From NCBI GenBank assembly GCA_944380305.1, contig CALWHF010000009.1, positions 1-64,000 on the forward strand: 64,000 nucleotides of DNA, written 5' to 3'. Position 1 is the first letter of the stretch. Each line of letters begins with the position of its first letter. The stretch comes from an uncultured Christensenellaceae bacterium (lineage in GTDB: Bacteria; Bacillota; Clostridia; Christensenellales; UBA3700). Below, in pieces: positions 1 to 64,000 of the stretch. The notes below the pieces were generated by a model. That model made no database searches and had not been told where the DNA came from. It was given only the letters and a program-made list of their open reading frames with translations. The position numbers and the translations under genes are program-made.

Positions 1-77
1 AGGCACGGAGCGCAATGGTGAACATTGCATACTTGCAATGTGAGCTTTATGCCGACTGTGCCGACGCCGTTCGGGAC
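1..77. repeat. 77-bp direct repeat, copy 1
   Basis: Bases 1-77 are identical to 334-410; the copies diverge at the next base (c at 78, a at 411). The unit contains an inner inverted repeat around 'cattgcatacttgcaatg'. Copy 1 touches the window edge, so its true left end is unknown. No reading frame in it looks like a protein. The unit may belong to a dispersed intergenic repeat family; that is inference. Confidence 0.85.
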
Positions 78-188
78 CAAGAGGCCGCGCTGACGCTCAT
101 CGTTCTGCAAGTCTTTTGTCTGTAGGCTCTTCGCTATTCCGTCAGTCGCTTTGCTCCTTCCTTACAAATCCAGTCACCTCGACCAAAA

Positions 189-224
189 ACAGGCAACGAC
201 ATATTCGTCGTTGTCTGTTTTTTA
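189..224. terminator. Bidirectional terminator-like hairpin
   Basis: 'aacaggcaacgac' pairs with 'gtcgttgtctgtt' (one G-U) across a short atatt-type loop. A T-run follows on the plus strand (to 224) and an A-run precedes it, so it could stop transcription from either side. On the minus strand it lies directly behind the tRNA-like relic at 225-300, the usual place for a tRNA-gene terminator. Confidence 0.6.
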
Positions 225-300
225 TGGTCATAGGTAGACTGGATCTACCAGCGACCTCTTGGTCCAACCAAGCGACGCTCTTATATCCAGGGCTCCCGAA
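225..300 (-). pseudogene. Decayed tRNA-like sequence (tRNA relic)
   Basis: Read on the minus strand, this stretch resembles the 3' two thirds of a tRNA with small deletions. An anticodon-like stem (cttgg/ccaag) encloses a 5-base loop instead of 7. 'aggtcgctgg' is followed by a shrunken T-arm in which the expected TTCGAAT is reduced, and the segment ends in an acceptor-like end just before the hairpin at 189-224. The D-arm is not foldable. The pattern recalls a tRNA-Pro type arm but is too damaged to assign. It could be coincidence; a covariance-model scan of the two strands would settle it. Confidence 0.35.
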
Positions 301-333
301 AAGCAAAGCGTAGCGTGCTTTTTGGGAATAAGG

Positions 334-410
334 AGGCACGGAGCGCAATGGTGAACATTGCATACTTGCAATGTGAGCTTTATGCCGACTGTGCCGACGC
401 CGTTCGGGAC
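334..410. repeat. 77-bp direct repeat, copy 2
   Basis: This is the exact second copy of bases 1-77. It lies to the right of the tRNA-like relic and of 'gcaaagcgtagcgtgc', so the relic and hairpin sit between the two copies. Such an arrangement can arise from a tandem duplication or from two insertions of a dispersed repeat. Confidence 0.85.
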
Positions 411-739
411 ACGCTCGGAAGTGAAAGCTATTCCGCGACTTTTTACAAAAGTATGCCTTTCGTTTTATTTCCTCACCACCGCAAAAGTCCCGTTCGACGT
501 CATTGTTATCGCCTTACCTCTCCCCTTTTCCGCATCCGCTCGCTACCAACTTTTTGCAGTGCGCTCGCTCTCGGTATTTTTATATCGTTACTACTATCCG
601 ACTATCCCGATCGTATTTTTTATCATTTTGATTAAACGATAGAATTTTTACGACGGCAAATCTTTATTCTCCGTTTATCATATCGATCGACCCGATAATT
701 ATGTTTATTCTAAATGCTCTGTTCTGTTTCTCATATATA
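411..739. other. Non-coding stretch, nothing recognised
   Basis: Between repeat copy 2 and the hairpin at 740-770 there is pyrimidine-rich plus-strand sequence. Several short frames are open, but they overlap one another, lack ribosome binding sites and have low-complexity composition, so I do not call a gene. No RNA family was recognised. Confidence 0.5.
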
Positions 740-770
740 AAAAGTACGGTGCAAATGCGCCGTACTTTTT
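740..770. terminator. Strong bidirectional terminator
   Basis: 'aaaagtacggtgc' and 'gcgccgtactttt' form a 13-bp stem (with G-U pairs) around the loop aaat, flanked by A-run and T-run. It would end whatever is transcribed from the left and insulates the XRE gene that follows. Confidence 0.75.
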
Positions 771-875
771 AGAAAAAGCGCGTTTACGCATAATAAAAGC
801 AGAGAAAGTCGATTGCATGAACGTCGTTTCTGGCTTTGCTACACGTCAAAAATAACCTTTCGTCAATTATATCTT

Positions 876-913
876 ACTAGAATTTTGTCTAGTGTCAAGA
901 CATTTTATCTAGT
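876..913. promoter_or_regulatory. Likely operator of the XRE regulator
   Basis: A perfect inverted repeat ACTAGA-N6-TCTAGT lies at 876-893. A second half-site in the same orientation, within 'attttatctagt' at 902-913, repeats 'attttgtctagt' at 882-893 exactly 20 bp (about two helical turns) downstream. It lies just upstream of the XRE gene, as expected for autoregulation. Binding by that protein is inferred from position only. Confidence 0.55.
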
Positions 914-930
914 TTGCAATAACATAATTA

Positions 931-1140
931 ATGACGCTTATGGACGAAAAATTTTGTAAAAACCTGAAAGAAGCACGCAAAGCGTGCTCAATGACTCAAA
1001 AACAGGTCGCGGAACAGCTCAAAGTCGTAGAAAGCTGTTACGCTAACTGGGAACAAGGACGCACCGAACCGAGCATAGAAATGTTGAGAAAACTCAGCAA
1101 TATTTTCTCTGTCAGTATAGACGATCTTATAAACGGCTGA
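931..1140 (+). CDS. XRE-family HTH transcriptional regulator (69 aa)
   Basis: This is a single-domain Cro/C1-type DNA-binding protein. Residues 8-65 carry the helix-turn-helix: a start like NLKEARKACSMTQKQVAEQL, then SCYANWEQGRTEPSIEMLRKL and a closing helix SNIFSVSIDDLI. There is no effector domain, so it probably works as a small repressor binding the ACTAGA/TCTAGT sites upstream (876-913). No Shine-Dalgarno sequence is visible before either ATG (931 or 940). The second, giving MDEKF..., is an equally good start. The gene stands alone and is followed by a weak hairpin plus T-run at 1175-1196. The target genes are unknown. The family assignment is firm. Confidence 0.88.
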   Translation: MTLMDEKFCKNLKEARKACSMTQKQVAEQLKVVESCYANWEQGRTEPSIEMLRKLSNIFSVSIDDLING

Positions 1141-1174
1141 CTCAGATATATCATTCATGCCATAATATACCTTC

Positions 1175-1196
1175 ACGATCTGAAATCGTCTTTTTT
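1175..1196 (+). terminator. Weak terminator after the XRE gene
   Basis: A five-base-pair stem acgat/atcgt with a 5-nt loop is followed by c and six T (1191-1196). It overlaps the end of the convergent lipoprotein gene. Confidence 0.45.
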
Positions 1197-1684
1197 CATT
1201 GGGATATATTTGCACCTCTTTTGAAATACAAGGTGTACTCTTCGCCGATCGTTATGGTAAGTTCGTAAATCTCTTCAATATCGTTATTTTCCGAATCCGC
1301 ATCCGACAGATAGACCGCGTCTTTCTTTGATATATATACCGCGCTGCCCTGTCTGCCGTCTTCGAAACTGATCGAATATCTCACCGATCCGTCCGCTCCC
1401 GTACTTGTCTGAGTCATCTGCCCTTTGATCGTCGTGCTCCCTTCTGCATAATTTAACGATATTTCGCCACCGACAGATATTTTACAGGCAACCGTTATCC
1501 TTGGTATTGTCGTGTCGTAAGAAAATCCTTCGCCGCATGCTATTATTTCTCCCTGTGCGTTTTGCAGGGCGGTGAGTTCCCACGTCGAATCGAAGAGTTT
1601 ATCCCCGTCGCAGGCGACAAAAGCTGCCATGACGACGGTAATAATACATACTATCACGGTTAGTGCAAAAATCCTCTTTTTCAT
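1196..1684 (-). CDS. Putative lipoprotein (162 aa)
   Basis: The N-terminus (MKKRIFALTVIVCIITVVMAAFVAC) is a type II signal peptide with a lipobox ending in Cys25, so the protein is predicted to be lipid-anchored on the outer face of the membrane. The rest is short, acidic and rich in alternating hydrophobic residues (STWELTALQN..., RYSISFEDGR), which suggests a small beta-barrel or lipocalin-like fold, but I do not recognise a family. A good ribosome site (gcggaggataa) precedes the ATG, and the gene has its own promoter (1703-1731). It converges on the XRE gene. The function is unknown. Confidence 0.75.
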   Translation of the reverse strand: MKKRIFALTVIVCIITVVMAAFVACDGDKLFDSTWELTALQNAQGEIIACGEGFSYDTTIPRITVACKISVGGEISLNYAEGSTTIKGQMTQTSTGADGSVRYSISFEDGRQGSAVYISKKDAVYLSDADSENNDIEEIYELTITIGEEYTLYFKRGANISQ

Positions 1685-1702
1685 AGTTTATCCTCCGCCT
1701 AC

Positions 1703-1731
1703 ATTTTATATTAACGTCGTTATTATGTCAA
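1703..1731 (-). promoter_or_regulatory. Sigma-A promoter of the lipoprotein gene
   Basis: On the minus strand, TTGACA (1731-1726), a 17-bp spacer and TAAAAT (1708-1703) lie about 20 nt before the ATG at 1684. Confidence 0.6.
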
Positions 1732-1814
1732 TATTTGCCTTTTTTTGATCACCGCAAGCGACCGCGTTTGCCTCCTTTTCGGATATACAATTTTCTTCAA
1801 ACTTTTTTCGACAT

Positions 1815-1848
1815 AAAAAAATAAACGACTTACGCCGTTTATTTTTTA
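1815..1848. terminator. Bidirectional terminator behind the membrane-protein genes
   Basis: Twelve-bp perfect stem aaaaaataaacg / cgtttatttttt with an 8-nt loop. On the minus strand it follows the stop codon at 1871, closing the operon that starts at pgsA or valS. Confidence 0.7.
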
Positions 1849-1870
1849 TCAGTATGTTAAATATCCCGTA

Positions 1871-2803
1871 TCACAGAGATCTCTGCTTGATCGAAGGATC
1901 TACCACGTTGAGCACGTCGATATAATATCTCTTCCCCACCGTGCGGTAGTATATGACGAGATCGCAGACCTGCGCGAGAGCGAGAGAGAAAGCTACCGCG
2001 GGAAGAGTCCCGACACCGAGAGTAAAAACCGTTATTCCCACTACGAGCGCGAACCACGATAGATAATACGCAACGTACAATCCGAAAGCATATACGAAAC
2101 GCTGTTTGAGAAGACTCATTCCTTTCTTTAGACCTTCCACGACGTCAAGTCCGTCTGCAACCATTGCAGGTACCCATCCGAACAGCAACGCGCGGCGCAA
2201 TGCGAGAGCGACTACGAAGATCACGACCGCCGAGCCTAGCCCGACTATCGGTGCGATCTTGAACAGCGTGACGAAACTCAGCCAGTACAGCAAGGCGACG
2301 ACCGCCATGAACCCTATCGTTATCGCGGTATAAAGCAAAGAATATCTCATTGCTTTCTTGAAATTGACTGCGAGGTTCGAGCTGAAACCGAACTTGCTGT
2401 TGGAATTCATATGGTGATTTATAACGTCCGAAACGCAGTACTGTCCCCACGAAAAAAACACGACGTAAAGCAGATATATCAGCACAAGCCAGACGACCGA
2501 AAGATTTATCTGCAAACTGTTTTTCTGGATCGCGTCGGCAGCGGCGTCGAATTTCGACGACAGCACCTCGTACGCCTGTGCCTGGGCTTCGGGCTCACCT
2601 CTCAGAGCCTCTCTGAGATAGTCCTTTATAGCGTTGCTTAGTCCTAATTCGTTGACCGAATTTCTAAGCCCGGAAAGCGTCGGGTAGATGGCGCAGACCA
2701 TCAGCACGCTAAACAGAAACGTGATTATCAGTATAAACGCGAGGAGCTTGTACGTTATAGAAAACCTCGACGTCAATATACTCAGGGAATGTTTGAAAGA
2801 CAT
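1871..2803 (-). CDS. Six-TM membrane protein of unknown function (310 aa)
   Basis: This integral membrane protein has about six hydrophobic segments: near residues 18-40, then a cytoplasmic or external helical loop (RNSVNELGLSNAIKDYLREALRG), then around 95-117, 150-175, 180-205, 235-260 and 262-285. It looks like a paralogue of the neighbour at 2807-3634, with the same length class and spacing of helices, but I recognise no named family. The ATG is preceded by gggggtga, which also contains the stop codon of the upstream gene, so the two are translationally coupled. It is the last gene of a minus-strand run ending at the hairpin 1815-1848. The two proteins may form a heteromeric membrane complex; that is inference. 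Confidence 0.7.
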   Translation of the reverse strand: MSFKHSLSILTSRFSITYKLLAFILIITFLFSVLMVCAIYPTLSGLRNSVNELGLSNAIKDYLREALRGEPEAQAQAYEVLSSKFDAAADAIQKNSLQINLSVVWLVLIYLLYVVFFSWGQYCVSDVINHHMNSNSKFGFSSNLAVNFKKAMRYSLLYTAITIGFMAVVALLYWLSFVTLFKIAPIVGLGSAVVIFVVALALRRALLFGWVPAMVADGLDVVEGLKKGMSLLKQRFVYAFGLYVAYYLSWFALVVGITVFTLGVGTLPAVAFSLALAQVCDLVIYYRTVGKRYYIDVLNVVDPSIKQRSL

Positions 2804-2806
2804 AAG

Positions 2807-3634
2807 TCACCCCCAATAATTATTTTCCTTAATATCTGCAACCTCGACGTCCTCGAGATCGAAGAATGCGACGTACATCAGCACATGGTAGTACATCAAT
2901 GCGAAAACGTAGAAAAGCACGTCGAGTATCTGCGTCAGCACGTTGATGTCGAATGCGTTTACCACGATAAGCGGGATATATGCTATGACCGCGGGCAAAG
3001 TCGCCGCCGGCACGACGTATCCGATCTTGTTTATGCAGGTAGACCAGCTCAGTTTTATCGACTTGAACAGCCCGAAGCCCCTCATCGTCATATTCGGTAT
3101 CGTCAGCACGAGCATAGACGCGACGAAAAGGAACATCCCGACAAGCAATATGACCGTAATCGTACACAATACGATGACCGCCGTTTTTGCGGCAATCACT
3201 TTCGACCAGAAGAACACGAACAGCGTCGCGATTATGCCCAGCAATTCGAGCAGGACCATAAACGCGATCATTCCTTTCGCAACGGGCAGAAAATTATTGT
3301 TGACCAGCTTGAAGAAATTGTGCGTATTGAATTTGTAAAAACTGCCGTATCTCATCTTGTGCTGCACGCTGCCTACGCAAGCAGCCGCAAAGACCGCGTA
3401 CAGCAAAAACGCGACTATCATAACTACAAGTTTATAGGGTTTGTTGAGGTCTGTTCCGTTGAGAAATACTTCTGAAAACGTCACGTTTCCGTCCAGTTGT
3501 TTGCTGAAAAGCAACTTTACCAGGGACACGGGAGAAGAAACCAGCCCGAGTACCAGCGCGGGCAGGAAACAAAAAGCAAGCATTCTCAGAAAATGCTCTT
3601 TCAGGTATACGAAAGTGGATTTCATGTATGCCAT
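2807..3634 (-). CDS. Six-TM membrane protein, paralogue of the next gene (275 aa)
   Basis: Hydrophobic helices are visible near residues 13-35, 68-90, 118-140, 145-172, 205-225 and 235-258, with a cytoplasmic stretch RYGSFYKFNTHNFFKLVNNN in the middle. The layout matches the protein encoded at 1871-2803, so the pair probably arose by duplication. No transporter signature or catalytic motif is visible. It starts 3 nt after the stop of the HAD phosphatase gene and is followed directly by its paralogue. Function unknown; a membrane-trafficking or envelope role is only a guess. Confidence 0.7.
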   Translation of the reverse strand: MAYMKSTFVYLKEHFLRMLAFCFLPALVLGLVSSPVSLVKLLFSKQLDGNVTFSEVFLNGTDLNKPYKLVVMIVAFLLYAVFAAACVGSVQHKMRYGSFYKFNTHNFFKLVNNNFLPVAKGMIAFMVLLELLGIIATLFVFFWSKVIAAKTAVIVLCTITVILLVGMFLFVASMLVLTIPNMTMRGFGLFKSIKLSWSTCINKIGYVVPAATLPAVIAYIPLIVVNAFDINVLTQILDVLFYVFALMYYHVLMYVAFFDLEDVEVADIKENNYWG

Positions 3635-3637
3635 AAG

Positions 3638-4276
3638 CTACTCCTTAGTCACAAATTCCACAACCTCGCGTGGCGTAGAAGCAAAGTAAACTATATTGCT
3701 CTGTTTCATTTTGTCGTAATCCCCGAATCCCCACTTGCAGACAATGCAGTCCATATCGCAGAGAGCGGCGCCGTCGACGTCAAAGTCGGTATCCCCTATC
3801 ATTACGCATTCTTCGGGTTTCGCGTGAAGTTCCGAAAGCGCGTATCCGAGCACTTCCCTCTTCGATTCTCTTACATTATAGCACAAACCCGACGTAAATG
3901 TAACATAATCGTAGATCCCGAATTTCTTGAGAAGATCGACGGCTTCTTCGTGCTTCTTGCAGGTAGCGACGCAGACTTTGTATCCCGCGGAAGAAAGGAC
4001 TCTGAAAGCGTCCTTTATCCCGTCATAAAGCCGCGTCGTGCCTATATATTTTGATGTGTAGACCGATCTGAACAGCGCGACCGCCTCATACGCCTTGTCC
4101 TTATCCTTGAAATAGGAATAGAACGTATCCGAAAGCGGCGGACCGATATAACGGGAGTAAAGACTCTCGTCCACGTCGAGTCCGTAATGCGGGAACACCT
4201 CGCGGAAAGTCTTGTATATGCCTTCGGAGGTATCGCATATCGTGCCGTCAAAATCGAAAAACAAATATTTGTACAT
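3638..4276 (-). CDS. HAD-superfamily phosphatase, phosphoglycolate phosphatase-like (212 aa)
   Basis: All four HAD motifs are present. Motif I is FFDFDGTICDT at residues 6-16 with the nucleophile and acid/base Asp pair, motif II is VATCK near 115, Lys of motif III lies in SKREVLGYALSELH, and motif IV is MIGDTDFDVDGA near 165. The alpha-helical cap between motifs I and II places it in the PGP/beta-phosphoglucomutase subfamily. The likely role is dephosphorylation of a small phosphorylated metabolite (phosphoglycolate or pyrophosphate); the substrate cannot be read from the sequence. The start codon overlaps the end of valS by one base, so the two are co-translated. Confidence 0.85.
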   Translation of the reverse strand: MYKYLFFDFDGTICDTSEGIYKTFREVFPHYGLDVDESLYSRYIGPPLSDTFYSYFKDKDKAYEAVALFRSVYTSKYIGTTRLYDGIKDAFRVLSSAGYKVCVATCKKHEEAVDLLKKFGIYDYVTFTSGLCYNVRESKREVLGYALSELHAKPEECVMIGDTDFDVDGAALCDMDCIVCKWGFGDYDKMKQSNIVYFASTPREVVEFVTKE

Positions 4277-6900
4277 CAGTCCTTCATGCTTTCGAGCTGA
4301 GCCTCGAGCTTTGCCGCCTTTTCTCTGTTGGCTTGCAGCTTGAGCTCCTCTTTCTCTATCAGAGCCTTGGGTGCTTTGGCGGTAAATCCCGCGTTTGAAA
4401 GCAGTCCCTCGCTTCTCTTTATCTCTGAGCGCGTACGCTCGAGATCCTTTGTCAGATTTTCTATTTCTTTTTCAATGTCCACCAGTTCGCCGAGCGGAAC
4501 TACTATCTCTCCGAAACCTCCGAACAGCGAGACCGTCTTGCCGCTTATGCCCGTTTTATCGTCACAGAAGTCGATATTTTCGACGCCTGCCAGTTTCTTG
4601 ACGTAGTCTGCTTCTTTTGCTTTTATCGGGCTTGCGACGAGGTGGATGCTGACCTTTTTCGAAGGCGCGACGCCCTTTTCGGCTTTCATGTTTCGGATCG
4701 CGCGGATCGCGTCCATGACGTGTTCGAAATACGCTCTTTCCTTCGAATATGTGTACTTCTTCTCGTACTGCGGCCACGGCGCGAGCATTATCGTGCCCGT
4801 GGTCGTCGGGAGATTTCGGTATATCTCTTCGGTGATGAAAGGTACGAACGGATGCATCAGCTTGAGTATGTTCTCGAGAACGTACAACAATACGGTGACC
4901 GTATTCGACTTCTTGTCCTCGTCCCCGCCGTAGAGCGCGGTCTTGGACAGCTCGATGTACCAGTCGCAGAACTGCGACCATACGAAGTCGTACAGTTTCG
5001 CGTTCGCGAGACCGAGTTCGTATTTGTTCAGCGCGGCAGTCACGTCCTTTATCGTACGGTTGAGTCCCGAAATTATCCACTTATCAGCGACGGTCAGTCT
5101 GAACGAGCCCATTTGTTTCACTTTTACGCCCTCTGCGTTCATCAGCACGAAACGCGACGCGTTCCACAGTTTGTTCATGAAGTTTCTCGCGCTCTGCGTC
5201 TTTTCGTCGATATAACGCGTATCTCCGCCGGGAGAAATGCCCTGCGTCAGCGAGAATCTGAGGCTGTCTGCTCCGTACTGCTTTATCACGTCGAGCGGGT
5301 CTACGCCGTTGCCGAGAGATTTGCTCATCTTTCTGCCATACTGATCGCGGACAATGCCGTGTATCAGCACTTCGGGGAACGGAATGTCGCCCATATGCTC
5401 GAGACCCGAGAAAATCATTCTCGCGACCCAGAAGAATATAATGTCGTAACCCGTCACCAGCAGACTGTTGGGGTAGAAATATTTGAGATCGGCAGTCTTG
5501 TCGGGGTATCCCAGCGTCGAGAACGGCCACAGCGCGCTCGAGAACCAGGTGTCGAGCACGTCTTCGTCCTGCTTGAAATGCGTGCAACCGCACTTGGGGC
5601 ATTTCGTCGGCTCTTCCTTGGCGACCACGGTCTCGCCGCACTCCTGACAGTAGTATGCGGGTATGCGGTGTCCCCACCAGAGCTGGCGGGAAACGCACCA
5701 GTCCTTTATGTTTTCCATCCAGTTGAGGTAAACTTTGGAGAACCTCGACGGAATAAACTCGACCTTCTTTTTCTTGACGACGTCTATCGCGGGTTTTGCG
5801 AGCGCGTCCATCCTGACGAACCACTGCTTGGAGACGATAGGCTCGACGTTGCAACCGCAACGGTAGCACTGCCCCACGTTGTGCTTGTAGTCCTCGATCC
5901 TGACCATGAAACCGCCCTTTTCGAGGTCTTCGACTATGACCTTTCTGCTCTCCTGTCTGGACAGTCCGCAGTACTTGCCCGCGTTCTCATTCAGCGATCC
6001 GTCGTCGTTCATGACGCGTATCACGGGCAGGTCGTGACGCTTGCCTACCTCGAAGTCGTTGGGGTCGTGAGCGGGGGTTATTTTGACCGCGCCGCTTCCG
6101 AAGTCCTTTTCGACGTACTCGTCAGCGACTATCGGGATCTCTCTTCCGACGAGCGGCAGGATCAGAGTCTTGCCGACCATCGACGTGTATCTCTCGTCCT
6201 TGGGATTGACCGCGACAGCGGTATCTCCGAGTATCGTCTCGGGACGCGTCGTCGCGACGACTATCTCTCCGCTGCCGTCGGCAAGCGGGTATCTTATATG
6301 CCAAAGATGCGAATCCTGCTCGGTATACTCGACCTCTGCGTCCGAAAGCGCGGTCTTGCACGACGGACACCAGTTGATGATCCTGTCGCCTCTGTAAATG
6401 AGTCCTTTGTTGTAGAGGTTGACGAACACCTCTTTGACTGCTTTGGAACGCTGCTCGTCCATCGTGAACGCCATACGCGACCAGTCGCACGAAGAGCCGA
6501 GGAACCTCGTCTGTTTCTCGATCCTGTCGCCGTACTTTTCTTTCCACGCCCACGCGCGTTGCAGAAATCCCTCTCTGCCTACGTCCTGCTTGGTCAGACC
6601 TTCCTCTTCTTTCATCAGATTGACGATTTTGACCTCGGTAGCTATCGACGCGTGATCCACGCCGGGCAGCCACAGCGTGCAGTAACCGCACATGCGTTTG
6701 AAACGCGTGATCACGTCCTGCATCGTATGGTCGAGCGCGTGCCCGAGGTGCAGTTGACCCGTGATGTTCGGCGGCGGCATCATTATCGTAAACGGCTCTT
6801 TTTTCTTATCGATGACCGCTTTGAAATACCCCTTTTCTTCCCATTCCTTATAGAGTCTCGACTCGAATTCGGAAGGGTCGTAAGTCTTAGACATCTCCAT
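4276..6900 (-). CDS. valS: Valyl-tRNA synthetase
   Basis: This class Ia aminoacyl-tRNA synthetase charges tRNA-Val with valine in the cytoplasm. The ATP-binding HIGH motif appears as HLGH at residues 51-54 after PPPNITGQL. The editing (CP1) domain that removes mischarged threonine occupies roughly 160-390. Cys pairs of a zinc element (YYCQECGE, KCPKCGC) lie near 430-455. The KMSKS loop (GRKMSKSLGN) is near 530. The anticodon-binding helical domain is followed by a C-terminal coiled coil rich in Glu, Lys and Arg (residues about 805-874). The length of 874 aa is normal for bacterial ValS. It lies between a small membrane protein gene and the HAD phosphatase gene, which it overlaps by one base. 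No T-box leader is visible upstream. Confidence 0.97.
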   Translation of the reverse strand: MEMSKTYDPSEFESRLYKEWEEKGYFKAVIDKKKEPFTIMMPPPNITGQLHLGHALDHTMQDVITRFKRMCGYCTLWLPGVDHASIATEVKIVNLMKEEEGLTKQDVGREGFLQRAWAWKEKYGDRIEKQTRFLGSSCDWSRMAFTMDEQRSKAVKEVFVNLYNKGLIYRGDRIINWCPSCKTALSDAEVEYTEQDSHLWHIRYPLADGSGEIVVATTRPETILGDTAVAVNPKDERYTSMVGKTLILPLVGREIPIVADEYVEKDFGSGAVKITPAHDPNDFEVGKRHDLPVIRVMNDDGSLNENAGKYCGLSRQESRKVIVEDLEKGGFMVRIEDYKHNVGQCYRCGCNVEPIVSKQWFVRMDALAKPAIDVVKKKKVEFIPSRFSKVYLNWMENIKDWCVSRQLWWGHRIPAYYCQECGETVVAKEEPTKCPKCGCTHFKQDEDVLDTWFSSALWPFSTLGYPDKTADLKYFYPNSLLVTGYDIIFFWVARMIFSGLEHMGDIPFPEVLIHGIVRDQYGRKMSKSLGNGVDPLDVIKQYGADSLRFSLTQGISPGGDTRYIDEKTQSARNFMNKLWNASRFVLMNAEGVKVKQMGSFRLTVADKWIISGLNRTIKDVTAALNKYELGLANAKLYDFVWSQFCDWYIELSKTALYGGDEDKKSNTVTVLLYVLENILKLMHPFVPFITEEIYRNLPTTTGTIMLAPWPQYEKKYTYSKERAYFEHVMDAIRAIRNMKAEKGVAPSKKVSIHLVASPIKAKEADYVKKLAGVENIDFCDDKTGISGKTVSLFGGFGEIVVPLGELVDIEKEIENLTKDLERTRSEIKRSEGLLSNAGFTAKAPKALIEKEELKLQANREKAAKLEAQLESMKD

Positions 6901-6958
6901 TTTTCTTTACCTCTGTATGTATTGACAAATTGTTATCGTTTATTTGCTATGGCGGTTT

Positions 6959-7192
6959 TTACGCGCAAAGCACGGCGGTTATTCCGCCGGCAAGCAAGAC
7001 GACCGCACCGATAATTCTGACGACGTTGCGCGTGAAATCGGGCGACTCCTCTCTCTTAGGAAAAAGGTCGGCGATGACGCCGCTTGCCAGCACCGCGATA
7101 AGCCCGACGACCATAAGCACTATACCGACTATAACGCCGGGTTCGAGCAATCTTTCGGGACTGAATTCGACTATCGCCGCAAGCAGGTTCAC
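6959..7192 (-). CDS. Small two-TM membrane protein (77 aa)
   Basis: Two hydrophobic helices (about residues 18-42 and 58-76) flank a short charged loop PKREESPDFTRN. No family is recognised. Its start overlaps the end of pgsA by 4 bases (ATGA), showing co-translation with the phospholipid synthase, and valS begins 58 nt downstream. It may assist a membrane process linked to phosphatidylglycerol synthesis, but only the context supports that. Confidence 0.65.
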   Translation of the reverse strand: MNLLAAIVEFSPERLLEPGVIVGIVLMVVGLIAVLASGVIADLFPKREESPDFTRNVVRIIGAVVLLAGGITAVLCA

Positions 7193-8040
7193 TTGTTCTC
7201 TCCGTCTTCTTTCATTGCGTCTTTGACGTCTTTCATTGCGTCTTCAACGTCTTTCATTGCGTCTTCGACATCATTATTCTCTTCCGTCGCGACGTCGGAT
7301 GACGCGCGGTCGGCATTTTCCTGCTCCTTAGCCACCACGTCTACCATTACGCTCTTGTTGTGATAGTCCTTGAGACCGTATTCCGCTCTGACGACCGCGA
7401 TGTTCCTGCCGTCGAGAGGTTCGCCGTTCTTGTCGAGCACCTCGAGGATACCGCTCTTTCTGACCTGAGCAAGCTGTTTGCAGTAGATCACGGTATACTG
7501 AGTAGCCGCCGCTATCGCAAGCGCGCTGCCAATGCAGAATATGACGAGATCGCCGATCTCGATGACCTTGTGGAAGGGCACGAGGAATGCGAAGAACAGA
7601 CCGATGAACACGGTAAGCGCGGCGTATTTGCCCCACTTGTTCGCCATCTGCTCCACCTGACGTTTGCTCGCGCGCATGAAATATTTGCTCGTGACGCCGA
7701 TAAATATCTCTTTCGCTACGATGATCGCGACGAAAGCCCAGTGCACGTTGCCCGCGATGCCAAGCATGAGTATCGCAAAGCCCTGCAACAGTTTATCCGC
7801 GACGGGATCCAGCACTTTGCCTATATCCGAGATCAGGTTGAAACGCCTCGCGATGTATCCGTCCGCAATATCCGTCGCGCTCGCGAAAACGAACAGCCCG
7901 AACGCCGCCCACAGGTACTGCGTGGCGGTCTTGTCGATGCAATAGGCGATCATCACGCCGATAAATATCGGCACGCATATAAGTCTGATGTAAGTCAGAA
8001 TGTTGGGTACGGTAAACAAATCTTTTTTAGAAAACTGCAT
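7189..8040 (-). CDS. pgsA: CDP-diacylglycerol--glycerol-3-phosphate 3-phosphatidyltransferase with repeat-bearing C-terminal extension (283 aa)
   Basis: It makes phosphatidylglycerol phosphate from CDP-diacylglycerol and glycerol 3-phosphate at the membrane. The CDP-alcohol phosphotransferase signature DG-x2-AR-x8-G-x3-D-x3-D is complete (DIADGYIARRFNLISDIGKVLD...). There are about five to six TM helices. The start is the ATG at 8040, which has agaggt upstream; a longer frame from TTG at 8055 lacks a ribosome site. Typical PgsA is about 180-200 residues. Here a charged tail of roughly 90 residues follows the last helix and ends in three 7-residue repeats (DVEDAMK type). The assignment to PgsA rather than another CDP-alcohol transferase is by overall similarity and is fairly safe. 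Confidence 0.87.
   Translation of the reverse strand: MQFSKKDLFTVPNILTYIRLICVPIFIGVMIAYCIDKTATQYLWAAFGLFVFASATDIADGYIARRFNLISDIGKVLDPVADKLLQGFAILMLGIAGNVHWAFVAIIVAKEIFIGVTSKYFMRASKRQVEQMANKWGKYAALTVFIGLFFAFLVPFHKVIEIGDLVIFCIGSALAIAAATQYTVIYCKQLAQVRKSGILEVLDKNGEPLDGRNIAVVRAEYGLKDYHNKSVMVDVVAKEQENADRASSDVATEENNDVEDAMKDVEDAMKDVKDAMKEDGENK
7208..7270. repeat. Three 21-bp tandem repeats inside the pgsA 3' end
   Basis: Units at 7208-7228, 7229-7249 and 7250-7270 share 'tctttcattgcgtctt' and differ only in the last five bases. They encode three heptads of the form D-A-M-K-D-V-(E/K), which would extend an amphipathic helix. Such an array can change copy number by slippage without shifting the frame. 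Confidence 0.9.
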
Positions 8041-8070
8041 AATACCTCTCAACAAGTGTTGTACTTATGA

Positions 8071-8099
8071 ATTATAGCACAAGGCAACCCCGTTATCAA
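8071..8099 (-). promoter_or_regulatory. Sigma-A promoter of pgsA operon
   Basis: On the minus strand TTGATA (8099-8094), 17 bp, TATAAT (8076-8071). The expected start lies about 25 nt before the pgsA ATG at 8040. Confidence 0.65.
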
Positions 8100-8344
8100 C
8101 ATATTTTAATTATATATACCGCATATTTTTTTATACGCACGTCGTGCAGACCCGCGCCGTAAAACGCGCGATTTTCGGCAAGCGGTCGCCTTTCCTTTCC
8201 GACCTTCTTCTTCCGTCGCTCCTCAATCTCCGCAAAATATACGTTTCGTCCATATCTTTCCATACTCTCCGACGCAGAAAAATGACAAAAAGAGTGCCTT
8301 TGGAATAATATGTATTATGTGTCTTTCGACATAAAGGAGGCAAA

Positions 8345-9358
8345 ATGAAAAAAACGATAACTTTACTGCTGATATGCTGCATGCTCGCGATAGCGACGGT
8401 GTTCTGTTTCGCGGGCTGCAATACCGAACAGGGTACGATAAGACTGATAGAAGTGACCCACTCCGTATTCTACGCTCCCCTCTACGTCGCGATCGACGGC
8501 GGATTCTTCGAGGAAGAGGGCGTCACGATAGAGCTGTCCAACGGCGGCGGCGCGGACAAATGTATGACCGCGGTGCTGTCGGGTCAGGCCGACATAGGGT
8601 TTCACGGTCCCGAAGCGGTGATATACGTCGCCGAGGAAAAGGATACCGACTTCCCGATTATGTTCGGTCAGCTGACCGAAAAGGACGGCTCTTTCCTTAT
8701 GGCGAGAGAGCCTATGCCCGACTTCGAATGGAGCGATATGGCGGGTAAAGAAGTGATAGGCGGCAGACGCGGAGGCGTGCCCGCCATGGCTCTCGAACAC
8801 GCGATGTTGCTGAACGGTCTGACCGACGGCATCAACGTAACTATAAACTACGACGTGCAGTACGACCTGATCGGCGCGGCGTTCATAGGCGGCACGGGAG
8901 ATTTCTGCACGATGTTCGAGCCTGCGGCGTCCGAAATGCAGGCTGAAGGCAACGGATATATAGTGGCGTCGGTGGGCGAAGCGGCGGGCAACATGCCTTT
9001 CACCGCATTCAGCGCGAAACAGAGCTATATAGACGAAAATCCCGACAAGATACAGGCGTTCTGCAACGCGATAGCCCGCGCGATAGAATACGTCTACGCG
9101 ACCGACAGCGAGGAGATCGCAAAGCTGATCGCGCCCTCTTTCGCAGGTACGGACGTGGCGACTCTCGCAAACGCGATACAGGCATACAAGGACATCGGCG
9201 CGTACAGCCCGACGCTCGTGCCCGACAGAGAGGACTTCGACAGACTCCAGGACGTGATAATCGAAGCTGGAGTGCTTTCGGCAAAAACCGACTTCGACAA
9301 GATCGTCGATCTCTCTTTTGCCCAAAAGGCTACCGAATACGCGAGATCTCTCGGGTAA
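8345..9358 (+). CDS. ABC transporter substrate-binding lipoprotein, NMT1/THI5-like (337 aa)
   Basis: This is the extracellular binding protein of an importer. A lipoprotein signal ends in the lipobox FAGC (Cys27). The mature part has the NMT1/SsuA-type fold: 'VFYAPLYVAIDGGFFEEEGV' near 37-56, 'LSNGGGADKCMTAVLSGQADIGFHGPE' following, and a C-terminal lobe ending in a helix. Members of this family bind aminopyrimidines, alkanesulfonates, taurine, nitrate or riboflavin; the ligand is not evident here, and I see no TPP riboswitch upstream. A strong ribosome site (aaaggagg) precedes the ATG. A weak promoter may be ATGACA (8282-8287), 18 bp, TAATAT (8306-8311). It is the first gene of a three-gene operon with the ATPase and permease. 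Confidence 0.88.
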   Translation: MKKTITLLLICCMLAIATVFCFAGCNTEQGTIRLIEVTHSVFYAPLYVAIDGGFFEEEGVTIELSNGGGADKCMTAVLSGQADIGFHGPEAVIYVAEEKDTDFPIMFGQLTEKDGSFLMAREPMPDFEWSDMAGKEVIGGRRGGVPAMALEHAMLLNGLTDGINVTINYDVQYDLIGAAFIGGTGDFCTMFEPAASEMQAEGNGYIVASVGEAAGNMPFTAFSAKQSYIDENPDKIQAFCNAIARAIEYVYATDSEEIAKLIAPSFAGTDVATLANAIQAYKDIGAYSPTLVPDREDFDRLQDVIIEAGVLSAKTDFDKIVDLSFAQKATEYARSLG

Positions 9359-9382
9359 AGCACGATATTCGGAGGTGATAAA

Positions 9383-10237
9383 ATGACGGACTCGAAACTC
9401 GTCGGAAAGAATACCGAAGAAACCGGAAAGGCAAAGACCTCTCTCCCGCCCCTCGCGGGAGAGGAGGCAAAGGTTTTGGTTGAATTCGAAAACGTCTCTC
9501 TGACCTATCACGACAAGAACGGCGAGACGCTTGCCATCAGCGATCTGGATTTCAATGTGAAACGCGGCGAACTGCTGGGGATAGTAGGTCCGAGCGGCTG
9601 TGGCAAAACAACCGTTTTATCCATAATTTCGTCTATCATAAAACCGTCGTCGGGGAAAGTTACGGTAGACGGCGCGTCGGCTGAAGAAAGCCGCGACAAA
9701 TGCGGATACATGTTGCAGAGAGACGAACTCTTCCCCTGGCTGACCATTTCGCAGAACGTACTGCTCGGCGCAAAAGTCAAGAAGATGAAAGGGAGAAAAG
9801 ACTACGCCTACGCTCTGCTAGACAAATACGGACTCGGCGACTTCAAAAACCGCTATCCGTCCCAGCTGTCGGGCGGCATGAGACAGAGAGTCGCTCTGAT
9901 ACGCACTCTCGCGACGTCGCCCGAACTTCTGCTCCTCGACGAACCCTTCGGCGCGCTCGACTTTCAGACGAGACTGCGCGTCGTAGGAGACGTGCACTCG
10001 ATAATAAAAAACGAGAAAAAAACGGCGGTATTCGTGACCCACGACATATCCGAGGCGATCTCGATGTGCGACAGGATAATCATTCTGAGTGCGCGTCCCG
10101 CAAAAGTGAAAAAGACGGTGGATCTGTCGTCGGTAAAAGAACTCGCGCCTCTCGAACGCAGAGAGTCGCCCCTCTTTCAGAAGTACTTTGAGGACATCTG
10201 GAAAAACCTTCAGAACAACAAGGACGGACGCTTATGA
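9383..10237 (+). CDS. ABC transporter ATP-binding protein, NitT/TauT type (284 aa)
   Basis: This is the energy-coupling subunit of the importer encoded with its neighbours. Walker A is GPSGCGKT (about 73-80), the Q-loop lies in MLQRDELFPW, the signature is LSGGMRQR (about 160), Walker B is LLLLDEPFGALD, and the H-loop is VTHD. The first 30 residues (up to AGEEAKVLVEFENV) are an extra hydrophilic tail before the usual start of the fold. The gene overlaps the permease gene by four bases (ATGA), so ATPase and permease are made together. Substrate unknown. Confidence 0.93.
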   Translation: MTDSKLVGKNTEETGKAKTSLPPLAGEEAKVLVEFENVSLTYHDKNGETLAISDLDFNVKRGELLGIVGPSGCGKTTVLSIISSIIKPSSGKVTVDGASAEESRDKCGYMLQRDELFPWLTISQNVLLGAKVKKMKGRKDYAYALLDKYGLGDFKNRYPSQLSGGMRQRVALIRTLATSPELLLLDEPFGALDFQTRLRVVGDVHSIIKNEKKTAVFVTHDISEAISMCDRIIILSARPAKVKKTVDLSSVKELAPLERRESPLFQKYFEDIWKNLQNNKDGRL

Positions 10238-11049
10238 AAAATACCCCGAATTACTCTCGCGAACACGCGAAATACCTTGCAAGACTGAAACGCAACAAAA
10301 TCGCCGTATCGGCTATGCGCTGGGGGCTCCTCGTCGCGGTAATTCTGCTGTGGGAGATACTCGCGCGCGTCGGGGCGATAGACTCGTTCATCACCTCGTG
10401 CCCGAGTCGTATTCTCGACACTTTCGTCTCTCTCGTCGAGGACGGATCTCTGTTCGAACACGCGGGCGTCACGCTTTACGAGACCGTGGTCAGCTTCCTG
10501 CTGGCGACGTTCCTCGGCACTCTGATCGCGATACTTCTGTGGTGGTGCGATACTCTTAGGAGCGTGCTCGAGCCTCATCTCGTGGTGCTTAACGCTCTGC
10601 CGAAGATCGCACTCGGTCCTATAATAATAATCTGGGTCGGCGCGGGTACGGGCGCGATAATAGTGATGGCACTCATGATCTCGCTGATAATCACGGTGCT
10701 CAGCACTCTCAACGGCTTTCTCGAAGTGGACAAAGGCAAACTGACGCTTATGGACACGATGAACGCGACCAAACTGCAAAAACTGTTCTATCTCGTGCTG
10801 CCGTCCAACGTGCCCACGATAATATCCGCCCTCAAGATAAACGTGGGACTGTGCTGGGTCGGTACGATAATGGGCGAATATCTCGTATCCCGAGCAGGAC
10901 TGGGATACCTCATAATATACGGCGGGCAGGTATTCAGACTCGATCTCGTGATGACGAGCACCGTGGTGCTCTGCATACTCGCCGCGCTGATGTACGCCTG
11001 CGTCGCTCTACTCGAAAAACTCGCGTACAAAAAATTCGGCAAGAACTGA
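10234..11049 (+). CDS. ABC transporter permease, NitT/TauT (BPD_transp_1) type (271 aa)
   Basis: This is the membrane channel subunit of the NMT1-type importer. There are six hydrophobic helices, the first near residues 27-45 (GLLVAVILLWEILA), and the ATPase-coupling EAA-like loop in MDTMNATKLQKLFYLVLPSNVPTI near residues 170-193. Tail MYACVALLEKLAYKKFGKN is typical for SsuC/TauC proteins. It overlaps the ATPase gene and is followed by the terminator at 11099-11120. Confidence 0.92.
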   Translation: MKNTPNYSREHAKYLARLKRNKIAVSAMRWGLLVAVILLWEILARVGAIDSFITSCPSRILDTFVSLVEDGSLFEHAGVTLYETVVSFLLATFLGTLIAILLWWCDTLRSVLEPHLVVLNALPKIALGPIIIIWVGAGTGAIIVMALMISLIITVLSTLNGFLEVDKGKLTLMDTMNATKLQKLFYLVLPSNVPTIISALKINVGLCWVGTIMGEYLVSRAGLGYLIIYGGQVFRLDLVMTSTVVLCILAALMYACVALLEKLAYKKFGKN

Positions 11050-11094
11050 CGCAAAGCAAGTTTTATCAGACGCTTGCCGCACAAACCCGAAAAT

Positions 11095-12126
11095 CTACGC
11101 CGCCCGAGAGGGCGGCTTTTGTACAGTCTCACCGTCTCTTTTCTTTCGGTCGGATACATTTTTCAAAGCGAATACGACGGCGAAGACCACCGACAAAGCG
11201 AATACCGCGGTAGCGACGGCAGCGATAAACGGATAGAATACGTCCACAGCCTCGGCAAAATTCCAGCCGTATGACGCGAGCGCGAGTATAAGAAGGCACA
11301 CCGTCACTCCCCGTCTCGACGGCAATATCCTGCACAGTCCGTCGCCGAGGCTTTTTGCCGCACCCGCCAGCGTCGTCAGGATCGCCACACCTACGGTCAG
11401 AGAACCGACCGCTCCGAGACCTTCTGCCGCACACAGCGAATATACGGGCATGTCGGACAGCGGATAGTCGCTCGCCGCACAGTAAACGAACAGCATTGCC
11501 GTCCCGAGAAACGCCGCGCACGAAGCTCCTATCTTCAACGCGTCTTTAGCCGTCGCTTTTTCTCCGTCCCCTATCACGACGCAACCGCCGAGTAGCAGAT
11601 TCATCGACATGTATCCCACGCATTTGCCCGCGTCGATCGGAAAGGGCGCAACCGTCTTCGTGCTTTTGAAGAACAATACGCACAGAAGGACAAACAACAC
11701 GGGCACCAGGGCGAGATTTATCCGTGCCGTGGCGGCCGCGCCGAGGGAGCTGAGACCGACGCAAAGCGCGGCTACGGCAAATCCCGCCAGCCTGTCTTTG
11801 ATGTCGCTGCCGAACAGTCTCTGCATCCCGCCTATCATCGTTGTCATTGTCAGCAACATGCACAATTCGACTATCACAAGCAGAGCGACTTTTGCCGCTC
11901 CGAATCCTTTGCCCGAAAGCGCGCCTCTCTTTTCCAGCCGAGAAAGAATTTTGCCGACGTACAGAAAAAGCGACGAACAGAATCCCGTCGCCACTCCCGT
12001 AAGAACTGGTGCGACGAATCCGCCGTTGCCGAAAAACAATATTATTTCTCTTCCCGTCGCGAATCCCGCTCCCACTATCGCACCGACGAAAACTCCCGCG
12101 ACTCTGAGTCTTTGCATACGCGTCAT
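11095..12126 (-). CDS. YkvI-type integral membrane protein (343 aa)
   Basis: The protein has about ten TM helices and opens with 'GAIVGAGFATGREIILFFG' (about residues 12-30), the hallmark of the YkvI family, which is distantly related to APC/LeuT-fold transporters. Its substrate is unknown in any organism I can name with certainty. The most likely start is the ATG at 12126; the frame can be prolonged to a TTG at 12132 or shortened to an ATG at 12117. No Shine-Dalgarno is visible, but a TATAAT (12137-12132) ends only 5 nt before the ATG, so the mRNA may have almost no leader. The 3' end carries the terminator of the convergent ABC operon. Confidence 0.82.
   Translation of the reverse strand: MTRMQRLRVAGVFVGAIVGAGFATGREIILFFGNGGFVAPVLTGVATGFCSSLFLYVGKILSRLEKRGALSGKGFGAAKVALLVIVELCMLLTMTTMIGGMQRLFGSDIKDRLAGFAVAALCVGLSSLGAAATARINLALVPVLFVLLCVLFFKSTKTVAPFPIDAGKCVGYMSMNLLLGGCVVIGDGEKATAKDALKIGASCAAFLGTAMLFVYCAASDYPLSDMPVYSLCAAEGLGAVGSLTVGVAILTTLAGAAKSLGDGLCRILPSRRGVTVCLLILALASYGWNFAEAVDVFYPFIAAVATAVFALSVVFAVVFALKNVSDRKKRDGETVQKPPSRAA
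11099..11120 (+). terminator. Rho-independent terminator of the ABC operon
   Basis: Stem GCCGCCC/GGGCGGC with loop gaga and TTTT tail. It is embedded in the last codons of the convergent ykvI-like gene, so one DNA segment serves both purposes. Confidence 0.8.
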
Positions 12127-12256
12127 ACGCAATTATATGACGAAGACAAAGACATAATGCTAGACTTTGCGAAAGCCTTTCGTCAAGACGTTTCAAAACG
12201 CGTTTCGCCTGCGGTCGCGAGCATATCGTAAACCTGTCGGAATCTACACGGGCACG

Positions 12257-12284
12257 AAAAAAGCGGGAGCGTTTCCGCTCCCGC
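12257..12284 (-). terminator. Terminator behind yhbY
   Basis: Nine-bp perfect stem gcgggagcg/cgctcccgc with loop and a six-T run on the minus strand (12262-12257), upstream of ykvI. The yhbY stop at 12300 lies on the far side, so the hairpin is 16 nt after the gene. Confidence 0.85.
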
Positions 12285-12299
12285 GACAAGTCGCATTTT

Positions 12300-12593
12300 T
12301 CAGACCTCGAGAAGATGTTTCACTCCGTCCTTAGCCGATACCTTGTACAGCGTTATCTTGTTGCCGAGCACCTGCACGACCTCGGATCCCGTACTGCTCG
12401 CAACGTCCTCGGCTATCTCCTTCGCGCCGTAATCGCAGTTCTTCAGCACGTTTATCTTGACGAGTTCGCGCGCCTGCAACTGCTCGACGATCTGTACCAC
12501 TACTTCGTCTGTCAGACCGTTCTTGCCTATATGCGTCGTGGGTTGCACCGTCATCGCGATGCTTCTCAGTTTAGCTCTTTCTTTTGTCGTCAT
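12300..12593 (-). CDS. yhbY: YhbY family RNA-binding protein (CRM domain, 97 aa)
   Basis: This is a single CRM (CRS1-YhbY) domain protein that in bacteria associates with pre-50S ribosomal particles. The family pattern is clear: start 'KERAKLRSIAMTVQPTTHIGKNGLTDEVV', the loop after THIGKNG corresponding to the conserved GKxG RNA-binding motif, 'ALxxRELVKINVLKN'-like centre, and 'VQVLGNKITLYK' end. The gene begins 4 nt after the obgE stop, and Obg is also a 50S assembly factor, so the pair makes functional sense. A terminator follows. Confidence 0.93.
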   Translation of the reverse strand: MTTKERAKLRSIAMTVQPTTHIGKNGLTDEVVVQIVEQLQARELVKINVLKNCDYGAKEIAEDVASSTGSEVVQVLGNKITLYKVSAKDGVKHLLEV

Positions 12594-12597
12594 AATG

Positions 12598-13851
12598 TCA
12601 CTCCGTATATTCGAATTCTATATCGAGGATGCGCACGACGTCGCCGTCGCTTATCCCCTTTTCTCTCAACGCGTCGTAAACGCCGAGCTTCTGCAACCTG
12701 CTCTGGAAATACTGGAAAGACTCGTAGTCGCTGAGCACCACTATCCTTGCGAGGTAATTGACTATCGCTCCCGAAACGACGTACGCACCGTCGTCTGCGA
12801 TCTCTATCTCGAATCCTCCCTCTTCGTCCTCTTCGACGTATGTCGCCTCGAACGGGGTCGTCTTGGGAAGAGTCGGCAGTACGCGCGCTATCTCGGCGAG
12901 AAGGTCTTTGAGACCGCTGTTCGTCGCCGCGCTGACCCGTATCACCTTTTTGCCCGACTTCTTTTCGAACTCTTCGATATTCTTGTCGTCGGTCAGAAGG
13001 TCGCATTTGTTGGCACAGACGATCTGCGGCAGAGAGCCGAGTTTTTCGCTGTAACTTGACAGTTCCTCGTTTATCTTGACGTAGTCGTCGTAAGGATCTC
13101 TGCCCTCGCTGCCCGAAATATCCACGACGTGCACGATAAGCCTGACCCTCTCTATATGGCGCAGGAATCTCGTACCCAGACCCGCGCCCTGCGACGCGCC
13201 CTCGATGAGTCCGGGAATGTCCGCGACGACGAAACGCTGATCGTAATACTCCGCGACTCCGAGATTGGGGTTGAGCGTCGTGAAATGGTAATTCGCTATC
13301 TTGGGTCTCGCGCCCGAAACGACGGAAAGTATCGTGGATTTGCCTACGTTGGGAAATCCGACGAGACCGACGTCGGCTATCGTCTTCAGCTCGAGAGTAA
13401 GCTCGCGCTCCTTGGTCGTGACGCCCCTGTGGCTGAAATGCGGCGCGCGGCGTTGAGCCGTCGCAAATCTCGCGTTGCCCTTGCCGCCCTTGCCTCCTTT
13501 CTCGCAGACGAATTCGCTGCCGGGATAGAACATATCCGCGAGTATCGTATTCGTCTTTTTATCCTTGATTATAGTGCCGCACGGCACTTTTATTATCATA
13601 TCCTTGCCGCTCTTGCCCGTGCAGTTTTTCGCGCCGCCTTTCTGCCCGTCCTCCGCGCGGAAATGCTTTGCGTAGCGGAAGTCGATCAGCGTGGCGGAAG
13701 TATCCTCGGCGACGAATATCACGTCGCCGCCCTTGCCTCCGTCGCCGCCGTCCGGTCCGCCGTTCGCGACGTACTTTTCGGTATGGAATGATATTGCTCC
13801 GTCGCCGCCGTTACCCGCTTTGACGAATATCGTTGCTATATCGAGAAACAT
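12598..13851 (-). CDS. obgE: GTPase Obg/CgtA
   Basis: This ribosome-assembly and stress GTPase has 417 aa. Residues 1-158 form the glycine-rich Obg domain (AGNGGDGAISFHTEKYVANGGPDGGDGGKGG). The G domain has P-loop GFPNVGKST, switch I YHFTTLNPNLG, switch II ADIPGLIEGA, NKCD and SAATNSG. The C-terminal OCT domain (about 345-417) is present, as in many Gram-positive Obg proteins. It lies 6 nt downstream of nfnB and 4 nt before yhbY. No unusual residue was seen. Confidence 0.96.
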   Translation of the reverse strand: MFLDIATIFVKAGNGGDGAISFHTEKYVANGGPDGGDGGKGGDVIFVAEDTSATLIDFRYAKHFRAEDGQKGGAKNCTGKSGKDMIIKVPCGTIIKDKKTNTILADMFYPGSEFVCEKGGKGGKGNARFATAQRRAPHFSHRGVTTKERELTLELKTIADVGLVGFPNVGKSTILSVVSGARPKIANYHFTTLNPNLGVAEYYDQRFVVADIPGLIEGASQGAGLGTRFLRHIERVRLIVHVVDISGSEGRDPYDDYVKINEELSSYSEKLGSLPQIVCANKCDLLTDDKNIEEFEKKSGKKVIRVSAATNSGLKDLLAEIARVLPTLPKTTPFEATYVEEDEEGGFEIEIADDGAYVVSGAIVNYLARIVVLSDYESFQYFQSRLQKLGVYDALREKGISDGDVVRILDIEFEYTE

Positions 13852-13857
13852 ATCGTT

Positions 13858-15237
13858 TTATTCTACTCCGAGCTGCTCGGCGATCGCTTTCGCCGCCTTT
13901 CTGCCCGCGCCCATCGCGAGTATGACGGTCGCCGCGCCCGTGACCGCATCGCCGCCCGCGTATATGCCTTTGACGTTGGTCATCATAGTCTCTTCGTTGA
14001 CTACGATAGTGCCCTTCTGCGAAAATTCAATATCCTTGCAGGACTTGCGGATAAGCGGATTGGGGCTTGTGCCGAGCGATACGATGACCTGATCGACGTC
14101 TATCACGAATTCGCTGCCCTCGACGGGAACGGGACGACGTCTGCCCGACGCGTCGGGTTCGCCGAGCTGCATCTTTATGCACTTGATACCCGAGACTTTT
14201 CCGTCGGTGCCGAGGATCTCGACGGGATTGGTCAGCAATACGAATTCGATGCCTTCCTCTTCGGCGTGCATGATCTCTTCGCCTCTTGCGGGCATTTCGT
14301 CGCGACCGCGTCTGTAAATTATATAGACGTGCTCGCCGTTTATTCTCTTGGCCGTACGCGCCGCGTCCATGGCGACGTTGCCCGCGCCGATGACCGCGAC
14401 CTTCTTGCCGCAGTATACAGGTGTGATCGCGTCCTCTCTGTACGCCTTCATCAAATTGACTCTGGTCAGGAACTCGTTTGCCGAACTGACGCCGTTGAGG
14501 TTTTCGCCGGGGATATTCATGAACTGCGGCAGACCCGCGCCCGTACCTATGAATATCGCGTCGTACTGCTGTTGCAGCTCCTCTATCGTGATCGTCTTGC
14601 CGACGACGGTGTTCAGCTTTATCTCGACGCCGAGAGCGACGAGCTTGTCGATCTCCCTGGCGACGACGTCGTCTTTGGGCAGTCTGAATTCGGGGATTCC
14701 GTAAACGAGCACGCCGCCCGCCTTGTGGAACGCCTCGAATATCGTGACCTGCATGCCGCGCATTGCGCAGTCCGCCGCACATGTAAGTCCGCTCGGACCG
14801 CTGCCGATGACCGCGACTTTCTTGCCGCTCGCGGGTTTCTTCTCGGGCACGATACCGTTCTTCAGCGCATAGTCTCCGACGTATCTCTCGAGCGCGCCGA
14901 TGGCGACGCTGCCGCCGAGTTTCGCCTTTCTGACGCAGAAGTTCTCGCATTGTTTTTCCTGCGGGCATACTCTGCCGCAGATCGCGGGCAAAAGCGTATC
15001 CTTGCTTATGCTCTGAACCGCGCCGTCGACGTCGTTCTGTTTGAGATGCGCGATAAATGCGGGAATGTCTATGCCTACGGGGCAACCCTTGCGGCACGGA
15101 GCGGCTTTACAGCCGAGGCACCTGTCCGCTTCTGCGAGCATCAGCTTTTCGTCGAAACCGAGGCTGACCTCGTTGAAATTCTTTATTCTCTCTTTGGGAT
15201 CCTGGTGTATGGTCTTGTTTCTTTCGCTGTTATTCAT
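13858..15237 (-). CDS. nfnB: NfnB: large subunit of NADH-dependent ferredoxin:NADP+ oxidoreductase (glutamate synthase beta-like)
   Basis: The protein (459 aa) has an N-terminal double [4Fe-4S] domain with Cys motifs CLGCKAAPCRKGCPVG and CGRVCPQEKQCENFC, followed by two dinucleotide folds: FAD GSGPSGLTCA and NADPH GAGNVAMDAAR. The same architecture occurs in GltD and SudA. The adjacent, co-translated NfnA-type gene and the absence of a GltB large subunit support NfnB, which bifurcates electrons between NADPH, ferredoxin and NAD. The ATG at 15237 has gagaggt 5 nt upstream and immediately follows the nfnA stop; an upstream in-frame start at 15258 would overlap nfnA without a ribosome site. Confidence 0.88.
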   Translation of the reverse strand: MNNSERNKTIHQDPKERIKNFNEVSLGFDEKLMLAEADRCLGCKAAPCRKGCPVGIDIPAFIAHLKQNDVDGAVQSISKDTLLPAICGRVCPQEKQCENFCVRKAKLGGSVAIGALERYVGDYALKNGIVPEKKPASGKKVAVIGSGPSGLTCAADCAMRGMQVTIFEAFHKAGGVLVYGIPEFRLPKDDVVAREIDKLVALGVEIKLNTVVGKTITIEELQQQYDAIFIGTGAGLPQFMNIPGENLNGVSSANEFLTRVNLMKAYREDAITPVYCGKKVAVIGAGNVAMDAARTAKRINGEHVYIIYRRGRDEMPARGEEIMHAEEEGIEFVLLTNPVEILGTDGKVSGIKCIKMQLGEPDASGRRRPVPVEGSEFVIDVDQVIVSLGTSPNPLIRKSCKDIEFSQKGTIVVNEETMMTNVKGIYAGGDAVTGAATVILAMGAGRKAAKAIAEQLGVE

Positions 15238-15239
15238 AA

Positions 15240-16055
15240 TCAACCTCTCAATTTGCACTTTCCTTCGTGCTCTCTGTAAAAGCCCGAGCGGTTCATCGCC
15301 TCGGCGAAATCCACCTTGTGTCCGTCGAATTCGGGACCGTCAACGCAGGCGTACTTGGTCTTGCCGTCAACGGTGAGTCTGCAACCGCCGCACATACCCG
15401 TACCGTCGACCATGATGCTGTTCATGCTGACGATCGTGTGGATACCGTATTTGCGGGTAAGCTCGCTGACGTTTCTCATCATTATCATAGGTCCTACCAC
15501 GAATACGCAGTCGATCTTCTCTCCTCTGTCGATAAGGTCCTGTAGCACCGTCGTGACAAAGCCTTTCGTGCCGAGCGAGCCGTCGTCGGTCGCGATCAGC
15601 AGTTCTTTGCTGTTCTCCCTGAATTCCTCTATGCTGAACAGCAGCTCTTTGGTCCTCGCGCCGATTATCGTCGTGCAGGGCTTGCCCTGAGCCATACGCA
15701 GTTTGGCCTGCGGATATATGACCGCGCACCCTATGCCGCCGCCGACGAGCACGACGTTCTCGTACTCGGAAAGATCCGTCGCGTTGCCGAGCGGTCCTAC
15801 CATATCGTGTATGAAGTCTCCTTCTTTCAGTTCTCCCATTTTATGAGTGCTGTATCCGACGTCCTGCACGAGCAGAGTCACCGTTCCCTTTTCGGGATCG
15901 TAATCGCAAATCGTGAACGGCACTCTTTCGCCGTCCTCGTCCACGCGCAGGATTATGAATTGTCCCGGCTTGCAGTGCGTGGCTATCTCTTTAGCTTCGA
16001 TGAGATATTCTTTTACTCTCGGAGCTATATCAACGATTCTCAGAATTTTGTTCAT
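15240..16055 (-). CDS. nfnA: NfnA: small subunit of ferredoxin:NADP+ oxidoreductase (FAD/NAD, [2Fe-2S])
   Basis: This 271-aa protein belongs to the ferredoxin-NADP reductase superfamily. The FAD site is RVPFTICDYD, the NAD(P) site is VGGGIGCAVIYP, and a C-terminal [2Fe-2S] site has Cys in TGMCGGCRLTV...YACVDGPEFDGHKVDF, the pattern shared by NfnA and dihydroorotate-dehydrogenase electron-transfer subunits. Coupling to nfnB at 13858-15237 points to Nfn rather than to PyrK. The aggagg ribosome site 8 nt before the ATG is strong. Nfn balances NADH, NADPH and ferredoxin pools in strict anaerobes, which fits the Clostridia context. Confidence 0.88.
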   Translation of the reverse strand: MNKILRIVDIAPRVKEYLIEAKEIATHCKPGQFIILRVDEDGERVPFTICDYDPEKGTVTLLVQDVGYSTHKMGELKEGDFIHDMVGPLGNATDLSEYENVVLVGGGIGCAVIYPQAKLRMAQGKPCTTIIGARTKELLFSIEEFRENSKELLIATDDGSLGTKGFVTTVLQDLIDRGEKIDCVFVVGPMIMMRNVSELTRKYGIHTIVSMNSIMVDGTGMCGGCRLTVDGKTKYACVDGPEFDGHKVDFAEAMNRSGFYREHEGKCKLRG

Positions 16056-16117
16056 TTGATCATCCTCCTGATAATAATACGTTTTCCGTTATGATTTTGC
16101 GGAACTGTCTTCCGCCG

Positions 16118-16765
16118 TTATCCGCGCCCGCTTATCGAGCCGTAATAGTCGCAATATTCGCATATCGTGCACTTGTTGCATTCGGGATTTCTCGCCTTGC
16201 AGACGTATCTGCCGTGATGTATCAGCAAGTGATGCGCCTCCGTCCACCTGTCCTCTGGAAAGACTGCAGTGAGAGCCTTTTCGACGACCTCGGGCTTATC
16301 GGACTTTACGAAACCTATTCTGTTGGCAAGTCTTAAGACGTGAGTGTCCACAGCCATAGCCTGCCCGCCGAAAGCGACCGCATAAACGACGTTAGCCGTC
16401 TTTCTTCCCACGCCCGCGAGAGTCGTCAGCTCGTCCACGGTAGACGGCACTCTGCCTCCGAAACGCACGAGTATGTCAGTTGACGCCTTGATTATGTTCG
16501 CTGCCTTGTTCTTGTAAAAGCCGCATGAAAATATCAGTCTTTCAAGCTCGTGTACGTCGATATTCGCAAAGTCCTCGGGCGTGTCGTATTTTGCAAACAG
16601 CGTCTTCGTGACCTCGTTTACGCGTTTATCCGTGCACTGCGCGCTCAGTATGACGGCGACGAGAAGCTCGAAAGGCGTCCTGAAATCGAGTTCGCAGACG
16701 GGAGCGGGATGGATGAGTTTCAACCTGTCCAGTATCTCGCCCGCGACTTCTTTTTTGCCGTTCAT
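16118..16765 (-). CDS. nth: Endonuclease III (215 aa)
   Basis: This is a DNA glycosylase/AP lyase for oxidised pyrimidines. The helix-hairpin-helix reads LAGVGRKTANVVY, with the catalytic Lys in the preceding conserved region (LSAQCTDKRVNEVTK) and the catalytic Asp in AVDTHVLRLANRIG. The [4Fe-4S] loop is C-x6-C-x2-C-x5-C at the C-terminus (VCKARNPECNKCTICEYC). The start ATG overlaps the purA stop in TAATG. Longer in-frame starts upstream lie inside purA and are not needed, because MNGKKEVAGEIL gives the family's usual N-terminus. Confidence 0.95.
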   Translation of the reverse strand: MNGKKEVAGEILDRLKLIHPAPVCELDFRTPFELLVAVILSAQCTDKRVNEVTKTLFAKYDTPEDFANIDVHELERLIFSCGFYKNKAANIIKASTDILVRFGGRVPSTVDELTTLAGVGRKTANVVYAVAFGGQAMAVDTHVLRLANRIGFVKSDKPEVVEKALTAVFPEDRWTEAHHLLIHHGRYVCKARNPECNKCTICEYCDYYGSISGRG

Positions 16766-18039
16766 TATTTCATCACGACGTACTGCTCTCTTTCCGCGCC
16801 GACCGAAACGTAGGTTATCGGGCAGCCGACCGCCTTCTCTACGAAAGCGATGTAATCGAGAGCCGCTTTGGGAAGATCGGATACCTTGCGGCAAGAGCTG
16901 ATGTCGCACTTCCAGCCGTCGAGATACTCGATGACGGGCTTAGCCTTGTCGAGACGTTCTCCTCTCGGGAATTCGGTGGTTATCTCGCCGTCAACGTCGT
17001 AAGCGACGCATACGGGGATCTTGTCGAGATAGGAAAGCACGTCGAGCTTTGTCAGAGCGAGTTCGTCCGCGCCCTGCATTTCCACGCCGTACTTCGAAGC
17101 GACGACGTCGAAAGGACCTACCCTGCGGGGTCTGCCCGTAGCCGCGCCGTATTCCGCGCCCGCTTTGCGCAGTTCTTCCGCCTCCGCGCCGAACAGCTCG
17201 ACGGTGAACGGACCTTCGCCGACGCACGACGAATACGCCTTCATTATGCCGAAAACGTTGTCGAGCTTATATTTGGGGATACCCGCTCCGACGGGAGCGT
17301 ACGCCGCGATCGTATTGGACGACGACGTGTACGGATTTATGCCGAAGTCGATGTCTCTGAGCGCGCCGAGCTGCGCCTCGAAGACGACCTTTTTGCCCGC
17401 CTTGACGCACTCGTCGAGGTACTTGCCCGTATTGCATACGAACGGTTTGAGCTGATCGCCGTAGGTCTTGAGCCAGTCCATGATCTCGTCCACGTCGATC
17501 TTCGTGCTGCCGTACGCTTTTTCTATAAACAGATTCTTCCACTCGATGATCGAAGTCATACGCTTTTTCAGCGATTCGGGATAGAAAAGGTCTCCCATCG
17601 TGACGATCTTTTTCAGATATTTGTCGCCGTAGACGGGCGCGATGCCTCTTCTCGTAGAACCATATTTCGCGTCGCCGAGTCTGTCCTCTTCGAGGCAGTC
17701 CTGTCTGACGTGATACGGCATACAGATGACCGCTCTTTCGCTGATCTTGAGGTTTTCGGGGGTGATCTTTACGCCCGCATCGGTCAGTCTCTTCATCTCG
17801 CCGACGAGGTGCTGCATGTCGATGACCATGCCGTTGCCCATCACGTTGACGACTTCGGGACGAAGTATGCCCGAAGGAATGAGGTTGAGAATGAATTTTC
17901 CGAGGTGGTTGACGACGGTATGACCCGCGTTGTTGCCGCCCTGGTATCTTACGACCACGTCGTAATCGCTAGATACGAGGTCAACCATTCTTCCTTTGCC
18001 TTCGTCGCCCCAGTTGATACCTACGATAGCTGTTAACAT
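16765..18039 (-). CDS. purA: Adenylosuccinate synthetase
   Basis: It joins IMP and aspartate using GTP, the first committed step to AMP. The P-loop motif GDEGKG follows INW at residues 9-16, GHTVVN lies near 41-46, and 'ATGRPRRVGPFDV' is in the active site. The length of 424 aa is normal. The site aaaggagataac precedes the ATG. It sits 38 nt downstream of the P-type ATPase gene and overlaps nth by one base. Confidence 0.97.
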   Translation of the reverse strand: MLTAIVGINWGDEGKGRMVDLVSSDYDVVVRYQGGNNAGHTVVNHLGKFILNLIPSGILRPEVVNVMGNGMVIDMQHLVGEMKRLTDAGVKITPENLKISERAVICMPYHVRQDCLEEDRLGDAKYGSTRRGIAPVYGDKYLKKIVTMGDLFYPESLKKRMTSIIEWKNLFIEKAYGSTKIDVDEIMDWLKTYGDQLKPFVCNTGKYLDECVKAGKKVVFEAQLGALRDIDFGINPYTSSSNTIAAYAPVGAGIPKYKLDNVFGIMKAYSSCVGEGPFTVELFGAEAEELRKAGAEYGAATGRPRRVGPFDVVASKYGVEMQGADELALTKLDVLSYLDKIPVCVAYDVDGEITTEFPRGERLDKAKPVIEYLDGWKCDISSCRKVSDLPKAALDYIAFVEKAVGCPITYVSVGAEREQYVVMK

Positions 18040-18077
18040 AATGTTATCTCCTTTTGCTTAGCAAAAAATTTCGTATT

Positions 18078-21000
18078 TCAATCGGACTTCTTGTCTTTTA
18101 CGTCCGGTTTTTCCTTTTTTCTTCCGCGCAGTTCTTCCCAGTAGTCGCGCGTTCTCCTGCCGAAGTCCTTGATCTCGGCGACGAGCGAATTGAACGCCCC
18201 TATCTCCGCTCTCCAGAATATTATCATCGGGAAGACGGCAAGCAGTATGAATACCGTGTTTATCGTCATTTCGGTCGTCAGCCCCGAGATGGAGAGGATA
18301 TTGCGTATGAACGACGAAGTTATCGCCGCGATATACAGCACCAGACACATCGCGATCAGGTACAGCCTCTCTTTTGTGTACGGTATGCAGACCCACATCA
18401 GCATTATAAACGATACAAGACTCGTAACGTAGAACGCCATCGTCGAAACCTGCGCCGACACGTCTATGCCGACATTGCGGTATACGAGACAGATTATCGT
18501 GACCATTGTCGCAACTGTGAATCCCGCAGGCAACGCCTTTTTGAAGACCTTGCTCAGGAACGACCCTCTGACCTTCGTATCGTTCGGTTCGATCGCGAGG
18601 AAGAAGGACGGCAGTCCCACGAACAGTCCGCTTATCAGCGTCAGCTGTATCGGCTCGAAAGGATAGTTCATCTGAAGTATGATCAGAAGAAGCGTCAGCA
18701 GTATGCTGAAAGAAGTCTTGACGAGGAACAGAGACGCCGCGCGCTCTATGTTGTTGATGACTCGTCTGCCTTCGGCGACCACGCTCGGGAGCGCGGCAAA
18801 ATCGCTGTCTAGGAGCACGAGCTGAGCCACGTTTCTGCTCGCCTCGCTGCCCGACGCCATCGCTATCGAACAGTCTGCCTCTTTGAGTGCCATGACGTCG
18901 TTGACTCCGTCGCCCGTCATTCCGACGGTATGACCTTTGGACTTCAGCGAAGTGACGAGCACCTTTTTCTGTTTTGGCGTGACCCTGCCGAATATCGTGT
19001 ATTTGTCGCACGCGTCGAATATCTTTTCGTCTGTGTCAAGTTCGGTAGCGTCGATATATTTATCCGCTCCCGCCAGTCCCGCGCGCTCCGCGACCTTGGA
19101 AACGGTCAGAGGATTGTCGCCCGAGATGACCTTGAGCTCTACGCCCTGCTTTGCGAAATACGCGAGAGTTTCTTTCGCGTTTTCTCTTATCTTGTCCGAA
19201 AGCACGATCAGCGCGATCGGCTTGAGTTTTTCTCTGTCGAGATCGTCCTTGAGAGGCTGCGTCGTCCTTACCAGAACGAGCACGCGGAAACCTTGCGCAC
19301 TGTATTCCCTGACGTCGTTTTCGACGAGCGAATATTTCTCTTTGAGGACGAATTCGGGCGCGCCGACGATGAATTTGCCTACGGGACCGAAGTCCGCCGC
19401 GCTCCACTTCCTCGAAGAGGAGAACGGAACGGTTGCCACCACGTCGTACTTTTCGCTGCTCTTGAAATACTGCGCGAACGCCTCGAACGTCGAACCCTGC
19501 GCTCCGAGAGCCGAAACCATATTCGTCATGATGTCGTCGACGTGACCGAACTTTGTGGAATAGATATGCGTCTTTTCCACCTGCATACTGCCCTCGGTTA
19601 TCGTGCCCGTCTTGTCGAGACACAACATATCGACGCGCGCAAGCGTCTCGATACTGTAAAGATCCTGTACGAGAGTGCGTTTTCTAGCTAGCTTGACGAC
19701 GCCTACCGCAAGCGCGATCGACGTCAGCATCACGAGTCCTTCGGGTATCATTCCCACGACCGATGCGACCGTACCCGTGACCGCCTCGTTTATCGTCGAA
19801 GTGGTTATCTTGTTGGTGTAGAACATCAGAAGTCCCAGCGGGAAAATAGCCAGCGTGACTATTCTGATTATCCAGTTTATCGAGCGCATCAGCTCCGACT
19901 TCGGCTTTTTGAATTTCTTTGCTTCCGCCATGAGCTTGGACGTGAAGTTGTCCGCGCCGACCGCCGAGACACGCGCTTTACACTCTCCAGCCTGCACGAA
20001 ACTGCCCGAATACAGGAAATCTCCGTTCTGCTTGTGCACGTCGTCCTGTTCTCCCGTCAGCAGCGATTCGTTGACCTCGCACTGTCCATCCACGACTATA
20101 CTGTCGGACGGTATCTGCATACCCTGCTTGAGTATCATGATGTCGTCTATGACTATATCCGAGATCTCGCTCTTCACCACGTTGCCGCCTCTGACGAGAT
20201 CGACGTGAGGAGCCGCGATAAGCGACATCTTTTCGAGCACCTTTTTACTTCTTATCTCCTGAACGACGCCGACGATTATGTTTACGGTGACGACGCCGAT
20301 GAAAAGCATGTTCTTCAGCTCTCCGTATACGAATATCAGCGCGGCGAGCACGAAGTTTATGAAGTTGAACAACGTCAGTACGTTAGACCTGAAAATGCCT
20401 ATATACGACTTGGAGACCACGTTGGGCTGGACGTTGTTCATGCCCCTTGCGAATCTCTCCTGCACCTGCTCTTCGGTAAGCCCGAAAGATGGGTCGGGCT
20501 GAACTCTCTCGAGTTCTCCGACGAATTTGTTTTTCTTGTTGAGTTTTCTGAAGTCCTTATCCGCCTTTTCCTGCGCCCTGGACATCTGTTCCTCAACCTT
20601 GGCATCTTCGGCAACGTCTTGTTCCGCAGTCTGTTCCGAAACGGAATCGGCGACCGGAGCGTTTTCTTCGGGGTTGACTTCTTCTGCGATAACGACGTTT
20701 TCAGAAGTCTGTACGTCCGCATTTTCGAATTCCGAAAGATCTTCCTGCGAAACGGTCTCCGCTTTGCTCTTCTTCGCCGTCTTTTTCTTCTTTGCTCCGT
20801 TCTCCGCGGCAGCGTCCGCTTTTACCGCTTCGGGTATCTCCTCTTTTACTGCCTCGGGAAGTGTCTTTTTAGATTTCTTGCTCCTCTGCGCGGTCGAAAC
20901 GGCGACGTCCTGCTGCGAAACGTCGGTATCTGCCGCGGTTTTACCTGACGCCGTTCCCTTTTCTCTGAACTGTCTGGGTGCGCCGTCCGATCCTTTCGCC

Positions 21001-21170
21001 TTGCGCGCCTTGCCCGCGCGCGTAGCGGAAACCGACGCAGCGTTGTTATCTGCGACGTCGTTTGCTGCTGTTTCAGCTGTCTCGGGAGCGGATTTTCCTG
21101 ACGCTTTCGTCTCATACGCGACGACGTCTTCCGCGACCTTTTTCTTTTTGGTCTTTTCAGAGGTTGCCAT
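18078..21170 (-). CDS. Cation-translocating P-type ATPase with long charged N-terminal extension (1030 aa)
   Basis: This is an ATP-driven membrane ion pump. The phosphorylated Asp is in DKTGT at 519-523, the actuator loop (TGE) is in LLTGEQ near 371-374, and TGDGVND lies near residue 760. M4 reads VVGMIPEGL. About ten TM helices are visible from residue 255 on. The pattern resembles MgtA/CaxP/Exp7-like pumps of Firmicutes; Ca2+, Mn2+ or Mg2+ are possible and the ion cannot be fixed by eye. Residues 1-215 are unlike any P-type ATPase core: Lys/Ala-rich, then Glu/Ala/Val-rich, without hydrophobic segments, probably disordered. There is no Shine-Dalgarno, and the promoter at 21180-21208 would start transcription about 3 nt before the ATG. 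Confidence 0.9.
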   Translation of the reverse strand: MATSEKTKKKKVAEDVVAYETKASGKSAPETAETAANDVADNNAASVSATRAGKARKAKGSDGAPRQFREKGTASGKTAADTDVSQQDVAVSTAQRSKKSKKTLPEAVKEEIPEAVKADAAAENGAKKKKTAKKSKAETVSQEDLSEFENADVQTSENVVIAEEVNPEENAPVADSVSEQTAEQDVAEDAKVEEQMSRAQEKADKDFRKLNKKNKFVGELERVQPDPSFGLTEEQVQERFARGMNNVQPNVVSKSYIGIFRSNVLTLFNFINFVLAALIFVYGELKNMLFIGVVTVNIIVGVVQEIRSKKVLEKMSLIAAPHVDLVRGGNVVKSEISDIVIDDIMILKQGMQIPSDSIVVDGQCEVNESLLTGEQDDVHKQNGDFLYSGSFVQAGECKARVSAVGADNFTSKLMAEAKKFKKPKSELMRSINWIIRIVTLAIFPLGLLMFYTNKITTSTINEAVTGTVASVVGMIPEGLVMLTSIALAVGVVKLARKRTLVQDLYSIETLARVDMLCLDKTGTITEGSMQVEKTHIYSTKFGHVDDIMTNMVSALGAQGSTFEAFAQYFKSSEKYDVVATVPFSSSRKWSAADFGPVGKFIVGAPEFVLKEKYSLVENDVREYSAQGFRVLVLVRTTQPLKDDLDREKLKPIALIVLSDKIRENAKETLAYFAKQGVELKVISGDNPLTVSKVAERAGLAGADKYIDATELDTDEKIFDACDKYTIFGRVTPKQKKVLVTSLKSKGHTVGMTGDGVNDVMALKEADCSIAMASGSEASRNVAQLVLLDSDFAALPSVVAEGRRVINNIERAASLFLVKTSFSILLTLLLIILQMNYPFEPIQLTLISGLFVGLPSFFLAIEPNDTKVRGSFLSKVFKKALPAGFTVATMVTIICLVYRNVGIDVSAQVSTMAFYVTSLVSFIMLMWVCIPYTKERLYLIAMCLVLYIAAITSSFIRNILSISGLTTEMTINTVFILLAVFPMIIFWRAEIGAFNSLVAEIKDFGRRTRDYWEELRGRKKEKPDVKDKKSD

Positions 21171-21179
21171 ACATTAAAT

Positions 21180-21208
21180 AATATAACATTTTTATAATAT
21201 TAAGTCAA
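21180..21208 (-). promoter_or_regulatory. Promoter of the P-type ATPase gene, placed for a leaderless mRNA
   Basis: TTGACT (21208-21203), 17 bp, TATATT (21185-21180) on the minus strand. The -10 box ends 9 nt before the ATG at 21170, leaving an mRNA leader of about 3 nt. Confidence 0.6.
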
Positions 21209-21404
21209 TAAATTATTCTCTATCCGATGCTGACGATACCTCTTTTCGTAAAATTCACAGTCTTCTGGGACCGTAGGTTTTTGCGTTTGAGACGATACCC
21301 TGCGACGGCAATGCGAGACCCGACCGACCGCGGCGCGCGTCCGTACGCCTTAAACGAAACTCCTTTATCCGCCGCATCCATCCGCAAAAAGCGGAAAACC
21401 AAAA

Positions 21405-21431
21405 GAAAAAGTCCCTTTTCGGGGACTTTTG
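21405..21431 (-). terminator. Terminator of the aromatic amino acid operon
   Basis: Stem aaaagtccc/gggacttt(t) with a T-run on the minus strand, 14 nt after the tyrA stop at 21445. Confidence 0.75.
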
Positions 21432-21444
21432 ATTCTGTCGCGTT

Positions 21445-22296
21445 TCACAGTTCCTTGTTGAATTCCGTCCTGCGCTTTGTCGCTCTGACGAACTGCTCTT
21501 CGAGCACGTCTTTGTCCTCGTCCTCGAGAGCTTTTTTGATTATATCGAGACACTTTTCGAATTCTTTTATAGAATTGAGCAGGTTTTCTCTGTTGCCGAG
21601 GAAAAGCTCTGACCACAGCTTTTCGTTGATGTTGGCGATACGCGTAAGATCGCGGTAGCTGTCGCCGACGAATCTAGGAGTGTCGAACTTCCTGTCGTCG
21701 CTGTTGACGAGTGCGACGGCTATCGCGTGCGGCAGCTGCGAGACGAAGGATATTATCTTGTCGTGTTCTTCGGGAGTCAGCCTCATTATATTCCTGAATC
21801 CCATTTCCCTCGCGAGTCTTTCTATCGTCTCGATCGACTCTTTCTTGTTCCGCTTTGACGGCGTGATTATGAAATTCGCGCCCTTGAAGACGTTTTCGTC
21901 CGCGTAATCTATGCCCTTCTTCTCTCTGCCCGCCATCGGATGAGCGAACACGAAGTCCGCGTCTTCGGGCAAAAGGCTCTCTATCCTCGTCGTGAAATGC
22001 GACTTTATGCCTGCGACGTCGGTGATTATCACGCCGTCTTTCAGCAGTCCTTTTATCTTCTTAAGCTCGCCTTCGACCTGTTTCGGGTACAGCGCGATGA
22101 CGACTATGTCCGAAGTCGGGACGAAGTCTTTTTCCGACGTTGAGGCTGCGTCGGTTATCCCGCGCGCGGCAGCCTTGCGGACGGTATCCTCGTCGCAGTC
22201 CACGCCGAAGACGGTATACCCCGCCTTTCTCAACGCGCTCGCATACGACGCCCCGATAACGCCTAGACCTATGACCGTAATCCTCTCTTTCGCCAT
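21445..22296 (-). CDS. tyrA: Prephenate dehydrogenase (283 aa)
   Basis: It oxidatively decarboxylates prephenate to 4-hydroxyphenylpyruvate. The N-terminal Rossmann motif GLGVIGASYASALRKAGY is at residues 9-26. The catalytic region includes VAGIKSHF and FAHPMAGREKKGI, with the conserved His in HPMAG. A helical C-terminal dimerisation domain follows, including QLPHAIAVAL. No ACT or chorismate mutase domain is fused. The ATG at 22296 overlaps the aroQ stop (TGATG). It is the last gene of the aro operon. Confidence 0.94.
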   Translation of the reverse strand: MAKERITVIGLGVIGASYASALRKAGYTVFGVDCDEDTVRKAAARGITDAASTSEKDFVPTSDIVVIALYPKQVEGELKKIKGLLKDGVIITDVAGIKSHFTTRIESLLPEDADFVFAHPMAGREKKGIDYADENVFKGANFIITPSKRNKKESIETIERLAREMGFRNIMRLTPEEHDKIISFVSQLPHAIAVALVNSDDRKFDTPRFVGDSYRDLTRIANINEKLWSELFLGNRENLLNSIKEFEKCLDIIKKALEDEDKDVLEEQFVRATKRRTEFNKEL

Positions 22297-22742
22297 CACT
22301 TTATATCCTCGTATTTCCCGCTTTGTATCATCTTCACCGCGAGAACGTAACCGTCGAAGCCTTTGCCGCATATCTGCGCTCTGCATACGGGGGCGGTGAC
22401 GGAGACGTGTCTGAACTCTTCCCTCTTGTCGATCGCCGAGATATGCACCTCGACGACGGGAAGCATTATCGCCTTTATCGCGTCGCGAATAGCGTAGCTG
22501 TAATGAGTGTGCGCGGCGGGATTTATTACCACTCCGTCGTACTTTTCAAAGAAACATCTGTGCAGACAATCGACGATGTCTCCCTCGTGATTGCTCTGGA
22601 AAAAATCTAGCTCCGTGTCGGTTTCGGAGCAATTCTTTCTGATGTACGAGTAGAGATCCTCCAGCGTGTTCTCGCCGTAAACGTCTTTTTCGCGAGTGCC
22701 CAGCATATTCATGTTGACGCCGTTTATCACCATAATCTTCAT
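22296..22742 (-). CDS. aroQ: 3-dehydroquinate dehydratase, type II (148 aa)
   Basis: It dehydrates 3-dehydroquinate to 3-dehydroshikimate. Type II features are present: NGVNMNMLGTRE near residues 6-17, the catalytic Tyr in DVYGENTLEDL, QSNHEGDIVD, NPAAHTHYSYAIRDA and VEVHISAIDKREEFRHVS. The start at 22742 overlaps the aroE/aroK stop as ATGA; the ATG 9 nt upstream lies too close to the ggag ribosome site. The length is normal. Confidence 0.95.
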   Translation of the reverse strand: MKIMVINGVNMNMLGTREKDVYGENTLEDLYSYIRKNCSETDTELDFFQSNHEGDIVDCLHRCFFEKYDGVVINPAAHTHYSYAIRDAIKAIMLPVVEVHISAIDKREEFRHVSVTAPVCRAQICGKGFDGYVLAVKMIQSGKYEDIK

Positions 22743-24064
22743 TGTCCGCATTCTCCTTTTTTTATTATCGCGAGCAGTCTGTCGAGACCCGTAGCCGCGT
22801 CGCAGTCGTTGTCGAGCACGGCTTGCGCGGTCGAATAATATCTGCTCTTTCTCGCCGCGTATATCGAGCGGAGTTTATCCGCTCCTTCGCTGAGCAGAGG
22901 TCTCGTCGAACAGTCCACTCCCGCGACGATGTTTTGTATTTTTCTTCTGATGAAAACCGTTGCGCCCGACAGCAGCATCACGTCCGCGTTCGCAACCCTC
23001 TTTATGCAGCCGCCGCCCGTCGCGACGACCAGTCCTTTTTCGAGAGAAAGCGCGTACAGTGCGCGGCTTTCGGCGTCTCTGAACGTCTTTTCGCCGTCTG
23101 CGAACAGCTCCTTGATGCTCTTTCCTTCTCTTTCGACTATGTACTCGTCCATATCGACGAACTTCCTGCCCGTCGCGTCCGCGAGCATTCTGCCGAGTGT
23201 ACTCTTGCCGCAGGACATTATCCCCGTCAGATAGATATTCAGCCCGCCTTTCAGAGCCTCTTCGAAGGACAGTTTTCTGAATATCTTTTTGGTCGCGCCG
23301 TTATCGACGTCCTCGTCTCTCCATATACTCTGCGACTTCATCGCCTGCGCGACGAGCATGTACAGCCCGCCTACGCACCTTTTGCCGAGTTTCGCGCCGA
23401 GACGGAGAAACTGCGTATACATCGGGTTGTAGACTATGTCCGCGAGCGCGTCGAAACGCGCGACAACTCTCTCGTCCACCGGGCTGATCCCTTCTTTGGG
23501 ATACATCCCCACGGGCGTGCAGTTGACGAGAAGGAATCCCCTCTCTCCCGCGTCGCACCTTGCGTCAAGTTCGTCGTAGCCTATTACCTCGGCGTTCACG
23601 TCTTTTACGTTATCCTTGTTTCTGCTGACTATCGTGACCTTCGCGCCTATGCCGCACAGCGCGTGGACTACCGATCTCGCCGCACCGCCGTATCCCAGCA
23701 CGGTGACCTTTTTGCCTTTCGCGTCTATGCCTCTCGACGCCAGCATGTCGGCAAATCCGTACGGGTCGCTGTTGTAGCCTTCGAGCCTGTCGCCCCTGCG
23801 CTTTATCGTATTGACCGCGCCAATGTTCTCCGCCTCGTCCGAGACGTAATCGAGGTTTGCCATAACGTCCGTCTTATACGGTATCGTCACGTTCACTCCG
23901 TCGTAGCTCAGAAGAAGGTCTCTCGAAGAGCGTATGTCCTCTCTCGCGATCTCTCTGACGTCGTAAACGCCCTTTTCTCCTTTGATGTCGAAGAACGCCT
24001 CGTGTATCTGCGGCGAACGCGTATGCGCGAGTTTTTCGCCTATAACGCAAAATCTGTTGTCCAC
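22739..24064 (-). CDS. Fused shikimate dehydrogenase--shikimate kinase (441 aa)
   Basis: One polypeptide catalyses two successive steps, dehydroshikimate to shikimate to shikimate 3-phosphate. Residues 1-265 are AroE: HTRSPQIH (14-21), NVTIPYK (58-64, with the catalytic Lys), NADP site LGYGGAARSV (about 123-132) and NCTPVGM (181-187). Residues 275-441 are AroK: P-loop GIMSCGKS (281-288), the magnesium and substrate Asp in MDEYI, GGGCI and RPLLS. The junction (GATKKIFRKLSFEEALKGG) is a short linker. Both halves look complete, so both activities are expected. There is no separate aroE or aroK in the operon. Confidence 0.93.
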   Translation of the reverse strand: MDNRFCVIGEKLAHTRSPQIHEAFFDIKGEKGVYDVREIAREDIRSSRDLLLSYDGVNVTIPYKTDVMANLDYVSDEAENIGAVNTIKRRGDRLEGYNSDPYGFADMLASRGIDAKGKKVTVLGYGGAARSVVHALCGIGAKVTIVSRNKDNVKDVNAEVIGYDELDARCDAGERGFLLVNCTPVGMYPKEGISPVDERVVARFDALADIVYNPMYTQFLRLGAKLGKRCVGGLYMLVAQAMKSQSIWRDEDVDNGATKKIFRKLSFEEALKGGLNIYLTGIMSCGKSTLGRMLADATGRKFVDMDEYIVEREGKSIKELFADGEKTFRDAESRALYALSLEKGLVVATGGGCIKRVANADVMLLSGATVFIRRKIQNIVAGVDCSTRPLLSEGADKLRSIYAARKSRYYSTAQAVLDNDCDAATGLDRLLAIIKKGECGQ

Positions 24065-25195
24065 TTATTCCTCCTGAGGCGCGTTCTTGACGTACTCTCC
24101 GAGCAGCTTGAAACCGAGAGTCGATCTTTCGACGTAATAAAGTGCCTGGATCATGTCCTTGCTGTTGCAGTTGCCCTCGAGGTCTACGACGAAGTAGTAA
24201 CTCCCGGGGTTGTTCTTGAGCGGACGGGACTCGATCTTGACCATGTTTATCCCGTAACGTGTGAAGAAACGCAGAACTTTATACAGCGCGCCCGACTCGT
24301 TTTTCAGCGTAAAGCTGACGGTCACTTTGTCCGCATCCGTATCGGCAAGCGTTCTTGATATTACTATAAATCGGGTGAAATTTTCTTTGTCGCTGTTTAT
24401 CCCGTCTGCGAGCACTTCAAGCCCGTATATCTCTGCCGCAGACCTTGCAGCGACCGCCGCGAGCGACTTGTCGCCCTTTTTGGCAACCATTTCGGCAGCC
24501 AGCGCGGTATTTGCGTACGGCACGAGATTCCAGCCCCCTTCCACGAGGAAATCGTGAGCCTGCTCGAGGGCTTCCGCCTTGGAATATACGGTCTTTACGT
24601 CTCCTATACCCGCGCCTTTGACGCCGAGAAGGCAGTGATTTATCCTTATCCATTGCTCTCCGACGATAAAGCAATTGTATTTTCCCAAAAGATCGTACAC
24701 TTCGACAACCGAGCCTATCGAAGAGTTTTCAAGCGGTACCACGCCGTAATCTATCTCGCCTTTGTCGATAGCGTCGAACACGTCGCCGAAAGCGCGGTAT
24801 GCGGTCATGCCGCTCGCGCCCGCGAAAAATTCCGCCGCTGCCTGTTGCGAATAACTGCCCGCCGTACCCTGAAAACCTATTTTCGCATCGGACGAAAACG
24901 CCTTGCGCTCTCTCGCCGTCTCTTCGACGGGATTGGCCTTGAGCTGAACTTCTTTGCTGAGATCCATGACCGCCGTCATGAAATCGCGGGTCTCGTTGGA
25001 ATATTCCTTGTTTTTCAGACGGTCGACTGCGCGGGACAGGACTTCCTGTTCCCTTCCGCTCTGCAGGACGGACGCGCCCGCCGCGTGCTTATACTCGGCG
25101 ACCTGTTTCGCCACGTCCATTCTGCGCTCGAAAAGCGGGATCATCTCGTCGTCTATTCCGTCAATTTCTCTTCTCAGATCTTTTATGTCTCTCAT
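24065..25195 (-). CDS. pheA: Bifunctional chorismate mutase / prephenate dehydratase (P-protein, 376 aa)
   Basis: It turns chorismate into prephenate and then phenylpyruvate. Residues 1-88 form an AroQ-type chorismate mutase (LRREIDGIDDEMIPLFERRMDVAKQVAEYK). A prephenate dehydratase domain follows (GFQGTAGSYSQQAA, and the active-site Thr region ENFTRFIVISR). The C-terminal ACT domain (about 290-365) contains the ESRP motif (KIESRPLKNNPGSYYFVVDLEG), which binds phenylalanine for feedback inhibition. The start at 25195 has ggag 7 nt upstream and lies 2 nt after the aroC stop; an earlier in-frame ATG would sit inside aroC. Confidence 0.95.
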   Translation of the reverse strand: MRDIKDLRREIDGIDDEMIPLFERRMDVAKQVAEYKHAAGASVLQSGREQEVLSRAVDRLKNKEYSNETRDFMTAVMDLSKEVQLKANPVEETARERKAFSSDAKIGFQGTAGSYSQQAAAEFFAGASGMTAYRAFGDVFDAIDKGEIDYGVVPLENSSIGSVVEVYDLLGKYNCFIVGEQWIRINHCLLGVKGAGIGDVKTVYSKAEALEQAHDFLVEGGWNLVPYANTALAAEMVAKKGDKSLAAVAARSAAEIYGLEVLADGINSDKENFTRFIVISRTLADTDADKVTVSFTLKNESGALYKVLRFFTRYGINMVKIESRPLKNNPGSYYFVVDLEGNCNSKDMIQALYYVERSTLGFKLLGEYVKNAPQEE

Positions 25196-25196
25196 T

Positions 25197-26270
25197 TCAT
25201 TCTCCGACAAACTGCCATACCGCAAGAGCCGCAGCCGCCTCTATCACGGGAAGCGCGCGTACGACTATGCACGGGTCGTGCCTGCCCTTCAGCGAAAATC
25301 TCACGTTCTCGCCCGTAGCGAGATTGACAGTATTCTGTTCCTTGAATATCGATGCGGTAGGCTTTATCGCGACGTTGAAAACTATCGGCATACCTGTGGA
25401 TATACCGCCCAGCACGCCGCCGTTGTTGTTGGTGCGCGTCTTTACGTTCTTTCCTTCGTCGAAATACCACTCGTCGTTTGCCTGACTGCCGCGTTTTTGA
25501 GCGATTCCGAACCCGTTGCCGAACTCTATACCCTTGACCGCGGGCACGGAGAAAAGAATCGAAGCCGCAACGCTCTCAATGCTCTCGAAAAGCGGATCGC
25601 CGTACCCCGCGGGCACGCCGACGACGGCACATTCTATCCTTCCGCCGACGCTGTCTCCGTCCTTTCTCGCGTCCTCTATCGCCTTTTTCGCCGTTTCGGT
25701 CTTTTCCGCGTTAAGCATCGGGAATTTCGAGCCGCTCAACGACTTTATCGTCTCTTCGGATATTTCCGTGCCGAATCTGTCGTCTTCGACGTCCGCCACC
25801 GACAGGATATGCGAAACGACTTTTATGCCCTTTTGCGCAAGCAGTTGTCTTGCTATCGCGCCAGCGAAAACCACGGGAGCGGTCAGTCTGCCTGAGCTTG
25901 CCCCTCCGCCTCTGTAATCGTTGTGTTCGCCGTATCTGACGCGGTATCCGTAGTCCGCATGCGACGGACGCATCACGTCCTTGAGCGCGGAATAGTCGGA
26001 CGACTTCGTATTCGTGTTCCTTATCACCGCGCAGATCGGAGTGCCCTCGGTCACGCCGTCCATGACGCCGCTGAGGATCTCGGGCTCGTCAGCCTCTTTT
26101 CTCGGCGTGGAAAAATCGCCCCCTGGAGCGCGTCTCGCCATCTGCGCCTTTATCGCACCTACGTCAAGTTCGACGCCTGCGGGCACGCCGTCCACCACTA
26201 CGCCTATCGCAGTGCCGTGAGATTCTCCGAATACGGTAATTTTCAGTTTGTTTCCCCACGTTGAGCTCAT
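25197..26270 (-). CDS. aroC: Chorismate synthase
   Basis: This FMN-dependent enzyme converts EPSP to chorismate. Signatures include FGESHGTAIG (residues 14-23), the conserved RPSHADYGYRVRYGEHNDYRGGG block and GKNVKTRTNNNGGVLGGISTGMPI, with RHDPCIVVRALPVIEAAAAL near the end. The length of 357 aa is usual. Its ATG overlaps the aroA stop (ATGA). Confidence 0.97.
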   Translation of the reverse strand: MSSTWGNKLKITVFGESHGTAIGVVVDGVPAGVELDVGAIKAQMARRAPGGDFSTPRKEADEPEILSGVMDGVTEGTPICAVIRNTNTKSSDYSALKDVMRPSHADYGYRVRYGEHNDYRGGGASSGRLTAPVVFAGAIARQLLAQKGIKVVSHILSVADVEDDRFGTEISEETIKSLSGSKFPMLNAEKTETAKKAIEDARKDGDSVGGRIECAVVGVPAGYGDPLFESIESVAASILFSVPAVKGIEFGNGFGIAQKRGSQANDEWYFDEGKNVKTRTNNNGGVLGGISTGMPIVFNVAIKPTASIFKEQNTVNLATGENVRFSLKGRHDPCIVVRALPVIEAAAALAVWQFVGE

Positions 26271-27502
26271 CTTACGTCTCCTCCGAGTCCGATATATTTA
26301 TCCAAAAAGTCGGGGTACGACTTCGCTATGCAGGCAAAATCGTCCACCGTTACGGGATCAGCGCATCTCGTCGCCGCTATCGCGAGCGTCATCGCTATCC
26401 TATGGTCGTTGAACGAGCGGGTTTTAACTCCTCCCGCAAACTCTTTCACTCCTTCGAAGATCAGGTCGTCGCCGTCCCTCTTCACCTTCGCGCCTATCAG
26501 CGAAAGCTGAGTATGCACCGCGTCGAGCCTGTCGCATTCCTTTATCTTGAGTCTCGACAGCCCCGTCAGTCTCGTGACGTCTTTTCTGAGAGCGCAGGCG
26601 ACCGCGAATACGGGCACGATGTCGGGACAGTCCTCACAGTCGAAAACGAGATCCCCGTCCTCTTTCAGCCTTTCGAGATAATCTTTTATCGCCATATCGC
26701 CCTGCGAGCTGGCATAATTGAGCCCGCGGACGTCTATCTTCGCCCCTATCGCGTTTGCGACGAGGAAGAACGCCGCCTGCGACCAGTCGCCTTCCACTCT
26801 GCCGCTGACCGCAGCGTATTTCTGTCCGCCTTTTACCGAGAAAACGCGCTCTCCGTCGAAACGCACGTCTATGCCAGCCTCCTCGAGGGACTGCAACGTC
26901 AGATCGACGTATCCCTTCGAGTAAAGTGGCGTGGTAAGTTTTATTTCGCTGTCGCCGTCCGCAAGCGGGAGCGCAAACAGCAGTCCGCTTATGAACTGCG
27001 AACTGACGTCCCCTCTGACCTCGTATTTTCCCGCAGGTAACGCGCCTTTCACGCTCAGGTCGAGAGAGCCCGTCTTCGCGCTGTCGTCGCGGTAGTAAAG
27101 CCCCGCGCCGTTCCACAGCTCCTCAAACACGGTCATCGGTCTCGAGCCGAGTTTCCCGCGTCCCGTAAAACGAGTGTATCCCTTGTTGAGCGCGGCGCAT
27201 ACAGGCAGACACATTCTGAGAGTCGAACCGCTCTCGTTGCAGAACGCCTCGACGTCTGCGTCCACCCCCTCGCTGCCCGTCACGGAAAGAGAGTTCTTTT
27301 CTTCAATTATTTTCGCGCCCGCGGCTCTCATAACGCCTATCGTAGCAAGCACGTCCTGACAGTACTCTATCCCGTCGATCCTGCTCTCTCCGCGCGCGAG
27401 CGAGGCGCGTATTATAGCTCTGTGCGCAAGACTCTTGGACGGGGGAACTTCCACCGCTCCTTCGAGTACGCTCTTCGAGAATGTCAGGTCTTGCATTTTC
27501 AT
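26267..27502 (-). CDS. aroA: 3-phosphoshikimate 1-carboxyvinyltransferase (EPSP synthase, 411 aa)
   Basis: It condenses shikimate 3-phosphate with PEP. Visible motifs: PPSKSLAHRAIIRASLARG (about 19-37), with the Lys and Ser that hold the substrate; NESGSTLRMCLPV, with the conserved Arg; SSQFISGLLFALP; and KECDRLDAV near the C-terminus. The start at 27502 (MKMQDLTF) overlaps the aroB stop (TGATG); the ATG two codons later is an alternative. A much longer upstream extension is only the antisense-free frame inside aroB and is not real. Confidence 0.96.
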   Translation of the reverse strand: MKMQDLTFSKSVLEGAVEVPPSKSLAHRAIIRASLARGESRIDGIEYCQDVLATIGVMRAAGAKIIEEKNSLSVTGSEGVDADVEAFCNESGSTLRMCLPVCAALNKGYTRFTGRGKLGSRPMTVFEELWNGAGLYYRDDSAKTGSLDLSVKGALPAGKYEVRGDVSSQFISGLLFALPLADGDSEIKLTTPLYSKGYVDLTLQSLEEAGIDVRFDGERVFSVKGGQKYAAVSGRVEGDWSQAAFFLVANAIGAKIDVRGLNYASSQGDMAIKDYLERLKEDGDLVFDCEDCPDIVPVFAVACALRKDVTRLTGLSRLKIKECDRLDAVHTQLSLIGAKVKRDGDDLIFEGVKEFAGGVKTRSFNDHRIAMTLAIAATRCADPVTVDDFACIAKSYPDFLDKYIGLGGDVR

Positions 27503-28545
27503 CAGGCAAAAAACTCCGCGTCGGTCGGATACAGATAGCTTTCGCCGATCTTTTTGAGCAGAACGGTCACCAGCTTGTCTCCGAGATTTTTCTTGTCGTT
27601 GGCAACGCCCTCGACCACTTTGCGGCAGGGTGCGTCGTCCGTATGCGGCAAACCGTATGCCGAGCACACTCTCGCTACGGTCTCCGCCGTTCCCTTCTCC
27701 GTCAGCCCTTTCTCTTCGGCGAGCCTGCATATCTCGTACATTCCTACGGATACCGCCATGCCGTGAGAGAGCTTTTCGAAGTTGTAATACTTTTCGAGCG
27801 CGTGCCCGTAGGTGTGCCCGAAATTGAGGAGCATCCTCTCCCCTTTGTCCTTTTCGTCCTTTTCGACGACTTCGCGCTTTATGTCGCAACAGCGGTAAAT
27901 GACCTCGTCTATGACTGGCATGAGACCGCTCTTGCCGCCGCAGGCGTCGAGAAGATCGAAGAGCTTTTTATCCTTAATGCAGCCGTATTTGATGACTTCC
28001 GCCATTCCGTCCGTAAAAAAGGCGTCCGACAGCGTATTCAGCGCGTCGGGATCGACAAGCACGAGTTTCGGTTGCCAGAACGCGCCGACGAGGTTCTTGC
28101 CCTCGGGCAGGTCTACGGCGACTTTGCCGCCTATGCTGCTGTCAACCTGCGCGAGCAACGAAGTGGGTATCTGCACGAAAGGTATCCCGCGGAGATAGGT
28201 CGCCGCCACGAAACCGCACAGGTCTCCGATAACGCCGCCGCCGAGCGCGACGAGCGCGTCTTTTCTGGTTATCCTCTCTTTGAGGAGTCTCGCGTATACC
28301 GCGGGAAGAATGTCGAAAGACTTTGTCTTTTCTCCGTGCGGCAGCACCAGGAGCGACGCTTCGTATCCCGCCTTTTCAAGCGAGGACACGACCGCGTCAG
28401 CGTAAATGCCCGCTACGTTGTCGTCGGTCATCACGAGCAGCTTCTTGCCGTCGAGTTTTATGTAGTCGCCGACGTGAGACAGCAGTCCTCTCTCGAAGAT
28501 TATATCGTAGCTGTTCTTGCCCAGATCCACGAAGAGTTTTTTCAT
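27502..28545 (-). CDS. aroB: 3-dehydroquinate synthase
   Basis: It cyclises DAHP to 3-dehydroquinate with NAD and a divalent metal. Motifs include LPHGEKTKS near residue 78, GGGVIGDLCGFVAATYLRGIPF (about 100-121), QIPTSLLAQVDSSIGGKVAVD with the conserved Lys, and metal-binding LNFGHTYGHALE. The C-terminal half is shorter than in E. coli but in the usual bacterial range (347 aa). It starts 2 nt after the aroF stop. Confidence 0.96.
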   Translation of the reverse strand: MKKLFVDLGKNSYDIIFERGLLSHVGDYIKLDGKKLLVMTDDNVAGIYADAVVSSLEKAGYEASLLVLPHGEKTKSFDILPAVYARLLKERITRKDALVALGGGVIGDLCGFVAATYLRGIPFVQIPTSLLAQVDSSIGGKVAVDLPEGKNLVGAFWQPKLVLVDPDALNTLSDAFFTDGMAEVIKYGCIKDKKLFDLLDACGGKSGLMPVIDEVIYRCCDIKREVVEKDEKDKGERMLLNFGHTYGHALEKYYNFEKLSHGMAVSVGMYEICRLAEEKGLTEKGTAETVARVCSAYGLPHTDDAPCRKVVEGVANDKKNLGDKLVTVLLKKIGESYLYPTDAEFFA

Positions 28546-28546
28546 T

Positions 28547-29560
28547 TCAGACCTCTCTGCCGACCACCTGCGCGATCTGCCTTATCTGACCTACGAGATC
28601 GTCGAATACGTTGGGCTTTATCGACTGGTTGCCGTCGCAGAGCGCGTGCGCGGGGTCGTTGTGCACTTCGACTATAAGTCCGTCCGCGCCGACCGCTATC
28701 GCCGCTCTCGCGAGAGGCTCGACCATCCACCATTTACCGGTAGCGTGCGAAGGATCGACGACTATGGGCAGATGCGAAAGCTGTTTCACGGCGACTATCG
28801 CGCTGAGATCGAGTGTGTTTCTCGTGTAGGTCTCGAACGTCCTTATTCCCCTTTCGCAGAGGATTACCTGCTCGTTGCCGCCCGCCATGATGTATTCGGC
28901 GGACATAAGCCACTCCTCTATCGTCGCGCTGAGACCGCGCTTGAGAAGTATCGGCTTTCTCGTCTGTCCGAGCAGACGCAGAAGGTCGAAATTCTGCATA
29001 TTCCTCGCGCCGACCTGGATCACGTCCACGTCGCGGATGAATCTGTCTATATCGAACGGAGAGATGATCTCGGTGACTATCGGAAGTCCCGTAGCCTCTC
29101 TCGCCTCCTTGAGAAGTTCCAGCCCCTGATATTTGAGTCCCTGGAACGCATACGGGGACGTACGCGGCTTGAACGCGCCTCCGCGCAGGAAGTTCGCACC
29201 CGACGCTTTGACCGCCTTTGCGACCTCGACTATCTGCGCCTCGCTTTCTACCGAGCACGGACCCGCCATCAAAGCGAGCTTTTTGCCGCCGACCGTGGTG
29301 CCGTTCACGTCCACCACCGTAGGCTGAGGATGGAACATCTTGTTTGCTTTTTTGAAAGGCTCCGCGACGTGCATGACCTTTTCGACGTTGTGGTTAGCCT
29401 CTATCTGCGTCGGGTCGATCTTGCTGGTATCGCCGACGAGACCGAGGATTATCAGATCCTGACCGAAGACGGGATTGACCTGCACTCCGTATCCCGTTAT
29501 CTTATCGATAAGCTGATCCACCTCGATTTTCGGTGTATTCGGTTTGAGAATGACTATCAT
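28547..29560 (-). CDS. aroF: DAHP synthase, type I-beta with N-terminal regulatory domain (337 aa)
   Basis: It makes DAHP from PEP and erythrose 4-phosphate, the entry step of the pathway. Residues 1-70 (MIVILKPNTPKIEVDQLIDKI...) form the ferredoxin-like or ACT-like domain found in Thermotoga-type enzymes, where Tyr or Phe binds. The barrel follows with AGPCSVES, LRGGAFKPRTSPYAFQG, QVGARNMQNF, PILLKRG and DPSHATGKWW, which carries the metal-site His. It is the first gene of the eight-gene aro operon and has its own sigma-A promoter. Confidence 0.95.
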   Translation of the reverse strand: MIVILKPNTPKIEVDQLIDKITGYGVQVNPVFGQDLIILGLVGDTSKIDPTQIEANHNVEKVMHVAEPFKKANKMFHPQPTVVDVNGTTVGGKKLALMAGPCSVESEAQIVEVAKAVKASGANFLRGGAFKPRTSPYAFQGLKYQGLELLKEAREATGLPIVTEIISPFDIDRFIRDVDVIQVGARNMQNFDLLRLLGQTRKPILLKRGLSATIEEWLMSAEYIMAGGNEQVILCERGIRTFETYTRNTLDLSAIVAVKQLSHLPIVVDPSHATGKWWMVEPLARAAIAVGADGLIVEVHNDPAHALCDGNQSIKPNVFDDLVGQIRQIAQVVGREV

Positions 29561-29592
29561 AAGTACTACCTCGAAAAAATATTATCTTCTAC

Positions 29593-29621
29593 ATTTTACA
29601 CTAACGCGCTAAAATAATCAA
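29593..29621 (-). promoter_or_regulatory. Sigma-A promoter of the aro operon
   Basis: Minus strand TTGATT (29621-29616), 17 bp, TAAAAT (29598-29593); predicted start about 26 nt before the aroF ATG. The short leader leaves no room for an attenuator or T-box. Confidence 0.6.
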
Positions 29622-29702
29622 GAATACGCGCGGTAATATTCGTTGTTTTTCGCGCTCACGCGCGAGTATCGGGCTTTCCTCATCTCCTATCTGTAAAAAC
29701 GC

Positions 29703-29730
29703 AAAAAAATACCCGCCCTTGCGGACGGGT
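29703..29730 (-). terminator. Terminator of leuA
   Basis: Stem acccgtcc/gggcgggt (one mismatch) with loop gcaa and seven T on the minus strand, 27 nt after the leuA stop. Confidence 0.8.
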
Positions 29731-29756
29731 AAACGGTTTGTCTTCGATCCGACTTT

Positions 29757-31421
29757 TTATTTTTTCGCCGCGAGCATTTTGTTGATCGCGCTGACGAGCG
29801 CGGAGACCGACGCCGCGATGATGTCGTTGTGTATGCCCACGCCCCACACCTTCTTGTCTCCGTATTCGACGCAGACGTACGCGACCGCCTGCGACTTCGA
29901 AGTCGTCGTCAGAGCGTGCTCGTGATACTCGGCTATCGTATAGTTGTCGGTGACAATGTTCCTCAGCGCGTTGTTGACCGCGTCGAGTCTGCCGTTACCT
30001 ATGCCCGAAAGCTCCTGTATCCTGCCTTCGTACTCGACTGTGACGACGGTGTGGATGTCGCCCTTCTGCTGATAATGGTGCTCGAACAGCTTTATCGGAT
30101 CGACGATATTGACGTAGTTCTTTTCGAATATGTCCATCACCTCGTCGGGCTTGAGCTCCTTGTGCGCATGGTCGCTGACCGACTTGACGAGGTATCCGAA
30201 CGACTCTCTCATATTCTGCGGCAGCACGAAACCGTAGGTGTTTTCGAGCAGGTACGCGACTCCGCCCTTTCCCGACTGACTGTTGATGCGGATGACGTCC
30301 GCCTCGTACACTCTGCCCACGTCGTGCGGATCTATCGGCAGATACGGCACGTTCCATATCTCGGTCTTGTTCTCCTTGCGGTAGTTCATGCCCTTCGCGA
30401 TAGCGTCCTGATGCGAGCCGCTGAACGCCGCGAACACGAGCCTGCCGCTGTACGGCTGACGGTCTCCGACGTGCAGTCCCGTCGCCTTTTCGTACGCCTC
30501 GCAGACCGCTGGCATATCCGAGAAGTCGAGCTTGGGATCGACGCCCTGCATATACATGTTCATCGCGATGGTGACTATATCCGCGTTGCCCGTACGCTCG
30601 CCGTTGCCGAAAAGCGTGCCCTCGATCCTGTCCGCTCCCGCAAGCAAGCCGAGCTCGCTGTCCGCGACCGCGCAGCCTCTGTCGTTGTGAGGATGCAGGG
30701 AGATCAGCACGTTTTCTCTGTCGTGCAGGTTCTTGGACATGAATTCTATCTGCTGGGCGTAGACGTGCGGAGAGCTCATCTCGACCGTGGCAGGCAGGTT
30801 GATTATCACCTTGTTGTCGGGGGTCGGCTTCCATATATCTATCACCGCGTTGCAAATCTCGAGCGCGAATTCGGGTTCTGTGCCCGTAAAGCTCTCGGGT
30901 GAATACTCGAACGAGAAATTGCCCTCCGTCTTCTTCGCGTAATCGACGAGAAGTTTCGCGCCCGTGACGGCTATCTCGACTATCTTATCCTTCGGCTTTC
31001 TGAAGACCTGCTCTCTCTGCGCGACCGAAGTTGAATTGTACAGATGCACGATCGCCTTCTTCGCGCCTTTGAGTGCCTCGAAAGTCTTTGCGATGATATG
31101 CTCTCTCGACTGCGTCAGTACCTGTATCGTGACGTCGTCGGGGATAAGGTTCTTTTCGATAAGAGCGCGCAGGAATTCGTATTCCGTCTCGCTGGCGGCG
31201 GGGAATCCCACCTCTATTTCCTTGAATCCTATCTTGCAAAGGAAAGTGAAAAATTCCAGCTTCTGTTCGAGGCTCATCGGTACGACGAGAGCCTGGTTTC
31301 CGTCGCGCAGATCCACACTGCACCACGCGGGAGCTTTGTCGATGCTGTCTTTCTTGACCCAGTCGTTGCACTCCACGGGCGGCATGAAATAACCTTTGCG
31401 GTACTTTTCAAAATTTTTCAT
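29757..31421 (-). CDS. leuA: 2-isopropylmalate synthase (554 aa)
   Basis: It condenses 2-oxoisovalerate and acetyl-CoA in the first step of leucine synthesis. The HMGL-like TIM barrel starts at about residue 30 (WCSVDLRDGNQALVVPMS) and carries the metal-binding LHPHNDRGCAVADSELGLLAGA and GNGERTGNADIV. The C-terminal LeuA allosteric domain (about 430-554) binds leucine. At 554 aa with 'PPVECNDWVKKDSI' at the start, it is of the longer (LeuA2, E. coli-unlike) class. Expression is controlled by the T-box upstream. No other leu gene is nearby. Confidence 0.95.
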   Translation of the reverse strand: MKNFEKYRKGYFMPPVECNDWVKKDSIDKAPAWCSVDLRDGNQALVVPMSLEQKLEFFTFLCKIGFKEIEVGFPAASETEYEFLRALIEKNLIPDDVTIQVLTQSREHIIAKTFEALKGAKKAIVHLYNSTSVAQREQVFRKPKDKIVEIAVTGAKLLVDYAKKTEGNFSFEYSPESFTGTEPEFALEICNAVIDIWKPTPDNKVIINLPATVEMSSPHVYAQQIEFMSKNLHDRENVLISLHPHNDRGCAVADSELGLLAGADRIEGTLFGNGERTGNADIVTIAMNMYMQGVDPKLDFSDMPAVCEAYEKATGLHVGDRQPYSGRLVFAAFSGSHQDAIAKGMNYRKENKTEIWNVPYLPIDPHDVGRVYEADVIRINSQSGKGGVAYLLENTYGFVLPQNMRESFGYLVKSVSDHAHKELKPDEVMDIFEKNYVNIVDPIKLFEHHYQQKGDIHTVVTVEYEGRIQELSGIGNGRLDAVNNALRNIVTDNYTIAEYHEHALTTTSKSQAVAYVCVEYGDKKVWGVGIHNDIIAASVSALVSAINKMLAAKK

Positions 31422-31429
31422 ATACCCTC

Positions 31430-31706
31430 CGTAATAAAATAACAGCCCGCGTCTTTAAGAGACGAAGGCTGCGTTCGTGGTACCACTCTTATTCGATTCT
31501 CCCCGCCTCAAGGCTACGACGCTCCTCGCGTCTTCGAGGGAAAATCCTCTTTCCGCTGTAACGGGCTCTCCCGGCAAGGCTGACTGTTCACCCTGCAGAC
31601 TCCGAGGCGAGTTCGTCCGTCGTGGCGTCCGCTTTTCACCTGCCGCGGCTCTCTGTGCACCCGTACACAACTAATATTCCTCTTCTCAGTCCGAAAAAAT
31701 ATTTAT
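31430..31706 (-). promoter_or_regulatory. T-box leader of leuA, likely Leu (CUC) specifier
   Basis: Read on the minus strand, the leader holds the Stem I motif AGAGAGCCGCGG...GGTG, a specifier region GAACTCG in which CTC (31611-31609) would be the Leu codon, and a stem III ending in CCCGTTAC. The T-box core AGAGTGGTACCACG (31489-31476) binds the tRNA acceptor end. The terminator at 31471-31432 competes with an antiterminator formed by the core. Uncharged tRNA-Leu should allow leuA transcription. The specifier reading is by pattern, not by folding. Confidence 0.9.
31432..31471 (-). terminator. T-box-controlled terminator before leuA
   Basis: Nested stems CAGCC/GGCTG and CGTCT/AGACG, followed by ttattttatt on the minus strand, ending 11 nt before the leuA ATG. 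Its 5' strand overlaps the region expected for antiterminator pairing with the T-box core. Confidence 0.8.
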
Positions 31707-31713
31707 TGTTAAT

Positions 31714-31742
31714 ATCATATTTGATTTCGAGCGTTATGTCAA
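31714..31742 (-). promoter_or_regulatory. Sigma-A promoter of the leuA T-box transcript
   Basis: Minus strand TTGACA (31742-31737), 17 bp, TATGAT (31719-31714); the transcript would start near 31707, just at the beginning of T-box Stem I. Confidence 0.7.
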
Positions 31743-31901
31743 GCGTTTTTTTCTTCCGTCGCGATAATCCCGCCCGTACATTATATGCCCCGGCGACCGC
31801 GAATAAACGGCGTCAAGGAATATCTCCTCCGAGCAGCGTATCCCGACATTCCGCCCTTTGCCCGAAAACCGGCGAAAACGGCTGAAAACATTACACGCGA
31901 T

Positions 31902-32024
31902 CCCCGGGATATGCTCCCGACAACCGCGTGTCCTGTATGCCCGAAGTGCCCGGGGTCCGATTCCCCGACGACTGTCGGACATAGGCGGAACCGCAAAACC
32001 CCCGGGATCCAATTTCCCGACAAC
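31902..32024. repeat. Three imperfect direct repeats in the pit-leuA spacer
   Basis: Units at 31902-31924, 31949-31972 and 32000-32024 follow the pattern CCCCGGG(A/G)T-N6-CCCGAC(A/G)AC, with start-to-start distances of 47 and 51 bp. Each contains a CCCGGG palindrome. The whole spacer 31743-32145 shows no gene. Its role is unknown. Confidence 0.6.
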
Positions 32025-32145
32025 CCTGCAAGCTCCTGGGACGAGATCGACGCACCGACAGTTGCGCACCCGACGGAAGTCTCCTTCGACCGTAACTATA
32101 TTATAGCGTATATTTTTCTGCGGCGCAAGCGTTTTTCGCCGTTTT

Positions 32146-32745
32146 TTACAGCGACATCAGCGCGTCGAGCAGACTGTCCATAGCGACGTCGGCTACGTCC
32201 GCCGTCGTGTTCAGATGACGGTAAAGCTCTCTGAACTTGAATATCTCGTGAATATCCGAGGTGTCGAAAAGCCTCGCGAGTGCCTTGTAGTACGCCGCGC
32301 CCACCTTGTTTTCGAGGCTCTTGACCTTGATCGCCTCGTCGCGTGCGATGCTCTTGTGCTTTTCCATATTCGTGACGGCTTTCGTTATATGCTGCGTGAT
32401 GTCGAGAAGAATGGACACCATCTTGACCATATCCTCGTTGGGCTTGACGTTGAAAAGCCTCGTCTCGTCAACGGTCGTCTTCGCATAGTCGAGTATCTCG
32501 TCTAGCTGTCGGGAAAGATCGAAAATATCGTTGCGCTCCATAGGCGTGATAAACGTCTTGTTCAGCTCGTCTATCAGCACGCGTCTGACCATATCCCCTT
32601 CGTCTTCTATCGCGATCACGTTGTCGCCGAACTTGTCGTCACAGGTCGTGCAATAGTCGTAAAGTGCCTGCATGCCGCGTACCATCGCGTCGCATTGCTT
32701 TGCGAGAAGTCCGAAAAAATCAGTCTTTTTCTTGAATAGTGCCAT
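32146..32745 (-). CDS. DUF47 / PhoU-like accessory protein of Pit (199 aa)
   Basis: An all-helical cytoplasmic protein of the DUF47 family (start FFGLLAKQCDAMVRGMQAL, then DDKFGDNVIAIEDEGDMVRRVLIDELNKTFITPMERNDIFDLSRQLDEILDYA), which is related to PhoU. Genes for it are regularly paired with pit, and here it follows pit by 15 nt. It is thought to modulate phosphate or metal-phosphate uptake through the permease. The conserved 'FITPMERNDI' motif is intact. Confidence 0.92.
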   Translation of the reverse strand: MALFKKKTDFFGLLAKQCDAMVRGMQALYDYCTTCDDKFGDNVIAIEDEGDMVRRVLIDELNKTFITPMERNDIFDLSRQLDEILDYAKTTVDETRLFNVKPNEDMVKMVSILLDITQHITKAVTNMEKHKSIARDEAIKVKSLENKVGAAYYKALARLFDTSDIHEIFKFRELYRHLNTTADVADVAMDSLLDALMSL

Positions 32746-32760
32746 AATTCCCTCCGAATT

Positions 32761-33792
32761 TTACCGTATAAATATCAATTTGAGCACGAGGCTGACCAGC
32801 GCGCCGACGCAAGCAGCGACGGGGAAAGTGAGGATCCAGCTGGAGAAGATCTTTTTTGCTCTTCCCCAACGCACCGCGCTGACTCTTTCGGCAATGCCCA
32901 CGCCGATTATGCTCGACGAAACGACCTGACCCGTACTTATCGGTATGCCCGCGAACGAACAGGTCAGCGCGACCGCCGCCGTGGAGACCTGAGCGGTGAA
33001 CGACTGCAAAGTGCCCACCCTGTATATCTTTTTGCCTACGGCGTATATCAGCCTGTATCCGCCGAAGACGATGCCCGTCATTATCGCGACCGAGATCAGC
33101 GCGACGATCGCGAACGAAAACTCGTAAGTTTCGATGTCAACGCCCTGACACACGGCAAGCGTGAGCAAGTATATGCCCATCGTCTTCTGTACGTTGTTTA
33201 TCGAGATCGAGGTGCTCATGATCACGACGTTGGCAACCTGCGCCGCCTTGAAGTACTTTTTGACGCTCCTGTCGAGATAGACGCATATCTCCCTGAATAT
33301 CTTGTCGAGGATAAACCCGACCGTCAAGCACAAAAGCGGAGTCAGAAAGACCATAAGTATGACCTTGAGACCGACCGCCGTCCAGTTTACGCAATCGAAA
33401 CCGAAACATGCTATCGCCGCACCGACGAGACCGCCGAGAAGGGTGTGCGAAGTGCTGTTGGGGACGGATATGAGCACGCATATCACCGACCACACGAGCG
33501 CGGCTATCATCGTGGACAGCATGAACACGAAACCAGCCTTGGGATCGACGTTCTCAAGCGTCTCGCTGTATACGAGACTGCCGACCGTTCTCGCCACGCT
33601 GTCGCTCCTCAGAAAATAGCATATGAGTATCGGAGCGATAAGCATGACGGCACCCGCTATGATCAGCGCGTATCTCGCCTTTATGGCACGCGTAGCGACA
33701 CAGGTGGCGACGGCATTCGCACCGTCGGAAAAGCCCATGTAAAAAGTATAAAGCATAGCAAATATCATCACTACGATTATGTACGCGCTCAT
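32761..33792 (-). CDS. pit: PiT family inorganic phosphate permease (343 aa)
   Basis: This is a low-affinity phosphate (or metal-phosphate) symporter with about ten TM helices. The PD001131-type signature appears twice: GFSDGANAVATCVATRAI near the N-terminus and ISINNVQKTMGIYLL with ...SAVRWG near the middle and end; 'SVPNSTSHTLLGGLVGA' is also typical. The start at 33792 (MSAYIIVV) gives the family's normal N-terminus, although its ribosome site (gcgagg) is weak. An ATG at 33900 would add 36 hydrophilic residues without Pit similarity. It is followed by the DUF47 gene. Confidence 0.9.
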   Translation of the reverse strand: MSAYIIVVMIFAMLYTFYMGFSDGANAVATCVATRAIKARYALIIAGAVMLIAPILICYFLRSDSVARTVGSLVYSETLENVDPKAGFVFMLSTMIAALVWSVICVLISVPNSTSHTLLGGLVGAAIACFGFDCVNWTAVGLKVILMVFLTPLLCLTVGFILDKIFREICVYLDRSVKKYFKAAQVANVVIMSTSISINNVQKTMGIYLLTLAVCQGVDIETYEFSFAIVALISVAIMTGIVFGGYRLIYAVGKKIYRVGTLQSFTAQVSTAAVALTCSFAGIPISTGQVVSSSIIGVGIAERVSAVRWGRAKKIFSSWILTFPVAACVGALVSLVLKLIFIR

Positions 33793-33915
33793 CTTCGCCT
33801 CGCCCGTTTCGTCTGTACACGGCAACACCACGATGCCGTCGCCCTTACTCGGATTATACCGCAAATCCCGACGCCTTTCAATAGGCAATCCCGTGCGCAT
33901 TAGTAAATATAGTAT

Positions 33916-33944
33916 ATTATATTGCTTGCGGATGACGAATGCAA
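33916..33944 (-). promoter_or_regulatory. Predicted promoter of pit
   Basis: Minus strand TTGCAT (33944-33939), 17 bp, TATAAT (33921-33916). The -35 box is poor, the -10 perfect. It would give a leader of about 115 nt before the preferred ATG. Confidence 0.45.
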
Positions 33945-34497
33945 TGCAAAATAATATTTATTTTATGCACATTTCGGTTATCTCTCTTTTATCGACATAT
34001 AAGGATCTGCATAGCAACAGTTGTATTATGGTAATAATTATTACTCAATAATAATTGTTAGTAATCGATAATAATTTATTTCTTTTTCAATTGTCGAAAG
34101 TCACGGACGCCGATCGCAATCATACGGGCTATCGAGTATAGCTTTCGGATAAGTAAATTTCGGTTGACACACGCGTCTACTACTATTACAGACCATTGAA
34201 GCTCGCCGTAAACTATCGCATTTGAGAGATGCCGTCAAAACCGAGAGGCTCAACACTAAACGCGTCGAATAAAATCGCTCTTCCCTTCGATTATCCGCCC
34301 GTATCGGGTCAACGCCGCCGCTGAGCTCGGTTATTCTTCGCGCTCCTCGTTGTATTCAGACGCTCCGGACTACGTCTCATAACGCATCGCAGATAAGACG
34401 CAACGCTAAGAGCAAACGGATTAGATCAGACGGCACATAGACCGAAGATACCGCCGAAACTATCTCGATAATTCCGCCGACCCGAGAACAGCTGTAT
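33945..34497. other. Gene-free spacer between pit and trpB2
   Basis: About 550 bases without a credible frame. At 34029-34042 there is a perfect 14-bp palindrome gtaataattattac, followed by further aataatt copies up to 34075. The rest (34090-34497) is of mixed composition, and no RNA family was recognised. Confidence 0.5.
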
Positions 34498-34530
34498 AAA
34501 AAAGGACGCACCGTTACAAACAGGTGCGCC
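34498..34530 (-). terminator. Terminator of trpB2
   Basis: Stem ggcgcacc/ggtgcgtc (one G-U) with a 10-nt loop and six T on the minus strand, about 30 nt after the stop at 34562. Confidence 0.75.
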
Positions 34531-34561
34531 CCTCGCATTGCTTTTTATTCAAAAAGTATCT

Positions 34562-35956
34562 TCAGCCCCTCACTCCTTCGTTCTGAGGAATATCGGGAAG
34601 GCTTGCAAATCCCGCTTTGAGATCCGCATCCGTCGGGATAAAGTCGCTCATCGTCTTGTCGTTGTACGCCTTATACGCGCTCATATCGAAGTAACCCGTG
34701 CCGGTCAGACCGAAGAGTATCTTCTTGTGCTCGCCAGTCTCCTTGCACTTCAGGGCCTCGTCAACCGCGACTCTTATCGCGTGAGAGGATTCGGGAGCAG
34801 GCAGGATACCTTCGCATCTCGCGAACATCTCCGCGGTTTCGAAAACCTTGGTCTGTTCGACGCTTCTCGCAGTCATGTATCCGTCGTGATAGAGTTTGGA
34901 AAGTATCGGGCTCATGCCGTGATACCTGAGACCGCCCGCGTGATTGGGAGACGGCAGAAATCCGCTGCCGAGCGTATACATTCTCGCCATCGGCGTGGTT
35001 TTACCCGTGTCGCAGAAGTCGTATGCGTAAACGCCTCTCGTCAGAGACGGACAGCTCGCAGGCTCGACCGCGATGAACTCTATATTGTTCTTTCCCTCGA
35101 GTTTATCTGCCATGAACGGAGCTATCAGACCCGCAAGGTTGGAGCCGCCGCCCGCGCAACCGATGACTATATCGGGGGTAACGCCGTATTTGTCGAGAGC
35201 CGCTTTCGCCTCGAGACCTATCACGCTCTGGTGCATTGCGACGTGATCGAGCACGCTGCCGAGAACGTATCTGCAATTGGGAGTTGAAGTCGCGACCTCG
35301 ATCGCTTCCGAAATCGCGCATCCCAGCGAACCGCCCGTATTGGGATGCTCTTTGAGAATGGCTCTGCCGACCTTCGTCGTTTCGGACGGAGACGGAATGA
35401 CCTGCGCGCCGTAGGTGCGCATGACCTCTTTGCGGTACGGCTTCTGTTCGCTGGACACCTTGACCATATAGACCTTGAGATCCAGCCCGTAGAACGCGCA
35501 CGCCATCGAAAGAGCCGTGCCCCATTGTCCCGCACCCGTTTCGGTGGTAAGCGAGGTTATGCCTTGCTGTTTCGCGTAATACGCCTGCGCGACCGCGCTG
35601 TTCAGCTTGTGCGAACCCGAAGTGTTGTTGCCCTCGAACTTGTAATAGATTTCAGCGGGCGTTCCGAGAGCTTTTTCAAGCTCGTAAGCCCTGACGAGCG
35701 GCGCAGGTCTGTACATCTTGTAGAAATCGCGGATACCTTCGGGTATCTCGATATACTTATCCGTGCAGTTCAGTTCCTGGTCTATGACCTCGTCGCAGAA
35801 TACGGGTCGAAGGTCGTCCTTCGTGCAGGGTTTCAGCGTTACGGGATTGAGGAACGGATCGTGCTGTTCCTTCATGAACGCCTTGAGGTTGAGCCATTTC
35901 TTGGGGATCTCCTCCTCGGGCAGATATATTTTATAAGGTATTTTATCGTTTTTCAT
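34562..35956 (-). CDS. trpB: TrpB2-type tryptophan synthase beta-like protein (464 aa)
   Basis: This PLP enzyme should form tryptophan from indole and serine. PLP Lys lies in NNTSGSHKLNSA, the phosphate-binding loop is GCAGGGSNLAG, and ETGAGQWGTALSMA is the catalytic Glu region. The extra N-terminal segment (YKIYLPEEEIPKKWLNLKAF) and the length of 464 aa mark the TrpB2 subgroup, which usually works without TrpA as an indole-salvage enzyme. No trpA or other trp gene is adjacent. The ATG at 35956 is preceded by caggagaac. Regulation appears elaborate: a palindrome-covered promoter, a leader ORF with a Trp codon, and a hairpin plus T-run (see 36026-36200). Confidence 0.93.
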   Translation of the reverse strand: MKNDKIPYKIYLPEEEIPKKWLNLKAFMKEQHDPFLNPVTLKPCTKDDLRPVFCDEVIDQELNCTDKYIEIPEGIRDFYKMYRPAPLVRAYELEKALGTPAEIYYKFEGNNTSGSHKLNSAVAQAYYAKQQGITSLTTETGAGQWGTALSMACAFYGLDLKVYMVKVSSEQKPYRKEVMRTYGAQVIPSPSETTKVGRAILKEHPNTGGSLGCAISEAIEVATSTPNCRYVLGSVLDHVAMHQSVIGLEAKAALDKYGVTPDIVIGCAGGGSNLAGLIAPFMADKLEGKNNIEFIAVEPASCPSLTRGVYAYDFCDTGKTTPMARMYTLGSGFLPSPNHAGGLRYHGMSPILSKLYHDGYMTARSVEQTKVFETAEMFARCEGILPAPESSHAIRVAVDEALKCKETGEHKKILFGLTGTGYFDMSAYKAYNDKTMSDFIPTDADLKAGFASLPDIPQNEGVRG

Positions 35957-36025
35957 ATATGTTCTCCTGTAATTTACGTCGGTTTCGGTTTCCCGTTCGC
36001 CTTGCGGCATTTGCGGTCAGACTAT

Positions 36026-36054
36026 AAAAAAATCGTTCAACGCATAGTCAAACG
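36026..36054 (-). terminator. Putative attenuator hairpin upstream of trpB2
   Basis: Minus strand CGTTTGA (36054-36048), loop ctatgcg, TTGAACG (36040-36034), A, then seven T (36032-36026). The stem has seven pairs with two G-U, so it is weak. It starts 2 nt after the stop codon of the leader ORF at 36057-36098. Confidence 0.55.
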
Positions 36055-36056
36055 AA

Positions 36057-36098
36057 TTACAACCGCGAACGCCATCGCGTAAAATATGCCGAATTCAT
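36057..36098 (-). CDS. Putative leader peptide of trpB2, MNSAYFTRWRSRL (13 aa)
   Basis: This 13-codon frame has a very good ribosome site (ggaggagat, 8 nt before ATG, counted from ggagg) and stops just before the attenuator-like hairpin. Codon 9 is TGG (Trp), with Tyr and Phe at 5 and 6. Within it, CGCGA (codons 7-8) can pair with TCGCG (codons 11-12), and CGTTC (codons 10-11) can pair with GAACG of the terminator 3' arm. Ribosome stalling at Trp9 could therefore choose between terminator and antiterminator. There is only one Trp codon, which is fewer than in classical trp leaders. The call is inference from layout. Confidence 0.55.
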   Translation of the reverse strand: MNSAYFTRWRSRL

Positions 36099-36163
36099 AG
36101 CTATCTCCTCCGTCTGATCTGATCTTGTCTCAACCAGCGCAACCACTAGGATGCACTCGGTTT

Positions 36164-36200
36164 ATGTAATTATATTACATTAACGAGACGCGTATGTCAA
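36164..36200 (-). promoter_or_regulatory. trpB2 promoter overlapped by a 17-bp palindromic operator
   Basis: Minus strand TTGACA (36200-36195), 17 bp, TAATAT (36177-36172). The palindrome ATGTAAT-TAT-ATTACAT covers 36164-36180, exactly over the -10 box and the start site, as for a repressor operator. The repressor is unknown. Confidence 0.65.
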
Positions 36201-36228
36201 CGCATTTCCCGAGAAAAATACGCAATTT

Positions 36229-37386
36229 TCAATTTTTTGTGCCGTAACGCGTCAGAAACACGAGCTGTATGTCCGAAAGCACTATCTCGTACGTTATATT
36301 GCCGTCATCGTCCGGATCGGACGGAGTGACTTCCCAGAAGTTGCCGTCGTTGTAACTGCCCGTGCCGAGATCCTGCCCGTTGAACTTCAGATATATGTCG
36401 TTGAAGAACTCCGAGATCTTGTTGAACGCGCCTTTCGACATCCAGAATTTGTTCTCGCCCGAGTATTCGTCGGGCACAGGGCTCGCGCTTATGTCCGTGC
36501 GGTACTGCTCGTATCTTACGGGATCGAGCACTTCGACCAGATCGAGTATCCTGCCGCTGTACTCCAGCATTGCAGCGTAGCGCAAAAGATCGTTGTCGCT
36601 GTTGATAAGGACGTAGGTCGCGACGAGATTGGCGTCCTCTTCGCGCATTATGCCGATAGAATGTGCCATTTCGTGCGCCGTCGTGAATATCCTGTCGCAT
36701 ACGGGTGCCTGCTCGTTGACGTTGGCTTCCCCTATCGGAGTGAAAGTAATGCCGATCAGATACAGCTCGCTCATAAGCGCGGACGACGCCATTCCCTTGG
36801 CTTTAGGCACAAAGTCGCAATAATAATCGTCGTCGAGCTTTGCGTATTCCGCGGCTATCAGCTCCGACAGCTCACTCACCGAATAATCGCATACGGGGAA
36901 TCCGTCCGCGTCTCTTTCGAGCGAATACGACACGTCCATGAAGTCTCTCATGAAATTGTCCGCGGCGGCAAGCTGTTCTTCTTTTGTAAGATCGCCGTTT
37001 TCGCATATCGCGAGGGGCGGTTTTTCTCTGTTGTACGCAAACGACGTGTCGAGCATATATATCGACACGACGCAGAGCACCGTCGCGACGAGAGTCGTAA
37101 ACGAACACAATCCCGCCGAAAACCTACGCTTTGCCAGCATAACGATAGCCTTTATTACAAGCGCGAGCGCGGCGACGACGGCTACCGCGACGAGCACTTC
37201 GAACAGCGAGAACGGCAACGCCGAAGACAGCCTGCCGAGCGAATTCGTGAACGCGAAAGTCACCGTCCTCGTCGCCTTTTCGCTGAGTTCGGTATCTTTG
37301 CAAAGCACCGCTAGCGCGATCATCATTGCGACGGCGAGTACTGTCACGACTGCGTTGAATATCGTCCTTCTCGAATATCTGCTCAT
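36229..37386 (-). CDS. DUF3810 family membrane-anchored putative metalloprotease (385 aa)
   Basis: Two or three N-terminal TM helices (about residues 10-30, 55-85, 93-112) are followed by a large extracytoplasmic domain. It contains the zinc-metallopeptidase motif HEMAH in FTTAHEMAHSIGIMREEDANLVATYV (about residue 237), with the downstream Glu typical of a third zinc ligand. The family is DUF3810. The substrate is unknown; cell-envelope proteins are likely targets. It lies 44 nt after the membrane-protein gene in the trpS-led operon, with cggagtgac as ribosome site. Confidence 0.85.
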   Translation of the reverse strand: MSRYSRRTIFNAVVTVLAVAMMIALAVLCKDTELSEKATRTVTFAFTNSLGRLSSALPFSLFEVLVAVAVVAALALVIKAIVMLAKRRFSAGLCSFTTLVATVLCVVSIYMLDTSFAYNREKPPLAICENGDLTKEEQLAAADNFMRDFMDVSYSLERDADGFPVCDYSVSELSELIAAEYAKLDDDYYCDFVPKAKGMASSALMSELYLIGITFTPIGEANVNEQAPVCDRIFTTAHEMAHSIGIMREEDANLVATYVLINSDNDLLRYAAMLEYSGRILDLVEVLDPVRYEQYRTDISASPVPDEYSGENKFWMSKGAFNKISEFFNDIYLKFNGQDLGTGSYNDGNFWEVTPSDPDDDGNITYEIVLSDIQLVFLTRYGTKN

Positions 37387-37430
37387 GTCACTCCGTTGTT
37401 CTGCGCTACGCTGCGCGATTATGTATTGCC

Positions 37431-38207
37431 CTAAGATTTTTCCGCTTCGGAAGTATTGTCTCCGTCACGGTCGGTTTTTGATTCGTCTTGCCCGTTTTTT
37501 CCGTTCTCTTTATTCCCTTTATCTTCTTTGTCCGACGCGTCGGATTTCGCGTCTTTCCCGTCCAAAAATCCGTCGAACACTTCTCCGTCACCTTCCGGGA
37601 ACACGTCGGTACGGCTTACGCTTTTATTCCCGTCGGCATCTTTTCTGCCGCCGTTTCTCCTGTTCCCGCCCGCGTATTTCACCACTATCTTCTGCATATT
37701 GACGAACACGAACCTGTACAGAGGATCGTAAGCGCAGAACGCGACAAGTCCCGCGACCATGAGAAGAGGCAACGTCCACGTTATGCCAAACAGCGCAATA
37801 TCCGCGATCGCCACTTTCATCAGCATCAGACAAGCGTAGAACGCCACGGCGAAAAAGCCCAGTTTGAATACAGTTATCAAGGAGATCTTTGCCCATTTAG
37901 GAAGTTTGATCTTTTCGCTGCGGTAAAATACGAAATCGAGAAGATACTGTATTATCGCATAAGGAGCGTAAAAGACGATAAACGGCAAAGCCTTGATGTT
38001 GACGGCAAGAAAGCCGATGAGAGCCGCCGCGACGTATGAAAAAATCGCCGCCCCTGCCGACTTCTGCGTCAAGGGTAGCGATACTGCCAGTGCGGCTATC
38101 ACGTTTATGGCTATACTAACCGTGGAAACATATGCCTGCGCCACGACTGCGATTACCGCGAGCGCGCAGGAGACCGAAGCGATAGCTATCTTGTAGCTGC
38201 GCCTCAT
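37431..38207 (-). CDS. Membrane protein with acidic hydrophilic tail (258 aa)
   Basis: Five to six TM helices fill residues 1-175 (IAIASVSCALAVIAVVAQAYV first). A strongly charged, probably disordered tail of about 75 residues then runs from GGNRRNGGRKDADGNK to ...GDNTSEAEKS, rich in Asp, Lys, Gly and Ser. No family is recognised. The start at 38207 lies 2 nt after the stop of the J-like gene; a longer frame would overlap that gene. It probably works with the DUF5685 and J-like proteins encoded just upstream. Confidence 0.7.
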   Translation of the reverse strand: MRRSYKIAIASVSCALAVIAVVAQAYVSTVSIAINVIAALAVSLPLTQKSAGAAIFSYVAAALIGFLAVNIKALPFIVFYAPYAIIQYLLDFVFYRSEKIKLPKWAKISLITVFKLGFFAVAFYACLMLMKVAIADIALFGITWTLPLLMVAGLVAFCAYDPLYRFVFVNMQKIVVKYAGGNRRNGGRKDADGNKSVSRTDVFPEGDGEVFDGFLDGKDAKSDASDKEDKGNKENGKNGQDESKTDRDGDNTSEAEKS

Positions 38208-38209
38208 TT

Positions 38210-38869
38210 TCAGCAACAGGGGATCAGATCCCCGCCCATCATTTCGCAACAACAGTCGCAGCAGATAAGCGTCGAACAGGTATTGCAACACGTCGTCGCG
38301 GTATCCGCGCCCGCATCCGTCTGCTGAGGACGAGCGTAACCGCCCCTTTGCTGACCGTACGGATTTGCTTGATCCGCACCCGCTCCGCCTGCCGCATTGC
38401 CTGCGTTTGCGTTGTTGATCATAGCCGTGAGCTTTGTGTGGCTCGACTTGTATTTCTGATTGTCGGGATCGAGCGTCAGAGCGATCTCGAGCTGCTTTTT
38501 GCTCTCAACGTGCCAGTTGCGCTTGAAATAGATTATCGCCTGAACGTAATGCCATTCGGCGTCTCTCGAATCTACGGTATCGAGTTTGGCTTGCGCCTCG
38601 TCGAGTTTTCCTTGTTTTATAAGTTCTTCGACCGCGCCGAGGCTGCTTCCGCTCTGCGTATAGGAGACGCGCCTCTGAAGGTCGTCCATGCAGTCGGCAT
38701 ACGCCCTGTCCAGCTCGCCGAGCGCGCGACTGGCGTTCGCGCCCTCCTCGCCTTCCTTGAAACGCAGTTCTTCATACTTGCGCCTCAAAGTGCGATATGC
38801 GTTCTCGACCTGCTCCTGCGTGGCGTCGTTTTTAAGCCCCAGAACTAAATACGGGTCCTTTGCTTGCAC
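38210..38869 (-). CDS. J-domain-like protein with Cys-cluster tail, HPD motif missing (219 aa)
   Basis: Residues 5-65 fit a DnaJ-type J domain (DPYLVLGLKNDATQEQVENAYRTLRRKYEELRF...LGELDRAYADCM), but the HPD tripeptide needed to stimulate DnaK is absent: YEELRF stands in its place. Residues 75-135 resemble a TPR-like helical hairpin (GKLDEAQAKLDTVDSRDAEWHYVQAIIYFKRN). A Gly/Ala/Gln linker leads to a 27-residue tail with ten Cys (TCCNTCSTLICCDCCCEMM...PCC), which could be a metal site or acylation and membrane anchor. The start is GTG at 38869 with aaggagga upstream, inside the end of the DUF5685 gene (25-bp overlap). The function is unknown. Confidence 0.82.
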   Translation of the reverse strand: MQAKDPYLVLGLKNDATQEQVENAYRTLRRKYEELRFKEGEEGANASRALGELDRAYADCMDDLQRRVSYTQSGSSLGAVEELIKQGKLDEAQAKLDTVDSRDAEWHYVQAIIYFKRNWHVESKKQLEIALTLDPDNQKYKSSHTKLTAMINNANAGNAAGGAGADQANPYGQQRGGYARPQQTDAGADTATTCCNTCSTLICCDCCCEMMGGDLIPCC

Positions 38870-39720
38870 TTGTCTGTCCTCCTTAACAATTTGTCGGTCT
38901 GTTCTCTGAGACCGTACCAGACGATATTAGTTATAACGCCTTCGTATGCCTTGAGTCTGACGCCGTCAAAGGCGTTCATGATCTCGCGGTAACTGCTGTT
39001 GAGCACGAAAGCGGCGTCTTTGCCTTTATCTTTTACGAACGTCTCTCTGTCTTTGTATTCGTACCCCGCCAGAAAGACGTTGAATTCGCCTTTTTTAGCG
39101 TCCTCGTCTGCGTCGTCGAACGCGTCGGCGAAATAGACCCACCTGCCGAGATTGTACATCAGATCGCCCGCGGCGTCACTGTAATCTTCACCCGCGAGCA
39201 GTCTCGTCAGCTCCTTCAGGATAGTAGCGAATTGGTGCGCTATCAGATCTTCGTTCTCGCAACGCTCTCCCTCCAGTCTGTTCAGCTCGTCGAAACCTTT
39301 TTTTATTATCTCCGCGGCTTCGGGATAACGCCTGCATGCCTTTTTGTAATGTCTTTTTATCACGAGCGCGTCGGCTAGTTTTTTCCCTGCGCTCTTGTCG
39401 TCGTTTACATCGTCGACCGCCTTATAGTGAGCGAGTATCGTGTTGACGTCGACTATCTTTTCCATAAGCGGATTGCGCTTTACGACGGATTTTTTCCTGA
39501 CGGGATTGAGTATGCAGACCTCGTTGCCTATCTCTATCGCCGTGCCCGTGAGCGCGTGCACGAATACGCTGAGGAAGGTAACGTCGTAATTCGTGGTCAA
39601 CCTCATCGCCTGCCCGCAACGCTTGCCTATGCACTTGCACAGCCCGCAGTAAAATGCGCGGTACAGCGTGAAGTCCTTGATGAACATATTTGGTTTGTCG
39701 GGAACGACGTATCCGAACAT
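38845..39720 (-). CDS. DUF5685 family protein (291 aa)
   Basis: The protein opens with MFGYVVPDKPNMFIKDFTLYRAFYCGLCKCIGKRCG, where four Cys in the pattern C-x2-C-x-C-x4-C could bind a metal or Fe-S cluster; this start is the mark of DUF5685. The rest is helical and soluble. The biochemical role is unknown. Its ATG overlaps the trpS stop (TAATG), and its end overlaps the J-like gene, so trpS, DUF5685 and J-like protein are translated as a unit. Confidence 0.88.
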   Translation of the reverse strand: MFGYVVPDKPNMFIKDFTLYRAFYCGLCKCIGKRCGQAMRLTTNYDVTFLSVFVHALTGTAIEIGNEVCILNPVRKKSVVKRNPLMEKIVDVNTILAHYKAVDDVNDDKSAGKKLADALVIKRHYKKACRRYPEAAEIIKKGFDELNRLEGERCENEDLIAHQFATILKELTRLLAGEDYSDAAGDLMYNLGRWVYFADAFDDADEDAKKGEFNVFLAGYEYKDRETFVKDKGKDAAFVLNSSYREIMNAFDGVRLKAYEGVITNIVWYGLREQTDKLLRRTDKCKQRTRI

Positions 39721-40718
39721 TACAACACGAATCCTATCTTTTCTTTTACTTCTCCGAGCGTTTTTTCCGCTATCGCGGACGCTCTCTCCGCCCCGTTCTT
39801 CGCGACTTCCGAGAGGTACGACTCGTCGCTTCTTATCTCGTTGAAACGCTCGCGGAAAGGCCTCAGCATCTCTACTACGGCATCGGCGGTCGCGAGTTTC
39901 AGGTGCCCGTACATCTTGCCATCGAATTCTTTGACGAGGCTGTCCATATCCTGCTTTCTCGCAATGGAGAGGATCGTCAGAAGGTTGGAAACGCCTGGCT
40001 TGTTCTCGGGATCGTAGACGATCTCTGAACCGCTGTCGGTGACTGCCTTCTTTATTTTGGAAATTATGTCCTTTTCGCTGTCGAGCACGCCTATCACCGC
40101 ATTGGGGTTGGGATCGGACTTGCTCATCTTGGCGAGCGGGTTCTGAAGGCTAGCTATCTTCGCACCGAACTTTCTGACCCTCGCCTCGGGCACCACGAAT
40201 GTGTCGCCGTATATATTGTTGAACCTGAGCGCGATGTCTCTCGCGATCTCGAGGTGCTGACGCTGATCTATGCCGACGGGCACGCAGTCAGTCTTGAAAA
40301 GCAGTATGTCCGCCGCCATCAGCACGGGATAATCCATAAGTCCCATATTGATGTTGTCCGCGTGCTTTTCCGACTTCTCCTTGAACTGCGTCATCCTGTT
40401 CATCTCACCGACGTAGGTGTAGCAGTTGAGCAGCCACGACAGCTCGCAATGTTCGTGAACGTGCGATTGATAATATACTATATTCTTCTTGTCGTCGATA
40501 CCCGCCGCAAGAAGAAGCGCGAGCATATCGAGCGAGTTTTTGCGAAAAACCGCGGGATCCTGTCTCACCGTGATCGTATGCAGATCCGCCACCTCGAACA
40601 GACAGAAGTTGCCCTCCTCGTTCTGTATCTCGCTCCATTCGTTTACAGCGCCGATATAGTTACCGAGCGTCATGATGCCCGTCGGTTGGATTCCGCTGTA
40701 AATGACCTTCTTTTTCAT
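39720..40718 (-). CDS. trpS: Tryptophanyl-tRNA synthetase (332 aa)
   Basis: This class Ic synthetase charges tRNA-Trp. The HIGH-type motif is PTGIMTLGNYIGA (about 10-22), and KMSKS appears as LAKMSKSDPN (about residue 200). 'GLMDYPVLMAADILLF' and 'PVGIDQRQHLEIARDIA' are typical. The ATG at 40718 follows aggggtaacga; the upstream ATG at 40775 would add 19 residues without support. No T-box is visible in the roughly 60-nt leader. It heads the operon with DUF5685 and others. Confidence 0.96.
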   Translation of the reverse strand: MKKKVIYSGIQPTGIMTLGNYIGAVNEWSEIQNEEGNFCLFEVADLHTITVRQDPAVFRKNSLDMLALLLAAGIDDKKNIVYYQSHVHEHCELSWLLNCYTYVGEMNRMTQFKEKSEKHADNINMGLMDYPVLMAADILLFKTDCVPVGIDQRQHLEIARDIALRFNNIYGDTFVVPEARVRKFGAKIASLQNPLAKMSKSDPNPNAVIGVLDSEKDIISKIKKAVTDSGSEIVYDPENKPGVSNLLTILSIARKQDMDSLVKEFDGKMYGHLKLATADAVVEMLRPFRERFNEIRSDESYLSEVAKNGAERASAIAEKTLGEVKEKIGFVL

Positions 40719-40751
40719 TTCGTTACCCCTGTAAATAATGATATTTGCATT

Positions 40752-40780
40752 ATTATAACACAAATACGACCTCACCGCAA
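40752..40780 (-). promoter_or_regulatory. Predicted promoter of the trpS operon
   Basis: Minus strand TTGCGG (40780-40775), 17 bp, TATAAT (40757-40752). The -10 box is perfect and the -35 weak. Confidence 0.5.
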
Positions 40781-40924
40781 AGATTTTATAAATATTATGC
40801 GCGAAATATCGTCAATTTCGTCTCGGTTTTGCCCTCGACAATAACAAAATATCACAATTTTGTAAAATAAGCGTTAAAAACGCATAATTTTTGCAAAAAG
40901 CGTGTTTTTGAACGATCTCGCCTC

Positions 40925-40953
40925 TTTACACGGAACGCATCATTTTGTATAAT
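40925..40953 (+). promoter_or_regulatory. Promoter of dgt, placed for a leaderless mRNA
   Basis: TTTACA (40925-40930), 17 bp, TATAAT (40948-40953). With the usual 6-nt discriminator, transcription would begin at 40960, the A of the dgt ATG. Confidence 0.7.
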
Positions 40954-40959
40954 AATATC

Positions 40960-41964
40960 ATGGAAGATTTCAAAAGCGTTATTTACGAAAAAGAAGCAAA
41001 GTTTTTCAGCCCGTACGCATGCAGATCGGATGCGAGCAAAGGCAGAGTCCGCGAAGAAAAACCCTGCCCTCTTCGTACCGATTTCATGCGCGACCGCGAC
41101 AGGATAGTACACAGCAAGTCCTTCCGCCGTCTCAAACACAAAACGCAGGTATTCATATCGCCGGAAGGCGACCACTACCGCACCAGGCTCACGCATACGC
41201 TCGAGGTCGCGCAGATAGGCAGGACGATAGCCCGCGCTCTCAATCTGAACGAAGACCTCATCGAGGCGATCGCGCTCGGGCACGACCTCGGGCATACGCC
41301 TTTCGGTCACGCGGGAGAAAGCGTGCTCGACAAGCTTATCGACGGCGGTTTTTCTCACAACGAACAGAGCCTCAGGATCGTCGAGTTCCTCGAAAACGAC
41401 GGCAAGGGACTCAACCTGACTTTCGAAGTGAAAGACGGCATAGTCAACCACAAATTCAGCGGCAAGCCCGCCACTCTTGAAGGCGAAATAATAAAATACG
41501 CCGACAGGTTCGCTTATATAAATCACGACATCGAAGACGCGATATGCGCGGGCGTACTCAAAGAAGAGGATCTCCCCAAGGACTGCACCGAGCTCCTCGG
41601 TCACTCCAAGAGCGCAAGGATAAACAGCCTTATTCTGGACATCGTGAACAACAGCTACGGCAAGCCTTACGTTAAACAGTCTGCCGACTTCGAGGCGATG
41701 CACCTGAAGCTGCACAAATTCATGTTCGCGAGCGTATACACAAATCCCGTTGCAAAAGCCGAAGAAAAGAAGACCCTCGCTCTCATAGAACTGCTGTTCG
41801 ACCACTATATTAACAAACCCGAAGATCTCCCCGATTTCTTTCGCTCTCTGCTCGAGACCACGCCGAGAGACCGCGTCGTCGGCGACTATATAGCAAGCTT
41901 TACCGACAGATACGCGGTGCGCACGTTCCACGAAATATTCACCCCCAAGGGCTGGAACGTCTGA
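40960..41964 (+). CDS. dgt: dGTP triphosphohydrolase-like HD protein (334 aa)
   Basis: An HD-domain nucleotide hydrolase of the Dgt type 2 family. Metal residues are in RLTHTLEVAQIGRTIA (first His), ALGHDLGHTPFGHAGE (HD pair) and the downstream YADRFAYINHDIEDA (Asp). The typical N-terminal 'RTDFMRDRDRIVHSKSFRRLKHKTQVF' is complete. It should lower dGTP or dNTP pools. The ATG at 40960 has no Shine-Dalgarno, and the promoter geometry predicts a leaderless transcript; an ATG at 40945 lies upstream of the -10 box and cannot be used from this promoter. In many Firmicutes dgt precedes dnaG-rpoD; here it stands alone, followed by a terminator. Confidence 0.93.
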   Translation: MEDFKSVIYEKEAKFFSPYACRSDASKGRVREEKPCPLRTDFMRDRDRIVHSKSFRRLKHKTQVFISPEGDHYRTRLTHTLEVAQIGRTIARALNLNEDLIEAIALGHDLGHTPFGHAGESVLDKLIDGGFSHNEQSLRIVEFLENDGKGLNLTFEVKDGIVNHKFSGKPATLEGEIIKYADRFAYINHDIEDAICAGVLKEEDLPKDCTELLGHSKSARINSLILDIVNNSYGKPYVKQSADFEAMHLKLHKFMFASVYTNPVAKAEEKKTLALIELLFDHYINKPEDLPDFFRSLLETTPRDRVVGDYIASFTDRYAVRTFHEIFTPKGWNV

Positions 41965-41996
41965 TTTACAATCGAAAACATGCATAAATAACGGAC

Positions 41997-42025
41997 ACGG
42001 GCGCAAAAAAACGCCCGTATTTTTT
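41997..42025 (+). terminator. Terminator of dgt
   Basis: Stem acgggcg/cgcccgt, loop caaaaaaa, T-run 42020-42025. Confidence 0.85.
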
Positions 42026-42113
42026 ACTTTGAAAAAAGCCCCTGATCGCGTCGTCCGACCCTGTCTCCTTTTATACACCCTCCGATCCGCCGTCCGCTAC
42101 TCGGCATCTCCGT

Positions 42114-42140
42114 AAAAAAACGCCGCCCCGAAGGACGGCG
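42114..42140 (-). terminator. Terminator of the tyrS-yigZ-ilvE operon
   Basis: Stem cgccgtcc/gggcggcg (one G-U) with loop ttcg, then seven T on the minus strand; 22 nt after the ilvE stop. Confidence 0.85.
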
Positions 42141-42161
42141 TGACGATTATCGTCGAATCGT

Positions 42162-43217
42162 TCAGTTTATCTGCGTGACCCAGCCGAACTCGTCGGGGTA
42201 TTTTTCCTGCTGGATACCCGTTATCTTGTCGTACAGAAACGCGGTGATCTCACCCATCTTGCCGCCGTTGACAACCATATCCTTGCCCTTGTAACCGATG
42301 ACGCCGACGGGAGAAATGACAGCCGCGGTGCCCGTGCCGAAACATTCCTTCAGCGTGCCGTCCTCGTATGCCTTGACGACTTCGTCCACGGATATTCTTC
42401 TTTCGCTCGCCTTGTAACCGTACTTCTTCAGCACTTCGAGACAGCTCTTTCTGGTGATACCGGGAAGGATGCTGCCCACGAGCTGCGGAGTGACGACTTC
42501 GTCGCCTATTACGAAAAAGATGTTCATGCTGCCGACTTCCTCGACGTACTTATGCTCTTTCCCGTCAAGCCAGAGAGCCTGATCGTAACCGAGCGCGTTT
42601 GCCTTTTCGCCTCCGAGCAGCGAGCAAGCGTAGTTGCCGGAGCACTTAGCCTCTCCGGTCCCGCCGATGAATGCTCTGACGAGAGTGTCTTCGACGAGTA
42701 TCTTGGTCGGCTCGAGACCGTGAGCGTAGTAACTGCCTACGGGAGACAGGATTATGCAGAAAACGTATTTCTTGCTCGCATGCACGCCGAGTACTTCTTC
42801 GTTCGCGAACATGAACGGACGTATGTAAAGCGCGGTGCCGGGCTTTGTCGGGATCCAGTCGCTCTCAAGCTTGAGCAGTTCGAAAAGCGCGGGCTTTACC
42901 ACATCTGCGTCGAACTGAGGCATGCACATTCTCTTTGCGGAATTGTTCATTCTGACGAAATTGTCGTCGATACGGAAAACGGTGATCTTTCCCTCGTCGT
43001 TCTTGTACGCCTTCGCGCCCTCGAAAATGCTCTGCGCATAGTGGAGCACGTTCGTGGCTGGAGCCATCGGGAAAGATGCATAAGGCACTATCTCGGGTTC
43101 GTTCCACGCGCCGTTTTCATATTCCATGACAAGCATATGGTCGGTAAAATATTTGCCGAAACCGAGCTTGGAAAAGTCGGGTTTTTGCTTCAAGACTTTT
43201 GATTTGGTTATTTTCAT
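42162..43217 (-). CDS. ilvE: Branched-chain amino acid aminotransferase (351 aa)
   Basis: This fold-type IV PLP enzyme interconverts Leu, Ile and Val with their 2-oxo acids. Motifs: SIFEGAKAYKNDEGKITVFR, RMNNSAKRMCMP, YIRPFMFANEEVLGVHAS, the PLP Lys region GGEKANALGYDQALWLDG and EEVGSMNIFFVI, and CFGTGTAAVISPVG. The length (351 aa) fits the longer IlvE class of Gram-positives. The gene follows yigZ by 24 nt with a ggggtg ribosome site. It could also serve in the last step of other amino acid pathways. Confidence 0.95.
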   Translation of the reverse strand: MKITKSKVLKQKPDFSKLGFGKYFTDHMLVMEYENGAWNEPEIVPYASFPMAPATNVLHYAQSIFEGAKAYKNDEGKITVFRIDDNFVRMNNSAKRMCMPQFDADVVKPALFELLKLESDWIPTKPGTALYIRPFMFANEEVLGVHASKKYVFCIILSPVGSYYAHGLEPTKILVEDTLVRAFIGGTGEAKCSGNYACSLLGGEKANALGYDQALWLDGKEHKYVEEVGSMNIFFVIGDEVVTPQLVGSILPGITRKSCLEVLKKYGYKASERRISVDEVVKAYEDGTLKECFGTGTAAVISPVGVIGYKGKDMVVNGGKMGEITAFLYDKITGIQQEKYPDEFGWVTQIN

Positions 43218-43241
43218 AATAACACCCCGCTGTTTGTTTTC

Positions 43242-43871
43242 TTATTTGTCAAAACCGAAATATCCCTCGCCCGTGCAGGTTATACACGCTTTTCCCGAGG
43301 ACAGGTCGGTTATTTTTTTCTCAAGAGCATCTGCCTTATCCTTCGTTACGGCATAAGCTATTTCCACTCCGTCGCCGTAATTTACGTTCACCGTCTGTGC
43401 GACTTTCTCTATCTCTTCGCTGACTTTCCTGAAATCGGAATAGTCGCACGTCGCGGTATAAAACACGGCATAATCGAACCTCGCGGTTTCAGCCTCGTCA
43501 AGAGCCTCGGATACGCTTCTCGAATACGCTCCGACGAGCCCTCCCGCACCGAGTTTTATCCCGCCGAAATATCTTGTCACCACCGCGAGGACCATTCTGA
43601 AGTTGCGTTTCTTCAGCACTTCTAGCATAGGTATGCCCGCTGTTCCCTGCGGCTCTCCGTCGTCGGAAAAACGCTGTTCGGTATTCTCCCTGTTGGACAC
43701 AAACGCATAGCAGTTGTGAGTCGCGTCCGAATATTTTTTAGAGATCCTTTTGATTTCGTCAAAAGCCTGCTCCGCGCTTTCAACGGGCACGAGCGTTGTG
43801 ATGAAACGCGATCTGTTGATCACTATCTCGCGCTCGCTCTCCCCTTTTACGCAGTAGTAGGATACGTTCAT
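43242..43871 (-). CDS. YigZ/IMPACT family protein (209 aa)
   Basis: This two-domain protein matches the UPF0029 family: N-terminal IMPACT fold with INRSRFITTLVPVESAEQAFDEI, FSDDGEPQGTAGIPMLEVLKKRN and VVTRYFGGIKLGAGGLVGAYS, then a ferredoxin-like DUF1949 domain (about 135-205). Eukaryotic IMPACT inhibits GCN2; the bacterial function is unsettled, with ribosome or translation links suggested. The start overlaps the tyrS stop (ATGA), consistent with a translation-related role. Confidence 0.93.
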   Translation of the reverse strand: MNVSYYCVKGESEREIVINRSRFITTLVPVESAEQAFDEIKRISKKYSDATHNCYAFVSNRENTEQRFSDDGEPQGTAGIPMLEVLKKRNFRMVLAVVTRYFGGIKLGAGGLVGAYSRSVSEALDEAETARFDYAVFYTATCDYSDFRKVSEEIEKVAQTVNVNYGDGVEIAYAVTKDKADALEKKITDLSSGKACITCTGEGYFGFDK

Positions 43872-45082
43872 TGAGCCTTGACTCTGACGTGGACTTTCTT
43901 GCCCTTGTGAAGTATGAATCCCTCGGCGAGTTTAGAGTCGTCGACGGTGTAATCGAAAGATTCCACCTTTTCGTCATCGACCTTGACGCCGCCGCCCGAA
44001 ATGAGGTTTCTCGCCTCGCTCTTGGACTTGCAGACGCCTATCGCGCACATTATGTCTATCACGCTGTTGACGCCTTTTGCCACCGTCGCCTCGGGCATAT
44101 CGTCGCCTTGTCCGCCGAAAGCCGCTCTCGCCTGAGCCTGGGCCTTGTCAGCCTCGTCCTTGCCGTGTACGATCGCGGTCACCTCGTAAGCGAGTCTCTC
44201 TTTCGCCGCGTTGATACGCTCGTCGCGGTATCTGCAAAGTTCGGCTATCTCGTCGAGATCCATATAGGTCAGCAGCTTGAGACATTTTTCGACGTCGTCG
44301 TCAGCCGTGTTTCTCCAGTACTGGTAGAAGTCGTAAGGCGAAGTCTTCGCGGGATCGAGCCATACCGCGCCCGCCTGAGTCTTGCCCATCTTCTTGCCTT
44401 CGCTCGTGGTGAGCAGAGAGAACGTCATCGCGAACGCGGGCTCACCCTCTTTTCTTCTGATGAGATCCGCTCCCGCAAGTATATTGGACCACTGGTCGTC
44501 GCCGCCGCACTCGAGCTTGCAGCCGTAATGTTTGAACAGATACAGGAAGTCGTATGCCTGAAGCAGCATATAGCTGAATTCGAAGAAAGACAGTCCCCTC
44601 TCCATACGCGTTTTGAAGCACTCCGCGGTCAGCATTTTATTGACCGAAAAACTCGAACCGATGTCCCTCATGAACTGAAGGAAGTTTAGGTTGTCGAGCC
44701 AGTCCGCGTTGTTGACCATGACAGCCGCATTCTCGCCCTCGAACGAGAAGAATCTCGACATCTGTTTTTTGAAACATTCGCAGTTGTGATTTATCGTCTC
44801 GTTGGTCATCATGCGGCGCATATCCGTTCTGCCGGAAGGATCGCCGATCTTGCCCGTTCCGCCGCCGATAAGGACTATCGGTTTGTGTCCCGCCTTCTGC
44901 ATATGGCTCATAGCCATAAGTGCGAGGAAATGTCCGACGTGCAGGCTGTCCGCAGTCGGGTCGAAACCTATATAAAACGGTACGCTCTCCTTGCCGAGCA
45001 TTTCGTAAAGCTCGTCCTCGAAAACCACTTGTTTGATAAAACCTCTGGCTCTCAGCGTGTCCATTATGTTCGTGCCGTTCAT
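43868..45082 (-). CDS. tyrS: Tyrosyl-tRNA synthetase (404 aa)
   Basis: This class Ic synthetase charges tRNA-Tyr. The HIGH motif is in FDPTADSLHVGHFLALM (about 41-56), and the KMSKS loop reads KKMGKTQAG, as in TyrS of other Firmicutes (about residue 235). The C-terminal S4-like RNA-binding domain (about 340-404) includes SEARNLISGGGVKVDDEKV. The ATG at 45082 follows aaaggagac. The promoter lies 30-60 nt upstream, so no T-box is present, in contrast to many Firmicute tyrS genes. Confidence 0.96.
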   Translation of the reverse strand: MNGTNIMDTLRARGFIKQVVFEDELYEMLGKESVPFYIGFDPTADSLHVGHFLALMAMSHMQKAGHKPIVLIGGGTGKIGDPSGRTDMRRMMTNETINHNCECFKKQMSRFFSFEGENAAVMVNNADWLDNLNFLQFMRDIGSSFSVNKMLTAECFKTRMERGLSFFEFSYMLLQAYDFLYLFKHYGCKLECGGDDQWSNILAGADLIRRKEGEPAFAMTFSLLTTSEGKKMGKTQAGAVWLDPAKTSPYDFYQYWRNTADDDVEKCLKLLTYMDLDEIAELCRYRDERINAAKERLAYEVTAIVHGKDEADKAQAQARAAFGGQGDDMPEATVAKGVNSVIDIMCAIGVCKSKSEARNLISGGGVKVDDEKVESFDYTVDDSKLAEGFILHKGKKVHVRVKAQ

Positions 45083-45113
45083 TTTTGTCTCCTTTGAATA
45101 TACGTTTGCAATA

Positions 45114-45142
45114 ATTATACCACCCTTTTTACGCGTTGTAAA
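45114..45142 (-). promoter_or_regulatory. Sigma-A promoter of tyrS operon
   Basis: Minus strand TTTACA (45142-45137), 17 bp, TATAAT (45119-45114). Confidence 0.65.
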
Positions 45143-45282
45143 ACGATATTTCCGTTTTTTTGCTCAAATTAAAGCGGTTTGCCGCACCGCGTCTTTGCGT
45201 TTCGGCAGAGATGACGCGGGTGCTCGTCTTTCGCGTATATTTTCGGCGAAAGCGCGCAAGCTAGCACAAAGAGAGGTGCGAT

Positions 45283-45972
45283 ATGAAAAGAAACAACAAT
45301 TATTTGATAATAGTCGCCGCCCTGCTCGTACTGGTCGCGGCGATCGCGCTGTGGGGCTGCGAAAAAAGCGATTCCGCATACGCGAATTACACGCCCGCAG
45401 ACTTCATCGGGCTGGACAATTTCACGATGAAGACCAACGTCAAAAAAGACAGCGTGATGAGGTATTCCGAAGAAGGCGGCGCGTTGTATTACTCCTCCAC
45501 TCACATCGGCGACGGCTATACGAATACCGTATATTACGTTTTCGCTGGCGGCGACAACAGAGAGTACAGCGAAGGCGAATGGAAAGAGATCGAAGATTCC
45601 GACGTGGAAAAATACAAAAATTCTATCGAAAGCGCGTGCGGTCTGATATACAACAAGCTGGACGCCACGCAGTTCGAAGAGATAAAGGGCAAGAAACTCA
45701 TATTCAGAGTCGCGCCCGAACAGTTTTTCAAACAGGCGTACAGACAGATATACCAAAACTATTTCGGAACCGACTACGACGAGGATTCTTTCAACGCCGA
45801 TTTCGAGCAGAACGCTCCCTCTCTGTTCGGCGACATGACGGATTACGAGATACGTCTCGACTGCTCCTCAAAGGGCAAGATGGTGCTCGAGATAAGCAAC
45901 GGTGAAAATAGGCAGAGCGACGTCTACGAATACTATGCGATAGGTAAAACGAAAATCGATCTGCCCGAGTAA
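45283..45972 (+). CDS. Putative lipoprotein (229 aa)
   Basis: The N-terminus (KRNNNYLIIVAALLVLVAAIALWGC) is a signal peptide with lipobox LWGC, Cys26 being the lipidation site. The mature protein is acidic and Tyr-rich, without a recognised family; 'LDNFTMKTNVKKDSVMRYSEEGGALYYSS' suggests a beta-sheet-rich fold. A gagaggtg ribosome site precedes the ATG. It stands alone between divergent tyrS and the Fe-S scaffold operon. A stem without a T-run (ggaacgg/ccgttcc, 45973-45993) begins directly after the stop codon. The function is unknown. Confidence 0.75.
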   Translation: MKRNNNYLIIVAALLVLVAAIALWGCEKSDSAYANYTPADFIGLDNFTMKTNVKKDSVMRYSEEGGALYYSSTHIGDGYTNTVYYVFAGGDNREYSEGEWKEIEDSDVEKYKNSIESACGLIYNKLDATQFEEIKGKKLIFRVAPEQFFKQAYRQIYQNYFGTDYDEDSFNADFEQNAPSLFGDMTDYEIRLDCSSKGKMVLEISNGENRQSDVYEYYAIGKTKIDLPE

Positions 45973-45993
45973 GGAACGGATATTTTCCGTTCC
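45973..45993. other. Stem-loop directly after the lipoprotein stop codon
   Basis: Perfect 7-bp stem GGAACGG/CCGTTCC with a 7-nt loop atatttt. There is no T-run, so it is not a classical terminator; it may stabilise the 3' end or mark a processing site. Confidence 0.4.
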
Positions 45994-46080
45994 GTCGGCA
46001 CTCTGCGTACATAGCATCTCTCCTGTCGCTTTTGCGCGCGCGGCGGGTGCATATTTTTTTTGCCACATCGACAAAATTCT

Positions 46081-46109
46081 TTGATATTTTTTTGACTATA
46101 TGGTATAAT
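46081..46109 (+). promoter_or_regulatory. Sigma-A promoter of the Fe-S scaffold/GGGtGRT operon
   Basis: TTGATA (46081-46086), 17 bp, TATAAT (46104-46109); a full taaggagg ribosome site follows at 46131-46138. Confidence 0.7.
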
Positions 46110-46147
46110 CCTATCAACGCAAGAAATTTTTAAGGAGGATTTTCCTA

Positions 46148-46840
46148 ATGGAATATTCGCGTGAAGTTTTGAATATGTGCAAAGTTGCCAAAGGCGCAAA
46201 TCACGGTCCGGCTCCTATTCCCGAAGAAGCCAAATGGGTTCAGGCGAAAGAGATCAAGGACATCAGCGGTTTCACCCACGGCGTAGGCTGGTGTGCACCT
46301 CAGCAGGGCGCGTGCAAACTGTCGCTCAACGTAAAGAACGGTATTATCGAAGAAGCTCTCGTAGAGACTCTGGGGTGTTCCGGCATGACCCACTCCGCTG
46401 CTATGGCGGCTGAGATTCTGCCCGGCAAGACAATTCTCGAAGCTCTGAACACCGACCTTGTCTGCGACGCTATCAATACCGCAATGAGAGAGCTGTTCCT
46501 GCAGATCGTTTACGGTCGTACCCAGTCCGCTTTTTCCGAGAACGGTCTCAGCATCGGCAGCGGTCTCGAAGACCTCGGCAAGGGTCTGCGCTCTCAGGTC
46601 GGCACGATGTACAGCACCAACGCCAAAGGCGTGCGTTACCTCGAGATGGCAGAAGGCTACGTCACCCGCATCGGTCTCGACAAGGACGACCAGGTCATCG
46701 GCTACGAGTTCGTCAACCTCGGCAAGATGATGGAAGACATCAAGAACGGTATGGACGCGAACGAAGCGGTCAAGAAGCACACCAAGAACTACGGCAGATA
46801 TAACGAAGCGGTCAAGAAAATCGACCCGCGCAAAGAATAA
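46148..46840 (+). CDS. Iron-sulfur cluster assembly scaffold-like (NifU-N/IscU-type) protein (230 aa)
   Basis: The N-terminal half follows the IscU/NifU scaffold pattern with Cys at GVGWCAPQQGACKLSLNVKNGIIEEALVETLGCSGMTHSAAMAAEIL, and a later Cys in TDLVCDAINTAMREL. The C-terminal half (about 125-230) is an unrelated helical region (YLEMAEGYVTRIGLDKDDQVIGYEFVNLGKMMEDIKNG). The protein is longer than IscU (about 130 aa). Codon use is visibly skewed to CTC, GGT, CGT, AAG and GAA, like highly expressed genes. It is followed 14 nt later by the GGGtGRT gene. Whether it assembles clusters for general use or for its partner is unknown. Confidence 0.85.
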   Translation: MEYSREVLNMCKVAKGANHGPAPIPEEAKWVQAKEIKDISGFTHGVGWCAPQQGACKLSLNVKNGIIEEALVETLGCSGMTHSAAMAAEILPGKTILEALNTDLVCDAINTAMRELFLQIVYGRTQSAFSENGLSIGSGLEDLGKGLRSQVGTMYSTNAKGVRYLEMAEGYVTRIGLDKDDQVIGYEFVNLGKMMEDIKNGMDANEAVKKHTKNYGRYNEAVKKIDPRKE

Positions 46841-46854
46841 GGAGGTTTTGACTT

Positions 46855-47856
46855 ATGGCAGTTACGTTTGAAAGTTACGAAAGAAGAATCGATAAGATCA
46901 ACAAGTGCCTCGCCGAGTACGGCATCAAAGACCTTGAGGATGCCAGAAAAGTCTGCCTCGACAAGGGTATCGACGTAGAAAGCATCGTAAAAGGCATTCA
47001 GCCTATCGCGTTCGAGAACGCGGTATGGGCATACACCGTCGGTTGCGCGGTCGCTATCAAGAAGAATTGCAAGAAAGCGAGCGAAGCGGCTGAGGCTATC
47101 GGTATCGGCCTGCAGAGCTTCTGCATCCCCGGTTCCGTTGCGGATCAGAGAAAAGTCGGCCTCGGACACGGCAATCTGGCGGCTATGCTGCTCAGAGAAC
47201 AGACCAAGTGTTTCGCATTCCTCGCAGGACACGAGTCCTTCGCGGCGGCTGAAGGCGCGATCGGCATTGCCCGCACCGCAAACACGGTCAGAAAAGAGCC
47301 CCTTCAGGTCATCCTGAACGGTCTCGGCAAGGACGCTGCTCAGATAATCAGCCGTATCAACGGTTTCACCTATGTCCAGACCAAACTCGACTACTACACC
47401 GGCGAGCTCAAGATCGTCAATACGACCTCTTACAGCAACGGCGAGCGCAGCAAGGTCAGAGTTTACGGCGCAGACGACGTCGTCGAAGGCGTTGAGATCA
47501 TGAAGCACGAGAAGGTAGACGTTTCCATCACCGGCAACTCCACCAACCCGACCAGATTCCAGCACCCCGTTGCAGGCACCTACAAGAAATGGTGCGTCGA
47601 GAACGGCAAAAAGTACTTCTCCGTTGCAAGCGGCGGCGGTACCGGTCGTACTCTCCACCCTGACAACATGGCTGCAGGTCCTGCAAGCTACGGCATGACC
47701 GACACGATGGGTCGTATGCACAGCGACGCTCAGTTCGCAGGCTCCTCTTCCGTTCCCGCTCACGTCGAGATGATGGGTCTTATCGGTATGGGCAACAACC
47801 CGATGGTAGGCGCAAGCGTTGCGTGCGCGGTCGCGGTTGAAAAGGCTCTCGGCTGA
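46855..47856 (+). CDS. GGGtGRT family protein (333 aa)
   Basis: This protein carries the name-giving motif GGGTGRT at residues 260-266, followed by LHPDNMAAGPASYGMTDTMGRMH. The N-terminal part is helical (FESYERRIDKINKCLAEYGI), with a conserved 'GCAVAIKKNCKKASEAAEAIGIGLQSFCIPGSVADQRKVGLGHGN' block around 63-107. The family is of unknown function, soluble, and regularly adjacent to an Fe-S scaffold-like gene, as here. The ribosome site aaggagg is perfect, codon use is of the highly expressed type, and a strong terminator follows. Cys residues at 18, 34, 64, 72, 90, 119 and 247 could serve metal or cluster binding. Confidence 0.92.
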   Translation: MAVTFESYERRIDKINKCLAEYGIKDLEDARKVCLDKGIDVESIVKGIQPIAFENAVWAYTVGCAVAIKKNCKKASEAAEAIGIGLQSFCIPGSVADQRKVGLGHGNLAAMLLREQTKCFAFLAGHESFAAAEGAIGIARTANTVRKEPLQVILNGLGKDAAQIISRINGFTYVQTKLDYYTGELKIVNTTSYSNGERSKVRVYGADDVVEGVEIMKHEKVDVSITGNSTNPTRFQHPVAGTYKKWCVENGKKYFSVASGGGTGRTLHPDNMAAGPASYGMTDTMGRMHSDAQFAGSSSVPAHVEMMGLIGMGNNPMVGASVACAVAVEKALG

Positions 47857-47883
47857 TCACGCTGACAAATCACGAATAAAGAA

Positions 47884-47913
47884 AGAGCTGCTGAAAAGCG
47901 GCTCTTGTTTTTT
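47884..47913 (+). terminator. Terminator of the Fe-S scaffold/GGGtGRT operon
   Basis: Nine-bp stem agagctgct/agcggctct (one wobble), loop gaaa, T-rich tail ttgtttttt. Confidence 0.85.
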
Positions 47914-48015
47914 ATTCGTTTATCAATCGCGACAATCAATCGGGACGGATCGCTTCGCCCGTCTTCCCTTTCCGCCTGAGTCGTTTTTATCGCGAGGCAA
48001 CGCAAGGCGGATCGA

Positions 48016-48048
48016 AATAAAAGCGTCTTTCCCGTGATCGGAAAGACG
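48016..48048 (-). terminator. Terminator behind the TetR pseudogene
   Basis: Perfect 9-bp stem cgtctttcc/ggaaagacg, then gcttttatt on the minus strand, 10 nt after the last codon at 48058. Confidence 0.7.
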
Positions 48049-48057
48049 TGTCTGCGT

Positions 48058-48904
48058 TTATTGTTTCGAATATTTCTCTTTGAGCAAAGGCAGCGTCTCT
48101 TCGATGAGGCGCAATTGAGGCAATAGGTATTCCTCGTCCTCGAACAACGCGTAGTGGACGCTGGCGCGGACGAAAGTATAGATAAGGGGCTGTATCACCT
48201 GCCACGGGATACCTATCTTTGGTTCGAGTGACTTAGCGTATACCAGACCAGAATAATACGAACAAGGTTTTAAGCGGCATATTTCCGTCGCTACTGCGTT
48301 AAATGCCTTGATAATATGTATAATATTACCTGCGGCATTTGCCTTGTATCGACAAAAATTTGTCTGCTTAAAACTGCATGCACCCTCAGGCAACGATTTT
48401 TATAGTGTGTTTCAGCGAGGTGAGCGCAGATAATATTGTGATATTTTCAAGCGAGCATTGCTGAAAAACGCATAAAAGACGCGCCTCAGGGCTGGTTCGT
48501 ATTATTCTGGTCTGGTATTCGGTATATCTTTCAGTAACTCCCTTAAAGAACGTCGTACCGTACTTGCGGTATTTCGGCGAAGTGTACACCTGATACATAA
48601 AGCGGTATTTCTTGCCGTGTTTTTTCGCAGTCCAATACGGGATCTCTTTCAGAAAACGCTCGATGTCGCCGAAATTTTCGGGGGCGTTTGCCATGAAATC
48701 GTCCTCGACTTTCGCCATACAATATGCGGTGGAATCAATGATTATCTAGTCTTTCGTTTCAAAATAGTGGAATATATTGCCTGAACTCATGCCACAGGCT
48801 TTTGCAAGCAGTTTGGTTGAAGTTCCTTCTATGCCGTGCTCACAGAAACAATCGAAGCATTTCACAAGCAATTCTTCTCTTTTGTTAGGATCTTTTAATC
48901 TCAT
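48058..48904 (-). pseudogene. TetR/AcrR-family regulator, disrupted
   Basis: A TetR-type repressor can be rebuilt from three in-order pieces. Codons 1-52 from ATG 48904 encode the helix-turn-helix (MRLKDPNKREELLVKCFDCF..., then CGMSSGNIFHYFETKD) with an aaggatt ribosome site. An in-frame TAG follows (48748-48746). The same frame goes on with IIIDSTAYCMAKVEDDFM... to ERYTEY near 48519. A 279-bp insertion interrupts it, and the C-terminus resumes as AKSLEPKIGIPWQVIQPLIYTFVRASVHYALF to KYSKQ at 48058. The composition of the N-terminal part is more AT-rich than its neighbours, hinting at transfer. A sequencing error could explain the TAG but not the insertion. Confidence 0.85.
48240..48518. mobile_element. 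MITE-like insertion, 279 bp, with perfect 24-bp terminal inverted repeats
   Basis: Left end 48240-48263 (starts ataccagacc, ends atacgaac) and right end 48495-48518 are perfect inverted copies. The interior has no transposase-sized frame. The insertion lies inside the TetR gene; joining the flanks so that ERYTEY continues into AKSLEP suggests a short (TAC or ATAC) target duplication, although TA is also possible. It needs a transposase from elsewhere to move. Confidence 0.8.
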
Positions 48905-49059
48905 ATGTTAATCCTTGTATCGTGCGTATTGTCTCCCGAAAGCGTATTGCCTTCCGATTATTTCAAATTAATATAGTATTTCGTAGTATTCTCGTCTTCG
49001 GACGCGCGCAACCGCGTTCCGTCCGAAACAGACGGAGCCGTACGACGTATCTGAACGAC

Positions 49060-49338
49060 CTATTCGAAGAAGAACGCGGCAACTACCGCCGCTGTCGAAA
49101 GTACGGCAAAAGTCGGTACGAGCAGACAGAAATACCAGTGCTTGGTCTTATGCCTGCATACCAGCATACCGATAAGTCCCCCGACGCCTCCCAGCAAGAA
49201 ACTGCACCCCAGAAGTACTCTTTCGGGTATCCTGCGTTCTTTTTTCACCGCTCTTGCCTTATCCGAGGCAAAGAGCGCAAACGTGACGGCGGTCATTGCG
49301 ATAAACACCGTCGATACTGCTATCGTGCAAGCGTTCAT
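49060..49338 (-). CDS. DUF1294 family membrane protein (92 aa)
   Basis: A small three-TM protein with the DUF1294 core: SDKARAVKKERRIPERVLLGCSFLLGGVGGLIGMLVCRHKTKHWYF, in which the loop RIPE and the motif GGxGG...R-HKT are conserved. Function unknown. The ATG overlaps the stop of the EEP-family gene (ATGA), so the two are co-translated. Confidence 0.88.
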   Translation of the reverse strand: MNACTIAVSTVFIAMTAVTFALFASDKARAVKKERRIPERVLLGCSFLLGGVGGLIGMLVCRHKTKHWYFCLLVPTFAVLSTAAVVAAFFFE

Positions 49339-50429
49339 TCGAGTATAAAAGTCATCATCGCGGGATTGTGGTCGCTGTACATAAAGTCGTTGTCTATGTT
49401 CGTGCAGCCCGTAACGGTCACGTTGTCCGAAACTATGAACCCGTCAAGCACCACCGAATAATTGACCTCTTTTTCGTACGGTATATCCGTACTGCGACAG
49501 GTCGGCGCGTTGGTCGGCGCGACGAATCTATACCCGTCAGCAAGATCGTCGTCTGTCAGCGAGAACACCCATTCGGGGCGGAGCTGCTCGGTTTCGAAAA
49601 GCCCGTCGCTCGACGCTATATCGTGATTAAAATCCCCGCCGACGATAACATAATTGCCTTTATTCTTTTCCTCTGTCAGAAAAGCATTCAGCACCGCGAG
49701 CTGCTGCTGCCTTATTGTGCCGCCCTCGTCGTATGCCGACATATGACTGTTGACTACAACAAGCTCTTTACCGTTGTCGAGCGAATATCTCGTCACTACG
49801 AAACATCTGTCGAGATCGAAATATTTGCTTATATCTGTCGCCAAAGGGTATTGTCTGCGAAGCGCGGAATCCATCTTGAACTTACTGTACGAGGCAAGTC
49901 CCGTCAGGCTCTTGCCGTGAGGATCGGTTATCGGATAGAACAGAAACGCGCTGTCGTAACATATCCCCAGATTGCGAGACATGGCAGGCAGCTGCTCGTT
50001 GAACAACGCGTATTGGTCGATATGGTAGCTGCGGGTCGAATTGATGTCCACTTCCTGCAACAGCACGAAGTCGTAATCGCCGTCCGCTATCAGTTTCGCA
50101 GAGCCGTTGATATTCGACTTGACGACGTCTTCGCTCGCCGCCTTGCTGTTCTTACCCGTGACCGCTGTGCCGTCCTTCATCTTTCCGCTGTCCATAAAGA
50201 ACGAGAAGGCATGATTGTACGCGCCGAAGCCCACGTTGTAGGTCACGATCGAATATTCGATACCAGGCGATACTGCCTCGGTCCCGTTATTTTCCGTTTC
50301 CAGCACGGTATTGTCGGGGATCCTCTCGTAGGAGAGACCGACGTAACAAACGTAACAAATCAAAACAGTGAGTACAAGCGCGATGAGCGCGAGTATCGCG
50401 CAAGCGACTACCGACACGAATTTTCTCAT
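49335..50429 (-). CDS. Membrane-anchored endonuclease/exonuclease/phosphatase (EEP) family protein (364 aa)
   Basis: One N-terminal TM helix (about residues 8-30) anchors a DNase I-like domain facing outside. Visible EEP motifs: YSIVTYNVGFG (metal Asn), VLLQEVD (metal Glu), VVVNSHMSAYDEGGTIRQQQLAVL, YVIVGGDFNHD, DGFIVSDN and the catalytic SDHNPAMM at the end. Substrates of such proteins include nucleic acids, sphingomyelin and inositol phosphates; which one applies is not evident. The start at 50429 follows gagaggg; the ATG four codons upstream has no ribosome site. It forms an operon with the DUF1294 gene. Confidence 0.87.
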   Translation of the reverse strand: MRKFVSVVACAILALIALVLTVLICYVCYVGLSYERIPDNTVLETENNGTEAVSPGIEYSIVTYNVGFGAYNHAFSFFMDSGKMKDGTAVTGKNSKAASEDVVKSNINGSAKLIADGDYDFVLLQEVDINSTRSYHIDQYALFNEQLPAMSRNLGICYDSAFLFYPITDPHGKSLTGLASYSKFKMDSALRRQYPLATDISKYFDLDRCFVVTRYSLDNGKELVVVNSHMSAYDEGGTIRQQQLAVLNAFLTEEKNKGNYVIVGGDFNHDIASSDGLFETEQLRPEWVFSLTDDDLADGYRFVAPTNAPTCRSTDIPYEKEVNYSVVLDGFIVSDNVTVTGCTNIDNDFMYSDHNPAMMTFILE

Positions 50430-50472
50430 TTTCCCTCTCATCGGGGAACGCGATTACGTTCCTTATATTATA

Positions 50473-50501
50473 ATTATAAAACGAGAAACGCGATAAGTCA
50501 A
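50473..50501 (-). promoter_or_regulatory. Sigma-A promoter of the EEP gene
   Basis: Minus strand TTGACT (50501-50496), 17 bp, TATAAT (50478-50473); a second TATAAT follows directly (50472-50467). Confidence 0.65.
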
Positions 50502-50588
50502 CAAAGGAAATATATGCCTTTTCCTGCCGTTAACGGCAAAAAGTCTTTCGTCATACCCGTTTCGGACAGGCACGCGCCGAGACGGTTT

Positions 50589-51440
50589 TCAGAAGTCCGC
50601 TTCGTCGGGGTGCTGACCTCTGCCGCCGAACGGTCTCATATAATCGATGAAGTACATATCCGAAAGAGAGATCTCGAAGTCGAACACGTCTGCATTCTCC
50701 TGCATTCTGTCGCCTCTGACCGACTTAGGCAGCGGCACCGCGCCGTGCTGGATCGCCCATCTCACCGCGAGCTGCGCAGGCGTCTTGCCGTACTTGTGCG
50801 CCATAGCCACGATCTCTTCGTTTTCCAGCACCTCGCCCCTTCCGAGCGGTCTGTATGCCTCGACGAGGATGCCGTTCTCCTTGCAGAAAGCTATGACGTC
50901 GAATTGCGGATACCCGGGGTGCATCTCGATCTGATCCACTGCAGGCTTCACGGTGCAGTTGTCGAGTATGCTGAGTATATGGTGCGGGAGGAAGTTGGAA
51001 AGTCCTATGCTCTTCACTCGTCCGCTCGCCCTGATCTCTTCAAACGCCTTCCAGGTATCGCAGTTTATCTTTTGCCAGTCGCTGTAATTCTTCGCGTTCG
51101 CTGGCCAGTGGATAAGGAACAGATCGAGATAGTCGAGCCCGAGATTGCTCATCGTCTTCTCGAACCCTTCGAGAGCGCTCTTATATCCTCTGTCCGTGCC
51201 CCACAGTTTGCTGGTCACGAAAATTTCGCTCCTGTCTATCTTGCTGTCCCTTACAGCCTTGCCCACGCCCTTTTCGTTGCCGTATATAAACGCGGTGTCA
51301 ATATGTCTGTATCCCAGTTTCAGAGCCTCGCGCACGCAGCCGTAAGCGGTATCGTCGTCGGCTATCTTGAACGTGCCGTAGCCTACGCATGGTATTTTAT
51401 TGCCGTCGTTCATAACGAAGCAGTCGCGTAAATCTTTCAT
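50589..51440 (-). CDS. Aldo/keto reductase (283 aa)
   Basis: An NAD(P)H-dependent reductase with the TIM-barrel AKR signature: GYRHIDTAFIYGNEKGVGKAV (catalytic Asp and Tyr), the Lys in FVTSKLWG, the His in LFLIHWP, GLSNF, DQIEMHPGY and PLPKSVRGDRMQEN as NADP site. It resembles AKR5-type 2,5-diketo-D-gluconate or methylglyoxal reductases; the substrate cannot be named. The ATG at 51440 has cggaggc 5 nt before it; longer frames upstream run through the promoter. Confidence 0.93.
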   Translation of the reverse strand: MKDLRDCFVMNDGNKIPCVGYGTFKIADDDTAYGCVREALKLGYRHIDTAFIYGNEKGVGKAVRDSKIDRSEIFVTSKLWGTDRGYKSALEGFEKTMSNLGLDYLDLFLIHWPANAKNYSDWQKINCDTWKAFEEIRASGRVKSIGLSNFLPHHILSILDNCTVKPAVDQIEMHPGYPQFDVIAFCKENGILVEAYRPLGRGEVLENEEIVAMAHKYGKTPAQLAVRWAIQHGAVPLPKSVRGDRMQENADVFDFEISLSDMYFIDYMRPFGGRGQHPDEADF

Positions 51441-51487
51441 AAAGCCTCCGTAACGGCGTTGTCGGAATCGGATTGCCGTATAGGATA

Positions 51488-51516
51488 AGTATAGCAAACG
51501 CGCGAGACAGAGGCAA
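51488..51516 (-). promoter_or_regulatory. Promoter of the aldo/keto reductase gene
   Basis: Minus strand TTGCCT (51516-51511), 17 bp, TATACT (51493-51488). Confidence 0.5.
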
Positions 51517-51618
51517 TAATTATTTTTATTTAGAATCAACTTTTTTGCTTGCCGCGAAATTTTTACGCACCGCGCACTTTTTTTTGCCCCGAAAACGGGT
51601 AAAATATCAAAACCCATA

Positions 51619-51647
51619 TTGACAACGACCGTTTTGGATGTTTTAAT
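51619..51647 (+). promoter_or_regulatory. Promoter of the cytidylate kinase-like gene
   Basis: TTGACA (51619-51624), 17 bp, TTTAAT (51642-51647). Confidence 0.6.
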
Positions 51648-51685
51648 AGAATTAGAATATATATATGATAAAGGAGTGGATTTTT

Positions 51686-52297
51686 ATGGATAAGGTCATC
51701 ACTATAAGCCGACAATTCGGCAGCGGCGGCAGAGAGTTCGGCATAAAGCTCGCGCAGGCTCTCAACGTGCCTTTTTACGACAAAGAACTGATCTCCCTCG
51801 CGGCGAAAGGGACTGCGATGTGCGAAGAATTCTTACAACATCACGAAGAAAGCGCGCCGTCAATGCTGTCGGGCGTATTCTACTCCACCTATTTCATGCC
51901 TATGTCCGATCAGATCTACATCGCGCAGAGCAACGCGATCAAGGAAATAGCGAAAAAAGGTCCTTGCGTGATACTCGGCAGATGCGCAGACGCGATCCTC
52001 GAAGATTCCGTGAAGATATACGTCCATGCCGATCTGAAAAAACGCGTGGCCCGCAAGAACGCGCTCAATCTCGGTATCGATCCCGACAAGATGGAAGCCC
52101 ACGTCAAGAAGATAGACAAAAAGCGCAAGAAATATTACGAATTCTACACCTATCAGAAATGGGGCATGGCGGAGAATCACAACCTGTGCCTCGACAGCGG
52201 GCTGATAGGAGTCGACGGGTGCGTAAAGACTACTCTCGCCTATCTCGAAAGTCTCGAGGGCAACACTCCTCTCGAAAACCCCGGACAGCACGGCTGA
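51686..52297 (+). CDS. Cytidylate kinase-like family protein (203 aa)
   Basis: A P-loop kinase of the cytidylate_kin2 family. The start MDKVITISRQFGSGGREFGIKLAQAL carries the modified P-loop GSGGREFG in place of GxxGxGKS. 'VPFYDKELISLAA' and 'GPCVILGRCADAILED' are family hallmarks, and the LID region reads KKIDKKRKKYYEFYT. The family may phosphorylate CMP or an unknown substrate. The ATG at 51686 has aaaggag 9 nt upstream; an earlier ATG (51665) precedes that ribosome site. It is monocistronic, between its promoter and the terminator at 52331. Confidence 0.9.
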   Translation: MDKVITISRQFGSGGREFGIKLAQALNVPFYDKELISLAAKGTAMCEEFLQHHEESAPSMLSGVFYSTYFMPMSDQIYIAQSNAIKEIAKKGPCVILGRCADAILEDSVKIYVHADLKKRVARKNALNLGIDPDKMEAHVKKIDKKRKKYYEFYTYQKWGMAENHNLCLDSGLIGVDGCVKTTLAYLESLEGNTPLENPGQHG

Positions 52298-52330
52298 TAC
52301 GTCGCGTTTACGACATGATGCGAAAAAACG

Positions 52331-52363
52331 AGCGCGCCCGCGATATGCGGACGCGCTTTTCTT
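52331..52363. terminator. Bidirectional terminator between convergent genes
   Basis: Stem agcgcg-c-ccgc / gcgg-a-cgcgct with loop gatat; ttttctt follows on the plus strand and gttttttcg on the minus strand. It serves the cytidylate kinase-like gene and the NSS transporter gene. Confidence 0.8.
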
Positions 52364-52397
52364 CACCTTTCATCGGCGCGGCACGCCGCGTTTTTCT

Positions 52398-53852
52398 TTA
52401 CAGACCTATTATGTTGAATATCAGAATCAGCAGCATGCAGACGGGTGCGATATAGCGTATCATCACGGTGAAATATCTGTCCCTCATACTGTTTACCTTC
52501 AGACCGATCTCGTCCTTTATCGCTCTGAAATTGACGAAATAGCCCGCAATAACACATGTGCCTATCGCGACGAGCGGCATCAGGATGCTGTTGCTCACAT
52601 AGTCGAAAATGTCGAGTATCGTCATTCCGTTTATCGACAGCGACTTTAGCACTCCGAAACCGAGAGATGACGGTATGCCGAGCAAAAGAACTACTCCGAA
52701 AACGATCAGACATGCAACCCATCTCTTCATGCCGAGATTTTCTCTGAGAACCGCGACGATAGCCTCTATCAGCGAGATCGCAGAGGTCAGCGCGGCGAAA
52801 AGAACGAGCAGGAAGAACAACGATCCTATTATGCCCGCATAGGGTATCTGACTGAAAACGTTTGGCAGCGAAACGAACATCAAAGTCGGACCGCTGCTCT
52901 GCATCACGTCCTGCGGAGATGATGCGAAAGCGAACACGGACGGGATAATTATAAGTCCCGCAACGATAGCGAAACAGGTATCGAACACGCTTATCTGACG
53001 AGCGGATTTCTGAATGTCGGTATTCTTTTTCATGTACGACCCGTACGTTATCATGATACACATCGCGAGAGACATCGAATAGAACAACTGCCCCAAAGCA
53101 GCGAGGAACACTTCTGCAATGTTTACCCCTTCGAGTTTAGGCACGAGGAAGTATTTTATGCCTTCGACTGCGCCTTTCTGGCACATCGCGAAAATTGCGA
53201 GTCCCACCGAAAGCACGGCGAGTATCGGCATGAGTATCTTACCTATCTTCTCTATACCCTTCTGTACACCGAATATGACGACCGCGAACGAAAGTAACGC
53301 GAATATTATGAAAAACACTATCGGCTCCCAGGACGAAGAGATAAAATTGTTGAAATATAGCGCGGCGTTTTCTCCCGTCATCGCTCCCGTAGACCCGTCT
53401 CCCGACATATACGCGAACAGATATTTCGTGACCCAGCCGCCTATTACGCAATAGTACGGCACGATAAGCACGGGAACGACGAGACTGACGAACCCGAACC
53501 ATTTTGTCTTTTTGTTAAGTTTCCCGAATGCTCCGATAACGTCTTTACCCGTCAGTCTTCCAATGCCTATCTCGAGAACCAACAGACTGAAACCGAAAGT
53601 GACCGCGAGCAAAATATACACGAGCAGGAAGATTCCTCCACCGTATTTTGCGGCAAGGTACGGGAAACGCCACAGATTGCCCAGTCCCACCGCAGAACCC
53701 GCAGCGGCGAGGACGAAACCTATCCTGCCGGTAAAGCCCTTGTGTTTTTTTGCAACGGATTCTCCGTTTTCAGGAACGTCGGTTTGCGTTTCGGCAACGA
53801 GGGATCCCGTCCCGACGTTTTCGTTTACGCTGCCGTTTTCTCCGTTCTGCAT
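52398..53852 (-). CDS. Sodium-dependent transporter, NSS (SNF) family (484 aa)
   Basis: A sodium symporter for amino acids or related solutes. After a hydrophilic N-terminus of about 38 residues, the TM1 signature reads GFVLAAAGSAVGLGNLWRFPYLAAKYGGG (about 45-73), with unwound Gly for substrate and sodium binding. There are 11 to 12 TM helices, the usual number for bacterial NSS. 'SSGPTLMFVSLPNVF' near TM7 and 'LFAALTSAISLIEA' near TM8 are typical. The substrate is unknown. The ribosome site ggaggatatt is good. Confidence 0.93.
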   Translation of the reverse strand: MQNGENGSVNENVGTGSLVAETQTDVPENGESVAKKHKGFTGRIGFVLAAAGSAVGLGNLWRFPYLAAKYGGGIFLLVYILLAVTFGFSLLVLEIGIGRLTGKDVIGAFGKLNKKTKWFGFVSLVVPVLIVPYYCVIGGWVTKYLFAYMSGDGSTGAMTGENAALYFNNFISSSWEPIVFFIIFALLSFAVVIFGVQKGIEKIGKILMPILAVLSVGLAIFAMCQKGAVEGIKYFLVPKLEGVNIAEVFLAALGQLFYSMSLAMCIMITYGSYMKKNTDIQKSARQISVFDTCFAIVAGLIIIPSVFAFASSPQDVMQSSGPTLMFVSLPNVFSQIPYAGIIGSLFFLLVLFAALTSAISLIEAIVAVLRENLGMKRWVACLIVFGVVLLLGIPSSLGFGVLKSLSINGMTILDIFDYVSNSILMPLVAIGTCVIAGYFVNFRAIKDEIGLKVNSMRDRYFTVMIRYIAPVCMLLILIFNIIGL

Positions 53853-53992
53853 AATATCCTCCGATTTATGTATTGATACGTTCGGCTTGATATTTTACCA
53901 GTATTATCGCCTTTTAGCAAACAAATCAGCCGCAATATTCACACTATGCAAATTTTTAGTTGTTTTTGCACGACAAATGCTGTAAAAAAGAC

Positions 53993-54020
53993 AAAAAAGC
54001 GACCGCGTCATCGCGCGGTC
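53993..54020 (-). terminator. Terminator of the 238-aa unknown gene
   Basis: Stem gaccgcg/cgcggtc with a 6-nt loop, then gcttttttg on the minus strand, 20 nt after the stop. Confidence 0.8.
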
Positions 54021-54041
54021 TGTAATATTGAAACAAACCGT

Positions 54042-54758
54042 TCAGATCAGTGCATATGCCTGCATAAGAGCCTGCATTCCGTCGAGATACGAATAGGCGT
54101 TGCGGTAACCTTCCATCACCGAACGCAGCCCCAGCCATACCACCTTGACCATCTTCGCGCTGGCGATCTCGAACGCGTAATAAAGCCCCTCGAGCATCGT
54201 GATGTAATCGTCTCGCGTCTCGTCCGAAAGTCTTTCGTCCGACACGACCAGCTCGGTAAGCGAAGTGATGTACGGCACGACGTTTTCCTTTACTATATCC
54301 TGCACCACGAAATCGCCGTCGCCGAAACGCGCGGTCTTTTCGTCGTCCTTGTCGTCGAGCACGTTCTTGAACGCAAGAACGTATGCGGTGATCACGCTGT
54401 TGCAGAACATCTTGAAAGACTGATCTATGTCGTCGGACCTGAAAAAGGTCTTGAGGAATTTGTGCAGGCTCTGCGTGCCCCTGTCGAACTCGTAAAGAAG
54501 TCCCGTCACAAGCGCGACGACACCCCTCGACGACGGCGGGAGCTTGAAAGAATTGCCCACCACGGCTGCGGAAAACTCCTGTTTGTAATCCACGCCCGTA
54601 TTGCATTTGGCGACGTATCCCATAAGCGACGGATTCGACGCAAGATAACGCAGCAATCCCTTGATCGCGTTGCCCGCCATAATGAACCTGCCCTTTGACA
54701 GATCGTTGCACCTCGCGACCAATCCCGTATACGCCTGTTGTACGCTTTCGTTTGCCAT
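54042..54758 (-). CDS. Helical protein of unknown function (238 aa)
   Basis: A soluble, mostly helical protein without signal or TM segment (MANESVQQAYTGLVARCNDLSKGRF..., GRFIMAGNAIKGLLRYLASN). I recognise no family. The start at 54758 has taggagag upstream; 20 residues of a longer frame lie upstream in the 5' leader. It has a promoter of its own (54802-54830) and a terminator (53993-54020) and is divergent from the HPr-like gene. Its neighbours give no functional hint. Confidence 0.72.
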   Translation of the reverse strand: MANESVQQAYTGLVARCNDLSKGRFIMAGNAIKGLLRYLASNPSLMGYVAKCNTGVDYKQEFSAAVVGNSFKLPPSSRGVVALVTGLLYEFDRGTQSLHKFLKTFFRSDDIDQSFKMFCNSVITAYVLAFKNVLDDKDDEKTARFGDGDFVVQDIVKENVVPYITSLTELVVSDERLSDETRDDYITMLEGLYYAFEIASAKMVKVVWLGLRSVMEGYRNAYSYLDGMQALMQAYALI

Positions 54759-54801
54759 AAACTCTCCTAGTATCGCGCGGTCTCCCGCGCGGATTATATA
54801 T

Positions 54802-54830
54802 ATTATACTATCGGGCAATAATTATTGCAA
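54802..54830 (-). promoter_or_regulatory. Promoter of the 238-aa gene with palindrome in the spacer
   Basis: Minus strand TTGCAA (54830-54825), 17 bp, TATAAT (54807-54802). The perfect palindrome gcaataattattgc (54815-54828) covers the -35 and spacer and could be an operator. Confidence 0.5.
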
Positions 54831-54902
54831 GCGATTGACGTGACGGCTGAATGCCCGATAACGGTCTGAAAATGTAAAATTTGGATAATTTCACGCAAAT
54901 CA

Positions 54903-54931
54903 TTGCAAAAAGTCGTTACTTAAATTATAAT
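54903..54931 (+). promoter_or_regulatory. Promoter of the HPr-like/DUF4364 operon
   Basis: TTGCAA (54903-54908), 17 bp, TATAAT (54926-54931). Confidence 0.6.
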
Positions 54932-54966
54932 ATTTACATACCTTATTTTTGTAACGGAGTGTACAC

Positions 54967-55197
54967 ATGAAATCTGTCAGTTTGTTGCTCAATACGACCG
55001 AAAGCGTAAAGAAATTCGTCAACATTATTTCCGCATACGACTACGACGCGGACGTAAGGAGCGGTCGTTACGTCGTTGACGCGAAGTCCATTCTCGGGCT
55101 CTTTTCGCTCGACCTCAACAGACCCGTCGTCCTCGAGATCCACAGCTCGGACTGCGACGATCTTCTCGACCAGCTTTCCCCGTTCATCTACGTCTGA
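54967..55197 (+). CDS. HPr-like protein lacking the active-site His, regulatory Ser kept (76 aa)
   Basis: The protein aligns with HPr of the PTS over its whole length. YDADV (26-30) matches HPr YDADV, and DAKSILGLFSL (38-48) matches the Ser46 region KSIMGVMSLG. By this register His15 of HPr falls on Glu12 and Arg17 on Val14, so phosphotransfer from enzyme I is not possible. Ser41, the counterpart of Ser46, is kept, as in Crh of Bacillus. It could be phosphorylated by the HPr kinase encoded at 57367-58308 and act as a regulator. It is the first gene of a bicistron with DUF4364. Confidence 0.75.
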   Translation: MKSVSLLLNTTESVKKFVNIISAYDYDADVRSGRYVVDAKSILGLFSLDLNRPVVLEIHSSDCDDLLDQLSPFIYV

Positions 55198-55198
55198 G

Positions 55199-55717
55199 AT
55201 GCTAGACTCCAAAGCCCTGAACAAAGTCATCCTCCTTTTCATCTTCGACAAAATGGAAGTCGCGATGAAAGAGGACATAATAATCGAAATGGCGATCTCC
55301 AACGAGTGGCTCGCCTACATCGACGCGAAAGAAAGTTTTTCCGAACTCGCGTCGAGCGATTTTCTTACCAACGTCTCGCCGCGCGGCTCGACGGCGCACT
55401 ACTCTATCACGAGCGACGGCAGAGAGTGCTTGCAATTATTCTATACGCAGATACCTTCGTCTCTTCGCGACAGCATTACCGAGCACGTCAAGAAAAACAG
55501 GCTGAGTTACAGGAGAAAACAAGACTATTCGTCCGACTATTTCAAGAACTCGGACGGCACCTACACCGTGGTGCTTAAGATAGAAAGCGTGACCGTTCCC
55601 CTTCTCGAGCTGAAACTCAACGTGCAAAACCGCAATACCGCAAAATGGATATTCAAGCATTGGTCGGACAAAGCACTCGGCATTTACGAACTGATACACG
55701 ACAACCTGGTGGAATGA
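55199..55717 (+). CDS. DUF4364 family protein (172 aa)
   Basis: This matches the DUF4364 pattern, an N-terminal winged-helix-like part (ALNKVILLFIFDKMEVAMKEDIIIEMAISNEWLAYIDAKESFSELASSDFL, then YSITSDGRECLQLF) followed by a beta-rich half (YTVVLKIESVTVPLLELKLNVQN). Probably DNA-binding, but the function is not established. The ATG lies 2 nt after the stop of the HPr-like gene and has no separate ribosome site, so it depends on translational coupling. A frame extending further upstream is an out-of-register overlap with the HPr-like gene. Confidence 0.85.
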   Translation: MLDSKALNKVILLFIFDKMEVAMKEDIIIEMAISNEWLAYIDAKESFSELASSDFLTNVSPRGSTAHYSITSDGRECLQLFYTQIPSSLRDSITEHVKKNRLSYRRKQDYSSDYFKNSDGTYTVVLKIESVTVPLLELKLNVQNRNTAKWIFKHWSDKALGIYELIHDNLVE

Positions 55718-55747
55718 CCTCGCTTAACAAATAATCTCAAGACAAAC

Positions 55748-55784
55748 AAAAAGACGCGCTTTTGAGGTGCGTCTTTCTTTATTT
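55748..55784 (+). terminator. Terminator of the HPr-like/DUF4364 operon
   Basis: Stem aaagacgc/gcgtcttt with an 11-nt loop, then ctttattt. Confidence 0.75.
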
Positions 55785-55793
55785 GCATTTTAT

Positions 55794-56198
55794 TCAGGAA
55801 TCCTTTCTGACCCTGACGCCGCAGGTATTGCAATACTTCGCGTCGAGATCGAGAATCGCGCCGCAGTTGACGCATTTCTTGACCGTAGGTTTGCCGCATT
55901 TACGGCAGAATTTGCTGCCCGCCGGATTCGTCTCGCCGCAGTATACGCACTTTATCGGCGCGGCTTGAGCCTCTTTTTCCTCTTTCGACTTTCTTATGCC
56001 CGCAAGCGTGAAAATCACGCCGACCACCGCGACCACAATACCCGCGATTGCGAGCGAATACTTCAGATTGTTATCCACGGCTGCGTCTGTCATCAGCATG
56101 GTCAGACCCACCGCCGCAAGCAGAAGTCCGACTATTGTCGCGAAAACGCCGAACCCGCGCAGGATTCCTCTGGAATCGGTTTTCTTTTTGTCTTTCAT
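55794..56198 (-). CDS. Two-TM protein with double zinc ribbon (134 aa)
   Basis: Two TM helices (about residues 15-37 and 46-68) precede two four-Cys zinc ribbons: IKCVYCGETNPAGSKFCRKCG (C-x2-C...C-x2-C) and KKCVNCGAILDLDAKYCNTCG. Such zinc-ribbon membrane proteins are common in Firmicutes and have no fixed function. The ORF has its own ribosome site (ggagggagataag) and converges on the DUF4364 operon. Confidence 0.83.
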   Translation of the reverse strand: MKDKKKTDSRGILRGFGVFATIVGLLLAAVGLTMLMTDAAVDNNLKYSLAIAGIVVAVVGVIFTLAGIRKSKEEKEAQAAPIKCVYCGETNPAGSKFCRKCGKPTVKKCVNCGAILDLDAKYCNTCGVRVRKDS

Positions 56199-56273
56199 CT
56201 TATCTCCCTCCGATCGTGTATAACATTATACTCCCGACAGGAAAAAATGTCAATACGGGTCTGTTGCCCGCCT

Positions 56274-57176
56274 TCACGCGGATTTTCTTTCGGGCACTTT
56301 TTCCGCCGCCTTTTCGCCATCTCTCGCGGCTATTATCGGCGTCCAGTACGCAACCATCTCTTCCCTGCCGTAGAAATTCAGCGGCAGAGTGTTCTTTTCC
56401 TCGAGATACTTTTTGTACGACCCTCCGCCCCACGGCGATCTCGGCTCGGGATTCTTTCTTCTGAAAGCGAGCCTCGACAGTTTATACAGAATCGCGATAT
56501 ACACAAAGAACACCGCGAGATATTCTATGATAAACAAATGGTTTTTATCAAAACCCGGAATAAGCAGAAATTCGGGAAGTACGCATTCCTGTATGAACAT
56601 TATGTTTTCGGGTTTGTCGTTGACGTAGTCGTATCTCCATGTGAACGCGGCGAGCGTGCCCCACAGAAGTATGACCAAAAACCCGAGAAGTGCTTTCCAC
56701 AGATCCTTATACCTGAGCGGCTCTATCGTGAAATTCCAGATAAGACCGCCGAGATACAGACAATAGTGCATGACGATGCTTTCGATGAAAGTGAAATTGG
56801 TCATGTCGCTGTTGACGAACGACTGCGGCGAAATGCTCATCGCGAGGAGCTGCACGAGTCCCGCGAAAAATCCCACGAATCTGCCCGTCTCCTTGAGCAC
56901 TTTCCAGCCCGAAAGATATGCGATCGGCATAAGGAAATAGCTGACCGAGCTGATCTCGACGGGTATCAGTTTGACCGCGTCCTGCCTGAATATCGTCGGC
57001 ATAAGCGTGAAGTGCAGTATCTTGTACACGAGCACGAAAGTCATCAGTCTGTACATGAATTTTTCGGCGCGTTCTCTCGATTTGCCGAAAGTCTTTATCA
57101 CGACGAAAGGACTGACGACCGCGGCTCCTAGTCCCGCAACCAGGCAGAAGACCTGCCAAAAAGTATTCATCAACAT
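56274..57176 (-). CDS. YwaF/TP0381-like integral membrane protein (300 aa)
   Basis: Seven or eight TM helices span residues 5-240 (FWQVFCLVAGLGAAVVSPFVVIK first), followed by a hydrophilic C-terminus of about 60 residues (RRKNPEPRSPWGGGSYKKYLEE...). The overall pattern, with histidines in TM segments (KILHFTLMPTIF, SIVMHYCLYLGG), resembles the YwaF (TIGR02206) family of unknown function. The start codon is 7 nt after the small acidic ORF's last codons, with aggagg inside that ORF as ribosome site. It is the last gene of the HAD-hprK operon. Confidence 0.7.
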   Translation of the reverse strand: MLMNTFWQVFCLVAGLGAAVVSPFVVIKTFGKSRERAEKFMYRLMTFVLVYKILHFTLMPTIFRQDAVKLIPVEISSVSYFLMPIAYLSGWKVLKETGRFVGFFAGLVQLLAMSISPQSFVNSDMTNFTFIESIVMHYCLYLGGLIWNFTIEPLRYKDLWKALLGFLVILLWGTLAAFTWRYDYVNDKPENIMFIQECVLPEFLLIPGFDKNHLFIIEYLAVFFVYIAILYKLSRLAFRRKNPEPRSPWGGGSYKKYLEEKNTLPLNFYGREEMVAYWTPIIAARDGEKAAEKVPERKSA

Positions 57177-57180
57177 ATAA

Positions 57181-57357
57181 TCACCAGTCCTCCTTGTGAC
57201 TGAGCTTTATATCGGTATAAAACTCCTTGTATTTTCTCTTGAACGCCTCGGGATCGGATTCGAAGTTCTCCGCCCTTTCGAGGTCCTCCTCTTCTTCTAT
57301 GCAATCGCAGTCCTCGTCGTACTTTTCGGCGAGTTTCATCTTCTCGTAATCTGTCAT
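57181..57357 (-). CDS. Small acidic protein (58 aa)
   Basis: A 59-codon frame between hprK and the YwaF-like gene, beginning MTDYEKMKLAEKYDEDCDC and ending FYTDIKLSHKEDW. The centre is Glu-rich (CIEEEEDLERAENF). It has an aaggtg ribosome site, starts 9 nt after the hprK stop and carries the ribosome site of the next gene in its last codons, all signs of a real gene in the operon. No family is recognised. Confidence 0.65.
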   Translation of the reverse strand: MTDYEKMKLAEKYDEDCDCIEEEEDLERAENFESDPEAFKRKYKEFYTDIKLSHKEDW

Positions 57358-57366
57358 CTCACACCT

Positions 57367-58308
57367 TCATTTCTGATTTTTCAGAAGGTCCGCGACGGCG
57401 TCGTAACCCATCTTCTTCATACGGTAATTGCGCGCGGCGACCTCCACGACGACGGCAAGGTTTCTGCCCGGCATCACGGGGAGGGTGAGTTTAGGCACGC
57501 TTATGCCGAGTATCTCTTCGTATTTTTCCTCGTTGCAAAGCCTGTCGAAATCGGCGTCGCCGTTCCACTGCCTAAGCTCTATGACCATATCTATGCTCTT
57601 GTCGGGCAGGACGGACGACACGCCGTAAAGGCTCCTGACGTCGATTATACCGATACCGCGCACTTCCATGAAGAATTTTATCCTCTCGGGCGCGGTACCT
57701 ATCAGCTGATCGTTGATGCGTCTCACTATGACCGCATCGTCCCCGACCAGTCTGTGTCCTCTGTGAATAAGTTCGAGCGCGGTCTCGCTCTTGCCGAGTC
57801 CGCTTTTACCCGTCAAAAGAACGCCTATACCGCTTATCTCGAGAAACGTCGCGTGCACGCTTTTCATCGGTGCGAGCAATTTTTCGAGATAGTTCGCAAT
57901 GTCGGTATTGAGAGCGGTCGTCGTCTTGTGCGAGAGGAACACCGGTATATTGTATCTCGATGCGACTTCGAGTGCGAGCGAGCTCGGATTTATCGAGCGG
58001 GTGTAGATTACACACGGTACGCGCTTTGAAAACAACATCTCGATCGCGTGTTCTTTTTTGTCGTCGGGAAGAGATTTGATGTAGTAATACTCCGCGTTTC
58101 CTATCATCTGAACTCTGCCCGCTCCGAAATAATCGTCAAAGCCCGCAAGGAGAAGTCCCGGTCTGTTGAGAAGACCCGAACTGAACGTGATATAGTCCGT
58201 CTCGTTTCCCTGCAATAATTCGAGATTGCAGTCCTGGCAGAAGTTTTTGATCTTGACGCTTTCGCTTATCGCGTATTCGGGATCGAAGATATTGTTTTGT
58301 TCGTTCAT
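57367..58308 (-). CDS. hprK: HPr kinase/phosphorylase (313 aa)
   Basis: It phosphorylates or dephosphorylates the regulatory Ser of HPr (and Crh-like proteins), the sensor of catabolite control in Firmicutes. The N-terminal domain spans residues 1-125. The C-terminal kinase has the P-loop GKSGLGKSE (167-175), 'LVGDDAVIVRR', the family signature VRGIGIIDVRSLYG and the C-terminal K-box helix region with GRNLAVVVEVAARNYRMKKMGYDA. The ATG at 58308 has aagga upstream and lies 2 nt after the HAD stop. A likely non-PTS client, the HPr-like protein, is encoded 2.2 kb away. Confidence 0.96.
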   Translation of the reverse strand: MNEQNNIFDPEYAISESVKIKNFCQDCNLELLQGNETDYITFSSGLLNRPGLLLAGFDDYFGAGRVQMIGNAEYYYIKSLPDDKKEHAIEMLFSKRVPCVIYTRSINPSSLALEVASRYNIPVFLSHKTTTALNTDIANYLEKLLAPMKSVHATFLEISGIGVLLTGKSGLGKSETALELIHRGHRLVGDDAVIVRRINDQLIGTAPERIKFFMEVRGIGIIDVRSLYGVSSVLPDKSIDMVIELRQWNGDADFDRLCNEEKYEEILGISVPKLTLPVMPGRNLAVVVEVAARNYRMKKMGYDAVADLLKNQK

Positions 58309-58310
58309 AG

Positions 58311-59123
58311 TCAATCCTTGCAATAATTTTCTATTATCCACGCAATCGCGTCGTGGTTATTGGACACGCCTATCACGTCCGCTTTGTCCTTGGTCGTCTG
58401 CATTGCGTTCATCACCGCGATGCCCAGCCCCGCGTACTCAATCATCGGAATGTCGTTGTCGGCGTCTCCGACGCATATTATCTCCTCTCTTTTCAGACCG
58501 TGCATCGCGCATACCTTTTCGACTGCCGCGCCCTTGCTCAGCCCGTAGGCGGTGAATTCCACCATAAACGGCTGAGATCTCATGAGCGCGAGTTTCTTGT
58601 CGTACGCGGCGCGGTATTTTTCCGCCAGCGCGAGCGCGTCGTTCTTGTCAACCATCGCGAGCAGTTTGTTGGGTCTCGCCCCCGTCCTTTTAACGTAGTC
58701 GGACAGTTTTTCGCCCACGAACACGCATTCTATCTTGCATATATTGCAGAACATATCGATAGCCGCGTGCGGCTTAGTACCGTAACACACGTCGTCGATA
58801 TATACCATTTCGACCGTCTTTCCCTCGCCCTCGAGTTTTCTCAGGCAATCGACAGCGATGTCGTTATCGATAGTCTGCTGCCAGAGCACTTTTTTGCTTT
58901 CGATGTCGAAGATGCCCCCGCCCTGATACACGATGACCTCGCCTTTGAGTCCGAGAGCGGAAACATGCGGATATATTGCCTGAAAAAGACGACCCGTTGC
59001 GACGAAGAACTTTCCTCCTCTAGCCTCGTAGTCGTGAATTGCGTCGATATTCTTTTGCGACACCTCGAAGTTATCCGAATAAAGCGTGCCGTCAAAATCG
59101 CTGAAAATTGCCTTGTATTTCAT
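58311..59123 (-). CDS. HAD hydrolase, Cof/YkrA type (270 aa)
   Basis: A Cof-type (IIB) HAD phosphatase: motif I AIFSDFDGTLYSD (5-17), motif II VATGR (41-45), C2B cap between motifs II and III, motif III Lys in LSKGAAVEKV, motif IV CVGDADNDIPMIEYAGLGIAV. Such enzymes dephosphorylate sugar phosphates, FMN or PLP; the substrate is not evident. Its promoter (59160-59188) also serves hprK, the small ORF and the YwaF-like gene. In some Firmicutes a sugar-phosphate phosphatase is coupled to hprK, which would fit. Confidence 0.9.
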   Translation of the reverse strand: MKYKAIFSDFDGTLYSDNFEVSQKNIDAIHDYEARGGKFFVATGRLFQAIYPHVSALGLKGEVIVYQGGGIFDIESKKVLWQQTIDNDIAVDCLRKLEGEGKTVEMVYIDDVCYGTKPHAAIDMFCNICKIECVFVGEKLSDYVKRTGARPNKLLAMVDKNDALALAEKYRAAYDKKLALMRSQPFMVEFTAYGLSKGAAVEKVCAMHGLKREEIICVGDADNDIPMIEYAGLGIAVMNAMQTTKDKADVIGVSNNHDAIAWIIENYCKD

Positions 59124-59159
59124 TTATCCTCTCACTCGGGCGAATGCCCGTACATTTCT

Positions 59160-59188
59160 ATGATATAACCGCGCGCGCGTTTTGTCAA
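59160..59188 (-). promoter_or_regulatory. Sigma-A promoter of the HAD-hprK operon
   Basis: Minus strand TTGACA (59188-59183), 17 bp, TATCAT (59165-59160). Confidence 0.7.
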
Positions 59189-59206
59189 ACGATTGTCGGA
59201 AAGCGG

Positions 59207-61045
59207 TCAATCCGCGTCTTTGCCGTGAAAAGCCGCATATATGTTTTCGGCGGTGCGTCTGTCAACCCCTTTTATCGCTGTCATTTCCTCAACGCTCGCA
59301 TTTTTTATGTTATCGAGAGTCCTGAAAGCGTCGAAAAGAAGTTTTACTCTCGTCTTTCCCACGCCGTCGATCGCAAGCAACGCGCTTTTTGTCTGAGACG
59401 TCTTCCTGAGACTTCTGTGAAAAGTTATTGCAAAGCGGTGAGCCTCGTCTCTTACGCGTTGCAGCAGTTTGAGCGCGTAGCTGTCCCTGGGCAGAATCAC
59501 GGGTACGCTCTCCCCCGGCAGGAACACTTCTTCTTCCCTCTTTGCGAGGCTTATGAAATTTATGCCGCCAACGTCGTAATCTGCCACTACCTCCATAACA
59601 CTGCTCAATTGCCCTTTGCCGCCGTCTATCACGATGAGATCTGGTCGCGACGAAAAACTGACGTCGCCCGATCTGTCTTTTATATCCGAAAGCCTTCTTC
59701 TCAGCGTCTCCTGAAGACACGCGAAGTCGTCGTTGCCCGCTACGGTCTCGATCTTGAATTTTCGGTAATGCGACTTTTCGGCTTCGCCGTTTATGAATAC
59801 GACCATCGATGCGACTTTGTTCGTGCCGCTGATGTGCGAAATGTCGTAGCACTCTATCCTTACGGGAAGTTTGGGAAGTCTGAGAAATTCTGCAAGCTGC
59901 AGCACACCGCCCATTGTCATGTTTTCTTTTCTCTCTTTGACGGAAAGCGACTTTTCGAGATAATCGAGAGCGTTGCCCTTCGCCATATCCGCGAGCTGGC
60001 GTCTTACGCCCTGGTGCGGACATATCACATTCACCTTCTTGCCCGACTTCTCGGACAGGTATTCCTGAAGTACGTCGGCATCCTCTATCGGGGTCTCGGT
60101 GACTATTTCGCTCGCGACGTAACCCGTCATATCGTAAAAACGCATTATAAAATTAGACAGCGCGCTGCTTTCGTCGAGAGAAACTCCTTCCACGATCTGT
60201 TTATCTCCTCCGACGATCTTCCCTCCCCTGACGAATATCACCGCTGCAACGGTATTCAGTCCGTTCGCCGCAACGGCGAAAACGTCCATGTCGAAGTCCT
60301 TGGGCATCACGCCGACCTGACGTCTGACGAGTTTATCCAGCACCTGAAGTTTCTGTTTATAAGAGAGCGCGAGTTCGTATTCTTCGCGTTCTGATGCCTC
60401 TCTCATCCTCGAAGTCAGTATCTTCGCTATCTTCTTGTCGTTGCCCTGCAAAAACGCGATTATCTCCTTTATCACCGCATCGTACTCTTCACGCGATATA
60501 AGCCCCGCGCAGGGAGCGTAACAACGCTTTATGTGATAATTGAGACAAGGTCTGTGATTCTGAGGGATCCTGGTCAGATCGAGATTGCATGTACGCACGC
60601 AGAACGCGCTGTTTATCAGTCCAAGTATTTCTTGCGTCGATATTCCCTGCATATACGGTCCGAAGTATTTTGCGCCGTCGTTCCTGAGCTTTCTGACCAC
60701 CTCGACACGCGGAAAAGGCTTTTTGAGATCTATCTTTATGAAAGGATAACTCTTGTCGTCCTTGAGCAGAATGTTGTAGGGCGGCTTATGCTTTTTGATC
60801 AGATTGTTTTCGAGAACGAGAGCCTCAACCTCGTTTGCAGTAATGATATAATCGAGATCGTATATCTTTTCCACAAGCTTTATCACTTTTACTGTACGGT
60901 TGGCTTTGTTGCCGAAATACTGGTGAACACGCTTGAAAAGATCGCGCGCCTTGCCGATATAAAGTATCTGACGCGCCTCGTTGTACATGATGTAAACGCC
61001 GCTTTTGTGAGGCAGATCTCTGAGTTTTTGCTCCAAATGCTTCAT
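59207..61045 (-). CDS. uvrC: Excinuclease ABC subunit C
   Basis: This dual-incision nuclease of nucleotide excision repair has 612 aa. It has an N-terminal GIY-YIG domain (SGVYIMYNEARQILYIGKARDL, residues 14-35), four Cys around CYAPC (about 150-175), a UVR domain near 200-235, the RNase H-like endonuclease core (IECYDISHISGTNKVASMVVFINGEAEK and VIDGGKGQ) and C-terminal helix-hairpin-helix pair (LLAIDGVGKTRVKLL, MTAIKGVDRRTAENI). The ATG at 61045 has no ribosome site, and the promoter (61053-61081) predicts transcription starting at or next to the ATG. Confidence 0.97.
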   Translation of the reverse strand: MKHLEQKLRDLPHKSGVYIMYNEARQILYIGKARDLFKRVHQYFGNKANRTVKVIKLVEKIYDLDYIITANEVEALVLENNLIKKHKPPYNILLKDDKSYPFIKIDLKKPFPRVEVVRKLRNDGAKYFGPYMQGISTQEILGLINSAFCVRTCNLDLTRIPQNHRPCLNYHIKRCYAPCAGLISREEYDAVIKEIIAFLQGNDKKIAKILTSRMREASEREEYELALSYKQKLQVLDKLVRRQVGVMPKDFDMDVFAVAANGLNTVAAVIFVRGGKIVGGDKQIVEGVSLDESSALSNFIMRFYDMTGYVASEIVTETPIEDADVLQEYLSEKSGKKVNVICPHQGVRRQLADMAKGNALDYLEKSLSVKERKENMTMGGVLQLAEFLRLPKLPVRIECYDISHISGTNKVASMVVFINGEAEKSHYRKFKIETVAGNDDFACLQETLRRRLSDIKDRSGDVSFSSRPDLIVIDGGKGQLSSVMEVVADYDVGGINFISLAKREEEVFLPGESVPVILPRDSYALKLLQRVRDEAHRFAITFHRSLRKTSQTKSALLAIDGVGKTRVKLLFDAFRTLDNIKNASVEEMTAIKGVDRRTAENIYAAFHGKDAD

Positions 61046-61052
61046 ACCCGTA

Positions 61053-61081
61053 ATTATATCACACTAAAAAGATAATATAAA
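61053..61081 (-). promoter_or_regulatory. Promoter of uvrC, placed for a leaderless mRNA
   Basis: Minus strand TTTATA (61081-61076), 17 bp, TATAAT (61058-61053); only 7 nt separate the -10 box from the ATG. Confidence 0.6.
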
Positions 61082-61542
61082 GCGATTTGAGATCCGTCCC
61101 GCAAAAGCGGCATTTATAAGACTTGATCTGTGTTTCCGTAGACCTCAAGCGTTAGCATTTCATGATGATAAGACTCGAGGAAAAACGCAATCGGATTATT
61201 GACAAAACGTTTCATCTTTGCATTTATCGATGCAGACCTTGGCAATACAAACCAGACCTGATGCGTACCGTTTATGAATTTTTCAGCAATCCTGGCTAAG
61301 AGTACTATTGTCGCGATCGCGATTTTGCGTTTATCTCCCTCTACAAGACATTCAACGCGTCATTCGTCCGCATCCTTTCAGCACAAGCCGTCAAGACCGG
61401 CAGATTCACTACGATACGGAATTTCATGAAACAACTGCCGACATATCGTCAATTAAATCTTCACCATAGTATAAATCCCGTTTTATACCTTTTCACATTT
61501 CATCGACAGGTATTAGAAATCGATCAACGGCTCGGACGCGTT
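61082..61542. other. Gene-free spacer between uvrC and arsR-like gene
   Basis: About 460 bases without a credible gene on either strand. A plus-strand frame open from about 61310 into the arsR-like gene has no ribosome site and no recognisable domain; it might be a decayed coding region, but nothing supports an identity. Confidence 0.45.
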
Positions 61543-61896
61543 TCAGACCGCGCTTCTGGTAAACTGTTTCGCTCCTGTCAGCAAGACGTCGTTGACGTAC
61601 GGATTAACGACGGCGTACAGAATGAGTTTTCCCGCCCTGCGGCAATCGACTATGCCCGCATCCTTCATAAGTCTGAGCTGATGAGAGACCGTGCTCTGTC
61701 TCATGGAAAGGATAAAAGAAAGATCGGCGACGCACAGCTCCTTCATCGAAAGCGCGGAAAGTATCCTTAGTCTCGTATTGTCCGAAAAAACGTCGAAAAA
61801 TCTCGCGAGGTTTTCGGTCGCGGCTTTAGGCGGCATGCTACGAAGAATGCTTCTTTCCTGTTGTTCGGTAATGGTCAGACAACCGTCGTATATCAT
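61543..61896 (-). CDS. ArsR-family winged-helix regulator (117 aa)
   Basis: Residues 33-100 are an ArsR/SmtB winged helix: FDVFSDNTRLRILSALSMKELCVADLSFILSMRQSTVSHQLRLMKDAGIVDCRRAGKLILYAV. The single Cys in ELCVADL sits where ArsR proteins carry the metal-binding ELCVCDL motif; only one of the usual two Cys is there, so metal sensing is doubtful, though Cys6 and Cys in VDCRR could help. The ATG at 61896 has ggag 7 nt before it. No metal-resistance gene is adjacent; the target is unknown. Confidence 0.9.
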   Translation of the reverse strand: MIYDGCLTITEQQERSILRSMPPKAATENLARFFDVFSDNTRLRILSALSMKELCVADLSFILSMRQSTVSHQLRLMKDAGIVDCRRAGKLILYAVVNPYVNDVLLTGAKQFTRSAV

Positions 61897-62027
61897 AAAA
61901 TCTCCTTCGAACGGGTATCCCGCCGTCTCATAAATATCATTGTATGCACATATTATATATCGATGAATCGGCGGAAAAATCAGATGTTTTGTCGATTTTA
62001 GCGAAATAATGTAAAAGGAGAAATTAT

Positions 62028-62192
62028 ATGAACGATATTCTGCTTCTCGCTCTGCTCTGCTGCAATCGAAGCGACGACACGGCGTGCTCGCCGAACTACT
62101 GCGATCCGCTTTCTCTGATAGTCTGCTGCCTCGCATTTTCAAAATGTCTCGGCACGGGCGTATCTTCTCTTTCGACGACGGGCTGCTGTTGA
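62028..62192 (+). CDS. Small Cys-rich protein (54 aa)
   Basis: A 55-codon frame with a perfect aaaaggag ribosome site 8 nt before the ATG, starting MNDILLLALLCCN and ending STTGCC. It holds nine Cys (11, 12, 20, 25, 33, 34, 40, 53, 54) in pairs and singles. No family is recognised. It converges on another Cys-rich gene next to spoIVA, so a spore-coat role is possible. A CATATTATA element (61949-61957) upstream fits a sigma-K -10 box but no matching -35 was found. Confidence 0.6.
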   Translation: MNDILLLALLCCNRSDDTACSPNYCDPLSLIVCCLAFSKCLGTGVSSLSTTGCC

Positions 62193-62205
62193 AAGACAAA
62201 GAAAA

Positions 62206-62231
62206 CGGGGCGTTTCCGCCCCGCATTTTTT
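62206..62231. terminator. Bidirectional terminator between the two Cys-rich genes
   Basis: Stem cggggcg/cgccccg with loop tttc, followed on the plus strand by catttttt; on the minus strand an A/T-rich ttttctttg follows. Confidence 0.8.
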
Positions 62232-62484
62232 AGCAGCACGAACCGCACGAATTGCCGCAACCGCAATTGCCGCAACCGATGTTTCCGTTTACCGCCGCGA
62301 CGACAGCCACAACTGTATAAGGCGATACAGTGTACCAGCCGCAGGGGTTTACATAGTACGGCAGATCGCAGGCGGAAGACATCCCTCCGCACGAGCCGCA
62401 CGAATCGCTACGCGTGCATCCGCAGGAAGAAAAGCAAGAACTTCTCTGCGTGACGCAACCGCAATTATTGCTCGAATAACACAT
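62230..62484 (-). CDS. Cys/Gly/Ser-rich protein, putative spore coat component (84 aa)
   Basis: The protein starts MCYSSNNCGCVTQRSSCF and ends GCGNCGCGNSCGSCC, with about 17 Cys in a Gly/Ser background and one hydrophobic stretch in the middle (WYTVSPYTVVAVVAAV). No homologue family is recognised; such composition is typical of cross-linked spore coat and exosporium proteins. The ATG at 62484 has aaagga 8 nt upstream; a TTG six codons earlier overlaps that site and is less likely. A sigma-K type promoter lies at 62527-62554, and spoIVA is the next gene upstream, both pointing to mother-cell expression late in sporulation. Confidence 0.68.
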   Translation of the reverse strand: MCYSSNNCGCVTQRSSCFSSCGCTRSDSCGSCGGMSSACDLPYYVNPCGWYTVSPYTVVAVVAAVNGNIGCGNCGCGNSCGSCC

Positions 62485-62526
62485 ATTGCACGTCCTTTTC
62501 AACGCCGAAAAATCGGCGCGACACTA

Positions 62527-62554
62527 TATCTTATGCCCCCGACCGCCCGCGCGT
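62527..62554 (-). promoter_or_regulatory. Sigma-K type promoter of the Cys-rich gene
   Basis: On the minus strand, AC (62554-62553), 17 bp, CATAAGATA (62535-62527) matches the sigma-K consensus AC-N17-CATANNNTA known from Bacillus. The leader to the ATG would be about 35 nt. Confidence 0.55.
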
Positions 62555-62724
62555 GACTCTTGTCGAATTATGTATAATTTTGTATTATCAATTATTATTA
62601 ATTATTATTAATTCCTATAAATTATCGATATTTCAAAACTTCGCAAAAAAAAGAGACATTGACTTTTTGCGATCGAGAAAAAATCCGAACCGATCCTGAA
62701 GAGGTTACCCCGATAAAAATCTTA
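62555..62724. other. AT-rich spacer before the spoIVA terminator
   Basis: Contains 'attattattaattattattaatt', an imperfect tandem of taattatta units at about 62590-62615. No gene is seen. Confidence 0.4.
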
Positions 62725-62750
62725 TCCGCGCCGCCTGACGGCGACGCGGA
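62725..62750 (-). terminator. Probable terminator of spoIVA
   Basis: Stem tccgcg-t-cgcc / ggcg-g-cgcgga with loop gtca, followed on the minus strand by taagattttta; the T-run is displaced by a few bases. It lies 14 nt after the spoIVA stop. Confidence 0.5.
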
Positions 62751-62763
62751 CAGCCTTCCTTCG

Positions 62764-64000
62764 TCAGAGTAATATGCAAAGCACTCCGCCTTTTCCTTCA
62801 TTGATTATCCTATTTACCGTTTTTCTCAGCTTAGATCTCGTATCGGCAGGCATTGACGCGAGTTTCGATGCGAGAGAATCTTTCGCTATACTGTCGAGCG
62901 ACCTGCCGAGCATATTCGTCTTCCAGACTCCTTTGTTGTCTTCGCCGAACCCGTCCAGCCAGTCTTTGAGCACTTTCTCGTCCTGAGCCTCGCTCATTAT
63001 CGGATTGACCTCCGTTTCAACGTCGACTTTCATTATATGATACGACGGCGCGCTCGCCTTGAGCCTTACACCGTAACGCGATCCCCTCTTGACTATTTCG
63101 GGTGAATCCAGATTCATATCGTCGTCGGCAGGTATCACAACGCCGTAACCGTATTCGTCTGCCTGTTTTACTGCCTCCGAAAGTTTGTCGTACTGTTTTT
63201 TTGCGTACCCGAGCGACTTTATGTACGATACCAGCTCAAAGTCGTTTTCTATCTTCAGATCGCACTGCTTACTGAGTACGTCGTAGAACAGCCCCTCTGC
63301 GGGCGTAAGCTCCACAGTTATCTTGCCCGTGCCGAAATTCACGTCTATATCCGAAATTTTCGCGATATAATCGTCGTTATCGAATGCGTTTTCCAGCTTT
63401 TTGTAATCGCCTACAACCTTTACGTTCTCGGCGGACGTAACGGCTTTTCCGATTATGTCGGATATTATTTCGTTGTCTCTAGGAAGTGCCTGCAACCATT
63501 TCGGCATTACAATACCCACGCTTTCTGCCGGAAACTGCATAAGCACAGCCCTGAGTATTTCAGAGAGCTCTTCTTTCCCCATACTCATCACGTTCTGAAG
63601 AATAACGGGCACCCCGTATTTCTCAGCGAGAGAAGACGCGAGCTTTTTGCTGTCGGAATCCTTTTCCTTGCGCGTATTGAGCACGACGGCAAAAGGTTTG
63701 CCCAGCTCTTTCATTTCGTTTACGATGCGCTCTTCGGCTTTTTCGTACGCTTTCCTCGGCAATTCGGTGACCGAACCGTCCGAAGTGACCACGATACCTA
63801 TCGTGGAATGATCGGTCATCACTTTGCGAGTGCCGAATTCGGCAGCCTGTTCGAAGGGCATTTTCTCTTCGCTCCAGGGTGTGTCCACGAGGCGGGGTTT
63901 GCCGTCTTCGGTGTGTCCTTCCGCGTTGTCTGCTAGATAACCGACGCAGTCTATGAGCCTGACCTTAGCGCGCAGACCGTCGCCCAGCTCAACGTTCTGA
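62764..64000 (-). CDS. spoIVA: Stage IV sporulation protein A, 5' end beyond the window
   Basis: SpoIVA is the ATPase that polymerises on the forespore surface to form the basement layer of the spore coat. The visible part (about 411 residues) stays open to the right edge. It begins with the Walker B-like segment KVRLIDCVGY and ADNAEGHTEDGKPRLVDTPWSEEKMPFEQAAEFGTRKVM. The middle domain reads ...DHSTIGIVVTSDGSVTELPRKAYEKAEERIVNEMKELGKPFAVVLN, and the C-terminus ends in the short LCILL that localises the protein in Bacillus. About 80 N-terminal residues with the Walker A are missing. The gene identifies the organism as a spore former or a recent descendant. Confidence 0.95.
   Translation of the reverse strand, partial: QNVELGDGLRAKVRLIDCVGYLADNAEGHTEDGKPRLVDTPWSEEKMPFEQAAEFGTRKVMTDHSTIGIVVTSDGSVTELPRKAYEKAEERIVNEMKELGKPFAVVLNTRKEKDSDSKKLASSLAEKYGVPVILQNVMSMGKEELSEILRAVLMQFPAESVGIVMPKWLQALPRDNEIISDIIGKAVTSAENVKVVGDYKKLENAFDNDDYIAKISDIDVNFGTGKITVELTPAEGLFYDVLSKQCDLKIENDFELVSYIKSLGYAKKQYDKLSEAVKQADEYGYGVVIPADDDMNLDSPEIVKRGSRYGVRLKASAPSYHIMKVDVETEVNPIMSEAQDEKVLKDWLDGFGEDNKGVWKTNMLGRSLDSIAKDSLASKLASMPADTRSKLRKTVNRIINEGKGGVLCILL

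Follow-up and report, generated by a model that had tools for sequence, protein, structure and literature searches.

Which tryptophan signal controls the stand-alone trpB2 gene of this uncultured Christensenellaceae bacterium, and how could a leader with one Trp codon convey it? Textbooks offer two RNA-based ways of sensing tryptophan, control by TRAP and attenuation through a leader peptide, and these are usually presented as alternatives, each used by different bacteria. In the window (the whole 64,000-nucleotide stretch of DNA analysed here), a sequence-only reading had pointed to a compact attenuation leader ahead of trpB2. The promoter, the 13-codon ORF with its ribosome site (SD), the Trp codon at position 9 and the seven-T terminator that it named are all present on the minus strand, as is the CGCGA:TCGCG hairpin inside the ORF (Table 1). 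The terminator stem begins 1–2 nt past the leader stop codon. An Rfam search of the window gave no match to the T-box (RF00230) or to any other family. The single-sequence fold of the leader is unremarkable in stability (z = −0.5), so the evidence for the leader is comparative, not energetic.

Table 1. Coordinates of trpB2 and of the elements of its leader in the window.
Feature	Position	Strand	Details
trpB2, stand-alone TrpB-like enzyme	34562..35956	-	NF009057, E = 1.2e-203; TIGR01415, E = 2e-176
Intrinsic terminator	36026..36055	-	stem 36055-36033; seven T 36032-36026
Leader ORF	36057..36098	-	MNSAYFTRWRSRL then stop, 13 codons; single Trp codon is codon 9, 36074-36072
Trp hairpin	36064..36079	-	CGCGA-TGGCGT-TCGCG, Trp codon inside the loop
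Ribosome site (SD) of leader ORF		-	GGAGGAGAT, ahead of ATG 36098
TRAP-site-like run	36101..36131	-	seven NAG triplets (GAGacAAGatCAGatCAGacgGAGGAGaTAG); overlaps leader SD
5' stem-loop with GA/T internal loop	36133..36161	-	covariation
Sigma-70 type promoter	36172..36200	-	TTGACA (36200-36195)-N17-TAATAT (36177-36172)

The trpB2 gene is found in all 13 genomes of the genus (g1) and is the sole TrpB match in its own genome. For trpA (PF00290) there was no match above the cut-off in any of the 13 genus members, nor in the genera g2, g5 and g4. With trpA absent from the genus, TrpB2 probably salvages indole, and it presumably makes tryptophan from scavenged indole and serine. The gene for tryptophanyl-tRNA synthetase, trpS, lies on the same strand (39720-40727) about 3.8 kb upstream of the leader, with three genes between; ahead of trpS in the window we saw neither a TRAP site nor a T-box.

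The sequence upstream of trpB2 is readable in 12 of the 13 genus members (the contig of G011 is cut), and an attenuation leader with a one-Trp mini-ORF and a terminator is kept in all 12, as the sequence-only reading would have it. Indeed, the full series of elements is kept in these 12 leaders and in G018, from a sister genus (g2). Covariance model R1 matched 12 of the 13 genus members (the contig of the 13th is cut) and one sister genus (E = 4e-16); in a search of 46 family and 396 order genomes its matches were strong only in g1 and g2, and weak in g5. The −35 motif TTGAC also lies upstream of the leader in relatives with readable upstream sequence. The leader peptide is MNSAYFTRWRSR, in some cases with a further Leu, in the subgroup g1a and M...FRW in g1b; Arg-Trp, the ribosome site and the terminator are constant between the two and the rest of the peptide changes. 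Within g1a, leader codons 4–9 are identical across 8 species; in the corresponding comparison of trpB2, only 17% of the degenerate codons with an invariant residue are identical and the longest identical run is 4 codons. One g1a variant (L005, peptide MNSAYFTRWRRGSILV) has a 1-nt deletion after the Trp codon that alters the frame and leaves the Trp hairpin in place, so part of the constraint acts on the RNA. Hairpins equivalent to the Trp hairpin occur in g2 and g5.

Alignment of the related leaders bore out the conservation of the Trp codon but not the expected covariation of the terminator: its six core pairs are all retained in 13 sequences, and the changes are one-sided, of G-U type only. 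The double compensatory changes are located in a 5' stem-loop that the sequence-only reading had missed, with both-side changes at 8 of its 10 pairs and 29 double-change cells; shuffles gave 9.4 such cells and slid controls no more than 7. Also missed was a chain of NAG triplets between this stem-loop and the ATG, which has a pitch of mostly 5 nt and crosses the SD (in one relative it reads GACAAGACAAGAAAAGAAAGGAGAAG). The NAG score of the leader in the window was equalled by none of 200 dinucleotide shuffles. TRAP recognises GAG or UAG triplets with 2–3 nt between them (PMC3913778, PMC4854314), and our yardstick for a TRAP-regulated leader was about 9–11 such triplets at 2–3 nt spacing. Set against the B. 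subtilis TRAP preference for 11 GAG/UAG triplets, the site in the window has seven, several of them having A or C in first place (in order, the triplets begin with G, A, C, C, G, G and T); spacers are mostly 2–3 nt, with one adjacent triplet pair and one 1-nt spacer as irregularities. The triplets overlap the SD of the leader ORF and do not overlap any antiterminator. Four AGs at 5-nt spacing gave 55 matches in the whole genome, compared to 99 for the reversed pattern, and none of them was convincing as a further TRAP site on inspection.

TRAP (MtrB) is encoded in the same genome on another contig: the protein matches PF02081 above the cut-off (E = 4e-32) and NF009724 just below its 117-bit cut-off (115.5 bits, E = 6e-34). 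The gene (G000:C19:1821-2015; L042, L070) is flanked by DNA polymerase III alpha-like and phosphofructokinase-like genes. TRAP is present in 12 of the 13 genus members and in G018; in the remaining member, G007, the leader is present and TRAP was not found in an assembly of 30 contigs that is 94% complete. The TRAPs of the genus carry Pro32 and Asn37 at two RNA-contact positions, numbered by the B. subtilis TRAP sequence, which was used for numbering alone. In the solved complex, Phe32 stacks on G3 of the triplet and Lys37 on G1 (PMC4854314). Where the genome's TRAP lacks Lys37, fewer triplets of the site begin with G or U (mean 0.46 versus 0.75, p = 0.003), a trend that we treat as a lead only, since the species are related, some sites were hand-picked and the g5 genomes run contrary to it. 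Pro32 and Asn37 could possibly match the A/C-rich first bases of the sites.

A census of the 396 order genomes found TRAP in 41 and trpB2 in 189. Among 106 trpB2 leaders, a NAG score of at least 3.0 was reached by 28 of the 30 in TRAP-positive genomes and by 4 of the 76 in TRAP-negative genomes–the latter being the leader of G007, one chain in upstream sequence that looks protein-coding, and two T-box leaders. The association is strong by Mann-Whitney (p = 6e-13) and Fisher tests (p = 3e-18, conservatively with 5 of 76), p-values that ignore shared ancestry, although the sites recur in many families. In seven genomes (G039, G040, G050, G055, G058, G077 and G094) the triplets sit right on the ribosome site of trpB2 itself, an arrangement seen in other families, so the link between TRAP and trpB2 is independent of the leader studied here; in G130, NAG triplets are found in the leader ahead of trpE. 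Four loci (L067 in G054, L180 in G091, L181 in G147 and L182 in G112) have their trpB2 triplets in two blocks around a conserved hairpin, ATGTTATT...AATAACAT, and for this reason the predicted site may be stem-bridged. At L186 (G096), ten NAG triplets about 120 nt ahead of trpB2 are followed by a terminator, with no Trp mini-ORF, an arrangement that looks like a classical TRAP attenuator on trpB2. Among the relatives examined first, no genome with a T-box on trpB2 had TRAP; Rfam confirmed T-boxes before trpB2 at 12 loci, in 9 cases under the gathering score but with E-values of about 1e-12 or better.

In all, 19 genomes from the families f1 and f19 carry the composite of NAG site, Trp mini-ORF and terminator (12 from g1, G018, three from g5 and three from f19), and TRAP was found in 18 of the 19. 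The f19 composites were found via trpB2 itself, not via R1. Composite peptides always have one Trp codon, which in most lies in Arg-Trp or Trp-Arg: the g5 peptides are MEILSKRWRHRMY (G016), MYNGYSWRV (G021) and MFNRFYWRN (G025), and the f19 peptides are MRKFSVFWRCF, MERLCLFWRCSGVAFFVF and MKYSVYWRCFFGIAF. In g5 (L151, L152 and L157), where trpA was not found, a leader of this type stands ahead of a TrpB1-type gene, so the association of the leader is with a lone TrpB, not with TrpB2 in particular.

Short ORFs with an SD that encode Arg-Trp or Trp-Arg were present in 24 of the 106 leaders, compared to 0.55 expected from shuffles and none on the reverse strand. Eight of the 24 are in TRAP-negative genomes, several of them downstream of a T-box, which indicates that the Trp peptide probably predates TRAP gating, or is at any rate independent of it. 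In six TRAP-negative genomes a T-box is followed by such a mini-ORF (MLTKRWR, MKNEESVFRWRK...) just ahead of trpB: at L021 (G049) the T-box was identified by Rfam, and at L160 (G045), L202 (G309), L215 (G183), L237 (G085) and L175 (G257) by eye. At L175 the Trp region pairs with sequence beside the ribosome site of trpB2, which suggests translational attenuation.

How the ribosome could affect the terminator depends on where it stands. It had been proposed that a ribosome stalled at Trp9 frees CGTTC to pair with GAACG in the terminator. That pairing exists in the window, but it is absent in g1b, g2 and g5 and is broken by the 1-nt deletion in L005. Furthermore, CGTTC immediately follows the Trp codon, so a ribosome stalled there, with its edge about 12–13 nt past the first A-site base, covers CGTTC instead of freeing it. 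By inspection of g1a, g2 and g5 we saw no classical 2:3 antiterminator pairing the Trp hairpin with the terminator. We estimated terminator energies with a ribosome in place, treating every base as far as 13 nt from the first A-site base as blocked. The f19 terminators start one nt into the Trp codon and are therefore lost when the ribosome stalls there (−10.0 to −13.7 becomes 0), and in g1b a Trp stall weakens the terminator (from −8.8..−14.5 to −0.5..−5.6). In g1a, including the leader in the window, the stem starts 19–21 nt past the Trp codon's first base; a Trp stall leaves the terminator intact (in the window the ribosome ends about 6 nt short of it), and little or nothing of it remains when the ribosome stands at the stop codon. 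The stop-codon ribosome also reaches the terminator in G016; in G021 and G025 (g5) and G018 (g2) the terminator is, by estimate, beyond a ribosome at either codon. For the leader in the window, the best reading of this model is that a ribosome at the leader end masks the terminator.

The best explanation of the whole, and one that we consider fairly likely, is a two-input tryptophan attenuator. Tryptophan-loaded TRAP would wrap the NAG triplets over the leader SD and block leader translation; with the leader untranslated, the terminator would form and trpB2 would be off. Shutdown by TRAP at high tryptophan fits the indole-salvage role of TrpB2. When free tryptophan is low, TRAP would release the RNA and a ribosome would load on the leader; on reaching its end, the ribosome would mask the 5' arm of the terminator and RNA polymerase would read into trpB2. 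The single, near-terminal Trp codon would tie the position of the ribosome to charged tRNA-Trp. At the Trp hairpin RNA polymerase may pause long enough for the ribosome to catch up, as it does at the 1:2 hairpin of the E. coli trp leader. As judged from sequence comparison, TRAP gating of leader translation is likely, and the TRAP site is probably the main tryptophan sensor of the leader. Counting against the explanation are the run of only seven triplets with its A and C first bases, the altered RNA contacts of the genus TRAPs, the missing TRAP match in G007, and the terminators that lie beyond a Trp stall in the window and beyond either ribosome position in G018, G021 and G025. A broader proposition, to which we incline with less assurance, is that TRAP here gates a Trp leader peptide, so that one short RNA, of a kind present in f1 and f19, reads free tryptophan and charged tRNA-Trp serially, and that the TRAP contacts (Pro32 and Asn37) shifted jointly with the site towards AAG/CAG.

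Ordinary attenuation of the E. coli trpL kind would sense charged tRNA-Trp alone, with the NAG repeats being a purine-rich ribosome loading site. It would account for the conserved Trp codon, SD and terminator, and for the Arg-Trp mini-ORFs in TRAP-negative genomes, but we think it unlikely because the NAG pitch follows the presence of TRAP across the 106 leaders, the antiterminator is not conserved, and a Trp stall in the leader in the window fails to reach the terminator. Since the triplets and the terminator do not overlap, TRAP could act on the terminator only via leader translation or on RNA polymerase directly. The latter course, with the leader ORF as a by-product, has a precedent in B. 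subtilis TRAP, which induces termination without the attenuator hairpin (PMC3913778); however, the ORF, SD and Trp codon survive a complete change of peptide in several lineages and Arg-Trp ORFs are far more frequent than chance, which leaves direct action distinctly improbable.

Given that most of the peptides have Arg-Trp or Trp-Arg, the peptide might instead arrest translation as a nascent chain in response to a small molecule, in which case Trp would matter as a residue and not as a codon. We find this very improbable, because the stop codon, the C-terminus and the residue after Trp all vary (the peptides end in W, WR, WRSR or WRCF) and the frame in L005 differs after Trp. A two-input attenuator remains our preferred reading.

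Each part of such an attenuator has a known counterpart. TRAP is known to act on the trp leader and, in trpG, trpP and ycbK, on the initiation region (PMC11255114). As in the last three, the site here has short-spaced NAG triplets in a translation initiation region, where bound TRAP would block the ribosome; in contrast to them, the ORF affected encodes a 13-codon Trp leader peptide and no enzyme or transporter, and its blockage should take effect at a transcription terminator. The leader shares with that of B. subtilis trpEDCFBA (PMC3913778) a (here putative) TRAP site and a terminator, with a 5' stem-loop before the triplets, but it has no antiterminator over the triplets and has a presumably translated ORF between site and terminator. 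With E. coli trpL it has in common a short, presumably translated leader ORF with a Trp codon ahead of an intrinsic terminator; it departs from trpL in that it contains a single Trp codon, lacks a conserved antiterminator, bears a putative TRAP site on the SD of the leader ORF and serves a lone trpB2. A tandem Trp leader is known from B. subtilis rtpA (anti-TRAP), where, according to the work of Chen and Yanofsky as cited in PMC11255114, a T-box is combined with a Trp leader peptide. By that account, the rtpA leader too checks tryptophan twice in succession, and a Trp leader peptide makes one of the checks, but there the T-box for uncharged tRNA comes first and the peptide controls translation, whereas here TRAP would come first, for free tryptophan, and the peptide faces a terminator. 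In open-access text we found no report of a TRAP-controlled leader peptide or of TRAP control of trpB2.

If TRAP does decide whether the Trp peptide is translated, both sensors are joined in about 150 nt, and a translational repressor has been turned into a transcriptional switch. The retention of TRAP where trpA was not found suggests that the lone trpB2 is its probable target. The order shows trpB2 with a T-box, with a T-box and an Arg-Trp peptide, with TRAP on the gene's own SD, and with TRAP on the SD of the peptide; such a range of related states lets one trace how regulators are exchanged on a single gene.
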